Shown piece after piece: positions 1 to 64,000 of a DNA stretch of 64,000 nt (positions within the stretch are counted from its first letter, which is position 1; every line of letters begins with the position of its first letter). Source of the stretch: Aurantiochytrium sp. KH105 (Eukaryota; Sar; Bigyra; Thraustochytrida; Thraustochytriidae); the NCBI GenBank assembly GCA_003116975.1, contig BGKB01000008.1, forward strand, positions 434,001 to 498,000, in the 5' to 3' direction. A model generated the notes under the pieces. The model had not been told where the DNA came from. It worked only from the letters and a program-made list of their open reading frames with translations, and ran no database searches. The translations under genes were made by a program, and so were the position numbers.

Positions 1-3000
1 AGCCGTCTCCTTGATCAAGTCCTCGAGCATGAGATCTGCAACCTTGGAAATTACATCCCACTCCTCACGTTCATTATGCGTCCATTCCTCGTCGCGCTCC
101 AACAAGTCCGAGCAAATGACATTCTCCATGCGCTCGTACTCGTCCATCGACCAAAATGGGACAAAGGAGCTCGTGCCCGCACTCGCGCCGGCTGCGCGCA
201 AAAGCGCGCCGCCTTGAGATTCTTCATGGCTCAGTAGTACCGGCACCACACTTGGACCCGACTCGAGGCGATCCCATCGGAGAACTCGACGCAAGACAGA
301 TTCTACGAGCTCTCTCATGGGTGGTACTGGCGCGCGCAGGCGCAATGCCTGCCGGAACGGAATTTGAGCCCAAGCCGGCGTTGGTCCGCCCCCTTCGATT
401 CGAGCCCGCTGACCCGATCGCGATCCAAGCAGGATCTCCTCTAGACTGCTGTTCACCAGGTCAAAGATCATCTTGTTGTTGATCTGGAGGAATTCTGGAT
501 TGTTGTCTTCACGCTCAATGTCAAGGTAAAAGCTGACGTCAAGGGCATCCCCCGTATTCTCGCTTTGAATTTGGGCGGCCTGCTTCCACTCCGCGAGCAT
601 GTCCACGCCGCCGCGCTCCTCGACGACTTCAAACAGCTTGCGCACGTAGCTCTCCGTGTATCCTGTCCAATCATAGAATCCTTCATCCTCGGAGTGCACT
701 TGGTCATTTTCCTCCATCATGGTCGCATCCAAACGATCGTCCTCCACCTCAGGCTGCACTTCCTGCTCGAGTCCTGCTGCATCACTGTGTGCTGCCATGG
801 ATCCTGCGGCATTGTCATCTGTCACGTCTCCAACTTCAAAGTCCTTTGTCTTTTCCTCAACAGCGCGCCTCTCTTTTCCAGACAAGCTTTTAGCAGACGC
901 GGGATCGGCGCCTTCTTGAGCATCGCCTGCACGCCCTCGGGCCTCGGTACCCGACGAGGCCTCGACGTCAGGCGCAGTGCTCCCCACTGCCTGCTGAATG
1001 AGCTCGGGGAGCAGCATTGCAGTGATTTCGTCGGCAAGTTTCGCTTTCCGTGCACGGTTTTCTTCAAATTTCGCAGCGCGTTCGTCCTCGTCGATCGCCA
1101 TCGAGGCGTCATTTCCGGACTCACGCGCATGCGCAAGATCGCTGGCTGCTGCGCCCCGGTCCAGGCCCACCCGGCTCGGTGCTCGCGCGCGTCCCGCGTC
1201 CATCTCGTCAACACTCGCAAAAGAATCTGCGGCGAGGTTCGCAATCATTCCCGCAACTTCCGGGTCTTCCCCTTCATCGAGCTCGGCGCCTTGCAAGAGG
1301 CCATCGTCATCATCATCAACTTCTTCTCCTTCCTTTTCGCCATCGTACTGTGCAGCAGCACCGGCAACGGCGAAATCATTTCTACTCCCATCTCCTTGAA
1401 CGATGACGTCCCGCTCGTCCAGAGTCGCATCCTCGACTTGCGCACCCGGTTTTGCGCGCGGGGAGGCTGCTTCAAGAAGCGCCACGGCAGACTCGTCGAG
1501 TTCATCGTCTTCGTCAACAACGTCCATGCGCGCCCAGTCGTCCGATACGGGAACAGCGTCATCGACGCCAGCTGCAACTCGAGGCGATATTGAGCTGGAA
1601 CCAAACGTATCAGAGTATCCATCATCTCCAGAGGCCGATGTCTCCTCCGCCAACGTCTGTTGTAAGAGGTTGATCTCCTCATCGATGCGCTGGATTTCCT
1701 GCTGCAGGTCGCGCTCCAGCTTTTGTTCGCCCTTGTGCGCCACGCGAAGAGCCTGTTTCTTTTGAAGGGCTTGCAGAGTGGATTTCTTATCGCCAAGAGT
1801 CGTCTTGAGAGTCGCAATTCTCTCGCGCCGTAGCTCCATGCTCTGCTGCATGGCAAGTCCTCGCGACGAGGCTGACTGCGAGCTCGGTGCACTGAGATCC
1901 CGAGGGCTCACCACAGAAGATTGAACGGTATCAGCGCCCGGCGTTGGAACTGGCGCTGACACGGGCCGCGCACCATTCTTGTCGTCATCATCGTTTTCGC
2001 CATCCTCTTCCTCCCCCTCCTCCTCCTCCTCCTCTTCTTCTTCAAAGGTCTCATCATCATAACCCGAAGTTGCTGACCGACCAAGGTCCGATGCGGCAAA
2101 ACTGCGCCCTTTCTCGCTTGAAACAACCGAGGTTTCGTCGACAATCTCCAGAGCATCATCTGCCTCCGCGTCGGAAACAGTGTCCACGGCCGATCGCGTT
2201 TCACCAACCTCATCCTCGATCTCGTCGTCATCCGCCTCCTCGTCAACCTCCTCGTTGTCGCCGTTGTCGGCGTCAAGATTATCCTTTGCAGAAAATGTAG
2301 CATGTGCCTTGCTTTCTGTGGGGAGATCGTTCTCAAAGTCATCCTTGAGCTTGCGTGGCGAGCTTGTTCCGGACCCAACAGGGCTCAAGAGCTCCGCGGA
2401 AATGCCGCGAAGCGCAGCGAGTTTCAGATCAGGAGACATTGGCGAAGGCAAGGCACTCATGAGCGAAGAGGCCGCACGAAGGAAAACAGCATCGCGCTCA
2501 GGGGATGAGAGCGGCGCTTGCAATTGGCCTTGTTTTTGCCGATAAACAGCAGTCTCTTTGTACAGTTGGCTCAGACTTTGTTTGTGTTTGCGGTAATTGA
2601 GCTCTTCCTTGTAGTACGCCTCGTTCAAGGCTGCGCGCTCGCTCTCAATGGAGGCCTTGTTCAATCTAAACACGGTCTCGATCTTACGACGCTCCATCTC
2701 AAGGCTCGCCTCAATTTCGCGCTGCGACGGCATGCGGATATCCTTTGCTCGAGGAGACATTGGAGGACTGTGCGATGATGGAACGAGTGGCGTCGCTCCT
2801 GCAGTCGACGCGCCGAGCAATGAAGACGGGGGATGCGGTTGTGCATCACTTGGCGGATGCGCTCGTGCGGCAGACTGCTCCTTCTTCTTTCTGTCGTGCA
2901 TCCATTGAACCATGAGCTTCTTTTGATGAATGAGCCACTTGAGCTGCTCACGCGTCTTCTCGCGCAGCGCTTTTTCGCGCATACGCAAAAGCTCTTGCTC

Positions 3001-6000
3001 GTGACTGCGTCGGGCCGCTGCGTCTTTGCGGTAGTTGTTTAGCAGCTGCTTGGTAAAGAGTCGAAACGAACCCTCCGAAGCCCCATCGCCTCCGCCAGAA
3101 CGTTCATCGTCAGAGAGACCCTCCTCACGCAAAAAGGACTCATCCGGGACAACCTCGCGCATCACCCGTTTGTCATCGACAGAGAGATGCACATTCAAGA
3201 ACTCGTCATTACGTGACCGTGCGTCAGCATCCAGAACTTCATCTGCGATGCTCGATTCATCGTCGCCGAAGCTCGAGTAAACTTCTCCTGGAGCGGCCGA
3301 TGAAGAATAAACGCTTGGCACTGCATAGGCTGCCTCATCCTCCACCTCCTCGACATCACCATCCTCGTCCACTTCGACTCCGACGTCTTCATCAGGCACA
3401 GACGAAGCTGCGGCAGATGAATCAACTTCATCCTCGACTTCATCCTCGACTTCATCTTCGATCTCATCTTCGATGTGTCCCGATTCACCGTGACGAATGA
3501 CCGAGCGAACTGACATACGCATGCTTGTGCTCTCATGGACCCCACTCGAGCTAAACTCCGTATTGTAGTCCTCCGCATCTTCATCTTCAGATCCATCTTC
3601 ACTGCCGTTGTTGTGCTCGAAATCGTCCTCGTTAACACTTTCGTCCCAGTCTCGTCCAGATGGTGCACCAGTGACGCTCCTTTCACGCGAGTGAGCTCTG
3701 ACTTGTACGGGAATCGGCGAGGTAGAGCGAGTATCGTGTTGCGGCATGGGCGAGGTGGCGTGCGAGGATCGCAATGGCGGCTGCTCTTCTGCCTCGACAG
3801 AAACACTGCGCTGCTCTACTGCAAGGGCGTCGGAACCGACCTCGTGGACAGCTTTTTCCATTGTTTGGACGCTGGACTCGCGACGTTTGGCCAGTTCAAC
3901 GGCAGCTTCTAGCGCAGTGGCGCGAGATTCGGCAGCGCGGATTTGAGCCTGCGCCTCCTCTTGGATGTGCTGCTGAATTTCAGCTGTGCGCGCTTTCACG
4001 AGATCAGAACTGGCTTGTTGGACAGCCGCAACTTTGGCAACCTCCACCGCCTGTCTTCGCTCATCATCCCATTGTTGCATAAGAGCCGCGGTCTCATGCT
4101 GAGCCAAAGAGAGCGCCTGTGCGTGCTCGAGTTCGTTCAGATGTTGGTGTGTTTGTTCCAAGGACTCGAGGAGGTTCACATTGGCCAAAAGCTTTCGGCG
4201 CAGGGTTCCAGGAGACAGTGAGCGAAGCTTTTCTGTGTTGGTTTGCGCCGCATCTGCACGTGCCGTCGGCATCGAGCGTTGGCGCTCGTTTTCATGATTT
4301 AGATTCGCCTCAGCGTCTCGCTCGCTATCACTTTGGCCATTGGTGGATGAAGTTTCGTCCTTGGTGTGAGAGGGGTGGTGTGTCTGGACGGGCTCTCCTG
4401 TTTCCTCCTGCGCCCCTGGCCTTTGCGATGCCGTTGTGAGTAGCACGGGTCGCTCGTCCTCTGCCGGGACTTTCAGCAGCGCATCGTCCCATTTGAGTTC
4501 GGCCTCGCTCGAGACCGAGTCAGCCTCATCGTCGCGACCAGCTTCGTGCTGACCATCATCGTGCTCTTCGAGATCTTCCTTGGCCTCCCCATCATCATGC
4601 CTGGAATCAACAGCATCTTCGTTGCCGCGAGCGGAGACAAGCCCTTCGTCGATGTCCACCAAGCTTGCTTGCAGATGCTCAGCATGTTCATCTTGTTCCT
4701 TGGAGATGACTGGCGTTTTCTGAAGATTGCCAGCGGCCTGCTGGCGCGAGACATAGAGATCTAGAATTCCGTACGTCTTTCTCTTGACGTACTTTTCCAA
4801 ATGATTGGCAACGGGAGCATTGTATCGTGCGGGGGGCGTGGTGTGTCGAGCAGGGGCCGCAGCGGCAAGATTTGATAGAACCGGACCCGCTCGAGTGCTA
4901 GGCGGTAGCGGGTCCCCTGGCCTGCGATTCAAGGCTGGGTCGCGGGCGATTGCTTGCTGCAACATGTCTGCTGCGATGCGCGCGGCGTCATTTTCGAGCA
5001 TGCGCAGCGCGTCCTGAGTGCCGTCTTCCCCAGGTCGATCGTTTTCGGACTGCTCGTCCTCCCCGGCTCCTTCGTAATCGTCTTCGTATTCTTCAGCAGA
5101 ATCATCGGCGCCTTTTGCCAAGGACTTTTCGGTGCGCGTCTTGGATGCATCGTTCTCTACGAAGTCCTCCGGGATGGAGATTTCCGATAGCTTGCCAATT
5201 CCAGGCAGAGGAATTGAACCGTTTTGTTCCAACCTGAAGTGTTGCTTGAGCTGGAGATCATCAAGACGAGCGCTTGCGGCTGCTGCGGCAACATTGAGCT
5301 GCGCAATTCTTTCGTCTGTACTCGACGACCCCGACATTGCGGACTTGGCCTGCACAAGCATTTTTTTCGCTACTTGTTGCGCGGCGGCCCGGACGGCCTC
5401 CATGGCGGCTGGGCTAAGCCCACTGCCATCACTCGTTTCCGCATCACCCTCGGAGGACTCTGATTCATAAGAACGCATCGATTGGTCGTGCGGATTATCA
5501 CTTGCGCTGTCGTCTTCATCGTTTGCCGCTGTCGCGAGAACATTGGATTTGTTAGTTGCGAACTTTTCTTTTGCCGAAGTGCAGTCCATCATAAATGCCT
5601 CATGGTCGAGAATCATGTCTTGACGGGGCTTGAGGGCTTTGCCCATGCGAGGGGAGCGCGAGGTTTCAATCCGAGATGGGCTGGACACATTGGTGCGACG
5701 GCTGCGCCGGTTTGGTGGGCCAGCAGTAAGTGCGACCCGGTCTTTTGCACCGTTTGACCTGCGGGTGTGCGCAAGCGTGCGCTGCTCCAACTCGCGGAGC
5801 TGTTCGAGTTTGCGGCGTTTCTCCTCGTCACGACGTTGCTGCATCTCGAGTTCTTGCTGCTTGCGCAAGGCTCGCTGCTTGCGCATGAATGCCTGGACCT
5901 GTCGACGCTCGTCATCGCTAACGGCCCGTTGCGAGTGCGTGCCAACAACAACGTCTTCATGACGCTCTACTCGAGCAGGAGCAGGAATGCGTGCCACTGC

Positions 6001-6852
6001 GGGGAGAGGTGGCTTGCTTGGCTGCAGAACTGCCGCGTGCTGCGGTGCACGAGATTTTCTCTTGGCACGACGTACGCGGGGCACGGCGGGTTTTCGAGCA
6101 TGCGGGTCTAATGTCGCTTCGCGACGAGTCTCGGCGTCGCCCGGCCGCAGGTTAAAGTTCGCATTCTGGTTCTGCTCGCGCCGCCTGGCATGATCACGCA
6201 CGGCGCACGAGGCTTTGCTCTCTGTATCGAGGTACGTGCTGCTCACGAGGCGAGGACGAACTTGAAGCTGGGCGTCCCGCTCCGGGATGGATCCCATTCC
6301 CTGCCTTGCGCTGTCGGCATGGTCAACGAGGCGGTTCCCGCGGCGGATGGCGTCGGCCTGGTGTGCAAGAAAATTATGCTGTCGCGCCTCGAGCTCCTGG
6401 CGCTCGAGGACGGCGCGTTTGGCGTCTTTGCGCGCTTTCCGCAGCGCCTCTTTGGCACGGGCGCGGGTGGCCGCCTCCTTGTCGCTCCTCGCGGCCCTGG
6501 CCTGGCGGCGCTGCTCTTGGCCCGCGCGCAACCGCCGGGCCTCTTCACTTTTCCTCTTGGCGCGCGCCGCCCTCACGCGCGCCGCCGCGACCCGGGTCGC
6601 GGCGGCGGTGGTGTCGGAGCGAGGCGCGGGTCTCCCCGCCTCCATTGCCCTCGGCCCCGCCGGCGCGCGCGGCCGCCGCGCCCGGGCCTCGTCGTCCAGG
6701 TCGCCGCCCATGTCGCCGGCGTCGCCCGCGCCGCCGCCATCATCATCATCCTCGCCATGCCGCCGCCACGCCCGGCCCAGGAACTCGCGCGGCCGCGCGC
6801 GCACGGAGACGTCCTCGTCGAAGACGCGCCGCGCGCGCACGCGCTGCGCCAT
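1..6852 (-). CDS. CEP350-like coiled-coil protein with DUF4378 domain, C-terminus off left edge
   Basis: The minus strand is open without a stop from the ATG at 6852-6850 to the left edge (2284 codons); a stop lies just upstream at about 6924, so this is the first in-frame ATG. The N-terminus is Arg-rich with an Asp run (about residues 35-38). Then come Glu/Gln/Arg/Lys-rich coiled-coil stretches (about 6360-6600 and 5760-5930), acidic low-complexity blocks (EDEVEDEV type near 3420-3470, a Glu run near 2010-2040), a central coiled coil (2560-3050) and another at 1660-1860. Translation of 1-690 fits DUF4378: DWTGYTESYVRKLF, then IFDLVNSSLEEIL, then a segment with W and ISKVADLMLEDLI. This domain ends the human centrosomal protein CEP350 and some plant microtubule-associated proteins. 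Centrosome or basal-body function is inferred from that. No CAP-Gly is visible in the window; it could lie beyond the edge. Confidence 0.72.
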   Translation of the reverse strand, partial: MAQRVRARRVFDEDVSVRARPREFLGRAWRRHGEDDDDGGGAGDAGDMGGDLDDEARARRPRAPAGPRAMEAGRPAPRSDTTAAATRVAAARVRAARAKRKSEEARRLRAGQEQRRQARAARSDKEAATRARAKEALRKARKDAKRAVLERQELEARQHNFLAHQADAIRRGNRLVDHADSARQGMGSIPERDAQLQVRPRLVSSTYLDTESKASCAVRDHARRREQNQNANFNLRPGDAETRREATLDPHARKPAVPRVRRAKRKSRAPQHAAVLQPSKPPLPAVARIPAPARVERHEDVVVGTHSQRAVSDDERRQVQAFMRKQRALRKQQELEMQQRRDEEKRRKLEQLRELEQRTLAHTRRSNGAKDRVALTAGPPNRRSRRTNVSSPSRIETSRSPRMGKALKPRQDMILDHEAFMMDCTSAKEKFATNKSNVLATAANDEDDSASDNPHDQSMRSYESESSEGDAETSDGSGLSPAAMEAVRAAAQQVAKKMLVQAKSAMSGSSSTDERIAQLNVAAAAASARLDDLQLKQHFRLEQNGSIPLPGIGKLSEISIPEDFVENDASKTRTEKSLAKGADDSAEEYEDDYEGAGEDEQSENDRPGEDGTQDALRMLENDAARIAADMLQQAIARDPALNRRPGDPLPPSTRAGPVLSNLAAAAPARHTTPPARYNAPVANHLEKYVKRKTYGILDLYVSRQQAAGNLQKTPVISKEQDEHAEHLQASLVDIDEGLVSARGNEDAVDSRHDDGEAKEDLEEHDDGQHEAGRDDEADSVSSEAELKWDDALLKVPAEDERPVLLTTASQRPGAQEETGEPVQTHHPSHTKDETSSTNGQSDSERDAEANLNHENERQRSMPTARADAAQTNTEKLRSLSPGTLRRKLLANVNLLESLEQTHQHLNELEHAQALSLAQHETAALMQQWDDERRQAVEVAKVAAVQQASSDLVKARTAEIQQHIQEEAQAQIRAAESRATALEAAVELAKRRESSVQTMEKAVHEVGSDALAVEQRSVSVEAEEQPPLRSSHATSPMPQHDTRSTSPIPVQVRAHSRERSVTGAPSGRDWDESVNEDDFEHNNGSEDGSEDEDAEDYNTEFSSSGVHESTSMRMSVRSVIRHGESGHIEDEIEDEVEDEVEDEVDSSAAASSVPDEDVGVEVDEDGDVEEVEDEAAYAVPSVYSSSAAPGEVYSSFGDDESSIADEVLDADARSRNDEFLNVHLSVDDKRVMREVVPDESFLREEGLSDDERSGGGDGASEGSFRLFTKQLLNNYRKDAAARRSHEQELLRMREKALREKTREQLKWLIHQKKLMVQWMHDRKKKEQSAARAHPPSDAQPHPPSSLLGASTAGATPLVPSSHSPPMSPRAKDIRMPSQREIEASLEMERRKIETVFRLNKASIESERAALNEAYYKEELNYRKHKQSLSQLYKETAVYRQKQGQLQAPLSSPERDAVFLRAASSLMSALPSPMSPDLKLAALRGISAELLSPVGSGTSSPRKLKDDFENDLPTESKAHATFSAKDNLDADNGDNEEVDEEADDDEIEDEVGETRSAVDTVSDAEADDALEIVDETSVVSSEKGRSFAASDLGRSATSGYDDETFEEEEEEEEEGEEEDGENDDDDKNGARPVSAPVPTPGADTVQSSVVSPRDLSAPSSQSASSRGLAMQQSMELRRERIATLKTTLGDKKSTLQALQKKQALRVAHKGEQKLERDLQQEIQRIDEEINLLQQTLAEETSASGDDGYSDTFGSSSISPRVAAGVDDAVPVSDDWARMDVVDEDDELDESAVALLEAASPRAKPGAQVEDATLDERDVIVQGDGSRNDFAVAGAAAQYDGEKEGEEVDDDDDGLLQGAELDEGEDPEVAGMIANLAADSFASVDEMDAGRARAPSRVGLDRGAAASDLAHARESGNDASMAIDEDERAAKFEENRARKAKLADEITAMLLPELIQQAVGSTAPDVEASSGTEARGRAGDAQEGADPASAKSLSGKERRAVEEKTKDFEVGDVTDDNAAGSMAAHSDAAGLEQEVQPEVEDDRLDATMMEENDQVHSEDEGFYDWTGYTESYVRKLFEVVEERGGVDMLAEWKQAAQIQSENTGDALDVSFYLDIEREDNNPEFLQINNKMIFDLVNSSLEEILLGSRSGQRARIEGGGPTPAWAQIPFRQALRLRAPVPPMRELVESVLRRVLRWDRLESGPSVVPVLLSHEESQGGALLRAAGASAGTSSFVPFWSMDEYERMENVICSDLLERDEEWTHNEREEWDVISKVADLMLEDLIKETA

Positions 6853-7959
6853 CCCGCCGCCGCCCTGCGCGAGCCTCGCGATCTGCCTCGCCGAGCGCCG
6901 CGGGAAAAAAACGTTCTCTTTCCTCGCTCACAGTCAGTCGACCATGTACTGCAAGACTAGCCTCGCGAAGACCCGGGTATAGTATGGTACAGTAGAATCG
7001 CAGAATGAGGGACGAATTCCAGGCCGAGGCAGGGACGAACTCAGAAGCAGCACAGCTGGCCGCGGCGATGGGGACTTGCAGAGGCTGTGCTTGGTGGAAG
7101 GCTTGAAGGCTCGGGGGTTCGGGCTTGTGGAGCTCAAGAGGTGACTGGCAGTCGATGAGAGGCAGGAGTGCGTTTTTGGGGGGGAGGGGGTTTAGATGTA
7201 GATTTCGTTGGGGGAAATATGCTGACTTGAGGACGAACGGAGGAGACTTGACGGCTCGCGGAGCCCGCGATGCCACGCTCTGAAAGGGTGTGACCGAGCG
7301 TAAGATTGAAATGGGGTGCTTGAGCTCAGGTTTGCTTGAAATTGAAGATGGTAGGTTTGTTGGGCTTGTCTCATCTGCTTTTTACAGCCACTGAGGAGCA
7401 CGCTTTCGCTCCGTCGGGGATGGCCATAGCTTGTCGTACAGAAAAGAGCAGTAATCATCTAGGCTCAGGCCTATCCATTTGGTCGACCACTTAACTCTTG
7501 GGAGAGGAGCGGGGAGGAAAGGAAAGAACAGTTAATAGTTCTGTTCGTTGTCAGATTCTTGGAGCGCGACCAGAACGGTCTCCTATGCAATACCGAGAGT
7601 AAAGAAACGAAGCCCAAGAGGACGACTGCCTGGACCCACCAATGCAGGGAGGAGGATCCATCAAGACCTGTTCCAGTCTCTCCCACTTCTCCCTCCATTC
7701 GCCAATCGCAATCGCATTCTCCTCCCCAGGGCCCAAGCAATGCCCCAAAAGCCTGAGAAGTAAAGGGTCAAAGGACTCTCGCTTGCGACCTCGACCTCGA
7801 GTGGCGCGACCTCGACCTTGACCTCGAGTGTTCACGCGCGCGCAGGACGTCTGCGCTTTGCGGCAGAGCAAGCAGAAAGTTCTCGCGCGCGCACGCGCGG
7901 GGCTGGGGGCCGGGTTCTGTTGGCTGGTGGAGAGCGAAAAGGCGCCCTCGACCGAGACC
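6853..7959. other. Divergent intergenic region between the CEP350-like and YVH1-like genes
   Basis: The two genes face away from each other across about 1.1 kb. Short open frames here (for example 7192-7458 minus) are Ser/Arg-rich with no family signature. The plus frame is open upstream of 7960 back to a GTG at 7828, but its translation there resembles no protein family. Probably 5' UTRs and promoters of both genes; no defined element was found. Confidence 0.5.
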
Positions 7960-8895
7960 ATGGAGACCGAGAGCCCTGCGCCCGAGACCGCTGAGCAAGC
8001 GGAGGAGGCTCGCGTGACAGTGTACTGCTGCCAGCGGTGCCGCTGCGCGCTGTTCACGTCGAGACAGCTGAGCTCGCAGCACGCCACGGGCCAGCACGAC
8101 TTTGGCTACTTTAAGCGCGTCAAGGACAGCGGAACGCTTGGCAAGGACTGCAGCTCGCTGTTCTTGTCAGAACCCAACGAGTGGATGAGCGCGCTCGCCA
8201 TGGCGGACGAGGTGGTCGGCAAGCTCAATTGCCCCAAGTGTGGCCATCGCGTCGGCAGTTTTGCCTGGGCGGGCTCCCAATGCAGCTGCGGTACGTGGAT
8301 TGTGCCTGCAATTCAGGTCCCTCTCAGCAAGGTGGACCCGCGCGAAATCTCCTTGGACGCGATACCTGCGCACTGCGCTGACCTCAAGGTGCCAGAGACT
8401 GTCGATGAAGGGCTAGGAGATAACAAAGAATCAGGAGAAGATGAAGACGAGACAAACCTTGCGGCGCAGTCATTTCAGGATGCGGCTGCAAAAGCTTCGG
8501 CAGAAGCACGAGACCCGCGTGAGCTCGCACACGAAAAGTGGATCAACCTCGTCAACAAGGGCGCTGTGGAAGAAGCCATGGGCCTTGTTGACCAAACAGA
8601 GTGCTCGATGACCACTGTGCAAAAGAAGATTTTTGACGGGCCCGTCAAGTTGGGCAAGGTTGTCCGTGCGTCAACAGCCAAACTTCAGGGCCGTATTACG
8701 ATTGAAGCGCCAGGCGCCGTAGCGATGCCTGCGCCTTCGCAAGCGACACGGATCATATTTAGTGTGGATGGTATTGAAGGACGCTTTGGTGAGGCTATTT
8801 CGTGGGCGCCGGAGACGTCTGCAGACGGACTAAAGGTTCAGCATGTCATGCGAGTCAAGGACCCCAGCGACGCTTATTTGCATGGCCAGCGATGA
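7960..8895 (+). CDS. YVH1/DUSP12-type zinc-binding domain protein lacking the phosphatase domain
   Basis: 311 residues from the ATG at 7960. Residues about 20-125 match the C-terminal zinc domain of YVH1/DUSP12: a Cys cluster at 23-29 (YCCQRCRC), C64 followed by LFLSEPNEWM, then CPKCGHRVGSFAW (C91, C94) and CSCGTWIVPA (C108, C110), then SKVD. In yeast Yvh1 this zinc domain, not the phosphatase, supports 60S assembly by helping release Mrt4 from pre-ribosomes. No dual-specificity phosphatase motif (HCxxGxxR) is present here or in the upstream 500 bases. An acidic linker follows (about 150-165), then about 130 residues I do not recognise. The next gene, converging from the right, is RPL5, another 60S factor. 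The zinc domain assignment is strong; a role in ribosome assembly is inferred. Confidence 0.75.
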   Translation: METESPAPETAEQAEEARVTVYCCQRCRCALFTSRQLSSQHATGQHDFGYFKRVKDSGTLGKDCSSLFLSEPNEWMSALAMADEVVGKLNCPKCGHRVGSFAWAGSQCSCGTWIVPAIQVPLSKVDPREISLDAIPAHCADLKVPETVDEGLGDNKESGEDEDETNLAAQSFQDAAAKASAEARDPRELAHEKWINLVNKGAVEEAMGLVDQTECSMTTVQKKIFDGPVKLGKVVRASTAKLQGRITIEAPGAVAMPAPSQATRIIFSVDGIEGRFGEAISWAPETSADGLKVQHVMRVKDPSDAYLHGQR

Positions 8896-9368
8896 CTGGG
8901 TTTGCAAACAAGTTCATACAAGGATTCGGCTTGTGTGGATGTGAGAGCTGGGAGATAGTGTGTGCCGTGGCAACGTCAACGTCAAGATTTTGCCCCCGGC
9001 CTTATTCCAATCCTAACGAAAGCTGCACGCCTGGTCTAGAAAGTAAGCCAGGAGAGCCCAACAGTCCATTGCGCTAGACGTGGTAAGGTGGCTTGGAGCG
9101 GCGTTGCGGCCGAAAAGAGTCCTGTCATCTCGTCGGTGGGTCGATGCAAAGCGAGTGCATGACCGGAACCTTTGAATCGACCATCAAAGTCACTCCTATG
9201 CCAGCCATGCATTTCCACTTTGTTGTACAAGATGATGAGTGCAGAACCCCCGTTGTTGAACGAGTCAGTTAGTCAGTCCTATAGTCAATCAAATGAATGA
9301 TAGATGAATCGTTTTGTGAAAAAAAGAGAAGAAAATCAATAAGTGGGCGAATGCACAAGGCATCGCAT
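8896..9368. other. Convergent intergenic region, YVH1-like / RPL5
   Basis: Two 3' ends meet here. No coding signal, repeat or RNA gene was recognised in about 470 bases; presumably both 3' UTRs. Confidence 0.5.
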
Positions 9369-10751
9369 TTACTCGTCGTCCTCCTCCTCCTCGTCGTCCT
9401 CGTCCTCGTCTTCGCTCTCCTCCATGGCAGCAATCTTGTCGAGCTTGGCCTGGATCGAAGCATCGCGCTCCTCCTTGGTCTTGCGGCGGGGGTGCTGGTA
9501 CTTCTTGTCGTGGGTGGCGTTCTTCTCGCGCTCCTTCTTGGACTCGGCGTGCTTGTAGCTCGGGTCCTCGCGGATGGCCTTGTGCACGGCAAGCCACATC
9601 TCCTCAAGGTCGTCGGCGCCGACGCCAGCCTTGACGTACGAGCCAAAGCGCTCCTCAAGGGTCTTGGTGCCGGACTCCTCGTCTTCCTGCTCGAGGATGC
9701 GCATGTACTCGGCAATGTTCTCGGCGAAGATGAGCTCCTTGTGGACCGAAGCGTCGTACTCCTTCTCATCGGGGTCGTAGCCGGGGAACTTCTTGTGGTT
9801 GTGGGGGATATCGAGACCAGCGTCCGAAGCACCCTTGAGCACGCCAAAGATCTTGGCGCCGAGGCTGGTGCGGGCAAGACCGACATCGAGGTTCACGCGG
9901 AGGGGGCGGCGGTCCTCATCGAGCTCGTCGACGTAAAAGGTACGCTTGCCAAAGGACACAGACATGATCTCGCCAGTCACCTCATCCTCCTCGTCGTCAC
10001 CGACACCAGTGTACTGCTCAAAGAGGCCAACCTTCTTGAGGGCACGGCGGCCGCACAGAAGGCCGGTCGCGTACGCGGCGGCGTAGTTCTTGAAGCCAGC
10101 CTTGCAGCCGAAGCGCTCGAGCTCGAGCGAGTAGGCCGAGGCAAGGATGTGGTCACCGGCAATGGTGGAGTAGACGACCTGGGCGATCACCTGCTTGTTG
10201 GTGATGCGGGCCACAAGGCGGTACTTGGCGGCATTGTACTTGTTCTTGGCCTGCTTAACGAGGCGCTTGCGCTGGTAGTAGTCCGTGAGGCCTGCTCGGC
10301 GACGGCGGAACTTCACCTGGCTGTGCGTTGGAATGAGTCAAGCGAGTAGGCAAAAAATACATACGTGCGTGCGTGCGTGCGTGTGTCAGTCAGTCATTCG
10401 AGCGATTCCTTTATACGTTTCCTCTTTCTCTCCGCTCCTCTCCTCCTCCAAACAAGTCGTCCATCCTTTTTTGGTGTCATCGGGTGCATCATTCTTGGTG
10501 ACCTTCTGCAAACCGCCGCGACCGCCGTCACGCGTGCATCCTTTCGAGCGCCTGCACGCGACCCATCGAGCGCGCTCGCGCGCCGCCCTCAGGACCAGAC
10601 ATCCATCCATCCATTCCATCCTCATCATCATCATCCCGCCGCGCGACGCTTTTCCGCGCCTCGCGACGCTCCGCTCCGCTCCGCTGCGCTCCGCGCCCAC
10701 TTACTAGCGCGAGTAGTACGCATTGGTCTTCTGCTTCTTCACGAAGGGCAT
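9369..10751 (-). CDS. RPL5: 60S ribosomal protein L5 (uL18), two exons
   Basis: Exon 1 is 10705-10751 (start MPFVKKQKTNAYYSR) and exon 2 is 9369-10320. The 384-bp intron has donor GTAAGT and an acceptor ending CAG; joining them completes a TAC codon and gives the family junction SRYQVKFRRRR. The product is 332 aa, against about 297 in animals; the excess is mostly an acidic Glu/Asp tail (last 15 residues). Typical L5 blocks are present: GLTDYYQRKRLV, KYRLVARITNK, NYAAAYATGLL, FGVLKGASDAGLDIPH. L5 binds 5S rRNA with L11 in the 60S central protuberance and travels as the 5S RNP during assembly. An intron after only 15 codons, and a telomere-repeat-like motif upstream (10964-10976), are common in ribosomal protein genes. 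Confidence 0.97.
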
Positions 10752-10963
10752 CGTGCCTGCCTCCTGCTGCCGCTGCTGCTGCTGCTGCGCTGCTCCTCGA
10801 ACAAGCTCTGCCCCGCCGCCCTCCCTCTCCTTCCCTCCTTCCCCTCCCCTCCCCTCCTCCTCGCCCGCCCTCTCTCTCTCTGCCTGCCGCCCTCGCTTTG
10901 CGTGGCTCCGCCGCCACCGGCCCGCCTTCCCCGCGTTCCCCGCCCCCGCGCGCACGGGGACGT

Positions 10964-10976
10964 ACCCTAACCCTAG
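10964..10976 (-). promoter_or_regulatory. Telo-box-like element upstream of RPL5
   Basis: The motif ACCCTAACCCTAG, almost two telomeric repeats, lies 213 bp upstream of the RPL5 start codon. In plants, AAACCCTAA telo-boxes mark promoters of ribosomal protein and translation genes. Function here is inferred from position only; it could be chance in a C-rich tract. Confidence 0.35.
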
Positions 10977-11240
10977 CCGGGGCGGGTTGCGCGGGTGCCG
11001 GGGGTTCCAGTGCGCAACGCGGAGGGCGTTCTGTTCTGAAGGGAGGGGCGCTGTTCCGGGGGGGGGGGGGTGGAGGGTCAACGGATAGGAGGGAGGGGGA
11101 GGGGAGGGAGGGAGAGCGACGGGGGAGATGGAGAGGCAGAGAGATGGATCGGTGGAGATGGCTTCGAAGAAGAAGATTGGTGCTTTTCTTCTTCTGCTTG
11201 ACGGCGAGTGCTCAGGTGCTTGTTTTTCTGTTTTGGAGAG

Positions 11241-11295
11241 CAAAGGAAAGCAAAGGAAAGGAAAGGAAAGGAAAGGAGAGGAAAGGAAAGGAAAA
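11241..11295. repeat. (GGAAA)n purine microsatellite
   Basis: Near-perfect five-base repeats with a few substitutions, in the spacer between RPL5 and the gene at 11512. Confidence 0.9.
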
Positions 11296-11511
11296 AGTAC
11301 TTGCAGAGTTGGCCCAAAGCGCCTCTTGCTCGCGAGCTCGTCGCCGTCTCCGCTCAACAAGGAAGAGGGACGACGCGCTCGAGAATGCCTTGTGGCGCCA
11401 CCGGACCTTGCTGATAACCACCCCGTTGCATCTCAATTGGACGTTTACCTGATGGCCGTGTGACGGACGTTGGCATTCTTTCGCGAGTGGAACCAAGCAG
11501 CGCAGAAGAAT

Positions 11512-14076
11512 ATGGAAAGCCTTCAAGGAGGACTATACTTTGCAGGCACAGGTATTGCTGCCGTCGGAGTGAATGCAACATCACCGACAGCCTCCAAGCG
11601 CGTCTCCAAAAAGCGGGCGCGAAGAGAACGCGAACACCGAGATGATGCAAACGCACAAGAAAGCGGAGACTTTGTCTTGCCCAGACTCCTTCTCGCTGGC
11701 GAGGAACCGATTTTGGAACGCGACACACGCAATCGTGTGCGCATAAGGAACGACTTTGTCAATCTGCACCATCTCACAATCTCTAATGCAAATGCACACG
11801 AGTCTGCTGCGAGTCTCCTCGCTGATGAAGATACCGAGACGCGCGGTGCAAGATCTTTTGCTCACGATGAAACAGAGCACGATCAGGATAACATCAAGGT
11901 ACCTACGGGAGGAAGCAACAATGACGAGGATACGGACACAGAAGACGAAGGTCTTTTGGCGGCGATCAAGAAACGCACACCTCGTGTGCAGCGCACAGGA
12001 CCTGGCAACCTTGGACGTATTGTCCGCGGCTTGCCGCGGCTTCACGCTGATGTCGTCACTCGCCACTGCGCGGTCCTCGATGAGCTTGGTCAAGTGCGTG
12101 TGCTTCAAGAGGCCCGTGTCGAACTTCGTGAACGATTCGACGAAATCTTTATTTCTCCCCTTCGCATGTATCTTATGAGGGCTTCTGACGCTTATCAGGA
12201 GAGGCCCATGATGCCCTGTGCCAACAATGGCTTTCTTCTCGATAACTTTGATCACAAGCACGGATACCGCGAGCCCATCCGCAACAGAGATCGTAACTGG
12301 TGGGAAGAAATGTGGACGGATCTCGCTCCCAGCCTCGTTCCATACAAGAAGCGTCGCGCTGCAGAAGCAGCCGAGGCAAAAGCTCTAGAGGAGGCAAACA
12401 CAACCTCTAACGCCAAAGTGTACGCTGACGGCGTCCTCTTAAGCAAGCTCTTGCTACTTCGACAGGGCGCTGTTCTCGGCACGCAGGCCATGGTTCTCTC
12501 CGTGTACGGTATGGGCATCGCGGGGCGAATTTTCATCAAACCCGCGCGTTTTCCTCGGCATGTGCGCATCGAAGCTTACTGTCCGCGCACGCGGCAGACC
12601 TATTCGCTTCGTGTCAATCTCAGTGACCTCGAAGAACTCTTTGCAGACCGCCCGCATCTACTCGAGGTTGGCCACAAAAAGAGTCTCTGCCGCGCTCTTC
12701 TCGACATGGTGTACATGGACGAAGAGGTCATGCAGCTATGCATTGCGCGCAAGCGGCAACCTGAGCGGCGCCAAGTTCTCCAGTCTCGACGGCAGCGACG
12801 AGAGGCACGTGCTCTCGAGCAGACACGTTTGGAACGCATCTCGCGTGGCGAAGATGTGGATGGTTTGCTTGCACAGGCTCGTGTCGGCACGGGAGAGTCG
12901 ACTGGAGCTCGCAAAGGCAAGAGGAGGAAACCTTGGCTCCGACTCCAAGACCTCGTTCTCTCCACAGTGATTCGCTTGTCTGGGTACAGGCTTGTCCTCA
13001 CCGTCCACGCACCGGCACGTAGAAAGAACGTGCTCTTGATACGCGCATATGACCAGGAGACGTCGCGCATGTTCCAACTCATTGTAAGCTTGCGCGAACT
13101 TGGTCGTCGCCTTGGCGACCGCGCCAGCCCAGATCTGTGGGACGAGGCGCACCGTCGCTCCAATTGCGAAGCCATGGTCCCGATGCTTTCGCTCAAGAGT
13201 CTCAATGTTACGGGGACCGAGATGGCCCTTGCGCTGCAAGATCGCGTGGGCATTGCGAGACCCGGTCTGGGCCTTGGGAAGCACGAGTCACGGCGTAATG
13301 CATGCGCCCCCGTGCCACTTCAACGCAGATTTACGGCGCTTCCACCGGCAGCTCAAGACAAGAGCGAGGTCGCGCCGCTACCGGCTGGTGCCCGTGTGCG
13401 GCAGAGTACGCTCTTGAGTCGACGTCGCACGACAATGACTGTTGACCGTGCGACTTCACGTCGGGATATTGGCCAGGGCCGTCTTCTGTGTCGACGTGTG
13501 CAAAGGATATCGCACGAGGCATGCATTGTCAGTTTTTTCGCGGGACGTGGCGATGCTGACCTCGTGTCTTGGTGTATTTACGTGGTTCGGACAAGCGAGA
13601 CGCACAAGATTACTCTCGGCCGTCTTGAGCTCGAGGCTCTTTTAAAGCATCGTCCCGAGATTATTGCCGAACAGCTTACCACGGATGCTTTGCGAGGCCG
13701 CGTGCCGCGTCACGTGTTGTGCGACATTATTCTCACTGAGCGCATTTCCCTCGGGCCTGGGTGGATTCCCGAGCTCGATCGCGTCGTGTACCGCAGGGGG
13801 CACCGATTACGAGCGACAGATGGGATTGCTAGCGCTCACGTGTACTGCGTTGTGAGTGTTCGACGTGTGGATGCTTCCATGTTGGCGTTTGATCTTTTTG
13901 AGCGCGCCTCGTGCGAGTCTTGCGAGTTTCGTTTTTCGGAGGAAGAAACCGCCATTATTCTTGAAGACCTTCGCGCGCTGAGCGAACTCGAGAGGACTGT
14001 GCAGCTCGGGACACTTATTGCATCTTTTCAGGTTAGCCGCGACATGAACGGACGTCTGCACGTTCGCGATGGCTGA
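11512..14076 (+). CDS. Unrecognised protein with four diverged internal repeats
   Basis: 854 aa from the ATG at 11512 (the frame stays open upstream to a TTG at 11470). Residues about 1-170 are charged and low-complexity, with KKRARRERE near 30. Four segments look alike: about residues 346-385 (RIEAYCPRTRQTYSLRVNL then a Leu-rich helix ending in RPHLLE), 503-540 (VLLIRAYDQETSRMFQLIV), 684-715 (IYVVRTSETHKITLGRL then LLKHRPEI) and 789-815 (LAFDLFERASCESCEFRF). Each has two beta-like strands joined by a turn and then an amphipathic Leu/Glu helix, and each is preceded by another strand pair. Codon choice and uninterrupted frame support a real gene. I recall similar beta-sandwich-like repeats in oomycete IQ-motif proteins but cannot confirm homology. 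Function unknown. Confidence 0.7.
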   Translation: MESLQGGLYFAGTGIAAVGVNATSPTASKRVSKKRARREREHRDDANAQESGDFVLPRLLLAGEEPILERDTRNRVRIRNDFVNLHHLTISNANAHESAASLLADEDTETRGARSFAHDETEHDQDNIKVPTGGSNNDEDTDTEDEGLLAAIKKRTPRVQRTGPGNLGRIVRGLPRLHADVVTRHCAVLDELGQVRVLQEARVELRERFDEIFISPLRMYLMRASDAYQERPMMPCANNGFLLDNFDHKHGYREPIRNRDRNWWEEMWTDLAPSLVPYKKRRAAEAAEAKALEEANTTSNAKVYADGVLLSKLLLLRQGAVLGTQAMVLSVYGMGIAGRIFIKPARFPRHVRIEAYCPRTRQTYSLRVNLSDLEELFADRPHLLEVGHKKSLCRALLDMVYMDEEVMQLCIARKRQPERRQVLQSRRQRREARALEQTRLERISRGEDVDGLLAQARVGTGESTGARKGKRRKPWLRLQDLVLSTVIRLSGYRLVLTVHAPARRKNVLLIRAYDQETSRMFQLIVSLRELGRRLGDRASPDLWDEAHRRSNCEAMVPMLSLKSLNVTGTEMALALQDRVGIARPGLGLGKHESRRNACAPVPLQRRFTALPPAAQDKSEVAPLPAGARVRQSTLLSRRRTTMTVDRATSRRDIGQGRLLCRRVQRISHEACIVSFFAGRGDADLVSWCIYVVRTSETHKITLGRLELEALLKHRPEIIAEQLTTDALRGRVPRHVLCDIILTERISLGPGWIPELDRVVYRRGHRLRATDGIASAHVYCVVSVRRVDASMLAFDLFERASCESCEFRFSEEETAIILEDLRALSELERTVQLGTLIASFQVSRDMNGRLHVRDG

Positions 14077-14930
14077 TTCGAGAAGTCGGAAAGAACGAGT
14101 ATGATTGTACGAATGTTGTTGACGATATCTTGTTGGATCAGAGCTTGAAGAGGAAGAAGAAGAAGAAGAAAATGATAACTTTGACAAAACCGCTTCGTGG
14201 CTAGCACGAAACGGGAAGGTAGAATGTATCGCAAGTGTCTCGCTGCTACTCGGATTGCTTGCGGATCACGCGAGATGATTCGCGCCAGATACGAAGTCAA
14301 AAGGACAGATGGACGTCTTGCAACAGAACAGGAAGAGATTTGGCCTGCTGGACGCAACTGGAGGTGCTCCAATGGCTTCAACTTGAAACAAGAACAAGAC
14401 CGCGCACGCATGTATACGCACGCACGACAAAATAATCATGGGACATCAAGAAGCGTCAACGACGTGTGACCATGCATGCAAGAGGCTGGTTGATTGGAAA
14501 ACCATACACAGGTATGTGAGCAAAGGACAATATTTATGTAGGATACCGTCAATCTCAGGCGGGGGCAGGTGGCGCAAAAGGTCAGTCAGAAAAAAGCGCA
14601 CGACCTAGCAACGCATCAAGCTGACAGGATCAAGCGACTTGCTTCCGTACAGATAGACGTAAATACCATCATCTTCATCTTCATCATCATCTTGCAGCAG
14701 TCAATCAACAGAAGCTTGCGCGCCATTCGAAAGTCGAATGTCGAAGATGTAAATGCGATTTGAACGACGAGCACAATGGCATTGGTGTTGTTTTGTTGGT
14801 TGGAAGAGGGAAAGCGGTGAGAGCGGGGATTTATCGAGACGGGGAGGGGAGATAAAACAGGTGAGCAGACCCGTCACAGGACCGTCTGCCCGTCTGTTTT
14901 ATCACGAATGATTGGCGCAGATGGGCGAGT
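14077..14930. other. Convergent intergenic region, 11512 gene / HSP60
   Basis: Contains a GAA-rich microsatellite (14146-14170) and otherwise unique sequence. Short plus-strand frames (14197-14469, 14569-14763) show no family features and are not called. Presumed 3' UTRs. Confidence 0.5.
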
Positions 14931-18795
<3,865 letters not shown>

Positions 18796-20826
18796 ATGGT
18801 GCACGTGATTGATGGCCAGGTCAAGCCCGGCCACTTCCCACGCAAGTCCGACTCGTACGAGCGAAGGACAGCCGCTTTCAAGATTGACGAGATTCCCGCC
18901 GAAGACGACCAAAATGCTCGCATCGAAGCTACCCAGGACCGCTACCATCTCATCGTCTGTGCCGCTTGCCCCTGGGCGCACCGTACCCTGCTGGTGCGCG
19001 CCGTCAAAGACCTCACGAACATCTCCGTGTCCGTGGTGTCCCCCTTTCTCGACGATGAAACCGGCTGGGCCTTTGCAAGCGAGGATGTCGCCGCGCAATA
19101 CAAAGATAGCGCGCTGCCACCGACGAGGGACCTTGCGTCGGGCGAGGACTTCTCCTACCTTCACCAGCTATACACCAAAGTGGACCCCGAGTACACGGGC
19201 AACGTGACAACGCCCGTGCTCTACGATAAAGTCGAGGAGAAAATCGTCAGCAACGAATCCTGGGACATTGTGCGTTATCTTGACCGCGCTTTCAAGCCAG
19301 GTCCCAATGCCGTGCCCGGCTTGTCGGAGGCTCTCTACCCAGAAAACGAAGCGCAAGACATTGACAGTCTCGCTACATGGGTGCAAGACGAGCTTAATAA
19401 TGGCGTCTACAAGTGCGGACTCGCCAAGAGCCAACGCGCATACGAGGAGGCCTTGGACGGTGTCTTTGCTTGCCTTGACGAACTCGAGGACCAGCTTGCC
19501 GCGAATCGCTATCTCTGCGGCCGCGACGACCAGCCGTCTCTCGCGGACTTGCAGCTTTTACCCACGTTGCTTCGTTTTGACGACGTCTACCACATTCTCT
19601 TCAAGGCCGCGCGCCGCCGCCTTTCGTCCTATCGAAACCTCTTTGCCTACGCCCGCGACCTCTACCAAGTGCCGGCTATCCGCGCGACGGTCGACTTTGC
19701 GCAGTGCAAAGACCACTATTACACGCACTTTGTCTCTGCGAACCCAAAGCAGGTTGTGCCGATTGGCTCAGTCGCCAAGAGCTTTGACCGCCCACACGAC
19801 CGAGATCGTTTTGTAAGGCAGCGACGCGACAGTGACACCGACGAAGCCAGAGCGCAAAAAGCCTCGCAAGATGATCAAACCAACAAGGATTCCCGCAAGG
19901 CAAAGGGAGAGTTCGTTCGCGGTGTCTCGGGCCACCGCAGAATTATCACACCCGATGGCGAGGGTGAAGGAGAACTCCCTGCCGAGGCTGGCCGCTACCA
20001 TCTCTACATCGCCAACAACTGCCCGTGGTGCCATCGCACCATGATGGCTCGTGCAGTTCTCGGCCTCGAAGACGTCATCTCTGTTGATGTTCTCTTTTAC
20101 CGTCGCGACGAGGATCACGGCTGGCAGTTCCTTCCCGATGAAGACGGTCTTCGCGATTTCGAGATCGAGCGTCGCAAGGAGCTCCTCGATGGAAAGGTCA
20201 GCACCGAGGACTCCATCAATGGTCTCAGCTATGCGCCCGAGATCTATCAGATGTTCGGTTCCAAGGAGCGATCTGTTCCCATTCTCTTTGACAAGCAGGC
20301 CAACGAAATTGTCAACAATGAGTCCTCGGAAATTGTACGCATGTTTGCGCTCGGCTTCAAGGCGTTTCACCGCGACGGAGCCCCCGACTTGTACCCTGCG
20401 GCGCTTGCCGACGAGATCGACCAGCTCAACGCGTGGATCTATCCGGACATCAACAATGGCGCTTATCGCGCTGGTTTCAGCAGCGACCCCAAGGCCTACG
20501 AGGACGCCTTTTACAAGTATTTCGCGGCCTTTGATCGCCTCGAGGACATTCTCAGGGACCGGCGATTCCTCACTGGCGAGCATCCGACCGAGGCGGACAT
20601 TCGTCTTCTTCCCACAATCGTACGTCACGATCCGGTGTACTATTCTCGCATGAAGTTGAATGACCGCATGGTACTAGACAGTCCGCATCTTTATCGTTGG
20701 CTTCAGGACATGCTCCGCATTCCTGGTGTTCTTGAGGCCACCAACATTGATCATTGCATTCTCGGCTACTTTGGACGGACAGGCAATGCTCTTGTTCCTC
20801 CCCGTCCCCACGATAACTGGTACTAA
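18796..20826 (+). CDS. Tandem-fused glutathionyl-hydroquinone reductase (two Xi-class GST modules)
   Basis: 676 aa from the ATG at 18796. Residues about 1-325 and 375-676 are each a complete Xi-class glutathione transferase (ECM4/YqjG family), which reduces glutathionyl-hydroquinones through a catalytic Cys. Module 1 has CPWAHRT with catalytic C58 and the family blocks PVLYDK, IVSNESWDIVRYLD, LNNGVYKCGLAKSQRAYE. Module 2 has CPWCHRT (C409, extra C412), PILFDKQANEIVNNESSEIVRMF and INNGAYRAGFSSDPKAYE. Each also carries the C-terminal RFDxVYxxxF/RHDPVYYxxMKLN region. A charged linker (about 330-375, rich in Asp, Lys, Arg, Gln) joins them. Ordinary members are single modules of about 330 aa that dimerise; the fusion may act as an intramolecular dimer (inference). 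A leader from an upstream exon cannot be excluded. Confidence 0.92.
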   Translation: MVHVIDGQVKPGHFPRKSDSYERRTAAFKIDEIPAEDDQNARIEATQDRYHLIVCAACPWAHRTLLVRAVKDLTNISVSVVSPFLDDETGWAFASEDVAAQYKDSALPPTRDLASGEDFSYLHQLYTKVDPEYTGNVTTPVLYDKVEEKIVSNESWDIVRYLDRAFKPGPNAVPGLSEALYPENEAQDIDSLATWVQDELNNGVYKCGLAKSQRAYEEALDGVFACLDELEDQLAANRYLCGRDDQPSLADLQLLPTLLRFDDVYHILFKAARRRLSSYRNLFAYARDLYQVPAIRATVDFAQCKDHYYTHFVSANPKQVVPIGSVAKSFDRPHDRDRFVRQRRDSDTDEARAQKASQDDQTNKDSRKAKGEFVRGVSGHRRIITPDGEGEGELPAEAGRYHLYIANNCPWCHRTMMARAVLGLEDVISVDVLFYRRDEDHGWQFLPDEDGLRDFEIERRKELLDGKVSTEDSINGLSYAPEIYQMFGSKERSVPILFDKQANEIVNNESSEIVRMFALGFKAFHRDGAPDLYPAALADEIDQLNAWIYPDINNGAYRAGFSSDPKAYEDAFYKYFAAFDRLEDILRDRRFLTGEHPTEADIRLLPTIVRHDPVYYSRMKLNDRMVLDSPHLYRWLQDMLRIPGVLEATNIDHCILGYFGRTGNALVPPRPHDNWY

Positions 20827-21350
20827 CAGTAAGTCCTAAGATTTAACAAAAAGCTCACGTCTTGTTCGACCTCAGCATTTTTCTTTTTGATGCTGTTGTT
20901 GTTCGCGTGGTGGTGCTGGTGGTGGCAAGTAATGATGGCGAGTTTCATTCTTCGTTGATTTATTCTCTCATGATGAGAGAAGGAGGGCAAACACAGCTGA
21001 GAACCCTTTCACAACATGCTCCGTGGCCTATCCGCATTTTTGCCTGGAACGCACGACTCCATGTTGATTCTTGCAATCCAAGTCCACCTCTGCGAAACGG
21101 ATGAAATTAGATCAAGGACGGCATCCAAAATGTATCACAAAATCCTCACGTCACTCCGTGGGGACACTAGACTGGCACACTGAGGTTCTTGCTGGAGACC
21201 CTCTCAATCTTTCTTACCCTTGTCAACTTGGCGCGAGTTGTTGAGTTGGTTGGAAAAAAAAAAACCGTTTCGAAGCATGTCAAGTTCAACTTGAACTTGC
21301 ACAATCTTCGATTTTTGAGAGCAAGAATCGCGCGACGCGCGCCAGCAGCC
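20827..21350. other. Intergenic region, GHR fusion / 21351 gene
   Basis: About 520 bases between two same-strand genes. GT-rich around 20890-20930. The frame of the next gene is open back to 21189 but without an ATG. No other element recognised. Confidence 0.5.
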
Positions 21351-24300
21351 ATGGCGGGCGGAAGCAAGCTGCACCGCATGGCGCAGGAGCGTCTGCGCAA
21401 GCTAAATGCCGAGAATCGCGAGCGGCAGGCGGTTGTGACGGAGGAGAGCGGCTCATCGATCAAGACGACGGCCACGAAACTCAAGACCGAGAGCGGCCTA
21501 AACGAGCCCAAGCCCAAGCCCAAGAACAACTTCGCCCCAGGTCCGCTCGCGAAAGCGCGTGCGCTGCGCATGGGCGGCGCAAAGCTCACAAGGGAGGAGC
21601 TCGCAGCCTTGAAAAGAGAAGCCGTCATTCGAGAGAGGGAAAAGCGACGCAAACAACGTCTCGAGCAAGAGGCGAACGAGCAGGCGAACCTTGCCGCCGC
21701 GAAGCGCGAGGCCGTTCGCCGCGAATCCGTCCGCCGCGAGTCCGTTCGCTCCACAACGCAGCCCTCGCGTCCCTCATCCATTGCCACAGCTCCTTCTACG
21801 AATGTAGCATTACAGCCACCACCAACCCGGAAGCGACGCGAGACCCTTAATGCAGAAGAGATCAAGCGGTACAAGGACCAGGCCACGGCACGCGAGGCCG
21901 AGCGCGAGCGTTTGCGAAAAAAGGCATCAGCTCTAGAGCAGGAAAAAGAGCGAGTTCGCCAAGAGGCTCTCGATTCGTACAAGCAGCTTGCCCTGGCCCG
22001 CGAGTATGAAATGCAGCGACGAAAGGACAAGGCAAGGCGGCTGAAAAGGACTGAGTCCATCGAAAGTCGTCTCGAACTTGAAGCTGCATTTGCCAAGGCA
22101 ACAGCTTCCAGAGGCGGTGTTTTTGGTGTGCAAGAAGCAGAGCGCTTTGTCGAAGAACACTCTCGCTACACACTCAAGCCCTCCTTGCGGAAATTAGGAC
22201 TTCGAGTCGTCTCCTGGGTCACGCTTGAGGAACATCTTGCGTCGCCAAAGGATAGCGACATTGAGAAGGGTTCTGCAGGCCCGAGTGGCGTGGCGACGGT
22301 CTCGCGGCGCAGCCTGGAGCGCAGGGTGCGGGACGTGCTTGCGCTTTGCGAGGCCTCATTTTGCGAACTAGAACGCCACAGCGGTTTTCCCGGCAAAGTT
22401 CGCCCCTCAGATCTTAGCGCTTTGCATTTATCACGCGATTTTCAGAGCGCTCACCCTCTTCCGTCAATTTCAGTTTCGAGCGACGCGCCTTGGTCTTGGA
22501 AAAGGTACAAAAGTTGGATTATAAAAAGCATCTCGGAAGAGCTGCCGGGCGCCCAGGATGCCCTTCGCGATGTGCAAGTAAATGTTGGCATCGATCGCCC
22601 TCACAATCAATCCCCGGGCCTTGGCGACAGAGAGACAGCTGAAGTCCGAAATGGGGAGCGGACGTCTCATCATGGGAAGCAAGGTGACGATTCTCATTTT
22701 CGCGAAACTCGAAAGCAAGGGCATGCTCCTCGCGTCTCTCAGCGTCTTCAACGGAACCGTGACTCTGCTACAGCGCACAAAAGCCTCGCAGCTAGCTCTG
22801 CTTCTTCGACGAGCACAGAGTCGTCCGCTGCGTCATCCCCCGCGAATATTGCAGCGCAGACATCACATCACAAGGAAGACTTGCGCGTTCTTGACGCCCA
22901 CATCGGCAAGCTCGAGTCACGTCTGGCTACCATTGATGGTGCTGCAGCACGCGACCCTGGCTCCAGTGAGGGAAGCTCAATATCGAGTCCCCGTCACAAC
23001 AGCTCCTGTAGCAGCGGCAGCAGCAGCAGCAGCAGCAACGAAAGCAGAGAGTGCAGCAGCGAGAGCGAAGGCGAAGCCATGGATGTCAATCGGAATCGAC
23101 GTCGTAAAACCAAGCGCCGCGGCAAAAAACTTAGCTCTCGGCATCCTAAAAATCGCGCGGAAAAGGAATCCGAAACCTCGAGCGTGGCAGCAACGGACAG
23201 CGACAAGAGCGAGTCTGGCGAAGACGACGACAGGATCGTGTTCAGTGGACGCTGCTGGATGCTTTGCGAGAGGATGCGCGAAGACTGGCTTGCGGCAGAC
23301 CAAGAATGGGAGCGCAGCCGCGAAGTCTGTGCTGAGGTCGAGGTGACTCAAGTTAACGAGCCTTTTCGACTCTACGTCAGGGTACACCTCATGCGAAGTG
23401 GGTTGCAGTGCACTCGACGTCTGGGCGTCGCAGAGCTCGCAGCGCTCACGGCGCAATTTGCCAAGCATGCAGAAAAGCAACGGGTCGCACTCTCACAGTC
23501 CGGTCACCATGTTCTGGCGCAAGGGAAGCGCTGCCGAAGCCTGGGGCCTGATGCATGGACTCGCGAGGAGCTCGAAGCCGCAATTCGCGCCGAGAGCTCG
23601 ATGCGTGATTGGGTCGAGGCAGGTCAAATGCCCAGGCGCAACGACCTTGTTCGATGGGTCCTCCTGCACTGTACTGTGCGCATCAGCGGCGATGAGCTTG
23701 ATCCGGAAGACGGTCACGTTCACCTCGTGCTTCCTGGAGACGAGGCTCTCCTCGAAGACGAGGCTTGGGGAGTAGCCGCGGAAAACGAGACAAGGAAGAG
23801 CAAGACGACAAGAGATGATGCTGATGCTGACGCGAAACCGAAAGCAAGCGAGAGCCGACTTTCAGATGTGGCTCTCGATCGCCTGAATCGAGTGGACCCC
23901 GACGAGCGAAGCAAGCTCGTAAGTAAGGCGCGACGCAAGCTCGACACCCTCGATGCGGGTGTGCCCGAGGTTCTCCACTGGTTGGAGGCTAAAAGTGCGA
24001 AAAAGCTTGGGAAAACGTACATGCAAAAGATTCTTGACCCGGAACTGTCGATAAAAGAGGTGCGAAGTCTCTTCAGCAAGGAGCAGCGCACGGCGTTGGC
24101 GGCGCTGTTTCGAATTGTCGACACCGAGTCCATTCATAAGGAATGGACCAAGCGAGTGAAAGGGCTTCTTGTCGCAGACCTCTTCGATCTCTTTCGCACG
24201 CACGAAAGTATTGGTGGCGAGGCGGGCGTCGTCACCGCCGACACCTTTGTGGGCCTTTTGCAGGACACGCTTCTCATGCGCACTCCCACGTGGGCCCTCG

Positions 24301-24440
24301 TGGTCTTGCACGGAAAGTTTCCACGCTATCGCGAATTTCTGCGGCACATGTTTCATGCTGATCGCTTGTTGGACGGGCCCTCGTCGTCGTCGTCGTCGTC
24401 GTTGTCGTCGTCGTCCCGCGCGGAAGTCGTCGAGCGATGA
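21351..24440 (+). CDS. Unrecognised coiled-coil / Ser-rich protein
   Basis: 1029 aa from the ATG at 21351 (GCAGCCATGG context). Residues about 60-230 are highly charged (Arg/Glu/Lys/Ala) and predicted coiled coil, with a RRESVRRESVR duplication near 125. About 230-390 looks globular. About 395-640 is Ser-rich, with a Ser run encoded by AGC repeats (23004-23036) and a basic NRRRKTKRRGKK cluster resembling a nuclear signal. The C-terminal ~400 residues look folded, including a region with GRCWMLCERMREDWL and a helical region with VPEVLHWLEAKSAKKLGKTYMQKIL. The protein ends in poly-Ser from TCG repeats. I recognise no family. The last 88 bases overlap the 3' end of the minus-strand gene. Unbroken length and codon use make it a confident gene of unknown function. 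Confidence 0.75.
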   Translation: MAGGSKLHRMAQERLRKLNAENRERQAVVTEESGSSIKTTATKLKTESGLNEPKPKPKNNFAPGPLAKARALRMGGAKLTREELAALKREAVIREREKRRKQRLEQEANEQANLAAAKREAVRRESVRRESVRSTTQPSRPSSIATAPSTNVALQPPPTRKRRETLNAEEIKRYKDQATAREAERERLRKKASALEQEKERVRQEALDSYKQLALAREYEMQRRKDKARRLKRTESIESRLELEAAFAKATASRGGVFGVQEAERFVEEHSRYTLKPSLRKLGLRVVSWVTLEEHLASPKDSDIEKGSAGPSGVATVSRRSLERRVRDVLALCEASFCELERHSGFPGKVRPSDLSALHLSRDFQSAHPLPSISVSSDAPWSWKRYKSWIIKSISEELPGAQDALRDVQVNVGIDRPHNQSPGLGDRETAEVRNGERTSHHGKQGDDSHFRETRKQGHAPRVSQRLQRNRDSATAHKSLAASSASSTSTESSAASSPANIAAQTSHHKEDLRVLDAHIGKLESRLATIDGAAARDPGSSEGSSISSPRHNSSCSSGSSSSSSNESRECSSESEGEAMDVNRNRRRKTKRRGKKLSSRHPKNRAEKESETSSVAATDSDKSESGEDDDRIVFSGRCWMLCERMREDWLAADQEWERSREVCAEVEVTQVNEPFRLYVRVHLMRSGLQCTRRLGVAELAALTAQFAKHAEKQRVALSQSGHHVLAQGKRCRSLGPDAWTREELEAAIRAESSMRDWVEAGQMPRRNDLVRWVLLHCTVRISGDELDPEDGHVHLVLPGDEALLEDEAWGVAAENETRKSKTTRDDADADAKPKASESRLSDVALDRLNRVDPDERSKLVSKARRKLDTLDAGVPEVLHWLEAKSAKKLGKTYMQKILDPELSIKEVRSLFSKEQRTALAALFRIVDTESIHKEWTKRVKGLLVADLFDLFRTHESIGGEAGVVTADTFVGLLQDTLLMRTPTWALVVLHGKFPRYREFLRHMFHADRLLDGPSSSSSSSLSSSSRAEVVER
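24353..24440. other. Overlap of two convergent coding 3' ends in a TCG/CGA repeat
   Basis: The plus gene (stop at 24438-24440) and minus gene (stop at 24353-24355) share 88 coding bases. The core (about 24382-24416) is TCG repeats, read as Ser on the plus strand and as Asp (GAC) on the minus strand. Confidence 0.85.
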
Positions 24441-26809
24441 AACGGGACACCGCTGTGCTTGACATTGTGACGTGCAGCGTGCTTGAGAACTTGCTGGTAC
24501 TCGTATTCGAGGCCACAGCGCTGTGCGTTCCAAAGAAGACGCTGAATCAAAACTCGAGAGAGCACGATATCGAGATTGCGGCACATGGCGAGAACGTGGC
24601 CAATGCACTCCTTGACAATCTGTTCAGGAGCGCCAAGACCTGTGAAACCTTCGCCAATGTAGACATCGTCGCTAACGCCCAAAAAGACGTGCGCAAAACA
24701 TGTGAGCGTGTCCCCGCCAATTTCAACCCCGTTTGACTGCATTTCCGCCAATAGTTCAATGGCTAGCTCGCGATTGCCCGTGTAGAGGGCGTGAAAATGA
24801 AGGATAGCGTTGAAGATTTCCTTGTCGCGAACACCGTCGAAGTCCGACTCGATAAAGGCTTCGGCATCCTTCCAGCGACCCACGTTGAGCAGAGTGCGAA
24901 GCATGTTGATTCTGGCCTCGTGCCATGCTGCCTCGTCAAAGGGCTTGAACGCGCCATTGTACCGAGCCCTGGGCGGCGGGAACTTGCCATTTTCCCTGGC
25001 CGCCTCCACGTCAGCCTTGAGAGCTCGATACCATTTGAGTCCCGCCTCGTACACCGCATCGCACTCGAGCGATCCGCCCGAAGTGTCGCCATTGTCGAGA
25101 CCGTGCAGGGAAAAACGCGCACTGCGCTTGGCCTCCTGATTCGAAGTATTCTGTACGAGGTGGAGGAAAAGCGCCTTAATTTGCAATGGGTTGGTTTGAC
25201 TCCCCTTGGGGTTAAGTTCACTCCAGCTTTCCAGGCGGTGCAGGATCGGGATGCGGTTGCCATGGAAATCGCACAAGAGCTGAATGATGGCAACGAACTC
25301 GCGATGTTCGAGGCGGAGACCGGGGTGCGTGAGAATCACGTCGACAATCTGGCGCAGGCGATCGAGCATTTCTGGACGATAGTGGAGTGAATGCCGTGCG
25401 CGAGTGTATACGCGTAGGAGCACCACCAGGACACGATTCGGGATCTCGTGAAAGTTGTCATGTTCAGTAAGCGTGCTGGGTGACTGCTTGCGGGCCTTGG
25501 CTAGCACGGAGAGAAACTTGCTCGTACTTGCACACTCGTCAAAGCTCTGGATGACATCGAGCTTGCTCAGACGGCCGAACTCGCTGGTGGGGTTGTAGTC
25601 CACGATGGACCGGGCCGTGCTGATATAGATGGCTTCCATGCGATGCGCAAAGTTGAGCGCGTGAATGTCGCGAGACTGATGCCTGCGACGCCCGTTCGAG
25701 GGCAGTTCGGCGTGAGCTGCCTCCTCCTCGGGGCCCCACTCTGCTTCGAGACGCTCAACGATGCGCGATTTGAGGAAGACGATGGAACGCGTCGAGTCGC
25801 TCTTGCGGCGATCGAGACCGGTAAAGAGCGCGTCGATGACGTCAAGCGAGAGCGAGGACTTTGTAGTGTTGACGTAAAAGTTGATCAGATCCATGGCTCT
25901 TGGCTTGTTACTGCGGCCCAAGAGGTGAAGCACGGGGATGAGAGTCTTGGGATCAGCTTCGACGGACTCGCCGGAGTACTTGGGCAGCGATGCGACAAAG
26001 TCGGCGTAATGTTCCCGAACTTTGGCGATGGCACCCATGCGCACGAGCTCATGATCCTCGAGAATCGGGAGAATACGTGTGTCAAATGTCACGCCAGCGT
26101 CCTGCTTCCACATGTCTCTGACGACAGCAACGCGATCGTCCCAGGATGATCTATTGGCCACCTTCTCCCAGAGGTCGTTTGTTGATTTTCCATCCGATGC
26201 CACAATAGCGGCAATTGCAGCGGTAAAGGTGCGTGCATGCTTGTCGGGACTCGCGAGTTTGTCAAAGACGATTTCCGGTTTGCTCTTGCCCGCATAATAG
26301 AGAACAAAGTCAAAGAGATTCAGCGCTTGACGCGCTAGCATGGGAATAGCCCTTACCTGTTCGCACGAGGCAAAGGCTTTCTCAATTTCCTGGAGATCGG
26401 AAGCCCCAGTGAGCGCGAGTGCCTGTCTGCGAGCATGGCCAATGTAAATATTAGCCCTTTGCCGTCTCGAAGTGACTTTGTCGTTCACGGAGCGCTCTGC
26501 CTGATCTAGCCAATCCGCGACTTGCTCGCTCGCCTTTCCGCGTGGGCAGGACTCGATAAACTCGATTTCCTCGCGGGTCGGGACATACCAGGCCCATGGA
26601 TACGTTCCCTTGAGCGATTTTAGATTCCAGATTGGGACATTTCGCACGTTGGGCGTCCTTGGCGCGTTGGGTCCGTTATTTTGACGTGCGTTCCCACGTC
26701 CGCGTCCGCGTCCTGCCTGGGTCGCAAGCAGCATTCTTTGCGCCCCCAATATGGGCATCCTTTTCCAAAGGCTTGACGCACGGGCTTGTGAGCCGCGAAG
26801 CAGCAGCAT
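24353..26809 (-). CDS. Putative mitochondrial helical-repeat (PPR-like) protein, paralogue A
   Basis: 818 aa from the ATG at 26809. The first ~45 residues (MLLLRGSQARASSLWKRM..., Arg-rich, no acids, ending GRGRGRG) are a good mitochondrial presequence; the next in-frame ATG is 26758. The rest is almost all alpha-helix with short repeats. ALYTGNRELAIELLAEMQSN near the C-terminus looks like one pentatricopeptide-type helix pair. It aligns along much of its length with the gene at 29666-32263, for example KPRAMDLINFYVNTTKSSL against NVTDMIDFHKTVMKGSTHV, and the C-terminal YTGNRELA/AEMQSNGV block against FTGDRAAA/ERMITQNV. It ends in a poly-Asp tail encoded by the repeat overlapping the convergent gene. 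An RNA-related mitochondrial role is inferred only from the PPR-like look. Confidence 0.75.
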   Translation of the reverse strand: MLLLRGSQARASSLWKRMPILGAQRMLLATQAGRGRGRGNARQNNGPNAPRTPNVRNVPIWNLKSLKGTYPWAWYVPTREEIEFIESCPRGKASEQVADWLDQAERSVNDKVTSRRQRANIYIGHARRQALALTGASDLQEIEKAFASCEQVRAIPMLARQALNLFDFVLYYAGKSKPEIVFDKLASPDKHARTFTAAIAAIVASDGKSTNDLWEKVANRSSWDDRVAVVRDMWKQDAGVTFDTRILPILEDHELVRMGAIAKVREHYADFVASLPKYSGESVEADPKTLIPVLHLLGRSNKPRAMDLINFYVNTTKSSLSLDVIDALFTGLDRRKSDSTRSIVFLKSRIVERLEAEWGPEEEAAHAELPSNGRRRHQSRDIHALNFAHRMEAIYISTARSIVDYNPTSEFGRLSKLDVIQSFDECASTSKFLSVLAKARKQSPSTLTEHDNFHEIPNRVLVVLLRVYTRARHSLHYRPEMLDRLRQIVDVILTHPGLRLEHREFVAIIQLLCDFHGNRIPILHRLESWSELNPKGSQTNPLQIKALFLHLVQNTSNQEAKRSARFSLHGLDNGDTSGGSLECDAVYEAGLKWYRALKADVEAARENGKFPPPRARYNGAFKPFDEAAWHEARINMLRTLLNVGRWKDAEAFIESDFDGVRDKEIFNAILHFHALYTGNRELAIELLAEMQSNGVEIGGDTLTCFAHVFLGVSDDVYIGEGFTGLGAPEQIVKECIGHVLAMCRNLDIVLSRVLIQRLLWNAQRCGLEYEYQQVLKHAARHNVKHSGVPFHRSTTSARDDDDNDDDDDDEGPSNKRSA

Positions 26810-27505
26810 CTTGCTCGCTCGCTGTGCTTGCTTGCGCCGCAAGACGCAAAACGCAAGACGCGTCGAGGCCTCCCTGCTTGGGTCACGGCGCCTTGCGCGC
26901 GCCGGCTGCGGCCCAAGACTGTTTGTTGCCCCGTTGGCTTCCGCTTTTGTACAGCTCGCGGTCGAGCGCCCTGTTCTTTGCGGCAGCGAAAGACTCCCCG
27001 AAAGCCCCCCTGCGTTTCGCCAGAGTCGGGCGAGGGAGGGGGGCACGGTGCCAATTGGAGCGATACGTGCAGGCAAAAGGACCAGCTTGCTCCCCTGCAC
27101 GCTCGCTCGTCCGGGAAGAAGAAAAGTACGACCCCCCAAAACAACGTATACGTGTCAGGCAGAGAGTTTTATTAGGCAGCTCGCTCGCTCGCTCAAAAGG
27201 CAATGTTCTGTGTGTGTTTGTCCAAGAGCGGGCATTGCAAAGATCGGAGATTTGCGACGCGGAAGAAGGGTTGTTGCCTGTCTGCGATGCTCTGCCACAG
27301 TATCCCAGATTGGGACTGACCTGCCAATTGTCACCATGGTTGGAAACAGCCAAAAAGGACATCAGTATACGATAGTATTTGAGGGGGCGTGTCAGTGATG
27401 ACGCCCCAGCAATTGAAAATTTAATTTACGACTCGTCAGGCGCCCAGCCGGACGGTTAGCCCGCCAGCTACTTTTACTCCATCATGATGTTTTCTAGCAG
27501 TGAAT
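26810..27505. other. Intergenic region, ataxin-10 3' end to paralogue A start
   Basis: About 700 bases. The paralogue A frame stays open upstream to 27139 without an ATG. GCTC/CTCG runs occur near 27178-27197. Nothing else recognised. Confidence 0.45.
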
Positions 27506-29119
27506 CTATGAGACCTTGTTAGGCACGACCTTGGGCTTGCCACTCTCATCGAGCTCGACCCGAAGACCGGCTTTATCAAGCACAGATGTCTGCACGGTGC
27601 CCTGCACACGGAGCTCAGCAATGACGCGCTGATTTTCTTCATTGCCCTCGCACAGATTGCGGATCGCGACAATGCCCCATTCCCGCAAGAAGGGACTGCG
27701 CTCATCGACGTTGCACTGATTGAGCACGATAAAGAGACCATTCTCATATTCTCGCACAGCGTCTTGATTGGACGGACGGCGAAAACATGCATTGGCCACG
27801 ACACGAAGCAGGTCAACGCGGACACCAAAATCCACGAGTTCTTTGTTCATCGCAGCAGTCTCGAGTTCTCCCAATACAGTGTGCAAGAGTTGGCGCTTGG
27901 TTGGCGACCGCGCAAAGACGCGATCATCTTGCGCATATGAACCAAGAGCACGGAGCGCAAGCTGTTCAGCGCGCGATCGTTCTAACGCAGGCTGACGAGC
28001 CTGTACCCTTTCTGCATAAAATTCGGCCAAGGCATCGAAACTAAGCTCCATGCCAGCAGCGTCTGCCTGAGCGCGTTCGTCCTCTGCAACGTTTTCCTCC
28101 TCAAGACGATGGCCCAGCCAAAGAGATGTGAGCACGGGGACAAGCTTTTCCGTCTGCTCGGCATCGCGGACGCGCTGAAAGAGACTCTCGCCCTGTCCTG
28201 CGTTGATGAGCTCACCAAAGAGCCACACGAGGTTGGCATGTAGGTCCGCCGCGACAGGGTCTGAAGGCATTGCAGCAGCGTTCTCCTCGGCTGGGGCTTG
28301 CGTTTGACCTGGATCGTTGCTAGCTTGAGATTCAGCCTCTGTATGGGTATGATCGCCGATTGCTGTCATTGCTAAGACGGCGCTGTGCAAGAGAAGCACT
28401 GAGACTGTCTCATTGGCTACGAGATGTGGAGCACGTTTTTCGCGATCAGCGAGAACCAAACCGTAAAGAAGGCCGACTAGATTACGGAGTAGACCAATGT
28501 CGGTATGGACGATGGCAAGACGAAAGACATTGACGATCTGGTCAATAAAGGTGTCGCTGGCATCGCTCGGCCAAAGTTTGGAGGCGTGATCCGGGGCGCC
28601 AACACAGAGATTGGCGAGGGCCTGCACGAGAACCCGGCCAAGCAGAAGAACAGCCTCGCGCCATGGCCCAAAGGGACTGCTGTCGTGCAGACGCGGAAGC
28701 GCACGAAGCGCCTGCAAAAGGTCCTGCGCCAATTTGTCGAAGAGCACCTTTTGCGCACGTGGGTCGACGCAAAGGTTGCGCACGGCCCTTGCGCACTCGG
28801 TCAGCGCCGCGACTACCTCGGCGTCGGGCGTGCCTTCGGCCCATGCCAGCAGGTCTGCGTCCATTTCCTCACCGCAGCTCCTCCGCACGCGTGCGCACAG
28901 GGAGCGCGCGCCGCCTGCAAAGGTCGTGGCCAGGAACCCGGCGCCGTCACCGTCGCTGTTCATGTCCACCCATGTCGCCGCCACAGAGGCGAGGTCTGCG
29001 GGCCCGGAGCCCGCACCCGCGCCGCCCAGGAGCGCCGACTGCCGCAGTGCCGCGGCCGCGGCCGCAGGGCCCCGGTCAAAGGCCGCGCGCAAGGTCTCCT
29101 CTGACATCGTGCTGGCCAT
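27506..29119 (-). CDS. ATXN10: Ataxin-10 family ARM-repeat protein
   Basis: 537 aa from the ATG at 29119 (another ATG at 29107). It is almost all helical with armadillo-like repeats: ALTECARAVRNLCVDPRAQ, VLVQALANLCVG, HANLVWLFGELINAGQG. Near the C-terminus, RSPFLREWGIVAIRNLCEGNEENQ (quoted in parts: SPFLREWG, AIRNLCEGNEENQ) is the hallmark of the ataxin-10 homologue-associated domain. Human ATXN10 is 475 aa and acts in cytokinesis and neuronal survival; the yeast homologue is Ctr86/Cop-like. The Ala-rich N-terminus is probably disordered. It lies between two paralogous mitochondrial-protein genes on the same strand, with no obvious functional link. Confidence 0.88.
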   Translation of the reverse strand: MASTMSEETLRAAFDRGPAAAAAALRQSALLGGAGAGSGPADLASVAATWVDMNSDGDGAGFLATTFAGGARSLCARVRRSCGEEMDADLLAWAEGTPDAEVVAALTECARAVRNLCVDPRAQKVLFDKLAQDLLQALRALPRLHDSSPFGPWREAVLLLGRVLVQALANLCVGAPDHASKLWPSDASDTFIDQIVNVFRLAIVHTDIGLLRNLVGLLYGLVLADREKRAPHLVANETVSVLLLHSAVLAMTAIGDHTHTEAESQASNDPGQTQAPAEENAAAMPSDPVAADLHANLVWLFGELINAGQGESLFQRVRDAEQTEKLVPVLTSLWLGHRLEEENVAEDERAQADAAGMELSFDALAEFYAERVQARQPALERSRAEQLALRALGSYAQDDRVFARSPTKRQLLHTVLGELETAAMNKELVDFGVRVDLLRVVANACFRRPSNQDAVREYENGLFIVLNQCNVDERSPFLREWGIVAIRNLCEGNEENQRVIAELRVQGTVQTSVLDKAGLRVELDESGKPKVVPNKVS

Positions 29120-29665
29120 CAAACAAGAAGTAGTTCTGCATCAAAGTGATGCAGAGAGAGGCGAACTTTGGCCCATCATTGGTCGCCGAAGATGGCATCA
29201 TGCTTGACGACTTCCCGAATTAGGTCAGGAGGACCAAAGTTATGAAGCGGGCGAGGGCCTCGGCAACTTTCTTTCTAAAAGTGAGAACAAGACAATTGTT
29301 AAGATCAAAGTCATTTCAGCAATGTTTGCAGATTGGTATACGCAAAATTGCAGAATTTAGCGCGCAAGTCTCCGGACCCTTGGACCCCAGTCTTCCTGTG
29401 AGATGACTTTTCCGAGATGTGAGAAAAGACCGAGAAAAAGCAACGAGGGGAGCTTTTGCACAAGACGAAAGCAATAGGAAAAGAGAAAATGAAGAAGGGA
29501 AGATTGTGTGGCAATAAAGTCGTTGTAGTAGTAGTTCGGACAGATGACGCGAGATACACACGAGTGTGTGGGCCGCCCATTCCCACCCACTGAGTAAAAC
29601 AAGGAGACGAGGACAATGACGTTGCGATTCCTTGTCAGTCACGAAGGACACATAGAGACCAATGT
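29120..29665. other. Intergenic region, paralogue B 3' end to ataxin-10 start
   Basis: About 550 bases, less GC-rich than the flanking genes. Short minus-strand frames (29311-29651) are Ser/Phe-rich with no family features. Presumed 3' UTR of paralogue B and promoter of ataxin-10. Confidence 0.45.
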
Positions 29666-32263
29666 CTAGAGATTGGGCTCATCGTCGCCGTCGCCGCTGG
29701 CGTTCTGTCGTAGCCTGGAAAAATTATCGTAGTATCGGACGCCAAAGCGTTTGGCCAAGTCTCGCAGAGACTCTTGAGGAGCATGCATTCCGCGGCGCTT
29801 GCAAGCAAAGGCAAGCCTTTGCAAAAGCTGCTGGCTTGGCGCAACCTCAATGCGCAAGCACAACTCGTGAAGAGTCGTGATAGCATGTTCGACGAGATCA
29901 GCAGGAGGTCCAGAGTCGTCGCCGTCCTGTCCCAGATAGAAAATGTCGTGCTCTCCCAAAAAGCACGAGATATACTTGGTGAGTGTCCACTCCGAGATGG
30001 GCACATTTTGCGTAATCATTCGCTCAATAATCATGCTGGCGGCGGCCCTATCGCCTGTAAAGCGCGAGTGATAGATGAGGAAGGACTGAAAGAGACGCGG
30101 CTCGGTCCAAATACTCGAGGGAGCGTCCTTGATGAGGCTAGCGGCGGCGTCCCAGGAGCCAACGAGATGGAGCAGCTCAATCTGCGCAAGGCGGACGTTC
30201 GTAAGGTAGCTATCACGGCTGTGATCCGCAAAGTAGGCACTGTTGGACGAATCGTCACCAGCGGCAACGGCCGATGCGACGATCGTGGTGCTGTAATCGA
30301 CAATGTTCTGAATGTCGTACTCGAGTGCCGAGAGACCCGCCACGCCGTTCTTCATCCTGCTAAGATTAAGCTGGATCCCGAGATTCACGGCGCAAGACTT
30401 GCAAAAGTCCAGCGCCGCCAAGAGGAGGTCCGGGTCCGAGGCATCAATGTGGGGATTCCGCTGGATCCAAGGGAGAACCTCGGGAGCAAGAAACACGACA
30501 GGGCCAACGTTCGTGGCAAAGCTCTGCAACAGCGTGGTTGCTTCCTCGGTGTCGATATTGAAGGTGTCGTCTGTAAGAATCGCGGCGGCAGCAGTCTTGT
30601 AGGTCATCCTAGGCAAGTTGCGGAGGGCCTTATTGGGCTGAATCTTGCCAAAGGCGCGAACCACCTTGACCAGCAATGAAGGGGTGTAGTTTCGTGTGGT
30701 AGCCGAGCCTTCATCCTCGAGACTCGGTAAGCCTTCGGCGCCGCCCTCGGCGCTGGGTTCGCTTTCCTTGCCAGCACTCGTCTCTGCATCACCAACGTCG
30801 TTGCCAAAGAATCCCTGGACATCAAAGTCTATGTCCTCTTGACCCCACTGGCTCGTTTCCGGGATTTCCTCCTTTTGCGTTGCCGCTGAGTCAGCATTTG
30901 CATACAATGAGGGAAAGGCAGCCTTTTCAGGATTGTTCAGCAAGTAGCGCTGAAGATTTTTATTCGTGCCGATCGCCCTGTGCAGGTCCAGAATGGCCTC
31001 GGCACGTCTCGGCGCGACAGCCGCGAGGCTGCCGCCGGCCGCGGGCCAGTTGTAGAGCATATCAGCAGTGTGCTCGAGCTGAGCGACGATGGACTTCGTG
31101 TAGTAATCAGGCTGGTCCTTGAACGAGTCCTTACCGAGAAGGTCTACGACGTAGCGGCCGCGAAGCATTGCCTGGTCCTGAGAGAACAAGTGGCGGCGCT
31201 TGAGACCATCAATCAAAGCTTTTACCACGGTCACATGGGTCGAACCTTTCATAACCGTCTTGTGAAAGTCGATCATGTCGGTCACATTGGCAGACCCCTT
31301 GTTGAAGAGGAGGCGAAATACGGGGATCCAGTGATCCGGAGTAGGTCCTTGAGTGGCGTACTTGGCGAGGGCCGGGTGCTCGGGCCCAATCTCCTGAAGT
31401 AGCTGGAAGAGGTCGGTGAGGAGCTTAATTCTCCGCGTGATGCTGCGCGTTTGAGCCCATTGTTTGGGACGCCAGCCCCAAAACGTCTCTTCGGAAATCT
31501 CATAGCTGGGTTTGGAATCGAGGCCAATTCGGGAGGCACGTTCTTCGGCCAAGCAAATGCCCTTGATGGCTTCGTCAAAGATACCTGGAGAAACGTTGCA
31601 ATCGTTCGCAACACGCCAGCGAATCCAATCCATGACAACATCCGGATTTTGAACAGCAGCGGTGCGCAAAACCGAATCATAGGTTTGACGGTCCTTGCTG
31701 CTGGCGTCGGGATTGCAGCTGTGGTAGCGAGCAAGGGCTCCAAGAAGTCGCTTTTCTGACTGAGGTGTGTAAAACTTGCGAATCTCGCACTGCTGCCGGA
31801 TTGCAGTGACACGTGATTTGTAGTTATGAATTGCGACGTTGTCGAGTCCGCCGAGTCCGCTGACGAATTCGCGCCAGTCGCGGTCGACGGCGGCCACGCC
31901 CTTGGCTCGCTTTGGGTTCACGTTGTTCTGGTGCCTAAAGCGCAGAAAGTTTTGGTTTGTCGAACCTGCGCGCTGGCGGGCGCGTTCCCGGCGTGCCGCC
32001 CGAGCTTCTTCGGACATGTGATCAGGTTTCCTGCTTGGTGGAGGGACCCCCTTTACGTTTGTGTTGAATTCCTGGTCCTTGTTCGCATCGCCTGCCGAGG
32101 ATGACGTTGAGAAGGAGCTGCTGCTCCTCTTGGCAACGGAACCAGCGGCGGCCGCCCTCGCCATTGCGAGCACGCCGCTCGCGAGGTGCGGCGGGCCTGC
32201 CAGCGTGCGCCGCTGCTTCAGGAGCGCCGCTGCGTCCGGCGACATCCGGAGCGTTGCGCGCAT
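29666..32263 (-). CDS. Putative mitochondrial helical-repeat (PPR-like) protein, paralogue B
   Basis: 865 aa from the ATG at 32263. The N-terminus (MRATLRMSPDAAALLKQRR, then AKRSSSSFSTSSS) is a typical mitochondrial presequence. A basic RRERARQRAG segment follows, then a long helical body with an acidic linker in the middle (about residues 470-520). It is homologous over most of its length to paralogue A (24353-26809), including HWIPVFRLLFNKG against TLIPVLHLLGRSN, ALIDGLKRRHLF against ALFTGLDRRKSD, and the C-terminal FTGDRAAASMIIERM. No catalytic motif is visible. Likely organellar gene expression or ribosome assembly, by analogy with PPR-like proteins only. Confidence 0.78.
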   Translation of the reverse strand: MRATLRMSPDAAALLKQRRTLAGPPHLASGVLAMARAAAAGSVAKRSSSSFSTSSSAGDANKDQEFNTNVKGVPPPSRKPDHMSEEARAARRERARQRAGSTNQNFLRFRHQNNVNPKRAKGVAAVDRDWREFVSGLGGLDNVAIHNYKSRVTAIRQQCEIRKFYTPQSEKRLLGALARYHSCNPDASSKDRQTYDSVLRTAAVQNPDVVMDWIRWRVANDCNVSPGIFDEAIKGICLAEERASRIGLDSKPSYEISEETFWGWRPKQWAQTRSITRRIKLLTDLFQLLQEIGPEHPALAKYATQGPTPDHWIPVFRLLFNKGSANVTDMIDFHKTVMKGSTHVTVVKALIDGLKRRHLFSQDQAMLRGRYVVDLLGKDSFKDQPDYYTKSIVAQLEHTADMLYNWPAAGGSLAAVAPRRAEAILDLHRAIGTNKNLQRYLLNNPEKAAFPSLYANADSAATQKEEIPETSQWGQEDIDFDVQGFFGNDVGDAETSAGKESEPSAEGGAEGLPSLEDEGSATTRNYTPSLLVKVVRAFGKIQPNKALRNLPRMTYKTAAAAILTDDTFNIDTEEATTLLQSFATNVGPVVFLAPEVLPWIQRNPHIDASDPDLLLAALDFCKSCAVNLGIQLNLSRMKNGVAGLSALEYDIQNIVDYSTTIVASAVAAGDDSSNSAYFADHSRDSYLTNVRLAQIELLHLVGSWDAAASLIKDAPSSIWTEPRLFQSFLIYHSRFTGDRAAASMIIERMITQNVPISEWTLTKYISCFLGEHDIFYLGQDGDDSGPPADLVEHAITTLHELCLRIEVAPSQQLLQRLAFACKRRGMHAPQESLRDLAKRFGVRYYDNFSRLRQNASGDGDDEPNL

Positions 32264-33269
32264 CTTCTTCTTCCACTAATATATTGTCTACCCCAGCGCC
32301 AGCTGCAGCCGCGCGACTTGCGCGCGCCGCCTCGACCAGCCTCGCCTCGCCTGAGCTGCTGCGCGTCTCGCTCGCCCGCGCAGTCCGCGTGCTCGTGCCT
32401 GTCTCCGATCGAGATCTGTGCGCAGGCGCGCCGCTCGCAGCCACTCCCTCTTTGGGTTGCGCACCTTCCACAGTTTCCACACATTCCAAACGTGCTGTCG
32501 TCCCCTCTCTCAGGCATGGCAGCTCTGACAGTGAGCGCAAGATTGGATCGCAAGCTTCAGCCTGCAGCCGCAGCCGCAGCTGCTGCTGCGAGTGGTGCGT
32601 CGGAGACTCCAGGATCTCTTCCAAACATCTCGCCCTGCCCATTCGTCGGCCGCTCTGCTGCAGCTGCTGCTGCCCGAGGAATTCCATTTGCGTCAGCGAA
32701 CGGAAAAGGGCTGTCTGTCTCCGGCCTGAGCAACTCTGAAGTAGAGTTACCACTACTACTTCTAGCAGGCCTGCGAACAGCTGATTCTGGTTGCGCAAGA
32801 TCTGGAAGCTCCAGATGCGTCAGAGCCTCCACAGACGCCAGAAGCTCCCGCTCGCAACCTCACAGTTCCTGCGGCGCGCGAGCCCGAGCCCGAGCCCGAG
32901 CCCGAGCGCGACGTCGAGCGCGCGTACGCGGCGGCGCAGGCGCGCGGCGGGGGCGCGCGTACGCGGCGGGCGAGGGAGAGCGCCGCGCGGGGGAGGCAGC
33001 GTTGGGCGGCGCGGCTGGGCCTCGGCGCCCCGCGGCAGCTGGCCCTGAACGCGCGAAGCGGAGCGCGGGTTCGCCGGGACGCGAGAGCTTCGGCGTCGAG
33101 GGAGGGCAAAAACGCAACAACGAGAAGCGCCTTCGCGACGGCGGCGAGGCAGCGGGCTCGCACGCGCGCAGGCGGGGAGGGCAGGCAAACACGCAAGAAG
33201 CCGCGGCCGACGTCGACCCGAAGCGAAGGCGAGATCAGCAGCAGCAGCAGCAGCAGCAGCGGCGAAAAG
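32264..33269. other. Divergent GC-rich region between paralogue B and the 33270 gene
   Basis: About 1 kb. Several long frames on both strands (32186-33778 plus, 32820-33509 minus, 32022-32798 minus) overlap and are Ala/Arg/Ser-rich, as expected from GC-rich DNA; none has a family signature. GC-rich CCCGAG repeats at 32884-32910. A (CAG)8 tract ends 10 bases before the next start codon. Confidence 0.5.
33236..33260. repeat. (CAG)8 microsatellite just upstream of a start codon
   Basis: Uninterrupted CAG repeats ending 9 bases before the ATG at 33270, so probably in the 5' UTR of that gene. Confidence 0.9.
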
Positions 33270-34337
33270 ATGCGGACGCAGATGATGGTGAATCACATGG
33301 CGCAGCTGGCGCGAGGCGCGAGCCTGAGGCCCGCGGCGGCGCGGCTGGCGGGCGCGCGAGCGATGATGACGAGCACGGCGAAGCACCCGTCGCTGCCGGC
33401 GTGGGCCGAGCTGCCGTGGCCCACCGCGGGAGACCAGCTGAACGACCTTTCGGAGATCCAGGAGGCAGCCAAGACGCTGTCGTCTGGGCGCGAGGTGATC
33501 CAGGCCCATGTGGCCCTGACGCGCAGCGCGTGCGACATTGTCACCAAGGGCGCAGGCATGGACCAGAAGATCTGCGTGGACGCCTACGCCCTTGCGAACT
33601 TGGTGACCGTGGCTGCAGGCGACTTTGGCGCCGGTCGCAACGTGCTCGACTCGCTGGCCAAGTCCTCGCTTGTGGACAAGAGCTCGATCGACGACGCCAA
33701 GCAGCGTCTCGACTTTTTGGACGGTGCTTCCGTCGAGAGCGCCGAGAACGCGCCGGAGCCGGACAGCAGCTTCGCTGACGAAGTCAAGAACAACGACGAA
33801 CTCATGGCGCTCTTGGATGAGGATCCCGAGCGTGCGCTTCAGGTTGCGCGCGCCTTGGTGGCGCGTGGTGACCGCGAGAGCCTTTCGATGGCGCTTGACG
33901 CGCTTGAGCAGCTCAAGTCCATCTCGTTTGCTGCAGCGCCCAACGAGACACCTGTGAACATTATCTCCAACGCTGCGGCGACCAAAGTGCGCCAGAACAT
34001 TGCGCGTAGTGTCTACGGCATTGCCCTAGGCGAGTTTGCGCGCATTCTGCACAAGGAGGAGCAGGCCGTGGCGTCAGAGGGCCTGTACTCTTCGGCTATT
34101 GATGAGCTTCGGCAGTCGGTGCAGAATGGCCTCTCGCACTTGCGTAACGCAGCTGCGCCGGCGCTCGTGCACGTCGCCTTCAACTACGCCTCGCTTTTGG
34201 ATGAGTGGGAGGGCCGCGCGAACGAGGCGAAGAAGATTCGCACGGAGAACTGCCCTCCCGAAGTCCAGCCCTCGACGCGCTGGATCCTCGCCGATGTCAA
34301 GCCCTGGTGCACGGGTATCAAGTACAAGGACAACTAA
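33270..34337 (+). CDS. Unrecognised, probably mitochondrial protein
   Basis: 355 aa from the ATG at 33270. The first ~35 residues (MRTQMMVNHMAQLARGASLRPAAARLAGARAM, quoted in parts: MRTQMMVNHMAQ, LRPAAARLAG) have many Arg/Ala and no acidic residue, a good mitochondrial presequence. The mature part is helical and mildly acidic (LPAWAELPWPTAG near 42-54, AYALANLVTVAAGDFGAGRNVLDSL near 108-132, DEDPERALQVARALVARGD near 188-206), suggesting TPR-like or alpha-solenoid folding. It ends WCTGIKYKDN. I know no family with these features. The frame is uninterrupted with good codon use. Confidence 0.72.
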   Translation: MRTQMMVNHMAQLARGASLRPAAARLAGARAMMTSTAKHPSLPAWAELPWPTAGDQLNDLSEIQEAAKTLSSGREVIQAHVALTRSACDIVTKGAGMDQKICVDAYALANLVTVAAGDFGAGRNVLDSLAKSSLVDKSSIDDAKQRLDFLDGASVESAENAPEPDSSFADEVKNNDELMALLDEDPERALQVARALVARGDRESLSMALDALEQLKSISFAAAPNETPVNIISNAAATKVRQNIARSVYGIALGEFARILHKEEQAVASEGLYSSAIDELRQSVQNGLSHLRNAAAPALVHVAFNYASLLDEWEGRANEAKKIRTENCPPEVQPSTRWILADVKPWCTGIKYKDN

Positions 34338-34814
34338 AAGAGTATACAGTAATTGAATGACGTAATCTAATTCACCCTTTCTTCTTTTTTTTGGCTCTTT
34401 TCACCTTGATTTGTTCTTTGCAATATTTGCCCGTCGTGGGGGCCCTTTCTTTTCAAAGCGCTCTTTCCATGCTTGTCTTCGGCTATACCTCTCTTCCTCC
34501 AGCAATGTCTGTTTGCTGCTCCTGCTGCTACAGCAGCAGCGTTTCTAATTTGGATGTCGTGCGAAGGCATTGCAAAGGTCAACAAAACAGAAGAAGAAGA
34601 AGAAGAAGAAGAAGAAGAAAAGGAAGGGACACACTCCACAACTAGATTTCGTCCTCCTCGTTCGTTCATGTCCCGCGAGATGGCATACATCTCATTTTCG
34701 TTCCTCATTCCGCATCCTGACCGCCATGATGTGTCGCCACAGGAGACGCGGTATTTACAGACAGGGCAGACGTCCAGGTGTCTCACGCCGACTACATGTG
34801 AAAATTTTCGATTC
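34338..34814. other. Convergent intergenic region with (GAA)n tract
   Basis: 3' sides of the 33270 gene and PET117. Contains a GAA microsatellite at 34590-34619. No gene recognised. Confidence 0.5.
34590..34619. repeat. (GAA)n microsatellite
   Basis: About ten uninterrupted GAA/AGA units. Confidence 0.92.
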
Positions 34815-35087
34815 TCATGACGACGCGGTGTCTGGCTCGACCATGCGCGTCTGCTTGAGGTCGCAGAGACCCGTGGGGCAGTCCGCGGTGGCGACGGCGC
34901 CCTTGTTCTTGGCCTGCACAGCTTGCTGCAGGGCCAAAAGCTCGGCCTTTTCCTGCTCGATATCATGCAGCACGTTTTGATACATGACCCAGCGGTCGTT
35001 TTCCTGGGCCCAGTGCACATAGACCATGGTGGCCGCCGTGAACACGCACGAGGCGCCGAGCGCCATCTTCGCGCGGCCACTCGCCAT
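34815..35087 (-). CDS. PET117: PET117-like cytochrome c oxidase assembly factor
   Basis: 90 aa from the ATG at 35087. PET117 proteins are about 80-110 aa, with one N-terminal membrane helix followed by a short charged helix. Here MASGRAKMALGASCVFTAAT, then VYVHWAQENDRWVMYQNVLHD and IEQEKAEL, fit: Lys/Arg-flanked hydrophobic start, VxVH motif after the helix, then a heptad-rich charged stretch. PET117 couples heme a synthesis (Cox15) to complex IV assembly in the mitochondrial inner membrane. The tail (CPTGLCDLKQTRMVEPD) has two Cys and is family-variable. An in-frame TTG/GTG-type extension upstream is not needed. Confidence 0.8.
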   Translation of the reverse strand: MASGRAKMALGASCVFTAATMVYVHWAQENDRWVMYQNVLHDIEQEKAELLALQQAVQAKNKGAVATADCPTGLCDLKQTRMVEPDTASS

Positions 35088-36499
35088 CCTTTCCTTTTTC
35101 CCAGCCGCAACTCGAGAAGTCAACCCCCAGCAGCTTCTCTGGACGGACGTGTTCGCAAACGCTAGATCCCCGTTCGCCGTCGCGAGTCCGCAGCCTCTCC
35201 GCCCGGGCCAGTTGCGGCTTCGAGCCGTCCCAGCGCGCCGCGTCCCTGCGCGGGGCCTCGCAGCGCGGCCTTTTCTCCTCCCTTGCTTGCAGTGTTTTTA
35301 TTTATTTTATTTTATTTTAGAAAAGGTCCAATACAGCGCAAGTCGACGGTGAACCGTTAACAGGGACCTAAAAATTCAAAGAGGGGCTCCGGCGATTGCC
35401 TTGCAGCGCCGGTCTCTTCACGTTCCTCCCCGCTGATCATCACGACAGCGACTGGTCGCAGTGCTCTTGGCAGTTCTTCGCCCCTCATGATGATGTGGTT
35501 GGTTGGTCCTTGTCGCGGTGCCTCGCAACGCAAGGCGCTTGAATGGCCCTGGACTACGACAAGTCTCGGCATTCAGCCATGGCAGCAGAAAGAGGAAGGG
35601 AATGAGTCTTGTGCGTAGGACCCACGCGCGTGCAGACCGGGATTCACACAAGACCCCGTGACACATTCCTAAGCAGATGACTGGCGTCGAGGCCTGCACG
35701 TCTCGCAGCACCACCCGCCGCGGCTGCCGCATCCTTCCAAGACCTCGCCGGCGGCCCCCGCGCGCCGCCAGAGCCACCCATTGTCGGCCCCGGGCCTGCG
35801 CTTTGACTGGCGGAGAGGCGGCGAGGCCTCTCCGCCAGTCGCTGGGTCGTGCGTAGAACGATCATAGAACACTCGGAACGCTTCTAGGCGCAAGGAGAGC
35901 GCGCCCACGGCAGCGCAGCGGCCGCAGGGTGTCGTGGCGGCAGGCTGCGCGAGTCCAGTGAATAGTGACCTTACTCGCAAGGATCTGGTCTTTATTTCCA
36001 ACTTCCGTTATCCATTCTTTACATGGATGACGAAGCTCCAACGGGCGATGACGAGCTGATCTCACTGTCAATTTTTGGGAAGCCGTCAGCATGTGCGTGG
36101 TCCTCGGGCCCGCCTTGCTGTTGATGAGCACGCGCTCTTTCGAGATGCGCGCGGCAGTGAGCTATTTTGAGCCCTTTTTTTCTTTATTTGTGCTCTGTTT
36201 TTATTCACTTTCGCTCCCACACGCAGATGCGCCGTGTGGAAGCATATTTTTTTTGGCCGCCCGCAGAAAATAGACCACTTTTTAGACCAGATGCGGGGGT
36301 GGCGAGATGGGAAGTTGGTTCGAAGAGGATGGTTGTCAATCGAGATTGGGCACTGGCAATGGCATTCTCGATCCAGCACTCTTTTCCCTCTTCTTGCTTC
36401 CCTTAGTACTTTTTCCCGGCGCGCGCGGTTGCTGCGCCGTGGACGCACGACGCACGTGAACAAATTCAGATCCTTTCCCTTTTCTTGTGTATCAACAAG
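35088..36499. other. Gene-poor region upstream of the tandem repeats
   Basis: About 1.4 kb without a convincing gene. Contains an AT-rich TTTTA run (35297-35321), a near-perfect inverted repeat (35805-35840) and short composition-driven frames. Probably the PET117 promoter plus spacer. Confidence 0.5.
35805..35840. repeat. Inverted repeat, 14-bp arms with 8-bp loop
   Basis: Arms 35805-35818 and 35827-35840 are perfect reverse complements (GACTGGCGGAGAGG and its complement), spacer CGGCGAGG. It would form a stable GC-rich hairpin in RNA or cruciform in DNA. No T run follows, and this is a eukaryote, so it is not a bacterial terminator. Confidence 0.85.
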
Positions 36500-37145
36500 A
36501 ACCTAATCGCCGGACCTGATCATCTTGTCCAGATGAGTGTCTGGCGTCCATGACCTTCGGCGCAGGGAATTGTGTTCTGCAGCCCATGTCAGGTGGGGGG
36601 GGGGGGGGGGGGGTTATGGCCTTGCCGAGGGCAAAGCATGCGCACACTCACTGACAGCTAGCTGTAGGCTGCAGCTGCGGCCACATGATCCGAGATGTCG
36701 CGCGAGCCAGCATAGACAACATTACAATCGAGCGGAGAACCATCGTGATTGCCTCGTGCAAGTCTGCCGAGACGTGTGCAAACGTTTATTTAGCAACTTA
36801 ACCTAATCGCCGGCCCTGATCATCTTGTATCGAGAGTGTCTGGCGTGCATGACCTTCAGCGCAGGGAATCGTGTTCTACAGCCCATGTCAGGTGTCGAGG
36901 GGGGTTGTGGCCTTGCCGAGGGCAAAGCATCCGCACACTCACTGGCAGCTAGCTGTAGGCTGCAGCTGCGGCCACAAGATCCGAGATGTCACGCGAGCCA
37001 GCATGGAGAACATTACAATCGAGCGGAGAACCATCGTGATTGCCTCGTGCGAGTCTGCCGAGACGTGTGCAAACGTTTATTTAGCAACTGAGTGGAGAAC
37101 GATTGCCTTGTCAGAGTCTAAACGAGACGTGCGCAAACGAGACAA
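36500..37145. repeat. Tandem ~300-bp direct repeats (two copies plus a decayed third) upstream of the Hint gene
   Basis: Copy 1 starts at 36500 and copy 2 at 36801, both with ACCTAATCGCCGG; each ends with GCAAACGTTTATTTAGCAACT (copy 2 near 37088). They are roughly 90% identical by eye, with a G run in copy 1 (36595-36613) replaced by a shorter mixed run in copy 2. A shorter, degenerate third match (GAGTGGAGAACGATTGCC...) spans about 37089-37144. The array ends about 60 bases before the ATG of the Hint protein, so it may be its promoter or 5' UTR. Open frames inside the copies (36537-36806, 36825-37091) are conserved only as DNA is. Confidence 0.88.
36595..36613. repeat. (G)19 homopolymer
   Basis: Run of 19 G in copy 1 of the tandem repeat; length is likely to vary between reads. 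Confidence 0.9.
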
Positions 37146-37204
37146 CTTGAAGGGGGGAGAATTCGACAGAACCTGAATACGAGCGCGCGGGGTGGGCTGC
37201 GAGG

Positions 37205-38761
37205 ATGAAACTCCATTATGCCGTGGGCCTTCTGGCCGTCCAAGCCGTTTACTTGTGCAACAACTTCTGCGTCGCATCGCGACCCAGTCTTGACAGAATC
37301 CTTGACTTTGCTCTGAAGCATTCGCAAGCAGAGGTCGAAAAAAAGTACGAGGTGGACCTTCCCCTCGAAATTAGCGGTGCAAACTACACTGCTGATCGCC
37401 TGCAGAAATTCTTCAACGTCACTTTCACGAACATCGCGCCTGAGCTGCCCATCATATCTGACAATGCGGAAAGATCAGTCACGCTTCGAACTGAGGTATC
37501 AATTCCTTGGATCGAAATCTTTAACGCGATTCGCGTCGTTTGTGGTCTTGTTGACACTTGCAAGCGCTTCTTTGAATTAGAAGACGACTGGAAAGGCTCG
37601 TACGGCATCGACGGCAAAGCCTACCCGGATGATCACGATTGGGCATCTGTTCACGGCTTTCAAAATGCCAAGCGAATGGTGCAGGCGACCTACATCTATT
37701 CGACAAATGGTTTTGGAAACAGGTGCGCGGAAGTAAAATGGTGGGTAACATGGAGCTACGGAGGTCAAATTAACAATCAAGGAGCATTCATGGCTGGCAT
37801 CGACGTTTATGTAGAAAAAAATCATGCTTGGCCTTGTTGGGTTGATGCAGAGGTCTGGCGCGTCAGCAATCCCAGGAACGAAGGGGCAGAGTACTGGCCC
37901 ATTGCTGCTGTCGATGTATATCACGAGGTGCAAATGTCAGGTGACAGATACGGCTGCACCATGAAGATCCGCGGCGATGGCTATGCGTATCAGTCTGACG
38001 TTGGTTATTGTTTCAGAACTGGCGCCTCTGCAGATCCAAACTATGCCGTCCCACCACCGCCGACGCCGCGACCAACGCCGCGGCCGACAACGGAGCCAAC
38101 GTTTCAATCCAATTCAGAGCTTAAGGAAACATCGAAGGATGGTTCTGGTTGTCTTGGCGGTGACAGTAAGGTTACACTTCCGTCAGGAACGTACAAGTTT
38201 GCAAGAGAACTCACCCCGGGCGACCTCGTTGTTGGCCAGAGCGGCGAATTCGAGACCGTGCTAGCCATGCCCCAGCTTGCGAGGCCGGGAACGCCCAAGC
38301 TTAGCGTCCTGCGTATTATCACTGCAGATGATCGCGAGTTGCTCCTCACCGGCGATCACCTCTTGCCTGTCTACGGACGAGGGCTCGCAGAGGCCGCCCT
38401 GGTCGCTCCAGGTGACTCTCTCGTTCTCGTTGGTGACAACGCAACCGTCACGGTTGCGGCTGTTCATTCCGTTCCAACGACCAGTCTATACCTTCCTCTC
38501 ACACCAAGCTGCACGCTTCTCATCGACGGCATAGTAATTTCATGTGCCTCAAGTGGAACGCTGTCGCCAGGTATGATTCAGATACTGCTACAACCGCTTT
38601 CCTTCCTATATTCGATTCTGCCCCACGCAGTATATCTCCACCTTCACGAGGTCATCTTTGTCTGGGTGTATCCCATCATTGCCAAAATGAGTGTGCTCGC
38701 ATTCGTATCTCTGTTTGGAACAGCATTGATGTTCCAAACGTTTGCTTCGAACAAGCAATGA
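37205..38761 (+). CDS. Secreted/membrane protein with Hedgehog-type Hint autoprocessing domain
   Basis: 518 aa from the ATG at 37205. Residues 1-24 are a signal peptide (MKLHYAVGLLAVQAVYL). About 25-280 form a Trp/Cys-rich extracellular domain I do not recognise (WWVTWSYGG, WPCWVDAEVW). A Pro/Thr linker (PTPRPTPRPTTEP, 287-299) follows. From about 316 to 450 the sequence fits a Hedgehog/intein (Hint) domain: nucleophile C316 after Gly (GSGCLGGDSKV), ELTPGDLVVG, LLTGDHLLPV with the T382-x-x-H385 pair, and IDGIVISCASS with C447 at the end, like the Hog ending. In Hedgehog this domain cleaves before its first Cys and esterifies the released N-part with sterol. A hydrophobic C-terminus (about 460-512) may be a membrane anchor or sterol-recognition-like region. 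Cleavage before C316 is inferred. Confidence 0.85.
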   Translation: MKLHYAVGLLAVQAVYLCNNFCVASRPSLDRILDFALKHSQAEVEKKYEVDLPLEISGANYTADRLQKFFNVTFTNIAPELPIISDNAERSVTLRTEVSIPWIEIFNAIRVVCGLVDTCKRFFELEDDWKGSYGIDGKAYPDDHDWASVHGFQNAKRMVQATYIYSTNGFGNRCAEVKWWVTWSYGGQINNQGAFMAGIDVYVEKNHAWPCWVDAEVWRVSNPRNEGAEYWPIAAVDVYHEVQMSGDRYGCTMKIRGDGYAYQSDVGYCFRTGASADPNYAVPPPPTPRPTPRPTTEPTFQSNSELKETSKDGSGCLGGDSKVTLPSGTYKFARELTPGDLVVGQSGEFETVLAMPQLARPGTPKLSVLRIITADDRELLLTGDHLLPVYGRGLAEAALVAPGDSLVLVGDNATVTVAAVHSVPTTSLYLPLTPSCTLLIDGIVISCASSGTLSPGMIQILLQPLSFLYSILPHAVYLHLHEVIFVWVYPIIAKMSVLAFVSLFGTALMFQTFASNKQ

Positions 38762-39037
38762 GGTTATACCAAGATTCTATGAAAATAAAATTGCTTCTTT
38801 TCAATCTTGCTCGCTGTCGTATCCTTGTTCAACACCACATAGATGTATGAAACAAACTCGTTCCTTTTCAATCTAATTGTGCTTGCAGATACGACTTTGT
38901 AACAGTGTCCTCTTGCGATGACTCGGCAGGCGAGTCAGTCTTGTCATAAGACAGAAGGTTCCATCCACACTTGAGAAGAAAGCTCCTTTTCCACATTAGA
39001 ATGTTCACATCATCGACAGAGAGCGCAATCATGGTTT

Positions 39038-40561
39038 TCACCTATCGTCAGTCTGATTGGACTTTTTGTGAAGAGGAAGCTCGCCGGCCTCCATGAAAAA
39101 GTTGTGAGATTTACGCAGGAGCGTTAGCGGGGTCTGTAGCGGTGAGAACTGCGCAATCGCTTCGTTCACGGACAAGTTTTGGCTTGCGCCAAGAATCCAG
39201 TGCTTGGCGCACGTGTGGCAAATGCCCGAATGGCCACATGGCAAGAATATGGTATCTGAAGGCCGTATCATACACACGGCACAATCGGCATTCTCGAGTG
39301 AATCATCGAGGCTCTCCACGTGGACGTTTGGGTCGTGAATCGATATGATCCGGTCCACAGGCGAGCGGCAAGTAATACACGTGTTGAGCTTCAGAGCGGT
39401 TGAAGAGTTCCCCGCCGCATCGTTTTCGATGCCTTCTTGCGGCAAGCGAACAAACAGATGCCGCAAGTAAGGCAACAATATAAAGTCAAGCACAACCGTC
39501 GACACGAGAACGATAAAGGCGTCGAAGATGAGTGGAAGAAAGACGGCCTCCAGGTGCTTGGTCATGTGACCCGCGGTGAGCATCTTGATAGCGGAAAAAA
39601 CAGATACAAAGGTACCGATGACGACGAGATCAAGAACGATGGCGCAAACTACAGCCAACACGACGATGCCTACACGATGCCGCTGGGAAATGTGAAGCTC
39701 TTGGGTGCCTGCAACATCGCGGACAACCTCGTCGAGCTCAATATGGTCTCCGCGGCAGGCCGCTGCAAGCCAGCCCCCGGATAAAAAGCTAAACCCAATG
39801 GCCGCCACCGCCCAAAAGGAGATGATGATAATCGGCCATGCCAAGACGAGAAACCAGCTCACGTCCAGCCGACCGTCCACGCGAAGGCCTGCGAGCGCCA
39901 GCGTCAGGAGGGTCAAGATATACACGATTAGCGCGAGCCGCGACGCGACATTTTCCCCGGCCCTTACGCGTGCTGTGATGCCTGATGCAGATCCCGAACC
40001 TGGGTGGGAACGAAAGATGTCGTACATTGTGTGGAGGGCGAGCCCGAAAAGACAGGCCTCGACGGGACCCAAGATGGTGCGCACGTTTACGGCCAACTTG
40101 TGGTCAAGCTTAGCAAAGCCCAGCGCAAGAGACGCGGCGACAGCGCACGCGAGCAGCATGGATCGCGCGAGTGCCATGCGCGGCCGCGTACCGTACTGCT
40201 GTGGAGAGAAGTCGATGATATCCTGAGGCGGAAGCGCCGCCCACTTGGCTGCGCTCCGAGCAGCGACAAGTCCCGTTACCACGAACCACGGCGCCCCCGT
40301 AGCAAACCATGACCACGATACAATGTTTCCCGCGCGCAAGTAGGTGAGCACGAGCGCCAGCAGCACGTCCACAAGGAGCGCAAGGTTCACGACGCGCAAG
40401 AGCACCTTGACCGCGCCGCGCACCTCGCCATCGCGACGCTCCCGCGCGCGGCGCGCGTCCAGCGCGGCCTGGGCCGGAACCTGCGGCAGCAGCGGCGTCG
40501 TCTCCTCTTCCTCCCCCGCCACCGCCTCCCCGCCCGCGGTCGCGCGTGCGCGCGAGGCCAT
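39038..40561 (-). CDS. Eight-span membrane protein with C-terminal, apparently permuted RING finger
   Basis: 507 aa from the ATG at 40561 (frame open upstream to a GTG at 40660). The cytosolic N-terminus carries ETTPLLPQ, an acidic dileucine-like sorting motif. About eight hydrophobic segments follow (about residues 70-380), for example VVNLALLVDVLLALVLTYL and IILGPVEACLFGLAL. The arrangement recalls TMEM185/Fam11a-like proteins, which in protists can carry a RING; that is a weak match. The C-terminal region has eight potential zinc ligands: CITCRSPVDRII first (C395, C398), then DCAVCM...LPCGHSGICHTCAKHW. In ordinary C3HC4 RINGs the CxxCR-PV pair comes last. Likely a membrane E3 ubiquitin ligase if the zinc fold forms; topology and activity are inferred. 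Confidence 0.72.
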   Translation of the reverse strand: MASRARATAGGEAVAGEEEETTPLLPQVPAQAALDARRARERRDGEVRGAVKVLLRVVNLALLVDVLLALVLTYLRAGNIVSWSWFATGAPWFVVTGLVAARSAAKWAALPPQDIIDFSPQQYGTRPRMALARSMLLACAVAASLALGFAKLDHKLAVNVRTILGPVEACLFGLALHTMYDIFRSHPGSGSASGITARVRAGENVASRLALIVYILTLLTLALAGLRVDGRLDVSWFLVLAWPIIIISFWAVAAIGFSFLSGGWLAAACRGDHIELDEVVRDVAGTQELHISQRHRVGIVVLAVVCAIVLDLVVIGTFVSVFSAIKMLTAGHMTKHLEAVFLPLIFDAFIVLVSTVVLDFILLPYLRHLFVRLPQEGIENDAAGNSSTALKLNTCITCRSPVDRIISIHDPNVHVESLDDSLENADCAVCMIRPSDTIFLPCGHSGICHTCAKHWILGASQNLSVNEAIAQFSPLQTPLTLLRKSHNFFMEAGELPLHKKSNQTDDR

Positions 40562-41256
40562 AACGCGCGCGCGAAAAGCCTTTGCGCGTTGCTGCTGCTC
40601 CAAAGTGAAGAGACTGCGAGAGGCTGTTTGACGACAAACGTCGAGTTCGAGTCCCACCACATGCTCTCACCGGTCAACTTGAACTTGAAGGCCAGAGCGA
40701 CGAACAGGTCCGGCAGTGGACAACTTGGGCGATGACGTCAGTAGACCTAGGCTAGTCTGTGCTGCTGGTGAAGAAGACTCAGACTTCTCGTCATCGAAGA
40801 TGTGCAGGTACAGTTCGTCGGGTTGTATCATGAGACGCAAGTCGACAAGTTTCGTGAGAATACAGTGGAGGTGGAAAAGATGATGATGATCATCATGACT
40901 GACTTGGGCGATTGGGACCGAAAAGCTCGCAGCGTCTTTCATGTGAGAGGGAAAAAAACGGACGTGCAACTGGGGGAAGGTGGCGATGTTTCATTTTTCG
41001 ATTCTTTGGGTTAATTCGAACACCGAGACGTGAACGACTAATTTACAAAGCCTAGAAGTGTAATGTCACAGAACGCTTCCCGCGCAACGTCAAAAGGAAG
41101 ACGTATGCGGCTCCCAAAGCAATACAAAAGAGCACGTCGGAGTGCTCTGGCACCGCTTGCACACACAGCCGCAAAGAATGATGGACGCACGATTATAGTA
41201 ATGTATGCTCTCCTCGGCCGCGCTAGTCTGCAGACGTTATTGTGCGCTGGTCTCTT

Positions 41257-41346
41257 CATCCCATCTCGACTCAACTCAACTCATCCCATCTCATTTCATC
41301 TCATCTCAACTCATCACATCTCATCTCATTTCATCTCATCTCGACT
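41257..41346. repeat. CATCTCAT-type tandem repeat
   Basis: About 90 bases of imperfect TCATCTCA/ACTCAT units on the plus strand. Confidence 0.9.
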
Positions 41347-42604
41347 GTATAGTAATCACAAAACTCAGTGCCTACTTCTTCGTAGACTATTCACAAGCGG
41401 ATCGCTCTCCCCCAAGAAAGACCCAATAAAACCAGACGCGCGACAAAGCTTATTTAGTAGCTCGCCTTCCCCACGGTCTCCACTCTGCTCTTCGCCATCC
41501 GCATCGCTAGCAGCCGTGGCCGAAGCGTCGACTCGTCCTCTGAACGGGCTGGCCGCCTCACTCGCTACGCATCACTGCCGCGTTCTCGTCGGCGCGGCGC
41601 CTTCCTTCCTCAAGACCTGCTCCGCATCAACGGCAGAGCACCGGTGCGGCGACCCGGGCGCCGTGCTCAACGTCCAACGGTGGGCCACAGTAGGCCCTCG
41701 TCGAGAATGTGCATCACCACCTACGTCGACCTACGCCACCTTGAATGAGCATCGGCGGCATCGAAAGCAGCAGGCAGTGCTCGGCCAGCTGGCGAGACCT
41801 ATCCGAGCGGGCCTCTCAGCTCTCCCGGGCGGCCCGCCGCGCGTCCAGCGGCGCCTTGCCTGCGCGAGACGTCTCGGTCGGCCGCCATGGCGACATCCGC
41901 AATGGACGACGGCCATGCGACCCTCGCACGCCGCGGCGCCGGCGCTCGGCGCGGGCTCGAGCCGCGCGGCGAGCGGGCTCGAGCCGCGCGGCCGCCCTGC
42001 TGCCGCCCTCGCTCGCGTCGACCGCGGCGAGCTGTTCGGCCGGGGCCGATAACAGCCTGCCAACGTTCGTCCAGGACTTGGTAAACTTGGTAGTAGTATA
42101 CTTTGTTGCTGCAGCTGCTTTATAGCAGCCAGAAGAAAGGGCGGGAGGCCCAATCGCGCGCACCAAGCGCGCAAGCGAGGCCTCGAGTCCCGTCGCGCCG
42201 AGCAGAGCGACCTCGGGCGGCTAGAGGAGCAGGAGGAGGAGAAGGAGGAGAAGAAGGACGTCTTGGGCGGGTTCGAGTGCGTCTGGCTGGGCGTTCACTA
42301 TGATGATCAACAGCGAGCTGGCGCTGTCCCCTTTTGGGAAAACTTTGGGCGTCGAAAGGTAGTTGGCAGTAGGAACCAAGTCAGCAGCAGCAGCAGCAGC
42401 AGCGAGAAAAGAGCTAGAGCGCGGGAACATCAGGAAGGAGTGACCGGGAGGGTCGGTGTTGCCGGCAGCGCCGATCAAACGAGTTCTTTGCATCGATGGA
42501 TCGATCGGTCCGGGCGAAAATGGGCTTCGCGTCGATCAAGACATCGGAGAACCTCGAGTCTGGCAGGTCGTCCGTCCGTTCGTTCGCCAGGTCGTTCGTT
42601 CGTT

Positions 42605-42629
42605 CGATCGATCGATCGATCGATCGATC
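42605..42629. repeat. (CGAT)n microsatellite
   Basis: Six uninterrupted CGAT units. A shorter similar run occurs at about 52536-52554. Confidence 0.92.
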
Positions 42630-43064
42630 AGGCGATCGTTCTTCGACCAACTTGCGGCGGCGACAACGAAAGCGACTCCTGCGCAGCGCCGCGCTGCTAC
42701 AAGCGCAAGCAGGCCGCTTCCTCGGCCGTCTCTCCCGGGCCATCGAACCGCGGGGAACCTCTGCTTCGAACCGGGGGCGGGCCCGGCGGGCGCATTCTTG
42801 TGTGGCGGCGGCGGGGCGGGCGTTCGCGCAAGTGGGCGCGGGCGCATAACCCACTTGCGCTCGGCGCGGGGAAGGGCGGGGCGCGCCGCGCTAGCCCAAA
42901 CCCGAATCCGGAGTCGCGAGGCGAGCCCGGCCACTGCAGAGCGAGCGACCGCCACGCAGACGCGCAACGGCAGCGCAGGGCAGCGGCTGCAGAAGGCCTC
43001 GCAGGAGCCCTCGCACGCGGTCGGCGCGGAGCACGCGAGCGCGTCGCGGCCTCGGCGCTTCGGT

Positions 43065-43100
<36 letters not shown>
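43065..43100. repeat. (CTTG)9 microsatellite
   Basis: Nine perfect units ending 125 bases before the UGM start codon, so possibly in its 5' UTR. Confidence 0.95.
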
Positions 43101-43225
43101 GACGTTGGAGATCGGTCTAGCAGCCAGAAAAGATTGCCGACTCGTCGTCTTCCGTTGTGCCCGTGGGCGCGAGGCAGGCGAGGACGCCGGAGAAGAAGAA
43201 GAAGAGGGCGGCAGGAGGAGGCACG

Positions 43226-45595
43226 ATGGCGGGCTTCGGGGTCAAGGAGATGATGCAGCCCCGCGCCATCCTGGTCATGCTGCTCCTGCTGGGGATGGCC
43301 TTCCTGACCGTGGAGATGACGCAACTCGACCTGACCTCGAACTGCGGCGGCGTTGGCGCAGGCAGCAGGCTGTCCTCGCTGCGGCCGCCTGCGTACAGGG
43401 AAGCGATTGTCGCGCAGCAGCTGGCGAACCAAGAACCCATGTCCAGCCTTATCCCCTTTATGCAGCGCACCGACAGCGTGCACGAAAAGACCGTCGACCT
43501 CGCCTCGGATCACTTTCCCAACGTCCTCGCCATGCAGCTCGAGGACCTCGGCCACTACGATATCCTCATTATCGGCGCCGGGCTCTCAGGCACGGTGCTT
43601 GCCGACCTGTACGCGCGCAAGCACGGCAAAAAGGTCCTCATCATCGAGCGCCGACCCCACATTGGCGGCAACTGCTTCGACTTCCGCGAGGAGGAGACCG
43701 ACATTCTCGTGAACCTCTACGGCGCTCACCTCTTCCACACGGGCAAAGAAGACGTTTGGAAGTACGTGCATCGCTTCTCCGAGTGGACACCGTACGAGCA
43801 CCGCGTCGTGGGCCGTGTCGACGGCAAGCTCGTCCCCATCCCCGTCAACATTGACACCGTCAACGCTCTGCTCGAAGAAGAGATCTACAGCGAGGACGCG
43901 ATGGACGCCTGGCTGACGCACGAACGCCGCAACAGCCCCGTCGGCGAGGTCGATGTATCCACCGCCAAGAACTCGCGCGAGGTCGGCATGGGTCGCGTCG
44001 GAGAACGCCTCTACAACAAGCTCTTCAAGGAGTACACCAAGAAGCAGTGGAACGTCTACCCGGAAGAGCTCGGGCCCGTCGTCCTCTCGCGCATTCCCGT
44101 CCGCAATGACTGGGACGATCGCTACTTTCCCAACGACAAGCACCAGGCCCTCCCCGCCGACGGGTACACGCGCTGGTTCGAGGAGGCCCTTGACCATCCG
44201 AACATTCGCGTCTTCACCTCGACAGACTACTTTGAGTCCCTCAAGCTCCACGGCTTCGCCAAGCTCAAGTTCGAAAAGACCTTCTTCACGGGACAGATTG
44301 ACCAGTACTTTCGCAACATCAAGGGCTCCAAGCTCAAGCCGCTCCAGTACCGCTCAATCAAGTTTGAGACCATTGTCCGCGATGAGCCGAGCGTGAGCCA
44401 GCCGGCCTTTGTTGTCAACTTTCCTCAGTTCCGCGATGGCAATCACACCCGCACGGCCGAATACAAGCACATGTACCATCAGGACTCGCAGTCCTCCATT
44501 CTCATTCGCGAGTACTCGACCGATATTGTCGACGACGCGGAACCGTATTATCCGTTTCCCACCAAGGAGAACGAGGAGCACTTTGAGCAGTACCGAGAGC
44601 TTGCCAAGTCGGAGGAGACGCAGCACAATGTTCACTTTGTCGGCCGTCTGGCCAACTACAAGTACTTTAACATGGACGACGCCATCCAGAATGCCCTCGA
44701 CCTCTACGTTAAGATCGAGGGCCGCAAGCGTCTCGACGCCGCCCTGGCCGAGGCGATCATCCCGAGCGAGAACGAAATGACTGTGCACTATGTTCTCACC
44801 GTGCGTCGCAACTCGCCCGGCCTCAAATTTCTCAGCGACATCTGCAGGCTACCCACCTGGAGCCTCACGGCGTCGATGCCCATGAAGAACGTCATTTTTG
44901 TGTACAACATGGATCGCAGTCGCGACGGCAGCATCGACGCGCAGGTTAAGGAAGCACTCGCCTCGGCTGGCTGCCAGCACGACACGCGTCTGGGCAAGGG
45001 CCTCTTCATCCGCAATGTCGCCTCCACGAACGATGTCGAGCTCAACTGGCTCGAGCACTTTTCCGCGCACTCGTTTGCCTTTGGTGACGCAAACGTCTTT
45101 CTCGACGCGGACGTCTCCTCGGACGCGATTGCGCAGATCCCTCGGGCGCTGACGCTGCAGGCAGAGCACCTCTTTGCCAAGAAACGCACGCGCGCCTCGC
45201 AGCCGCTCGTCTTCAAAAACGACATTCGCATCGCGACCATGCCGACCTCTGCCGAACGCTGGACCCTGGCGTCCAAGTTCTCGCTTCTGCCCTCGCAGCA
45301 GGAGAACCTTCTCCATGCGCTTCCGCTCCGCGAGGACGGCCTCACCTTCGGCTCCAAGCCCATGAGCGCGCGTAAAATTGCCTCCAAGCTGTTTCCCAAC
45401 TCGCAGCGGACTCAGGCCTGTCCATTCATGGCGCCTGAAGCCTTTGTTGCCACGGACGCAGCCATTCGCCGCATGCTGTCTATTCATCGGACGACCATGT
45501 ACGATGACTTCATTCCAGCGATGCGTGCCGATCGCAACAGCATGCACCGCGCCGTTTTGCGCGAGAACTGGTATTGCCTCTTCTTCCGCTTCTAA
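43226..45595 (+). CDS. Membrane-anchored UDP-galactopyranose mutase with extra C-terminal region
   Basis: 789 aa from the ATG at 43226. Residues about 13-29 (ILVMLLLLGMAFLTVEM region) form a single signal-anchor, giving a type II protein with the catalytic part in the Golgi/ER lumen. Residues about 110-500 are a UDP-galactopyranose mutase: FAD site IIGAGLSG (117-122 GxGxxG), IERRPHIGGNCFD, LYGAHLFHT, GRVGERLYNKLFKEYTKKQW, RIPVRNDWDDRYF, and FVGRLANYKYFNMDDAIQNAL (quoted in parts: FVGRLANYKYFNM). This is the bacterial-type signature; the enzyme converts UDP-Galp to UDP-Galf using reduced FAD. About 500-789 is an extra region I do not recognise. Known UGMs are cytosolic and about 380 or 510 aa, so a lumenal anchor and the extension are unusual. 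Confidence 0.88.
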   Translation: MAGFGVKEMMQPRAILVMLLLLGMAFLTVEMTQLDLTSNCGGVGAGSRLSSLRPPAYREAIVAQQLANQEPMSSLIPFMQRTDSVHEKTVDLASDHFPNVLAMQLEDLGHYDILIIGAGLSGTVLADLYARKHGKKVLIIERRPHIGGNCFDFREEETDILVNLYGAHLFHTGKEDVWKYVHRFSEWTPYEHRVVGRVDGKLVPIPVNIDTVNALLEEEIYSEDAMDAWLTHERRNSPVGEVDVSTAKNSREVGMGRVGERLYNKLFKEYTKKQWNVYPEELGPVVLSRIPVRNDWDDRYFPNDKHQALPADGYTRWFEEALDHPNIRVFTSTDYFESLKLHGFAKLKFEKTFFTGQIDQYFRNIKGSKLKPLQYRSIKFETIVRDEPSVSQPAFVVNFPQFRDGNHTRTAEYKHMYHQDSQSSILIREYSTDIVDDAEPYYPFPTKENEEHFEQYRELAKSEETQHNVHFVGRLANYKYFNMDDAIQNALDLYVKIEGRKRLDAALAEAIIPSENEMTVHYVLTVRRNSPGLKFLSDICRLPTWSLTASMPMKNVIFVYNMDRSRDGSIDAQVKEALASAGCQHDTRLGKGLFIRNVASTNDVELNWLEHFSAHSFAFGDANVFLDADVSSDAIAQIPRALTLQAEHLFAKKRTRASQPLVFKNDIRIATMPTSAERWTLASKFSLLPSQQENLLHALPLREDGLTFGSKPMSARKIASKLFPNSQRTQACPFMAPEAFVATDAAIRRMLSIHRTTMYDDFIPAMRADRNSMHRAVLRENWYCLFFRF

Positions 45596-46378
45596 GTGTG
45601 CGTGCTCGCATCTATCGACTTCTACTAATCTGAATTTAGAACATGTGTGCTCTTTAAAGTTTTTTTTCTCTCTCTGTGAAACGATCCAGACACGATACAG
45701 GCGAAAACTTTCCCTTTACATCGTAGACTTCTTTCTTTTGGGACGATAGATTCACCACACGCTCCGTATATTCCTACTGTGAGTGTTTAGTTTTGCCTTC
45801 GCGCCCAACCACAAGAGCAAGCATACATGCCCCTCGTGAACACTGCTCCATTTCTTTCGGAAATGCAAATGACGTGAGCAGACAGCAGCGCCACAGAAGT
45901 GGCGAAGTCAACTTGGCACCCATGGGAAGCCAATTTGGACTGACTTGCTGTGCCAACAACCATCAATTTCAGCAATCACTAGTTCGCGAAAAATTAAGGT
46001 AAGTCTTACATCGCTCAGAGTACGAACTAGGCCTAGCACAGCCAAAGATTTGTGATCATCAAGCTCTTCACTACATCCCCGAGACAACATTCAAGGTGGG
46101 GAGAAATATCGATCTTCACCATGAGACAAATTCATCTCAGCAGAAGCGAAACTCCCCAGGCATTCCTAGGTACTTTGGCATACTAGCAATCCATTTGATT
46201 CCATAAATTTCATTCGTCATTTACTGACTGTGCCAAACAAAAGAACCTGGGCTGCAACTGCGCTCGTGCCGAGCACACACGAGTAAAGGATGAGAAGCAT
46301 GTTTTTGATTACAATCAGGGCTTCTACTTTGGAACGAAAGATTGTAGAGGGGAGAGGGCTTGCAAGACTCGTACATTA
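45596..46378. other. Convergent intergenic region, UGM / coronin-7
   Basis: About 780 bases, more AT-rich than the flanks. No gene, repeat or RNA recognised; presumed 3' UTRs. Confidence 0.5.
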
Positions 46379-49330
46379 TTAGTCATCCCACTCGTCGTCT
46401 TCAACGTCGCCAGTGTCAATGTGCTCTTCATCCACGGCAACACCAAGTGAGCGAGCGATTGCTTGCGGCACAGCAGCCTTGCCGCTCGAGAGATTCGGAT
46501 TGTAAGCTTCGTGCTGCACGGCCATGAACTGCATGCGCTTGAATACATCATCCTGAGCCTTTTGCCGTGCGTCCTCCTCGGCCTTTTGCTGCTTGAAGCG
46601 ATGTGTGTTAGCCTGTGCACGCTTCAGGGATGCGTGCGCCTCCTCGGGGTCGCGCGAAGAAAACGTCTTGGCGCCAGAAGTGTTGAGCGAAGAGAGGACG
46701 GGATCAAAGTTCTGTCCTGCAAGCCAGGCCTCAGTGTCTGTGGATGCCGCCTCGCCTGTCCTCGCGTCGGGGTAAATATCGTCGGCAAAGTAAGACGCCA
46801 AGTCCGAAGCGCGGGGAATCGTAAAGGATACTGGCTCAAGAGAATTGGGCGTCAGCCGCAGCACGCGTGCCCACTCAGCGCCTCCCAAATCACAGACGCG
46901 GCGCGGAGCGAGCGCGACGGCTGTGGTGGGGTCACCACGCGCAAGAAACTCCTGGCATTGATGCGGCTTGAGAGGCGAGCTTCCGCAGTGCTCTGGCTTG
47001 ACCACGGCGCGTGTCAGGGTCTCGATCTCGTACACATGAAAGGTATTCTCACCGCGACCGGTGAGAATAACGACACCGTTGTCCTCGACAAGGAGAGGCT
47101 CCAGCGCAGTCGCGCCCTGGCCAACCTTGGTGGTGTTGAGCGGGGCCTCGCCCGTTTTGCGCGCGTCCCAAACGGAGAACTCCCGAAATCCCATGCGCGC
47201 GCATCCCGAGGAAAGAATGTACGGCGAGTCACCCAGCCAGGTGACAAAGCACGGCTTGGCCCCTGCGTGAGCCTTGGTGCTAAGCGGTGACGCATCTTGG
47301 TCGGGAGCGCGAGGATCCGTGACGCGCAAGGCGTTTGCGCGGTCCATGCTGGCCAGGAGACTTCCAGGATAATTCCATGCAATGGACGTAATCATTTCGT
47401 CGCCGGTATGTGCAACGCGGACGCAAGACGCCTTGTTGACGTCCCAAAGACGCACCGTGGCATCCTGGGACCCCGAGGCGAGAATGTTGGCAACCGATGG
47501 ATGAAAGACGGTGTGGCGCACCGATGACTGGTGCGCGGCAAGATCTTCAGACGAGGCCTCGCTTGGGTCAGCTGCAACATCCTCTGGCAGACGCCACACG
47601 CGAATGTGGCAGTCATCGGAACCTGTTGCAAGCGTACGATCCTCCGGATCGGTCGGGCTCAGGTCAACGCAAAAAACAGGCCGAGTGTGCCCGTTGAGGA
47701 CTGGAACGCGCTCCGGCTTTTCGATTTTGCCCAGTGCTGTCTCGAGGTCTCCGACAAAGACAGGTCCGCCACCGCCGTGCCAAGGGACCGCAAAACGGCG
47801 CGCTCCGACGGCCAAGGCCGGCTGAGGTCCCACGGTGAGATTGTAGACGGTGCGTTCGCGTTTCGCCTGCGTTCCCTTGGCGAACTTGAATTTGGGTACA
47901 TATCCGCGCTGGCGGCTCATGCGCTTGTCTAATTCCGTGGCTTCGTACGAGGTCGAAGCTTTAGAGGCTTGCTCGGCGTCTTGCTTGGCCGCCTTCTGAG
48001 CCTCCTCCTCCTCCTCGCGAGATGCCTCCTCGGCGGCAAGAATGGCCCCAACGGCAGCAAAGTCGCTTCGCTCGTCGAGGACACGCTCACGACCCAAGCC
48101 AAGGCTTGCGCGCATATCTCGCACGGGAACCATAGGTTGCGCCATGGCTTTTCCTTCGGACCACCATTCCGAAGCGGTCATCGCCGCAGCGCCGAGATCG
48201 GCCGCGTCGGGAAAGAGTTCTTCGTGGAAGAACGACTTTTTCCGCCGCGGTACTTCAACGCGGATAGGCTCAATACTGGAGGAAGACAGCTTGAAGAGTC
48301 GGTTGACCTCGCAGCCCATGATGTCGCAGGCTGCAGGCGGCAATGCGGCGACACCCATAAAGGACTCGGACGAGTTCGTGGTCTGCGACAGGCTATGCAG
48401 AAAAGGCTTGGCGCTGGTGGCCTCGTAGGCGCGCACCGAGGTCTCGCCCTTGCCAATGACAAAGAGGATGCGCAAATCCGGGGACATGACAGGAATAAGA
48501 ACGCCTGTGCCCCCACTGGCCACCTTTTGGCGCGAGAGGCAGGCGTCCAGCTTGCGCGCGTCCCATACAGCTAGTTCGCGGTCACGCGTCATGCTAAACC
48601 CGGTCGAGTACAACATGTGCTCGAGGTCATTGTGTCCCGAAGCGCCTCCATTCACGATTCTGCCCAAAGCCCGCGGGCCAAGGTGTGCTTTTTCAACAGT
48701 GGCCGTGGACGAACTGCCCTGCTGGCGCGGGTCGAAGAGTTTTATGGACTTGTCATCGACAAGGCTTGCCACAAAGCTACCCGTGGGCGACCAGGCGGCG
48801 TCGAGCACCTTGCCGCCGGTCTCGATGGTGATGAGGGGCTCGGACTCAGCGTTGGCATCCCAAATCTCGAGCGAGGGTGCATTGCGTCCCACCGCGAGCA
48901 CAGCCTCTGCAGAGGGATGCCAGCGGACAGCGTGTGCCCTAGCTCCATTTGTTGCGCCAAGTGTTGTAGCAGCATCAAGCGTGACATCTCGGCCGGTCCC
49001 GGACGCGCGCCAGAGCGCCACGGAGCCGTTGCCTGCACCCGAGGCTAAGAGGTCGACGCCGTGCGGCGCGAACGCGAGGTCATAGATGCCACCTTGTTGG
49101 CACGAGCTCTGATTGAGGCCATGATATTTTCCAGGTTCGTTCACGTCGAGCGCACAGATGGCGCTGCTCCCATTGCTTGTCCCGACGAAGGCGAGGTACC
49201 TGGGTGAGGCCGCCAAGAGGTTGCCGTGCGTGGCGACGTCTCCTGCTTGCAGCTCTGCGAACTTTTCGTCTGCGCTGTATCCGTCGACCGCCAGGTTGCG
49301 CAGCTGCGAGTCGCGCACGAACTTTGACAT
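46379..49330 (-). CDS. CORO7: Coronin-7 (tandem coronin, POD-1 type)
   Basis: 983 aa from the ATG at 49330. Two coronin beta-propellers occur in tandem, as in coronin-7/POD-1. The first begins MSKFVRDSQLRNL, followed by WD repeats (IYDLAFAPHG..LLASGAGNGSVALW, VLDAAWSPTGSFVASLVDDKSIKLFD, MTRDRELAVWDARK). A charged linker lies at about 425-470 (EEASREEEEEAQKAAKQ). The second propeller has the start KRMSRQRGYVPKFKFAKGT, then VFCVDLSPTDPEDRTLATGSDDCHIRVW and ILASGSQDATVRLWD. The C-terminus is acidic with a Trp (GDVEDDEWDD), like the CA tail of coronin-7. The family works at the Golgi and in actin/Arp2/3 regulation. Length fits human CORO7 (about 925 aa). Tail function is inferred. Confidence 0.93.
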   Translation of the reverse strand: MSKFVRDSQLRNLAVDGYSADEKFAELQAGDVATHGNLLAASPRYLAFVGTSNGSSAICALDVNEPGKYHGLNQSSCQQGGIYDLAFAPHGVDLLASGAGNGSVALWRASGTGRDVTLDAATTLGATNGARAHAVRWHPSAEAVLAVGRNAPSLEIWDANAESEPLITIETGGKVLDAAWSPTGSFVASLVDDKSIKLFDPRQQGSSSTATVEKAHLGPRALGRIVNGGASGHNDLEHMLYSTGFSMTRDRELAVWDARKLDACLSRQKVASGGTGVLIPVMSPDLRILFVIGKGETSVRAYEATSAKPFLHSLSQTTNSSESFMGVAALPPAACDIMGCEVNRLFKLSSSSIEPIRVEVPRRKKSFFHEELFPDAADLGAAAMTASEWWSEGKAMAQPMVPVRDMRASLGLGRERVLDERSDFAAVGAILAAEEASREEEEEAQKAAKQDAEQASKASTSYEATELDKRMSRQRGYVPKFKFAKGTQAKRERTVYNLTVGPQPALAVGARRFAVPWHGGGGPVFVGDLETALGKIEKPERVPVLNGHTRPVFCVDLSPTDPEDRTLATGSDDCHIRVWRLPEDVAADPSEASSEDLAAHQSSVRHTVFHPSVANILASGSQDATVRLWDVNKASCVRVAHTGDEMITSIAWNYPGSLLASMDRANALRVTDPRAPDQDASPLSTKAHAGAKPCFVTWLGDSPYILSSGCARMGFREFSVWDARKTGEAPLNTTKVGQGATALEPLLVEDNGVVILTGRGENTFHVYEIETLTRAVVKPEHCGSSPLKPHQCQEFLARGDPTTAVALAPRRVCDLGGAEWARVLRLTPNSLEPVSFTIPRASDLASYFADDIYPDARTGEAASTDTEAWLAGQNFDPVLSSLNTSGAKTFSSRDPEEAHASLKRAQANTHRFKQQKAEEDARQKAQDDVFKRMQFMAVQHEAYNPNLSSGKAAVPQAIARSLGVAVDEEHIDTGDVEDDEWDD

Positions 49331-49946
49331 CTCGCTTGCTCCTCCTGCGGCCGCTTTCGGCTGTCTCCTCCTCCTCCTCCTCCTTCTTCTTCTTCTTCTT
49401 CTTCTTCACCCGCACTGCGCTCTCGTGCTACTTGCGTGCGTGCGTGCTTTGGTGCGTGCGTACGTGCGTTGGTGCGCGCGCGCGGCGAGGGACGCTCGCG
49501 CAAATGGATCCGGTTTTGCCACCCCATTTCGGATCTTCCATCATCAACCCAAAAGGAGTGCCAACTTGGGGGGCGCAAAGCTGATGATGTTGAGGGAAAG
49601 AAGGAGACGAGAAGCCGGTGGCACCTGGCAGTGAGTGAGCGTCTGCAGCAAGACTCGATGGTATCAATCAAGATGATTCCTGCACCCCCGCCCGCGTTCG
49701 CGCCAGCGTCCTCGATGTTATCGAAGATGGACCTCGATTTCGGTGACGCGTCTTCTTCTCGAAGGTGCCCGCAGCCGCACCTGAGACTGCATCTTCGCCG
49801 TTGTTCATGCCAAGGCCGATTTCAATGTCTGCCCGCATGAGCGCACACAAGAGCGCATATGCGCACAGAATTGTTGCAAAGTGCAACGTGCTCGCTTCTC
49901 GTCGAGTAATGAGGGTTTGAGAACAAAAAGTAAATTTAGCCTAAGC
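49331..49946. other. Intergenic region with (CTC/TTC)n tract
   Basis: About 600 bases upstream of coronin-7 and downstream of the 49947 gene. A CTC-then-TTC microsatellite spans 49365-49408. GCGT repeats near 49433-49475. No gene recognised. Confidence 0.5.
49365..49408. repeat. (CTC)n(TTC)n microsatellite
   Basis: Pure pyrimidine trinucleotide run 35 bases upstream of the coronin-7 ATG, on the opposite strand sense. Confidence 0.92.
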
Positions 49947-51071
49947 CTACTTTTCATTTTTTTCATCATCGTCTTCATCGTCATCTTCGTCATCGTCGTC
50001 ATCGTCTTCGAGATCAATGGCGTCAAAGTCAAGAAAGTCCTCGGGCACCTTGCCCTCGTTGACCAGCTCTTGGACAGCGATGACAGCATTTACAGTGGAT
50101 TTGATGTAGGCTTCTTCCGCGCGGGCAGACTCCTTGCTGGTGAGCTTGGGATTGTCGGCTTTTTCGCGCGCGGCCGTCCAGGCTTCGCGGATGTCCTTGA
50201 GCTGATCGCGGCCGTTGTAAAACTGGACGCCCTCGAGGATATCGTCGAGAACATCAGCGAGATCACCGTCGCTCTTTGCCGTGTGAATCTGGTTGTAGAG
50301 CTCCTGCGGCAAGCCAGGGTTCTCAAAGAATGGCTTGAACTTGGCCTCAAATTGTTCAATGCCCTCGTTAAGAGTAACGTGTTCCTGGTACAGGGAGTCG
50401 ACGAGGGTCTCGAGCTCGGACCACTTTGTCTGCGGGAGTTTGACCTCGATGGAGTCGTCCATGCGCTCGAAGAGGTCCTCGAGCATCTCCTCGAGTGCCT
50501 CGAGGCGGACGTCGGTGACGCGCGTGAGAAGTTTCTGCAGCGCCGAGGTCTGCGACTTGTGCAACTGCTTCATCTTGTTGCGTTTGCGCTCGGCGATCTG
50601 TTCGTACTCTTTGACGTAGTCTTCGCGTTCGCTGTCGATGAAGCGCTCGATCTTGGAGAGCGTGATGGCGACCTTTTTGCGCTCGGTCTCGTCGCTGATC
50701 TGCTCGAGCGCGTCGGCGATTTTGGTGGATGTGAAGCCTTTGACGCGGCGGAGGAGCCGGATGACCTCTTCTTTGGACTCGATTTGCATCGAGAGCGCGG
50801 CCTCGAGCTGCAGCGTGGAGGCAATTTTGCTGGCCTCGTTCTTGGCCTGGTCCCGCAGCGCCTCGCGGCGCTCCGTGTAGAGCTCGTACTTGTGCTGGAT
50901 GGCGTCTCTGTAGGTCCAGGCCATGCCCCCGGCCATGACGAGGCCGACGAGCGCGAGCGCCAGCACGATGCGCTTCACGACGCTCGTCTGGAACGCGAAG
51001 CCCTCCGTCTTGTCCCCTGCGCCCATCTTGACGCGCTGCGCCCCAAGGCCGCCCTCCAGCGCGGCCTCCAT
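49947..51071 (-). CDS. Single-span coiled-coil protein with poly-acidic tail, unrecognised
   Basis: 374 aa from the ATG at 51071. The frame is open upstream to a GTG at 51206, but that part is Arg/Ala-rich. A further in-frame ATG is at 51026. One membrane helix at about residues 35-55 (IVLALALVGLVMAGGMAW) is followed by a long charged helical/coiled-coil domain (about 60-340: ELYTERREALRDQAKNEAS, ETERKKVAITLSKIERFID, VRLEALEEMLEDLFERMDD). The tail is about 18 Asp/Glu residues ending KNEK, encoded by a GAT/GAC-type repeat (49950-50010). Type II or tail-exposed orientation cannot be told. No family recognised; could tether organelles or bind calcium through the acidic tail (speculation). Confidence 0.75.
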   Translation of the reverse strand: MEAALEGGLGAQRVKMGAGDKTEGFAFQTSVVKRIVLALALVGLVMAGGMAWTYRDAIQHKYELYTERREALRDQAKNEASKIASTLQLEAALSMQIESKEEVIRLLRRVKGFTSTKIADALEQISDETERKKVAITLSKIERFIDSEREDYVKEYEQIAERKRNKMKQLHKSQTSALQKLLTRVTDVRLEALEEMLEDLFERMDDSIEVKLPQTKWSELETLVDSLYQEHVTLNEGIEQFEAKFKPFFENPGLPQELYNQIHTAKSDGDLADVLDDILEGVQFYNGRDQLKDIREAWTAAREKADNPKLTSKESARAEEAYIKSTVNAVIAVQELVNEGKVPEDFLDFDAIDLEDDDDDDEDDDEDDDEKNEK

Positions 51072-53146
51072 GCTGGCCTCCGCGGCCCCGGGGGGCGAGA
51101 TCGTGCCAACGGCGGCGCTCGCCGCCCCTCCGCCCCGCCTCCGGGCCGCGCGCGCGAGAGAGGAGCGCCGGCGGCAGACACGCGCGCGAGAACTCGCCGC
51201 GGGCACGCGGGCTCGCGCGCGAGCGTCTGGGCACCGGGCGCGGGCGAGATCCTGCGCTCGAGAAGCCGCTGCCGTTGCCTTTCTGCGCGCCGATGGTCGT
51301 CGTCAACAGACGGAGAGAAAGAAGAAGACAAGGGACGCGCACACACGCTTGAGAACGCGCGCCCCTCGCCCGACCTGAGAACACTAACCCTCGCCATCGA
51401 CGTACCCAAGAGCGGCTTTGTCGAGCTCTCTTGCAGCGCTCGCGAGCCCGGTGGATGGTCGCAGGACAGTCGATGTTCCGCGCTGCTCCAGCGCGCGCGG
51501 AGATCGTGCGGACGCAGAGCGCTGGCGACGCCGAGGTCGGGCGGGAGCGGCGCGGCGGCAGGGGACGATGCGCAGACCTTGCGCACGTTTTTTGCAGAGC
51601 AAGAGCGCTGCGAGGGAGGGAGGCAACCCGAGGAGGAAGGCGGCGCAGCGGGTTGCGGAGGGGAAAAGGGAGGGGATTACATAGCGCGAAGGCGGTGCAG
51701 CGCGCGCGCGATCCGCGTTGCGGAGCGCGTTGCGTTCTGGAGCGCGGCGGCTAGACTGGGTTTTGCAAAGGGCGCAGAACCCGCCGAGTTCTGCTGCGCG
51801 CTCCGCCCTCACGAGGGCGCAAGTTGACGCCAGTGGACAATCGGAACATTCTAACGTAGCTCCCACTGGCACAAACGCGCGTTCTGTAGACACATGAGAG
51901 GGATATTTCAGTCCAGTGTTTATGTTCCTAAGCACACTACAGTAAAACATGACAGTGGAGTCGGGAGGGAAAAAAGCGGCAGTGGAGCCCCGGCGCGGAT
52001 GCAAGTGAACAATCCGCGAAAGTTCCACTTGCTTAAAGTCGAACATTCGCGCGCTTCGCATTTGCGCCCGCCCACGTCAACGCGCCTAGCTAACTACTAG
52101 GCCTAGCCCAATTTGCGACGTGGCCGACAGAGGCGGAGAACTTCAAGACCCGGCCGCCTCGGCGCTGCAAACCCGAATCACTCCCCGCTTCTCGCGCCTC
52201 GCTCCGCTCGCCTCGCCTCGCCGCGCCTCGCCTCGCCTCCTCGCCCCCTCCTCGCCCTCGCCTCGCGTGTCCACGCTGCGAGTCCGCGGTTGGTCCGGGC
52301 GGCGGCCGACCGGTAGTCGCGGCAAGTGGGGCAAAGGCGGGCGGCAGTTTCCCGCGCGCGGCGCAAGTCGAGTATTCGCGGCGCGCAAGTCGGGCTCTCG
52401 GCGGCGAACAGACGCATCCGTGGCCCCTTGCTTTGGCTTTGTTCGCCTTCTTTCTTCCCTTCTTTCTTCCCTTCTTTCTTGCCTTCTCTGATCGAGCATC
52501 GAGGCGGGCACAGACACAGACACAGATCGAGGGCGATCGATCGATCGATCGAGACGCGGTGAGTGGCGCGAGCGCGCGCGCGGACGCGCACGCGCGCGGC
52601 GGCGCGGCGCGGCGCGGCGCGGCGCGCGCATCGGCGCAGCCCGCCGCGTCGCGCGGCGGCGCGGCGGGATGGAGCGCTGGTCGGCCCTGAGGCGGTGCCG
52701 AGGGGAGTGAATGCAGGCATGCGAGCATGACGACAACGACGACGCGGAGGAGGGCGTGGAGAAGGACGCGCACGAGGACGGGGAGAAGGACGGGAGGGCG
52801 GGAGGAGGGGAGGAAGAGACGCAGAGCGATGTCTTGTCGCTGTGCTCATCGCGGAGGCGGCAGGAGGGGAGAAAGAGGGAGGGATCGGGATGGCGGCGTG
52901 TGGGGTACGGGCGAGAAATGCACGTTCGGAAAGGGAGAGAAAACGGAGGAGAGGAGAGCTAAGGAAGGCTAGCGCGCGATGCGTGTGTGTGTGAGAGAGA
53001 AAGAAAATAAGAGTGAAGACAGAGAAACTAACGCTACTTGAGATGGTTGTTACGGTTGCTTCGGGACGAAAAAAAAATCTAAATGTAATTGTAAATACTG
53101 TTGTGCACAAACAGAAAAAGAGGAAAGACACAACGAGCACGCCACC
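51072..53146. other. GC-rich spacer upstream of the SKP1 array
   Basis: About 2.1 kb. Frames at 51384-52061 minus, 52090-52773 minus and 52178-53356 minus are Arg/Ala/Ser-rich and overlap, hence composition artefacts. CTCGCC-rich repeats occur at 52195-52265, TTCTTTCTTCCC repeats at 52450-52485, CGAT units near 52536-52554. Probable promoter of SKP1 at the right end (53000-53146, AT-rich). Confidence 0.5.
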
Positions 53147-53665
53147 ATGTCGGAGTTCGTCGCGGGCAAGGGTAACTGCACCCTTCTGAGCAAGGAAGGT
53201 GAAAAGTTTGAGGTCGCCATGGAGGTTGCCCAGATGAGTGTGCTCGTCAAGGAAATGACCGACGAGGACAACGGCGACGAGACAAACCCAGAAATTCCAC
53301 TCCCCAACGTTGCCAGCTCGGTGCTGACCAAGGTGATCGAATTCTGCAAGCACCACGTCAAGGAACCCATGCAGGAAATTGAAAAGCCCCTCAAGAGCAA
53401 CAACATGAACGAGGTCGTCTCAGAGTGGGACGCCAAATTCGTTGACATTGACCAGGAAACTCTCTTTGAGCTCATTCTCGCCGCCAACTATCTGGACATC
53501 AAGCCTTTGCTCGATCTCACCTGCGCAAAGGTTGCTTCCATGATCAAAAACAAGACCCCCGAGGAGATCCGCGAGACCTTTAACATCACCAACGACTTTA
53601 CCCCCGAGGAGGAGGCCCGCGTTCGCGAAGAGAACAAGTGGTGCGAGGAGTCGCAGCCGCAATGA
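53147..53665 (+). CDS. SKP1: SKP1, copy 1 (canonical)
   Basis: 172 aa; start ATG at 53147 in a strong GCCACCATG context. It is a full-length SKP1, the adaptor linking F-box proteins to CUL1 in SCF ubiquitin ligases. The N-terminal BTB/POZ half (about 10-75, CTLLSKEGEKFEV, EIPLPNVASSVLTKVIEFC) contacts cullin. The C-terminal half (DIDQETLFELILAANYLDIKPLLDLTCAKVASMIKNKTPEEIRETFNI, quoted in parts: LFELILAANYLDIKPLLDL) binds F-boxes and ends ENKWCEESQPQ. All hallmark residues are intact. Its 3' half and downstream flank reappear in copy 2. Confidence 0.96.
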   Translation: MSEFVAGKGNCTLLSKEGEKFEVAMEVAQMSVLVKEMTDEDNGDETNPEIPLPNVASSVLTKVIEFCKHHVKEPMQEIEKPLKSNNMNEVVSEWDAKFVDIDQETLFELILAANYLDIKPLLDLTCAKVASMIKNKTPEEIRETFNITNDFTPEEEARVREENKWCEESQPQ

Positions 53666-54302
53666 TAGCTTTTGACACCTTCATCCCCTTGGCTTATCAC
53701 CATTTGTTTCCATCTACTACTATTACGCTCCTCATACCTATTGCTTGCACGTAGGGTGATGTCATCGAACGACCAGCACCGTCGCCCTGTCTTGCCTTGC
53801 CATGTCTTGCCTTGCCTTGCCTTGCCTTGCCTGCACAGAGTCTGCGGGATGCTGGACAATTTTCTGGGTACAACCTACAGAAGATGAAACAGCAAAACTT
53901 GCTCACTGAAACAGCAGGATTTGCGCCATGGTTTAGTGTGATGGTCACCGAGCTCGCTACTGCTGCACGCATGAGTGGCGACAACGGCGGCGGCGGCAAG
54001 TCCAGTTCGTTCGAAGCAAAGAGCGAGGTTGCCAGAACCTAATCTTGCATGCCGCGCAGAGCGAAAGCGACCGCTCAAAAGCTTCTGTAAAGCGTGAAGC
54101 GACTCTTAAAATTCTTGTGCGCGGAAAAGCTCTCGTGTTCGCGGTCTCGCATTCCCGATGAATGAGGACAACGAAGCACACCCGCCAAGTGCAGTACTTA
54201 CCCCCTTCCCAACCAAATGTGATCTCATGCACAGGATGCCATCGTCTACGGTACCGGGAGGGGCACATCTAGAATGCTGCCTTGCCTCATCATCGTTTGT
54301 CT
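53339..54302. repeat. Segmental duplication R1, copy a (SKP1 3' half plus flank)
   Basis: Nearly identical to 55072-56093: same SKP1 3' coding half, stop, 3' flank (TGATAGCTTTTGACACC...) and about 600 further bases. Differences are small indels, such as the longer CCTTG run here (53790-53831) and a 96-bp internal duplication in the other copy. Confidence 0.9.
53790..53831. repeat. (CCTTG)n microsatellite
   Basis: Imperfect CTTGC units in the 3' flank of SKP1 copy 1. A shorter version occurs in the duplicate at about 55521-55540. Confidence 0.9.
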
Positions 54303-54624
54303 GCAGCTCGTCGCCTTCCACCGTTTGCCCCCCCCACTTTCTCAACGACCGCTATACTTTGTACTAGCTAGCTCCCCGTGCCGTCCCTGATAATTGTAGC
54401 AGTAGGCCAAGTAGCAAATGCGTAGAAACAAGAGCCCGGAACTCTTTTTCTTTTCTTTTTTCACGCTCTTCCCACTTTCTGGGAGCACTCCCCCGCCGCC
54501 GTCGCGCCTGACCAGTGGCTATCCGTTAGCGCACTCCCCCTCAGCAACCGGAAAAAAGGCGGAGACCACGTAGTAACACAAAGGCAGACCCCGATCGAGA
54601 TCGAGCGCGTCGGCTGCTAGCACG

Positions 54625-54672
54625 CGGGCGGGCGGGCGGGCGGGCGGGCGGGCGGGCGGGCGGGCGGGCGGG
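54625..54672. repeat. (GGGC)n tract abutting assembly gap
   Basis: At least twelve GGGC units running into the N gap; the matching tract in R2 copy b (about 56862-56883) is shorter. Confidence 0.92.
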
Positions 54673-54690
54673 NNNNNNNNNNNNNNNNNN
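54673..54690. other. Assembly gap (18 N)
   Basis: Eighteen undetermined bases directly after the GGGC run; the true length is unknown. Confidence 0.99.
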
Positions 54691-54807
54691 AAGTAGGCAG
54701 GCAGGCCGGTGGAGCGACGGACTGCAGCAGGCCGCGCAACGAAAGCGACCCAGCGGTGTAAGCAGACACCTGTGAGATTGACGCGCAGACTCGGAAATCG
54801 ATCGAGC

Positions 54808-55398
54808 ATGACGGAGACCACGTCAGGCACGCTGGCGGAAGCGGAGCAAGCTCAGGCACTGACAGAAGCGCAGATGCAGGCGCAATGCCGACTGATTAGC
54901 GCAGACGGCGAAGAGTTCGTGGTGCCGCGAAGCATCGCACGGCAGAGCGTTCGCATTCGCAAAAGGATCGAGGAGTGCGAAGACGATGAGGCCGCCGCCG
55001 CCAAAGACGACGTTAACATCCCAGACGTACTTCTGTCAGACATAAAGGGCAACCTCTTGAAGATTGCGCTCGAATTCTGCGAGAACCACGTCAAGGAACC
55101 CATGCAGGAAATTGAAAAGCCCCTCAAGAGCAACAACATGAACGAGGTCGTCTCAGAGTGGGACGCCAAATTCGTTGACATTGACCAGGAAACTCTCTTT
55201 GAGCTCATTCTCGCCGCCAACTATCTGGACATCAAGCCTTTGCTCGATCTCACCTGCGCAAAGGTTGCTTCCATGATCAAAAACAAGACCCCCGAGGAGA
55301 TCCGCGAGACCTTCAACATCACCAACGAATTAACCCCCGAGGGGGAGGCACGCGTTCGCGAGGAGAACAAGTGGTGCGAGGAGTCGCAGCCGCAATGA
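54808..55398 (+). CDS. SKP1-like hybrid gene, copy 2
   Basis: 196 aa from the ATG at 54808. Residues 1 to about 90 (MTETTSGTLAEAEQAQ, CRLISADGEEFVVPRSIARQS, IEECEDDEAAAA) match copy 3 with several substitutions (VRIRKRIEE against VLIREMIEE, PDVLLSDIKGN against PDVPLPNVKGN). From the EFC near residue 91 onward it is almost identical to copy 1, to the same ending ENKWCEESQPQ and 3' flank. The junction lies near 55072-55090. The protein therefore pairs the diverged cullin-side half with the canonical F-box-side half. The frame is intact, so it may be functional, but the N-half changes could reflect relaxed constraint. Confidence 0.9.
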   Translation: MTETTSGTLAEAEQAQALTEAQMQAQCRLISADGEEFVVPRSIARQSVRIRKRIEECEDDEAAAAKDDVNIPDVLLSDIKGNLLKIALEFCENHVKEPMQEIEKPLKSNNMNEVVSEWDAKFVDIDQETLFELILAANYLDIKPLLDLTCAKVASMIKNKTPEEIRETFNITNELTPEGEARVREENKWCEESQPQ

Positions 55399-56093
55399 TA
55401 GCTTTTGACACCTTCATCCCCTTGGCTTATCACCATTTGTTTCCATCTACTACTATTACGCTCCTCATACCTATTGCTTGCACGTAGGGTGATGTCATCG
55501 AACGACCAGCACCGTCGCCCTGCCTTGCCTTGCCTTGCCTGCACAGAGTCTGCGGGATGCTGAACAATTTTCTGGTCACAACCTACAGAAGATGAAACAG
55601 TAGGATTTGCGCCATGATTTAGTGTGATGGTCACCGAGCTCGCTACTGCTGCACGCATGAGTGGCGACGACGGCGGCGGCGGCAAGTCCACTTCGTTCGA
55701 AGCAAAGAGCGAGGTTGCCAGAACCTAATTTTGCATGCCGCGCAGAGCGATTCAATTCCTACTCAAAAGCGACCGCGGCAAGTCCACTTCTTTCGAAGCA
55801 AACAGCGAGGTTGCCAGCACCTAATCTTGCATGCCGCGCAGAGCGAAAGCGACCGCTCAAAAGCTTCTGTAAAGCGTGAAGCGACTCTTAAAATTCTTGT
55901 GCGCGGAAAAGCTCTCGTGTTCGCGGTCTCGCATTCCCGATGAATGAGGACAACGAAGCACACCCGCCAAGTGCAGTACTTACCTCCCCCCCCCCCCCCA
56001 CAACCAAATGTGATCTCATGCACAGGATGCCATCGTCTACGGTACCGGGAGGGGCACATCTAGAATGCTGCCTTGCCTCATCATCGTTTGTCT
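55072..56093. repeat. Segmental duplication R1, copy b
   Basis: Counterpart of 53339-54302. Contains an extra internal tandem duplication (55681-55776 and 55777-about 55860) absent from copy a, and a C run near 55985-55998. Confidence 0.9.
55681..55860. repeat. Local tandem duplication (~96-bp unit)
   Basis: Unit 1 is 55681-55776 and unit 2 starts at 55777, both with GGCAAGTCCACTTC and GCATGCCGCGCAGAGCGA. Only one unit exists in R1 copy a (53995-54090). Confidence 0.85.
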
Positions 56094-56776
56094 CATGCTC
56101 ATCCTCAACGGAATTGACCGAGTCGGCAACATCTGCTGACGATGACGGGATTGACCCCGAATCCTTCAGGTGACGGCAAGTTTTCTGCAGCACGTCGGTG
56201 CAGGCCTTAGAACATGCGTGTCCAGAGTACTCGAAAGTTTCCTTTTCTGGCGATACTATGTCCAATTGCACATCAGAGAAGAAGGTGTCCGTAACCCTCC
56301 TCGCAGGCATGCGCATATCGCGCACATACTTCCTATTCATTAACGAGAGAGCGTCAGTCATACGCTAAGTTATCGGCACGTCCATTGAAATAATCAAGGT
56401 AGCCTATCTTGAATCCCTCCATCTGTACTGCTTTTGATGCCTCGAAAGTTGCGTCAGGCGTCGTCATGATGCCATTTCCCCGCCGGCATCATGAAGTGGA
56501 CTTTGGGTTGAATACCTGACCAAAACGCGCATCAAGCAAGCTCTCGTCGCGCTGGACTGGAGACTTGATCATTCGCTTCATAATGATTCCGCAAATACCA
56601 TCCAGAAGGCCCACGCCAAGAAGAAAAAGCAAGCACCCTGCGTTGTCAGACTCAATGGAGACTTTCAACTGAGAGCAGATCAAGTCGAAAACTGCAAGCG
56701 GAAAACCTAGCTTGCGCGACGCGCAGGGAATAGTGGCTGGGTGAACAGCGCGAAAATTGAAGATTGGCCGACTCCT
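56094..56776 (-). pseudogene. Possible decayed coding fragment(s), antisense
   Basis: Three neighbouring minus-strand frames read as protein-like sequence: 56489-56785 (hydrophobic LLFLLGVGLLDGICGII then MKRMIKSPVQRDESLLDARF), a short frame about 56366-56482 (MTTPDATFEASKAVQMEGF) and part of 55888-56361 (RDMRMPARRVTDTFFSD, KACTDVLQKTCRHL). They are in different frames and broken by stops, as in a decayed gene or unresolved introns. I recognise no family. This stretch is the part of the spacer missing from the first spacer. Confidence 0.3.
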
Positions 56777-57268
56777 CCTCAGCAACCGGAAAAAAAAAGG
56801 CGGAGACCACGTAGCACAAAGGCAGACCCCGATCGAGATCGAGCGCGTCGGCTGCTAGCACGCGGGCGGGCGGGCGGGCGGGCAAGTAGGCAGGCAGGCC
56901 GGTGGACTGACGGACTGCAGCAGGCCGCGCAACGAAAGCGACCCAGCGGTGTAAGCAGACACCTGTGAGATTGACGCGCAGACTCAGAAACCGATCGAGC
57001 ATGACGGAGACCACGTCAGGCACGCTGGCGGAAGCGGAGCAAGCTCAGGCACTGGCAGAAGCGCAGATGCAGGCGCAGTGCCGACTGATTAGCGCAGACG
57101 GCGAAGAGTTCGTGGTGCCGCGAAGCATCGCACGGCAGAGCGTGCTCATTCGCGAAATGATCGAGGAGTGCGAAGACGACGAGGCCGCCGCCGCTGCCGC
57201 CGCCGAAGACGACGTTGACATCCCAGACGTACCTCTGCCAAACGTAAAGGGCAACGTCTTGAAGACTG
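56777..57268. repeat. Segmental duplication R2, copy b
   Basis: Counterpart of 54539-55071: 5' flank with a GGGC tract of about 22 bases, and the 5' half of SKP1-like copy 3. Confidence 0.88.
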
Positions 57269-57648
57269 TGCTCGAGTTCTGCACCATGCATGCCAAGGAT
57301 CCGCTCCCCGACTTTGAAAAGCCGCTCATCTCCGAAGTTCTCACGGACTATATTCCTCCCGCCTATGTTGAATTTGTCGACCGCGACCGCGACGAGATCT
57401 TCGCCATCATCTCGTGCGCCAACTATCTTGATATTGCGTCATTGCTTGACCTCGCGTGCGCCAAGATCGCCGCAGAGCTCAAAGCCATGACTCCGGCCGA
57501 ACGCACCGAGGCTTTTGGCCCCCCTGTCAACTTGACGGCAGAGCAGGAGGCCCTCGTTCATGAATACAACAAATGGGAAACCGGGCCTGATGTCGACGAC
57601 GCCACCATTCCCACGCCAGAAGATCCCTCTGAGCAAAATGACTCTTGA
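57001..57648 (+). CDS. SKP1-like, copy 3 (diverged paralogue)
   Basis: 215 aa from the ATG at 57001. SKP1 fold with both halves present: CRLISADGEEFVVPRSIARQS and IPDVPLPNVKGNVLKTVLEFC (BTB half), an Ala run between them (about 61-68), then FAIISCANYLDIASLLDLACAKIAAELKAM and YNKWE (F-box half). It departs from canonical SKP1 in the middle (DPLPDFEKPLISEVLTDYIPP) and has a 20-residue acidic tail (DVDDATIPTPEDPSE). Probably a sub-specialised SCF adaptor. It is the parent of the 5' half of copy 2. Confidence 0.9.
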   Translation: MTETTSGTLAEAEQAQALAEAQMQAQCRLISADGEEFVVPRSIARQSVLIREMIEECEDDEAAAAAAAEDDVDIPDVPLPNVKGNVLKTVLEFCTMHAKDPLPDFEKPLISEVLTDYIPPAYVEFVDRDRDEIFAIISCANYLDIASLLDLACAKIAAELKAMTPAERTEAFGPPVNLTAEQEALVHEYNKWETGPDVDDATIPTPEDPSEQNDS

Positions 57649-58767
57649 TCGAAGTGGGAAGAGATTGGGCGATTTCAAAGGACCCCTCTTCGTAACATTC
57701 TGAGGAACAGGATGATTCTGAACAACAATTGCGCTTCTGGCCGAATGCCGTTTCCCTTTCAGACTCAGGCGCCCATTCTATATCCAGTCAAGCATCGAAG
57801 GTTGGACTTCGTCTTTGATGTCTTCAACAAGAAGGCATTGATTTGACTTTTTTGCATCGCTCCAAGAGGTACGCACGCAATGCTGGGCCAAGAGAGGCGA
57901 AAGGTCGAGGCGCATTTCCAAAACCCGACCGTAGTGGTTCAAATGAGCGGCAAGTTACGTTTCTTCCCGTCGAAGAAAACCATCAGCGAAACAGTCTTGC
58001 AAGCGGATCAATTGTCCGTCCCAGTCCAGGATCCCAAGTCAGCATATAACGCTCGGCTTGGCTGACACGAGTTGGATCAAGACTCGTTCTACCGGAAAGA
58101 AATCAAATGCAAGAGGAGCGATCTCTCGGGTCCTTTTGGTGCTCATGTATACACGTACGCAAGACCGAATAAAGAACAAAAAAAAAAGCGCACCTTCTCC
58201 CACCCTTCCTCTCTACTGCTTTTCAGCAGCAAGCTGACTGTGAGTGAGCACCATGGTCAACAGATCGTTGTCACGCTTTCTTCAACCTGTTTTGTAAAGG
58301 AAAAAAAGCGACTTGTTGTTAGCACATCCATCGATCCTGTTTTGAAAACGTATAACCAGGAAACCCCACCATGCTCGTTCGCTCGCTCGCCTCTTCCTCC
58401 GTCGCCGTTCACGTGCACACAGGCGGCGGGCGTTTAGCCTCAAGGTCCACTCAATTCTATCGATCTTGCCCTCATCGAGCCGTAGCCGCTCGGGCAGCAC
58501 TACATTTTGTGAAAGCTTGTGTGCATAGTTCTTATCATTGTGGATAGCCCTTCATCCGCTCGCCGCCGCCGCCGCCGCCGCCGCCATCATCGCCGCCGCT
58601 GCGCTGCGCCCCTCTCCTCATCCGGTTGCGCGCTTCACGTACCTCGGCCATCCAAGCATTTACGATTTGCTCCTTCCTGGCTGATGACCGTCCATTTGAG
58701 CCAAGTAGAAGAGCCCTACGCCACTCCTAGAACTTGACTTTATCGCTGCGGCTTTGCTGGCTGGGTC
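57649..58767. other. Intergenic region downstream of the SKP1 array
   Basis: About 1.1 kb. Small frames (57880-58065 plus, 58072-58437 plus) have no family features. A GCC microsatellite lies at 58557-58585. Confidence 0.45.
58557..58585. repeat. (GCC)n microsatellite
   Basis: About nine CGC/GCC units, followed by a second short GCC run after ATCAT. Confidence 0.92.
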
Positions 58768-59097
58768 TCAGGCTGCTGCGCGCATGGCCTCGGCCTGTCC
58801 TCCGTGGATCTCAGCCTGACGCAGACGATCTCTGACCGCGTTGTGGAGGCTCTGGCTGTCCTCGAATGCTTCGATGTCGTCCAGCAACTTGCGAGCACTT
58901 CGCTTCGCGGACGTTCGGTAGCGCTCAGGCGAGACACACGCATCGTCTACGAGAGCGACGCAGTGTCGCCTCCCTAGCTTGGTGAAGTAACACGCCAGCG
59001 CTCGGCTCACGTAAAACGCGGAGCACAACACAAACTTGACCGGCCCAGAGCGCGTCAGGAGGATCTGCTTGCGATTGTGGCCACCGCGATGGCCCAT
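58768..59097 (-). CDS. Possible small protein, unrecognised
   Basis: 109 aa from the ATG at 59097 (MGHRGGHNRKQILLTRSG..., then FVLCSAFYVSRALACYF, LLDDIEAFEDSQSLHNAVRDRL). The amphipathic C-terminal helix and even composition differ from the GC-shadow frames nearby. No family match; it could also be chance. Confidence 0.3.
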   Translation of the reverse strand: MGHRGGHNRKQILLTRSGPVKFVLCSAFYVSRALACYFTKLGRRHCVALVDDACVSPERYRTSAKRSARKLLDDIEAFEDSQSLHNAVRDRLRQAEIHGGQAEAMRAAA

Positions 59098-59549
59098 CGC
59101 AAGCGGTTTGGTCGTACATAACCCCAAACAAACGAAACCCCAACACGCGGCCCGTTCACTGTCAATCAAGCTCTCGCTCGCGCTCTCTTGATGTAGAAAA
59201 GCAGAGAACGCGTCACCTGCGCACGTGGCGCGGGTGACGGTATGGCGCTCTTCTGTTCCCCAGCCTGTGAGGTCGCGCGCAGGGACAGAGCGCACCCGTC
59301 CCTGGCAACGTAGACATCATCGTGCACACGGCGGGGCATGAAATCAACTTGGACCAGGCGTGCGTGCGCGAGCAAAAGTCCATCGCGAACGAGGCTGGAG
59401 TCGCGGCGACGCTCGCGCGGGACGCGGCCGAGGAGCTGCGCTGCGAGCAGAGCGCTTCGGCGAGGCCGAGCGGGCGGCCGACGGATCGCCCGAAGAGGTC
59501 TTCATTCGCGAGGGGAGCGGGAAGATAGGATAAGATAAGATAAGATAAG
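59098..59549. other. Spacer upstream of the JmjC gene
   Basis: About 450 GC-rich bases ending in GATAA repeats right before the start codon. No gene recognised; probably promoter and 5' UTR. Confidence 0.5.
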
Positions 59550-59550
59550 A
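59524..59550. repeat. (GATAA)n repeats abutting a start codon
   Basis: About five GATAA units ending at the A of the ATG at 59550, so in the 5' UTR. Confidence 0.9.
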
Positions 59551-61115
59551 TGTCTGTCCTCAGACAGCGGCGCGGAGGCGCTCCTGGTGCCGGTGCTGGC
59601 GCTGGAGCAACGCCGGCAGCCGCCGCGGGAGCGGAGACCAAGGGCAAGGCCCCGATCAAGGTGGGCGGCGTCAATGTGTACAAGGCGCTGGGGATCATCA
59701 TGCTGGTGGGGCTCATCGGCACCATCACGAGATACTATCGCGAGAAGGACCCGACCCAGAGGCATCTTGTCTGGGAGCGCATCCACGAGGACGCGGGCAC
59801 TGGGTTTCTCGTGTACTTTTGGGATCGGAGTGGAGCGTTCTCTGCCAAGGAGCAAATCTCTGCCATTATTGACAAGGGCGAACCAATGGTGATCATCAAT
59901 GCACCGACCGATACCTGGAAAGCCATTCCCAAGTGGACGTCCACGTACATTGCCGAGACCGTCCCGGAGCTCAAGGGAGTTCGCAGCAAAAAGACCTCTG
60001 ACGTCTTTTACAACGAAAACCTTAACTCGCTGGCGAAAGCCGCGCTTGAGGTTGACATTGGCCACGCGCCCACCGAGGAGACGCTCGAGTCCATGGCGAC
60101 ACAAGATTTCTTTGCTCGCACGGCCAGCAATGGTGAGGACGGCTCGGCGTCCACCTCCTACGAGTACTTTGCAGACGATCTCTTTGAGCCAGAGCTTGAG
60201 GCGCTTCGTCTCGATCTGGTCTCCTCGAACGAGTCTGCGCCGGCGGCCGAGTCTGGCGTGGAGGTCTTCACGTCGGCCAGAAGACACGAAAACGCCTATC
60301 TCTGGCTCGCTCGTAGCCGCATCAAGGCGGCGCTTCACTATGACACCGCCAACAACTTCAACGTGCAAGTCATGGGCCGAAAGCAATTCTCGGTCGCACC
60401 ACCCGCGCAGTGGTACAACGCAGAGATCTATCCCTCGTTCCACGTCTCTGCGCGCCAGTCGCGTCTCCCTGCTCCCTGGAAACCCGTCTTCGGCAAGCGC
60501 AATGTCACCCTCATGCCCGGTCAGGTCCTCTACATTCCTGCATACCATTTGCACACCGCCGAAAGCGTCACCGACACGGCGAACGTGAACTTTTTCTCGA
60601 GGTCCCGCCTGCGGATCGGCCACAAATTCTGGCTGCAGGAGGAAAGAATTATGCCAAAGCCTCTCCGCGACCTCGTTGTACATCATCCATCCGAGTATCC
60701 CAACATGGTTGCCATTTTTGTACTCGGCTTTTCCGTTGCGGTCAAGAACCATGCATGCGCCAGTCGCACCGATAAAAAGTACGACTTGGAAAGCATCAAG
60801 CCCCACATTGCAGAGATCCTTGAGCGCCGCTTTAGCCACGACTGGGACGCCTACGGCTGTGGCGATTGGAAGGCTTCGCAGTGCCCGGACCTCTCGCAAA
60901 CTGTCGAAGGTATGCCCGAACCAATCCGCAAATCCTTTGGCGATATTTTTGCGGATAATCTCAAGGTCTTCAAGCACGAACCTTGCGAGCAGCTTCATCC
61001 CGTGCTCGACATGTTTCTCGCTGACTGGTGGGAGGCCACCGTTGCTTCGGCGGTCGGCTTTGACAAAATGTGTCTCTTTCTCCGCTGTCTTACACTTCCT
61101 GCCAAGAATCCGTAA
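59550..61115 (+). CDS. Membrane-anchored JmjC/cupin-type 2-oxoglutarate oxygenase
   Basis: 521 aa from the ATG at 59550. A cytosolic Ala/Gly-rich N-terminus is followed by one signal-anchor helix (about 45-60, YKALGIIMLVGLIGTI). The rest, likely lumenal, has a double-stranded beta-helix of the JmjC/FIH cupin-8 type: HYD at 263-265 (Fe ligands H263, D265), NVQVMGRKQFSVAPP (K278 a likely 2-oxoglutarate ligand), and VLYIPAYHLHTAES, where H335 falls five residues after Pro as in FIH-like YIPxxWWH. The Fe triad H263/D265/H335 is complete. It may hydroxylate a secretory-pathway protein (inference). Cys pairs in the C-terminal half (C456, C463 region and near 490-515) suggest disulfides. Confidence 0.85.
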   Translation: MSVLRQRRGGAPGAGAGAGATPAAAAGAETKGKAPIKVGGVNVYKALGIIMLVGLIGTITRYYREKDPTQRHLVWERIHEDAGTGFLVYFWDRSGAFSAKEQISAIIDKGEPMVIINAPTDTWKAIPKWTSTYIAETVPELKGVRSKKTSDVFYNENLNSLAKAALEVDIGHAPTEETLESMATQDFFARTASNGEDGSASTSYEYFADDLFEPELEALRLDLVSSNESAPAAESGVEVFTSARRHENAYLWLARSRIKAALHYDTANNFNVQVMGRKQFSVAPPAQWYNAEIYPSFHVSARQSRLPAPWKPVFGKRNVTLMPGQVLYIPAYHLHTAESVTDTANVNFFSRSRLRIGHKFWLQEERIMPKPLRDLVVHHPSEYPNMVAIFVLGFSVAVKNHACASRTDKKYDLESIKPHIAEILERRFSHDWDAYGCGDWKASQCPDLSQTVEGMPEPIRKSFGDIFADNLKVFKHEPCEQLHPVLDMFLADWWEATVASAVGFDKMCLFLRCLTLPAKNP

Positions 61116-61671
61116 GACTTCTCTTCGCGCGAGAGATCTTGCAAGTAGCGAGTCGCAGTCGTCGGCGAGCCCCGAGCCACAGTCTCTTCTCTCGCGTTTT
61201 CTGCGAACGCGCAAGAAAGATCCAGTGCAATTGCGATTGCAAAGCGCTCATACGAAACGGCGATGCACTTGTCAGTCAGCGAACTCAATGTTTAAAAGAT
61301 AGAATAGACGAGGGTCTCCTTGAAACGTCGTGCCTCGCGTTCTCCAGTATTAATTAAAAAAATACAAAACTTTGTGTGCTTTCGATACAAATCATGTTTT
61401 CTTCTTGGATAAAACAATGAGGGGAAAATAGAATCATAGGCCTACTCTTGATTGCGAAGCAAGTGCAAGTCGCAATCGCTTTAGTCATAGGCCTATTATA
61501 GATTCGATCCTTGGGACAGAACAATCTGCCACTCTTTGGGATTCAAAAGCATCTATTCGCTGTTCCATGAGTCGAGGATAACCAATGTGCAGATTGATAC
61601 TTGACGTACGCCGAGTCCCTTGGCGATGTGATCATTAGAGCTCTTAGCAATCAAGAAAAGAAAGAGGCGAC
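61116..61671. other. Convergent intergenic region, JmjC / EF-hand gene
   Basis: About 560 bases, AT-rich in the middle. No gene or structured element recognised. TAGGCCTA occurs twice nearby (61439, 61488). Confidence 0.5.
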
Positions 61672-64000
61672 TCATGCGCGCGTCGCAGTCGGCAAAAAGG
61701 CTTCGACAAGCTTGTGAATGAAGACATAGTCCACATCTGGACTCTGACGCAGCGCGATCTGCTGCTCTTTGAGACTATGCAGCTCAAAGTCCCCCATCCG
61801 CTGCTCCACGGATCGAGGATCAATGTGCAGATCGACACTTGACCCACGTCGATGTCCTCGACGATGCGATCGAATTGCTTGAGAGGAAGTGCTGCAAGAC
61901 GACATGGAGCGTAACTTGCGGTCCATACGGCGATGTCCGCCAAGAGATAAAATGACTGTCGATACCACAGAGTCCCGATCATCATCGCCGCCTCCGCCGC
62001 TCATGATCGACCGACGAGACATTGCCGGGCCAATGCGTGATGCGGCTAGCGCCTGCGCCGCCAAGTCTTCCTTTTGTTGCCGAATATCCTCTCCAAAAAC
62101 GAGCACGTCCTTGAAAAGAATCACACCACGATCCCCGCGCGAGACACGCGTGACCACCACATCCAGGAGATAGTTCGCCAAGACGGGGTCGATCACATCA
62201 AGACCTGCGTTCACCAGCGTTTCGAGTTCATGGGCCTCGACAAAGTCTCTCTCCCTCTCTGGCGACAAAAGTGCATTAAACGTCAAACGCGCTCGTTCGC
62301 GTCTCGTCCCTTGAAGCGCTGTGGTGATGGACACGAGAAACTCGGAAAAGCTGAGCTCGCCGTTGTGGGAGGTGTTGGCGGCCACGAACAGCCGTTCGCA
62401 GAGATGCTTTGCTGCGGGCTGGACCTCAAAGCCGACTTGTGCATTGACGAGACCTGCAACAAATGACTCGCGGGTGACCGTTCCCTTGAGTGAGCAAGGT
62501 TTGAGACGCTGGAAAGAGTTTCGCGCGGCTCGTGCTAGCGCCACACTCACACCGAGCTCCCGTAAGAATTTGCCAGGTCGTGGTGTATTCGCATCTTGTG
62601 CTTCTCCGTCTTTGGGCGGAGGGACTGGTTTGCCGCCCGGTGTTGGCGTGGACGGATCTGCTCCAGAGGCCGCACTTGCTGGTTCCCCTTGTGTTCCTGA
62701 CGCTGTGGCCATTTGCATTGATCGAGCGCACTTTAGCTCGTGCGAAGTAACCATGGCCACTTTGATCCGCGTTCGAAGTGTATTAAGCAATCCCTTTTTT
62801 GCCTTTTGGAGGGACATGGCATTGGCCATAAAGTTCTTGGGCTTGTCCCCCGAGGCAGACTCAGTCCGTGAGCCAGCCGTCTCTTCAGGACTTGATTTTC
62901 CAGCGTGCCGTCCGTTGCGGGGACCAAGCCCACGTCTCGCAATGCCTTCCTTCTTTACGGCGGTGATTTGCGGGAAACAATCTGCAATGAGCCTCACCAG
63001 CTCGGGTAGTCCGCTCTTGGCGTTCCACAGTCCCTTAAAGTCCTCAAAGTCCATCTGGCTCTCTTGCGCATTTTGCTCTTCTAAATTGCGTAGCATCTCT
63101 TCCTCGGCGACACCGTCATCGTTCAGCCAGTCTCCCGCCGAATCGAAGCTGCCAAGCGAGATATCGTCATCGTCGTCGTCGTCGCTCTCCGACCTGTACA
63201 TGTCGAAGTCGTCACCTGGGTCATCGGATCGGCCAAGACGATTGTCGCCAAGACGATCGTCAGCATTCCGATGCGAACCACGAATGCACGCAAAATCACC
63301 AATCTCCTCATCATCGTCCGCGTCTACGTCTTCGACGTCGTCCTCTTCGTCATTGTCACTCTGAGCATCGTTCCCATGAGACCGATGTACTCTGGTCTTC
63401 TGCCGATCACGACGGTGTTGCTTCGCAAAGTCGCGAAGAGCCTTGCGCATGAGGGCGCGGCGCTTACGTTGCGTTTGCGCAAATGCCTCTTCGCGCAGCG
63501 TCCTGCGCTCATGCGCGCCAACAATCCATGCCATGAGAACGCCGAAGTCACTGGTGAGCGCTGAGTCGGCGTTGCAGCGCAAAAGCGTGAAAATATCGTG
63601 TTGCGAAATGAAGCCGTCCCGGTCCGTGTCCAGGACTTCGAAACAGAGAAATAGCTTTTGCTGCGTCGTACCGAGCATGAACGTCGAGAGATATGTGGCG
63701 AACTTTGCAAAGGTAAGCCCTTCGCGTCTCTCTGCCGGGTCTCGCCCGCACATAACGGAAAAAATGCGCTTGATCATCGCGCTTTCACCAGGGTTCATGA
63801 AGACCCGGGAAAGCACTTGCTGAAACATGGACAGCGACATGGCCTTGCGAGCCAGCAGACCCTTTTGCTGGAGTGCGAGCTGGCTCGCCTTGAGCGCGTG
63901 CGTTTCGTCGTCTGCGTGCGTTGTTGAGTCTGCCGCCAAGAGCTCGTCTGCCTGCGAGGCGGGCCCACTTTCATCCTTGTCTCGTACAATGGCCCGGAAG
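61672..64000 (-). CDS. EF-hand protein, N-terminus off right edge
   Basis: Open on the minus strand from the right edge to the stop at 61672-61674 (776 codons in window). The frame continues upstream of the TTG at 63939 (FRAIVRDKDESG...), so the start lies outside. An EF-hand loop DTDRDGFISQHD follows a helix LFLCFEVL (about 63600-63640); a degenerate second one (NTSHNGELSFSEF) lies near 62345-62375. Between are an RRxRxxR-rich helix, an acidic run (about 63160-63340) and Pro/Gly-rich linkers. The C-terminal part is Ser/Arg-rich. It probably binds Ca2+ at one site; the partner or enzyme domain may be in the missing N-terminal part. Confidence 0.75.
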   Translation of the reverse strand, partial: FRAIVRDKDESGPASQADELLAADSTTHADDETHALKASQLALQQKGLLARKAMSLSMFQQVLSRVFMNPGESAMIKRIFSVMCGRDPAERREGLTFAKFATYLSTFMLGTTQQKLFLCFEVLDTDRDGFISQHDIFTLLRCNADSALTSDFGVLMAWIVGAHERRTLREEAFAQTQRKRRALMRKALRDFAKQHRRDRQKTRVHRSHGNDAQSDNDEEDDVEDVDADDDEEIGDFACIRGSHRNADDRLGDNRLGRSDDPGDDFDMYRSESDDDDDDDISLGSFDSAGDWLNDDGVAEEEMLRNLEEQNAQESQMDFEDFKGLWNAKSGLPELVRLIADCFPQITAVKKEGIARRGLGPRNGRHAGKSSPEETAGSRTESASGDKPKNFMANAMSLQKAKKGLLNTLRTRIKVAMVTSHELKCARSMQMATASGTQGEPASAASGADPSTPTPGGKPVPPPKDGEAQDANTPRPGKFLRELGVSVALARAARNSFQRLKPCSLKGTVTRESFVAGLVNAQVGFEVQPAAKHLCERLFVAANTSHNGELSFSEFLVSITTALQGTRRERARLTFNALLSPERERDFVEAHELETLVNAGLDVIDPVLANYLLDVVVTRVSRGDRGVILFKDVLVFGEDIRQQKEDLAAQALAASRIGPAMSRRSIMSGGGGDDDRDSVVSTVILSLGGHRRMDRKLRSMSSCSTSSQAIRSHRRGHRRGSSVDLHIDPRSVEQRMGDFELHSLKEQQIALRQSPDVDYVFIHKLVEAFLPTATRA

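Follow-up and report, generated by a model that had tools for sequence, protein, structure and literature searches.

Three intact SKP1-family frames lie in tandem in the window, the whole 64,000-nucleotide stretch of DNA that was analysed, and each of them scores above the Pfam cut-offs of both Skp1_POZ and Skp1 (Table 1). Copy 1 scores 99.2 bits for Skp1 and 69 bits for Skp1_POZ, and copy 3 scores 30.8 and 57.0 bits, respectively. The middle gene scores 36.5 bits for Skp1_POZ (cut-off 21.9) and 88.6 bits for the Skp1 C-terminal domain (cut-off 22.3), and all 196 of its codons are open, so that it is not a pseudogene in the sense of a broken frame. A first-pass annotation had described a three-gene array with a hybrid middle member and an intact frame. 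The array and the hybrid are confirmed by the frames, the repeat identities and the in-register joint, and the intact frame by the 196-residue open reading frame.

Table 1. Features of the SKP1 array and its surroundings (positions in the window)
Feature	Position	Strand	Remarks
Copy 1, canonical SKP1	53147..53665	+	172 aa; source type of hybrid 3' part
Copy 1 3' flank	53666..54302	+	duplicated behind hybrid at 55399-56093
Foreign segment, 236 bp	54303..54538	+	89% identity to C319:19699-19931, same orientation
Hybrid 5' flank	54540..54807	+	copy of copy 3 5' flank 56778-57000; contains N gap
Hybrid SKP1-family gene	54808..55398	+	196 aa; codons 1-88 copy-3 type, codons 89-196 copy-1 type
Cluster of hybrid-private substitutions	54862..55086	+	18 (15 replacing, 3 silent) among 222 gap-free sites; codons 19-93
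Joint tract TCGA	55070..55073	+	4 bases, same in both parents
Hybrid 3' flank, copy-1 type	55399..56093	+	internal tandem duplication ~55740-55850
Dispersed repeat	56002..56666	.	part of probable ancestral spacer
Copy 3, diverged SKP1 paralogue	57001..57648	+	215 aa; source type of hybrid 5' part

Aligning the halves across the junction gave the predicted change from copy-3-like to copy-1-like sequence: positions 54691-54990 match 56884-57183 in copy 3 at 96% identity, and 55070-55369 match 53337-53636 in copy 1 at 97%. The earlier description of a copy-3 5' half joined to a copy-1 3' half thus holds, although the joint, which had been placed at 55072-55090, is a few bases further upstream, between a copy-3 base at 55069 and a copy-1 base at 55074, in gap-free sequence. 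It falls at the homologous codon of both parents, which are identical at 75 of the 120 surrounding bases (62%). Given these repeat identities, the register of the joint and the parental match, chance cannot produce the mosaic. Among 1,241 gap-free sites, 27 bases are private to the hybrid segment, on both sides of the joint, and at one further site the three sequences compared all differ. Whole-genome searches scoring the best candidates found no second copy of the hybrid segment. Similarly, a DNA search for a third donor of the changed stretch found none among the best candidates, which were the SKP1 copies of contigs C8 and C118 only. Other Skp1_POZ matches among the best candidates scored in the assembly were on C15 and C6 only; these two genes form a pair and are read as elongin C.

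If a plain unequal crossover had generated the hybrid, then a parent-hybrid-parent order, an in-register joint, a homologous contig with only the two parents, and equivalent spacers are all expected. The first three are found, with the 5' part of the hybrid coming from the downstream parent and the 3' part from the upstream parent; the spacers, in contrast, are not equivalent. The 3' homology of copy 1 and the hybrid reaches 54302 and 56093, respectively, and the tandem duplication in the hybrid 3' flank is absent from the other two copies. Beyond this the spacer duplication is incomplete: the foreign segment stands where the other spacer has ~56094-56777 (about 680 bp), and most of the dispersed repeat is lacking in C118 as well as in the spacer that precedes the hybrid. 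The counterpart of the foreign segment on contig C319 ends 554 bases upstream of the start of a Ribosomal_L28e-family frame. Since the spacer before the hybrid lacks ~680 bp and carries 236 bp of foreign sequence, its origin requires either one more event or a template switch in several steps. The sole N run nearby (18 N, 54673-54690) lies in a GGGC repeat and ends 117 bases before the hybrid ATG.

The homologous contig is C118, of which 138959-221550 is collinear with C8:441012-525991 (81,190 aligned columns, 94.1% identity; 16 alignments over 400 bases, one of them the hybrid against copy 1). It carries copies 1 and 3 and no hybrid. The hybrid therefore looks heterozygous, and we infer that C118 never had it. 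Pairing was also sampled at other genes. A cullin search gave 12 matches on 10 contigs, in five pairs, and the gene neighbouring the array has two matches in the assembly. The exceptions among the sampled genes were the C319 L28e-family gene, whose partner allele was not found in the search, and ParA-like genes; a scan of viral contigs with the C118 ParA-like protein found no relative.

The copy 1 alleles of C8 and C118 have no replacing and nine silent differences, and the copy 3 alleles have seven and 13, respectively. Across 537 gap-free sites of the 3' flank, private changes number four in the hybrid, four in C8 copy 1, and 39 in C118 copy 1; over the whole 3' half, they number six on C8 versus 46 on C118 (p = 1e-8). 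These counts show that the hybrid 3' half separated from C8 copy 1 later than from C118 copy 1, and the alternative that this half is older than the haplotype split is ruled out by the same contrast. The 5' half is less decisive: its coding part has seven C118-private changes and no C8-private changes (p = 0.016), whereas the 5' flank after the N gap leans in the opposite direction (one and three), and the two combined give eight versus three (p = 0.23). The counts thus only lean towards C8 copy 3, as against some other allele, as the source of the 5' half.

The hybrid carries 18 replacing and four silent private coding changes (ratio about 1.2). Private changes affect 22 of 582 coding versus five of 648 noncoding sites (p = 3e-4). 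Replacing changes by themselves are more frequent than the rate in the noncoding flanks predicts (p = 4e-4), silent sites are also raised (p = 0.04), and replacing and silent rates are alike (p = 1.0). In the 3' part, replacing to silent changes are 5:1 in the hybrid versus 0:9 across the two copy-1 lineages (p = 0.002), and in codons 1-88 there are 16 hybrid-private changes versus none private to C8 copy 3 (p = 3e-5). Conserved columns are changed at six of 49 positions and variable columns at nine of 108 (p = 0.56), with three of the 18 changed residues falling outside the columns counted. Conserved residues have been lost (PLPNV to LLSDI), and the private changes cost 25 bits of Skp1_POZ score (36.5 bits, versus 61.4 for the join without them). 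Purifying selection on the hybrid is therefore not detectable, with few changes and modest power. Indels were excluded from these counts, as were a silent difference at codon 62, in a GCC run that is gapped in C118, and a 9-base in-frame length difference in that run. The part of the 5' flank that precedes the N gap (54540-54628) was excluded too, its alignment being partly out of register.

The cluster of private substitutions lies almost wholly to one side of the joint. Outside the cluster only 10 of 1,019 sites are changed, and at least 18 changes in any 225-site window occurred in none of 10,000 shuffles; the Fisher test gives p = 5e-8 with boundaries that were picked after inspection of the data. 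The cluster is denser than the flanks predict, for which selection, mutagenic repair or sequence error may each account. Codons 94-168, in contrast, are free of changes private to either the hybrid or copy 1 (0 of 225 sites), and the longest run of parental identity (229 sites) was reached in 171 of 10,000 shuffles; because such a run is rare, copy 1 may have converted the hybrid here at a later time.

The first-pass annotation had also divided the hybrid into a diverged cullin-binding half and a canonical F-box-binding half, and proposed a new SCF adaptor. The division is wrong in part. In human SKP1 the joint maps to residues 59/60 (counted by hand on the alignment), so the LAANYLDIK segment, which we take to carry the CUL1-contact residues N108/Y109, derives from copy 1, and this putative cullin-contact helix is retained in the hybrid together with most of the C-terminal part. 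As for the adaptor, positive evidence is absent: purifying selection is not detectable, conserved residues are changed, and the single result that leans towards it is that private changes are more frequent in coding than in noncoding sequence. The absence of a stop or frameshift is weak evidence for function. Judged from its sequence, the hybrid is most likely an intact, young, dispensable duplicate whose copy-1 part could perhaps still bind F-box proteins; expression or a new role is not indicated.

The mosaic, the in-register joint and the difference between C8 and C118 are observed in the assembly itself, and unequal exchange in a broad sense is well supported. In the explanation that we consider likely, a tandem rearrangement on the C8 chromosome would have fused the copy-3 5' part, at one and the same codon, to the copy-1 3' part, with duplication of the intervening stretch. 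The outcome would be the order copy 1, hybrid, copy 3 of C8, as against copy 1 and copy 3 on C118, after which the hybrid would have evolved without detectable constraint. The route may have been unequal exchange of the paralogues, in the form of a crossover and a subsequent deletion with filler, or of a single replicative template switch that also captured the L28e-upstream-like segment. Several observations sit uneasily with this explanation: the spacers differ from the prediction for a plain crossover, 62% parental identity is low for crossing-over, and the coding excess of private changes is beyond drift at the flank rate, so that lost constraint alone does not explain it.

Because the spacers are unequal, a simple crossover has a rival in a single replicative template switch. 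Microhomology-mediated template switching gives short joints, inserted foreign segments and clustered mutations, and the hybrid resembles its products in each respect. As one variant of the broad explanation, one such error-prone event may have built the whole segment, passing from the copy 1 flank through the L28e-upstream-like segment to the copy 3 flank and 5' coding sequence and then to copy 1, and leaving clustered point changes near the joint. This remains a tentative candidate, short of probable. One step would account for the foreign segment, the shortened spacer and the change cluster, and the joints share at most a few bases (four at the coding joint; the other two judged by eye). 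However, the paralogues meet at the coding joint exactly in register, a difference from template switching that points to homology, and the cluster lies nearly all on one side of it. Additionally, divergence of the foreign segment from C319 is 11% and exceeds that of the hybrid flank from copy 1, so the segment may be of a different date; the true donor may be missing, since no partner allele of the C319 gene appeared in the search.

A positively selected new gene that has gained a different BTB surface and acts as an SCF adaptor or SKP1 competitor is an unlikely reading of the hybrid. The excess of replacing changes over the flank rate and the 16-to-0 contrast in codons 1-88 would fit, the latter perhaps partly reflecting constraint on copy 3, as would the intact frame and a foreign upstream segment that could alter expression; against this, replacing and silent rates do not differ, silent sites are also raised, and the loss of conserved residues lowers the family score. 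Gene conversion of a copy-3 duplicate by copy 1, with no exchange, could leave the unchanged codons 94-168, yet the copy-1 type runs ~700 bases past the stop and never returns to copy-3 sequence, making it very improbable. Equally improbable is the combined reading that a single error-prone template switch made a gene from three sources (a ribosomal-protein upstream segment, a diverged SKP1 front and a canonical SKP1 back) together with an amino-acid burst around the joint, and that this gene is now retained as a novel BTB adaptor. Least probable of all is an assembly or consensus artefact, as the 18-N gap just ahead of the hybrid and the heterozygous genome might suggest, since the joint is in gap-free sequence with private substitutions on both sides, the assembly has no matching copy among the best candidates scored, and random errors should not gather in coding sequence yet spare the frame.

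CYP11B1 and CYP11B2 are closely similar, whereas the parents here are far apart around the joint. The CYP11B1/CYP11B2 chimera of familial hyperaldosteronism type I is likewise a hybrid from unequal recombination of two related genes (PMC3848474); the SKP1 hybrid has, beyond this, a foreign upstream segment and accumulated private replacing changes. The considered passages on Arabidopsis SKP1-like (ASK) genes describe gain by tandem duplication, as here, and by retroposition, low constraint on intronless SKP1-like genes, and frameshifts in three loci (ASK6, AlySkp02 and AhaSkp11), and mention no hybrid of two SKP1 types (PMC6463862).

If confirmed, the array presents a young gene on one chromosome, and since the assembly also contains both parents and the unrearranged chromosome, its birth mechanism, mutational aftermath and expression are directly testable; if the change cluster is real, gene fusion would be tied to local mutagenesis. 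In the 5' coding part, 10 of the 16 changes are G:C to A:T transitions, and five of the 16 lie at CpG. This may hint at deamination or repeat-induced mutation, but C8 copy 3 shows no such changes. In the excluded flank at 54540-54628, 10 sites look hybrid-private, most of them, as judged by eye, because of two 3-base length differences.

The middle gene of the SKP1 array belongs to a known kind of chimeric gene; its two unusual details are a foreign upstream segment and a cluster of changes. As observed in the first-pass annotation, it is a hybrid: its codons up to 88 are of the type of copy 3, a diverged SKP1 paralogue, those from codon 89 on are of the type of copy 1, the canonical SKP1, and all three frames are intact. 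The type changes between 55069 and 55074, in the same codon in both parents, inside TCGA, a 4-base tract identical in both; around the joint, the parents agree at 75 of 120 bases. An N gap (54673-54690) ends 117 bases 5' of the hybrid ATG.

Members of the SKP1 array (window positions)
Gene	Family	Position	Frame
copy 1	SKP1	53147-53665	intact
hybrid	SKP1	54808-55398	intact
copy 3	SKP1	57001-57648	intact

The contig carrying the array, C8, of which the window covers 434001-498000, is collinear over C8:441012-525991 with C118, taken as the other haplotype (16 alignments longer than 400 bases, one of them the hybrid against copy 1; 81,190 aligned columns; 94.1% identity). C118 has copy 1 and copy 3 but lacks the hybrid. 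Excerpts of the genome paper describe Aurantiochytrium KH105 as diploid, with 54.4% G+C and a genome of 76.7 Mb in 512 scaffolds (text) or 86.0 Mb (table) (PMC5924542). The genome searched here comprises 76.0 Mb in 367 contigs, and G+C of the window is 57.8%. Genome-wide, cullin genes gave 12 matches on 10 contigs, forming 5 pairs, and the JmjC-like gene adjoining the SKP1 locus gave two; Skp1_POZ genes are paired on C15 and C6, as are PKS/PfaA-like (PUFA-synthase-like) genes across contigs (best PfaA-like match 930 bits, below the model cut-off of 1010, with sub-cut-off matches also in 11 of 14 control genomes). The exceptions among the sampled genes, each found singly, are a Ribosomal_L28e-family gene on contig C319 and the ParA-like genes described below. 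We read both haplotypes as present in the assembly and the hybrid as heterozygous. Further upstream, C8:394001-441011 and C118:100001-138958 share no alignment longer than 400 bases, which reflects either a structural difference or a misjoin; collinearity begins at C8:441012/C118:138959.

Changes private to one sequence were compared among the hybrid and the C8 and C118 copies. The 537 gap-free sites of the 3' flank hold 4 private to the hybrid, 4 to C8 copy 1 and 39 to C118 copy 1, with one site different in all three. Across the entire 3' half, 6 C8-private versus 46 C118-private changes (p = 1e-8) indicate that this half separated from C8 copy 1 after the haplotype split; judged from the flank, the parting falls at roughly one fifth to one third of the distance between the haplotypes. 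A C8 origin of both halves is not borne out for the 5' half (coding, 0 C8-private versus 7 C118-private; flank, 3 versus 1; combined p = 0.23).

The parent-hybrid-parent order and the in-register joint support unequal exchange in the broad sense. However, the unequal crossover originally proposed stands only to that extent, because it implies equal spacers and the two spacers differ. That 5' of copy 3 is probably ancestral and includes a dispersed repeat (56002-56666). 5' of the hybrid, a 236-bp segment (54303-54538) occupies the place of approximately 56094-56777 (684 bases). It has 89% identity to C319:19699-19931, a stretch that lies in the same orientation and stops 554 bases 5' of the Ribosomal_L28e-family frame (80 bits). 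Two routes fit the locus: a crossover and a later deletion with filler, or a single template-switch event with three joints. The C319 gene (L041:1501-2728, L041 being a stretch of C319) is read as eL28; a gene pair on C51 and C123 has a higher family score (128.5 bits). One locus was found for the C319 gene, and its partner allele may be unassembled. The dispersed repeat has ten genome matches elsewhere at 69-77%, four covering nearly its full length, and its single long frame has no Pfam match.

By residue count on the alignment, the joint falls at position 59/60 of human SKP1. Both the LAANYLDIK segment, which we take to be the helix that contacts CUL1, and the C-terminus that binds F-box proteins, with its D174E, F175L and E179G, are of copy-1 type; thus, the hybrid is not the suggested combination of a diverged half for cullin binding and a canonical half for F-box binding. 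Nor is a new SCF adaptor supported. Hybrid-private changes occupy 27 of 1241 gap-free sites, with one further site different in all three sequences. Of the 28, 18 fall within codons 19-93 (222 sites) and 10 in the remaining 1019; none of 10000 shuffles reached 18 in any 225-site window. Coding changes (18 replacing, 4 silent) give a ratio of 1.2, indistinguishable from 1. In comparison, copy 1 shows no replacing and 9 silent differences between its C8 and C118 alleles, and copy 3 shows 7 replacing and 13 silent ones; both parents are therefore constrained. The private changes cut the Skp1_POZ score from 61.4 to 36.5 bits and the Skp1 score from 98.0 to 88.6 bits, and affect conserved (6/49) and variable (9/108) columns equally often (p = 0.56). 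On these comparisons, the pattern looks like lost constraint. Yet private changes are more frequent in coding (22/582) than in noncoding sequence (5/648; p = 3e-4; denominators entered by hand, the site count of the 1241-site comparison giving 588 and 653), and silent sites also exceed noncoding ones (p = 0.04). The excess near the joint needs more than lost constraint; its cause may be positive selection, mutagenic repair or sequence error.

Between its SKP1 genes, C118 has a 2.6-kb insertion that C8 lacks (L006:3648-6233, on a stretch of C118; C118:186647-189232). Its initial part has 18-base tandem units and dispersed repeats, and it includes an intact frame for a 526-aa ParA-like ATPase (ATG at L006:4328; KGGVGKT; Pfam AAA_31, 75.9 bits; PHROG ParA-like partition protein, 116 bits). 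Relatives were found once each on C178 (57%) and C74 (55%), with weak matches on C154; that such genes are single in a largely paired assembly hints at mobility. Elsewhere in the window, a frame at 37205-38761 carries a Hint module (Pfam, 39.1 bits), an intein/hedgehog-type self-processing domain.
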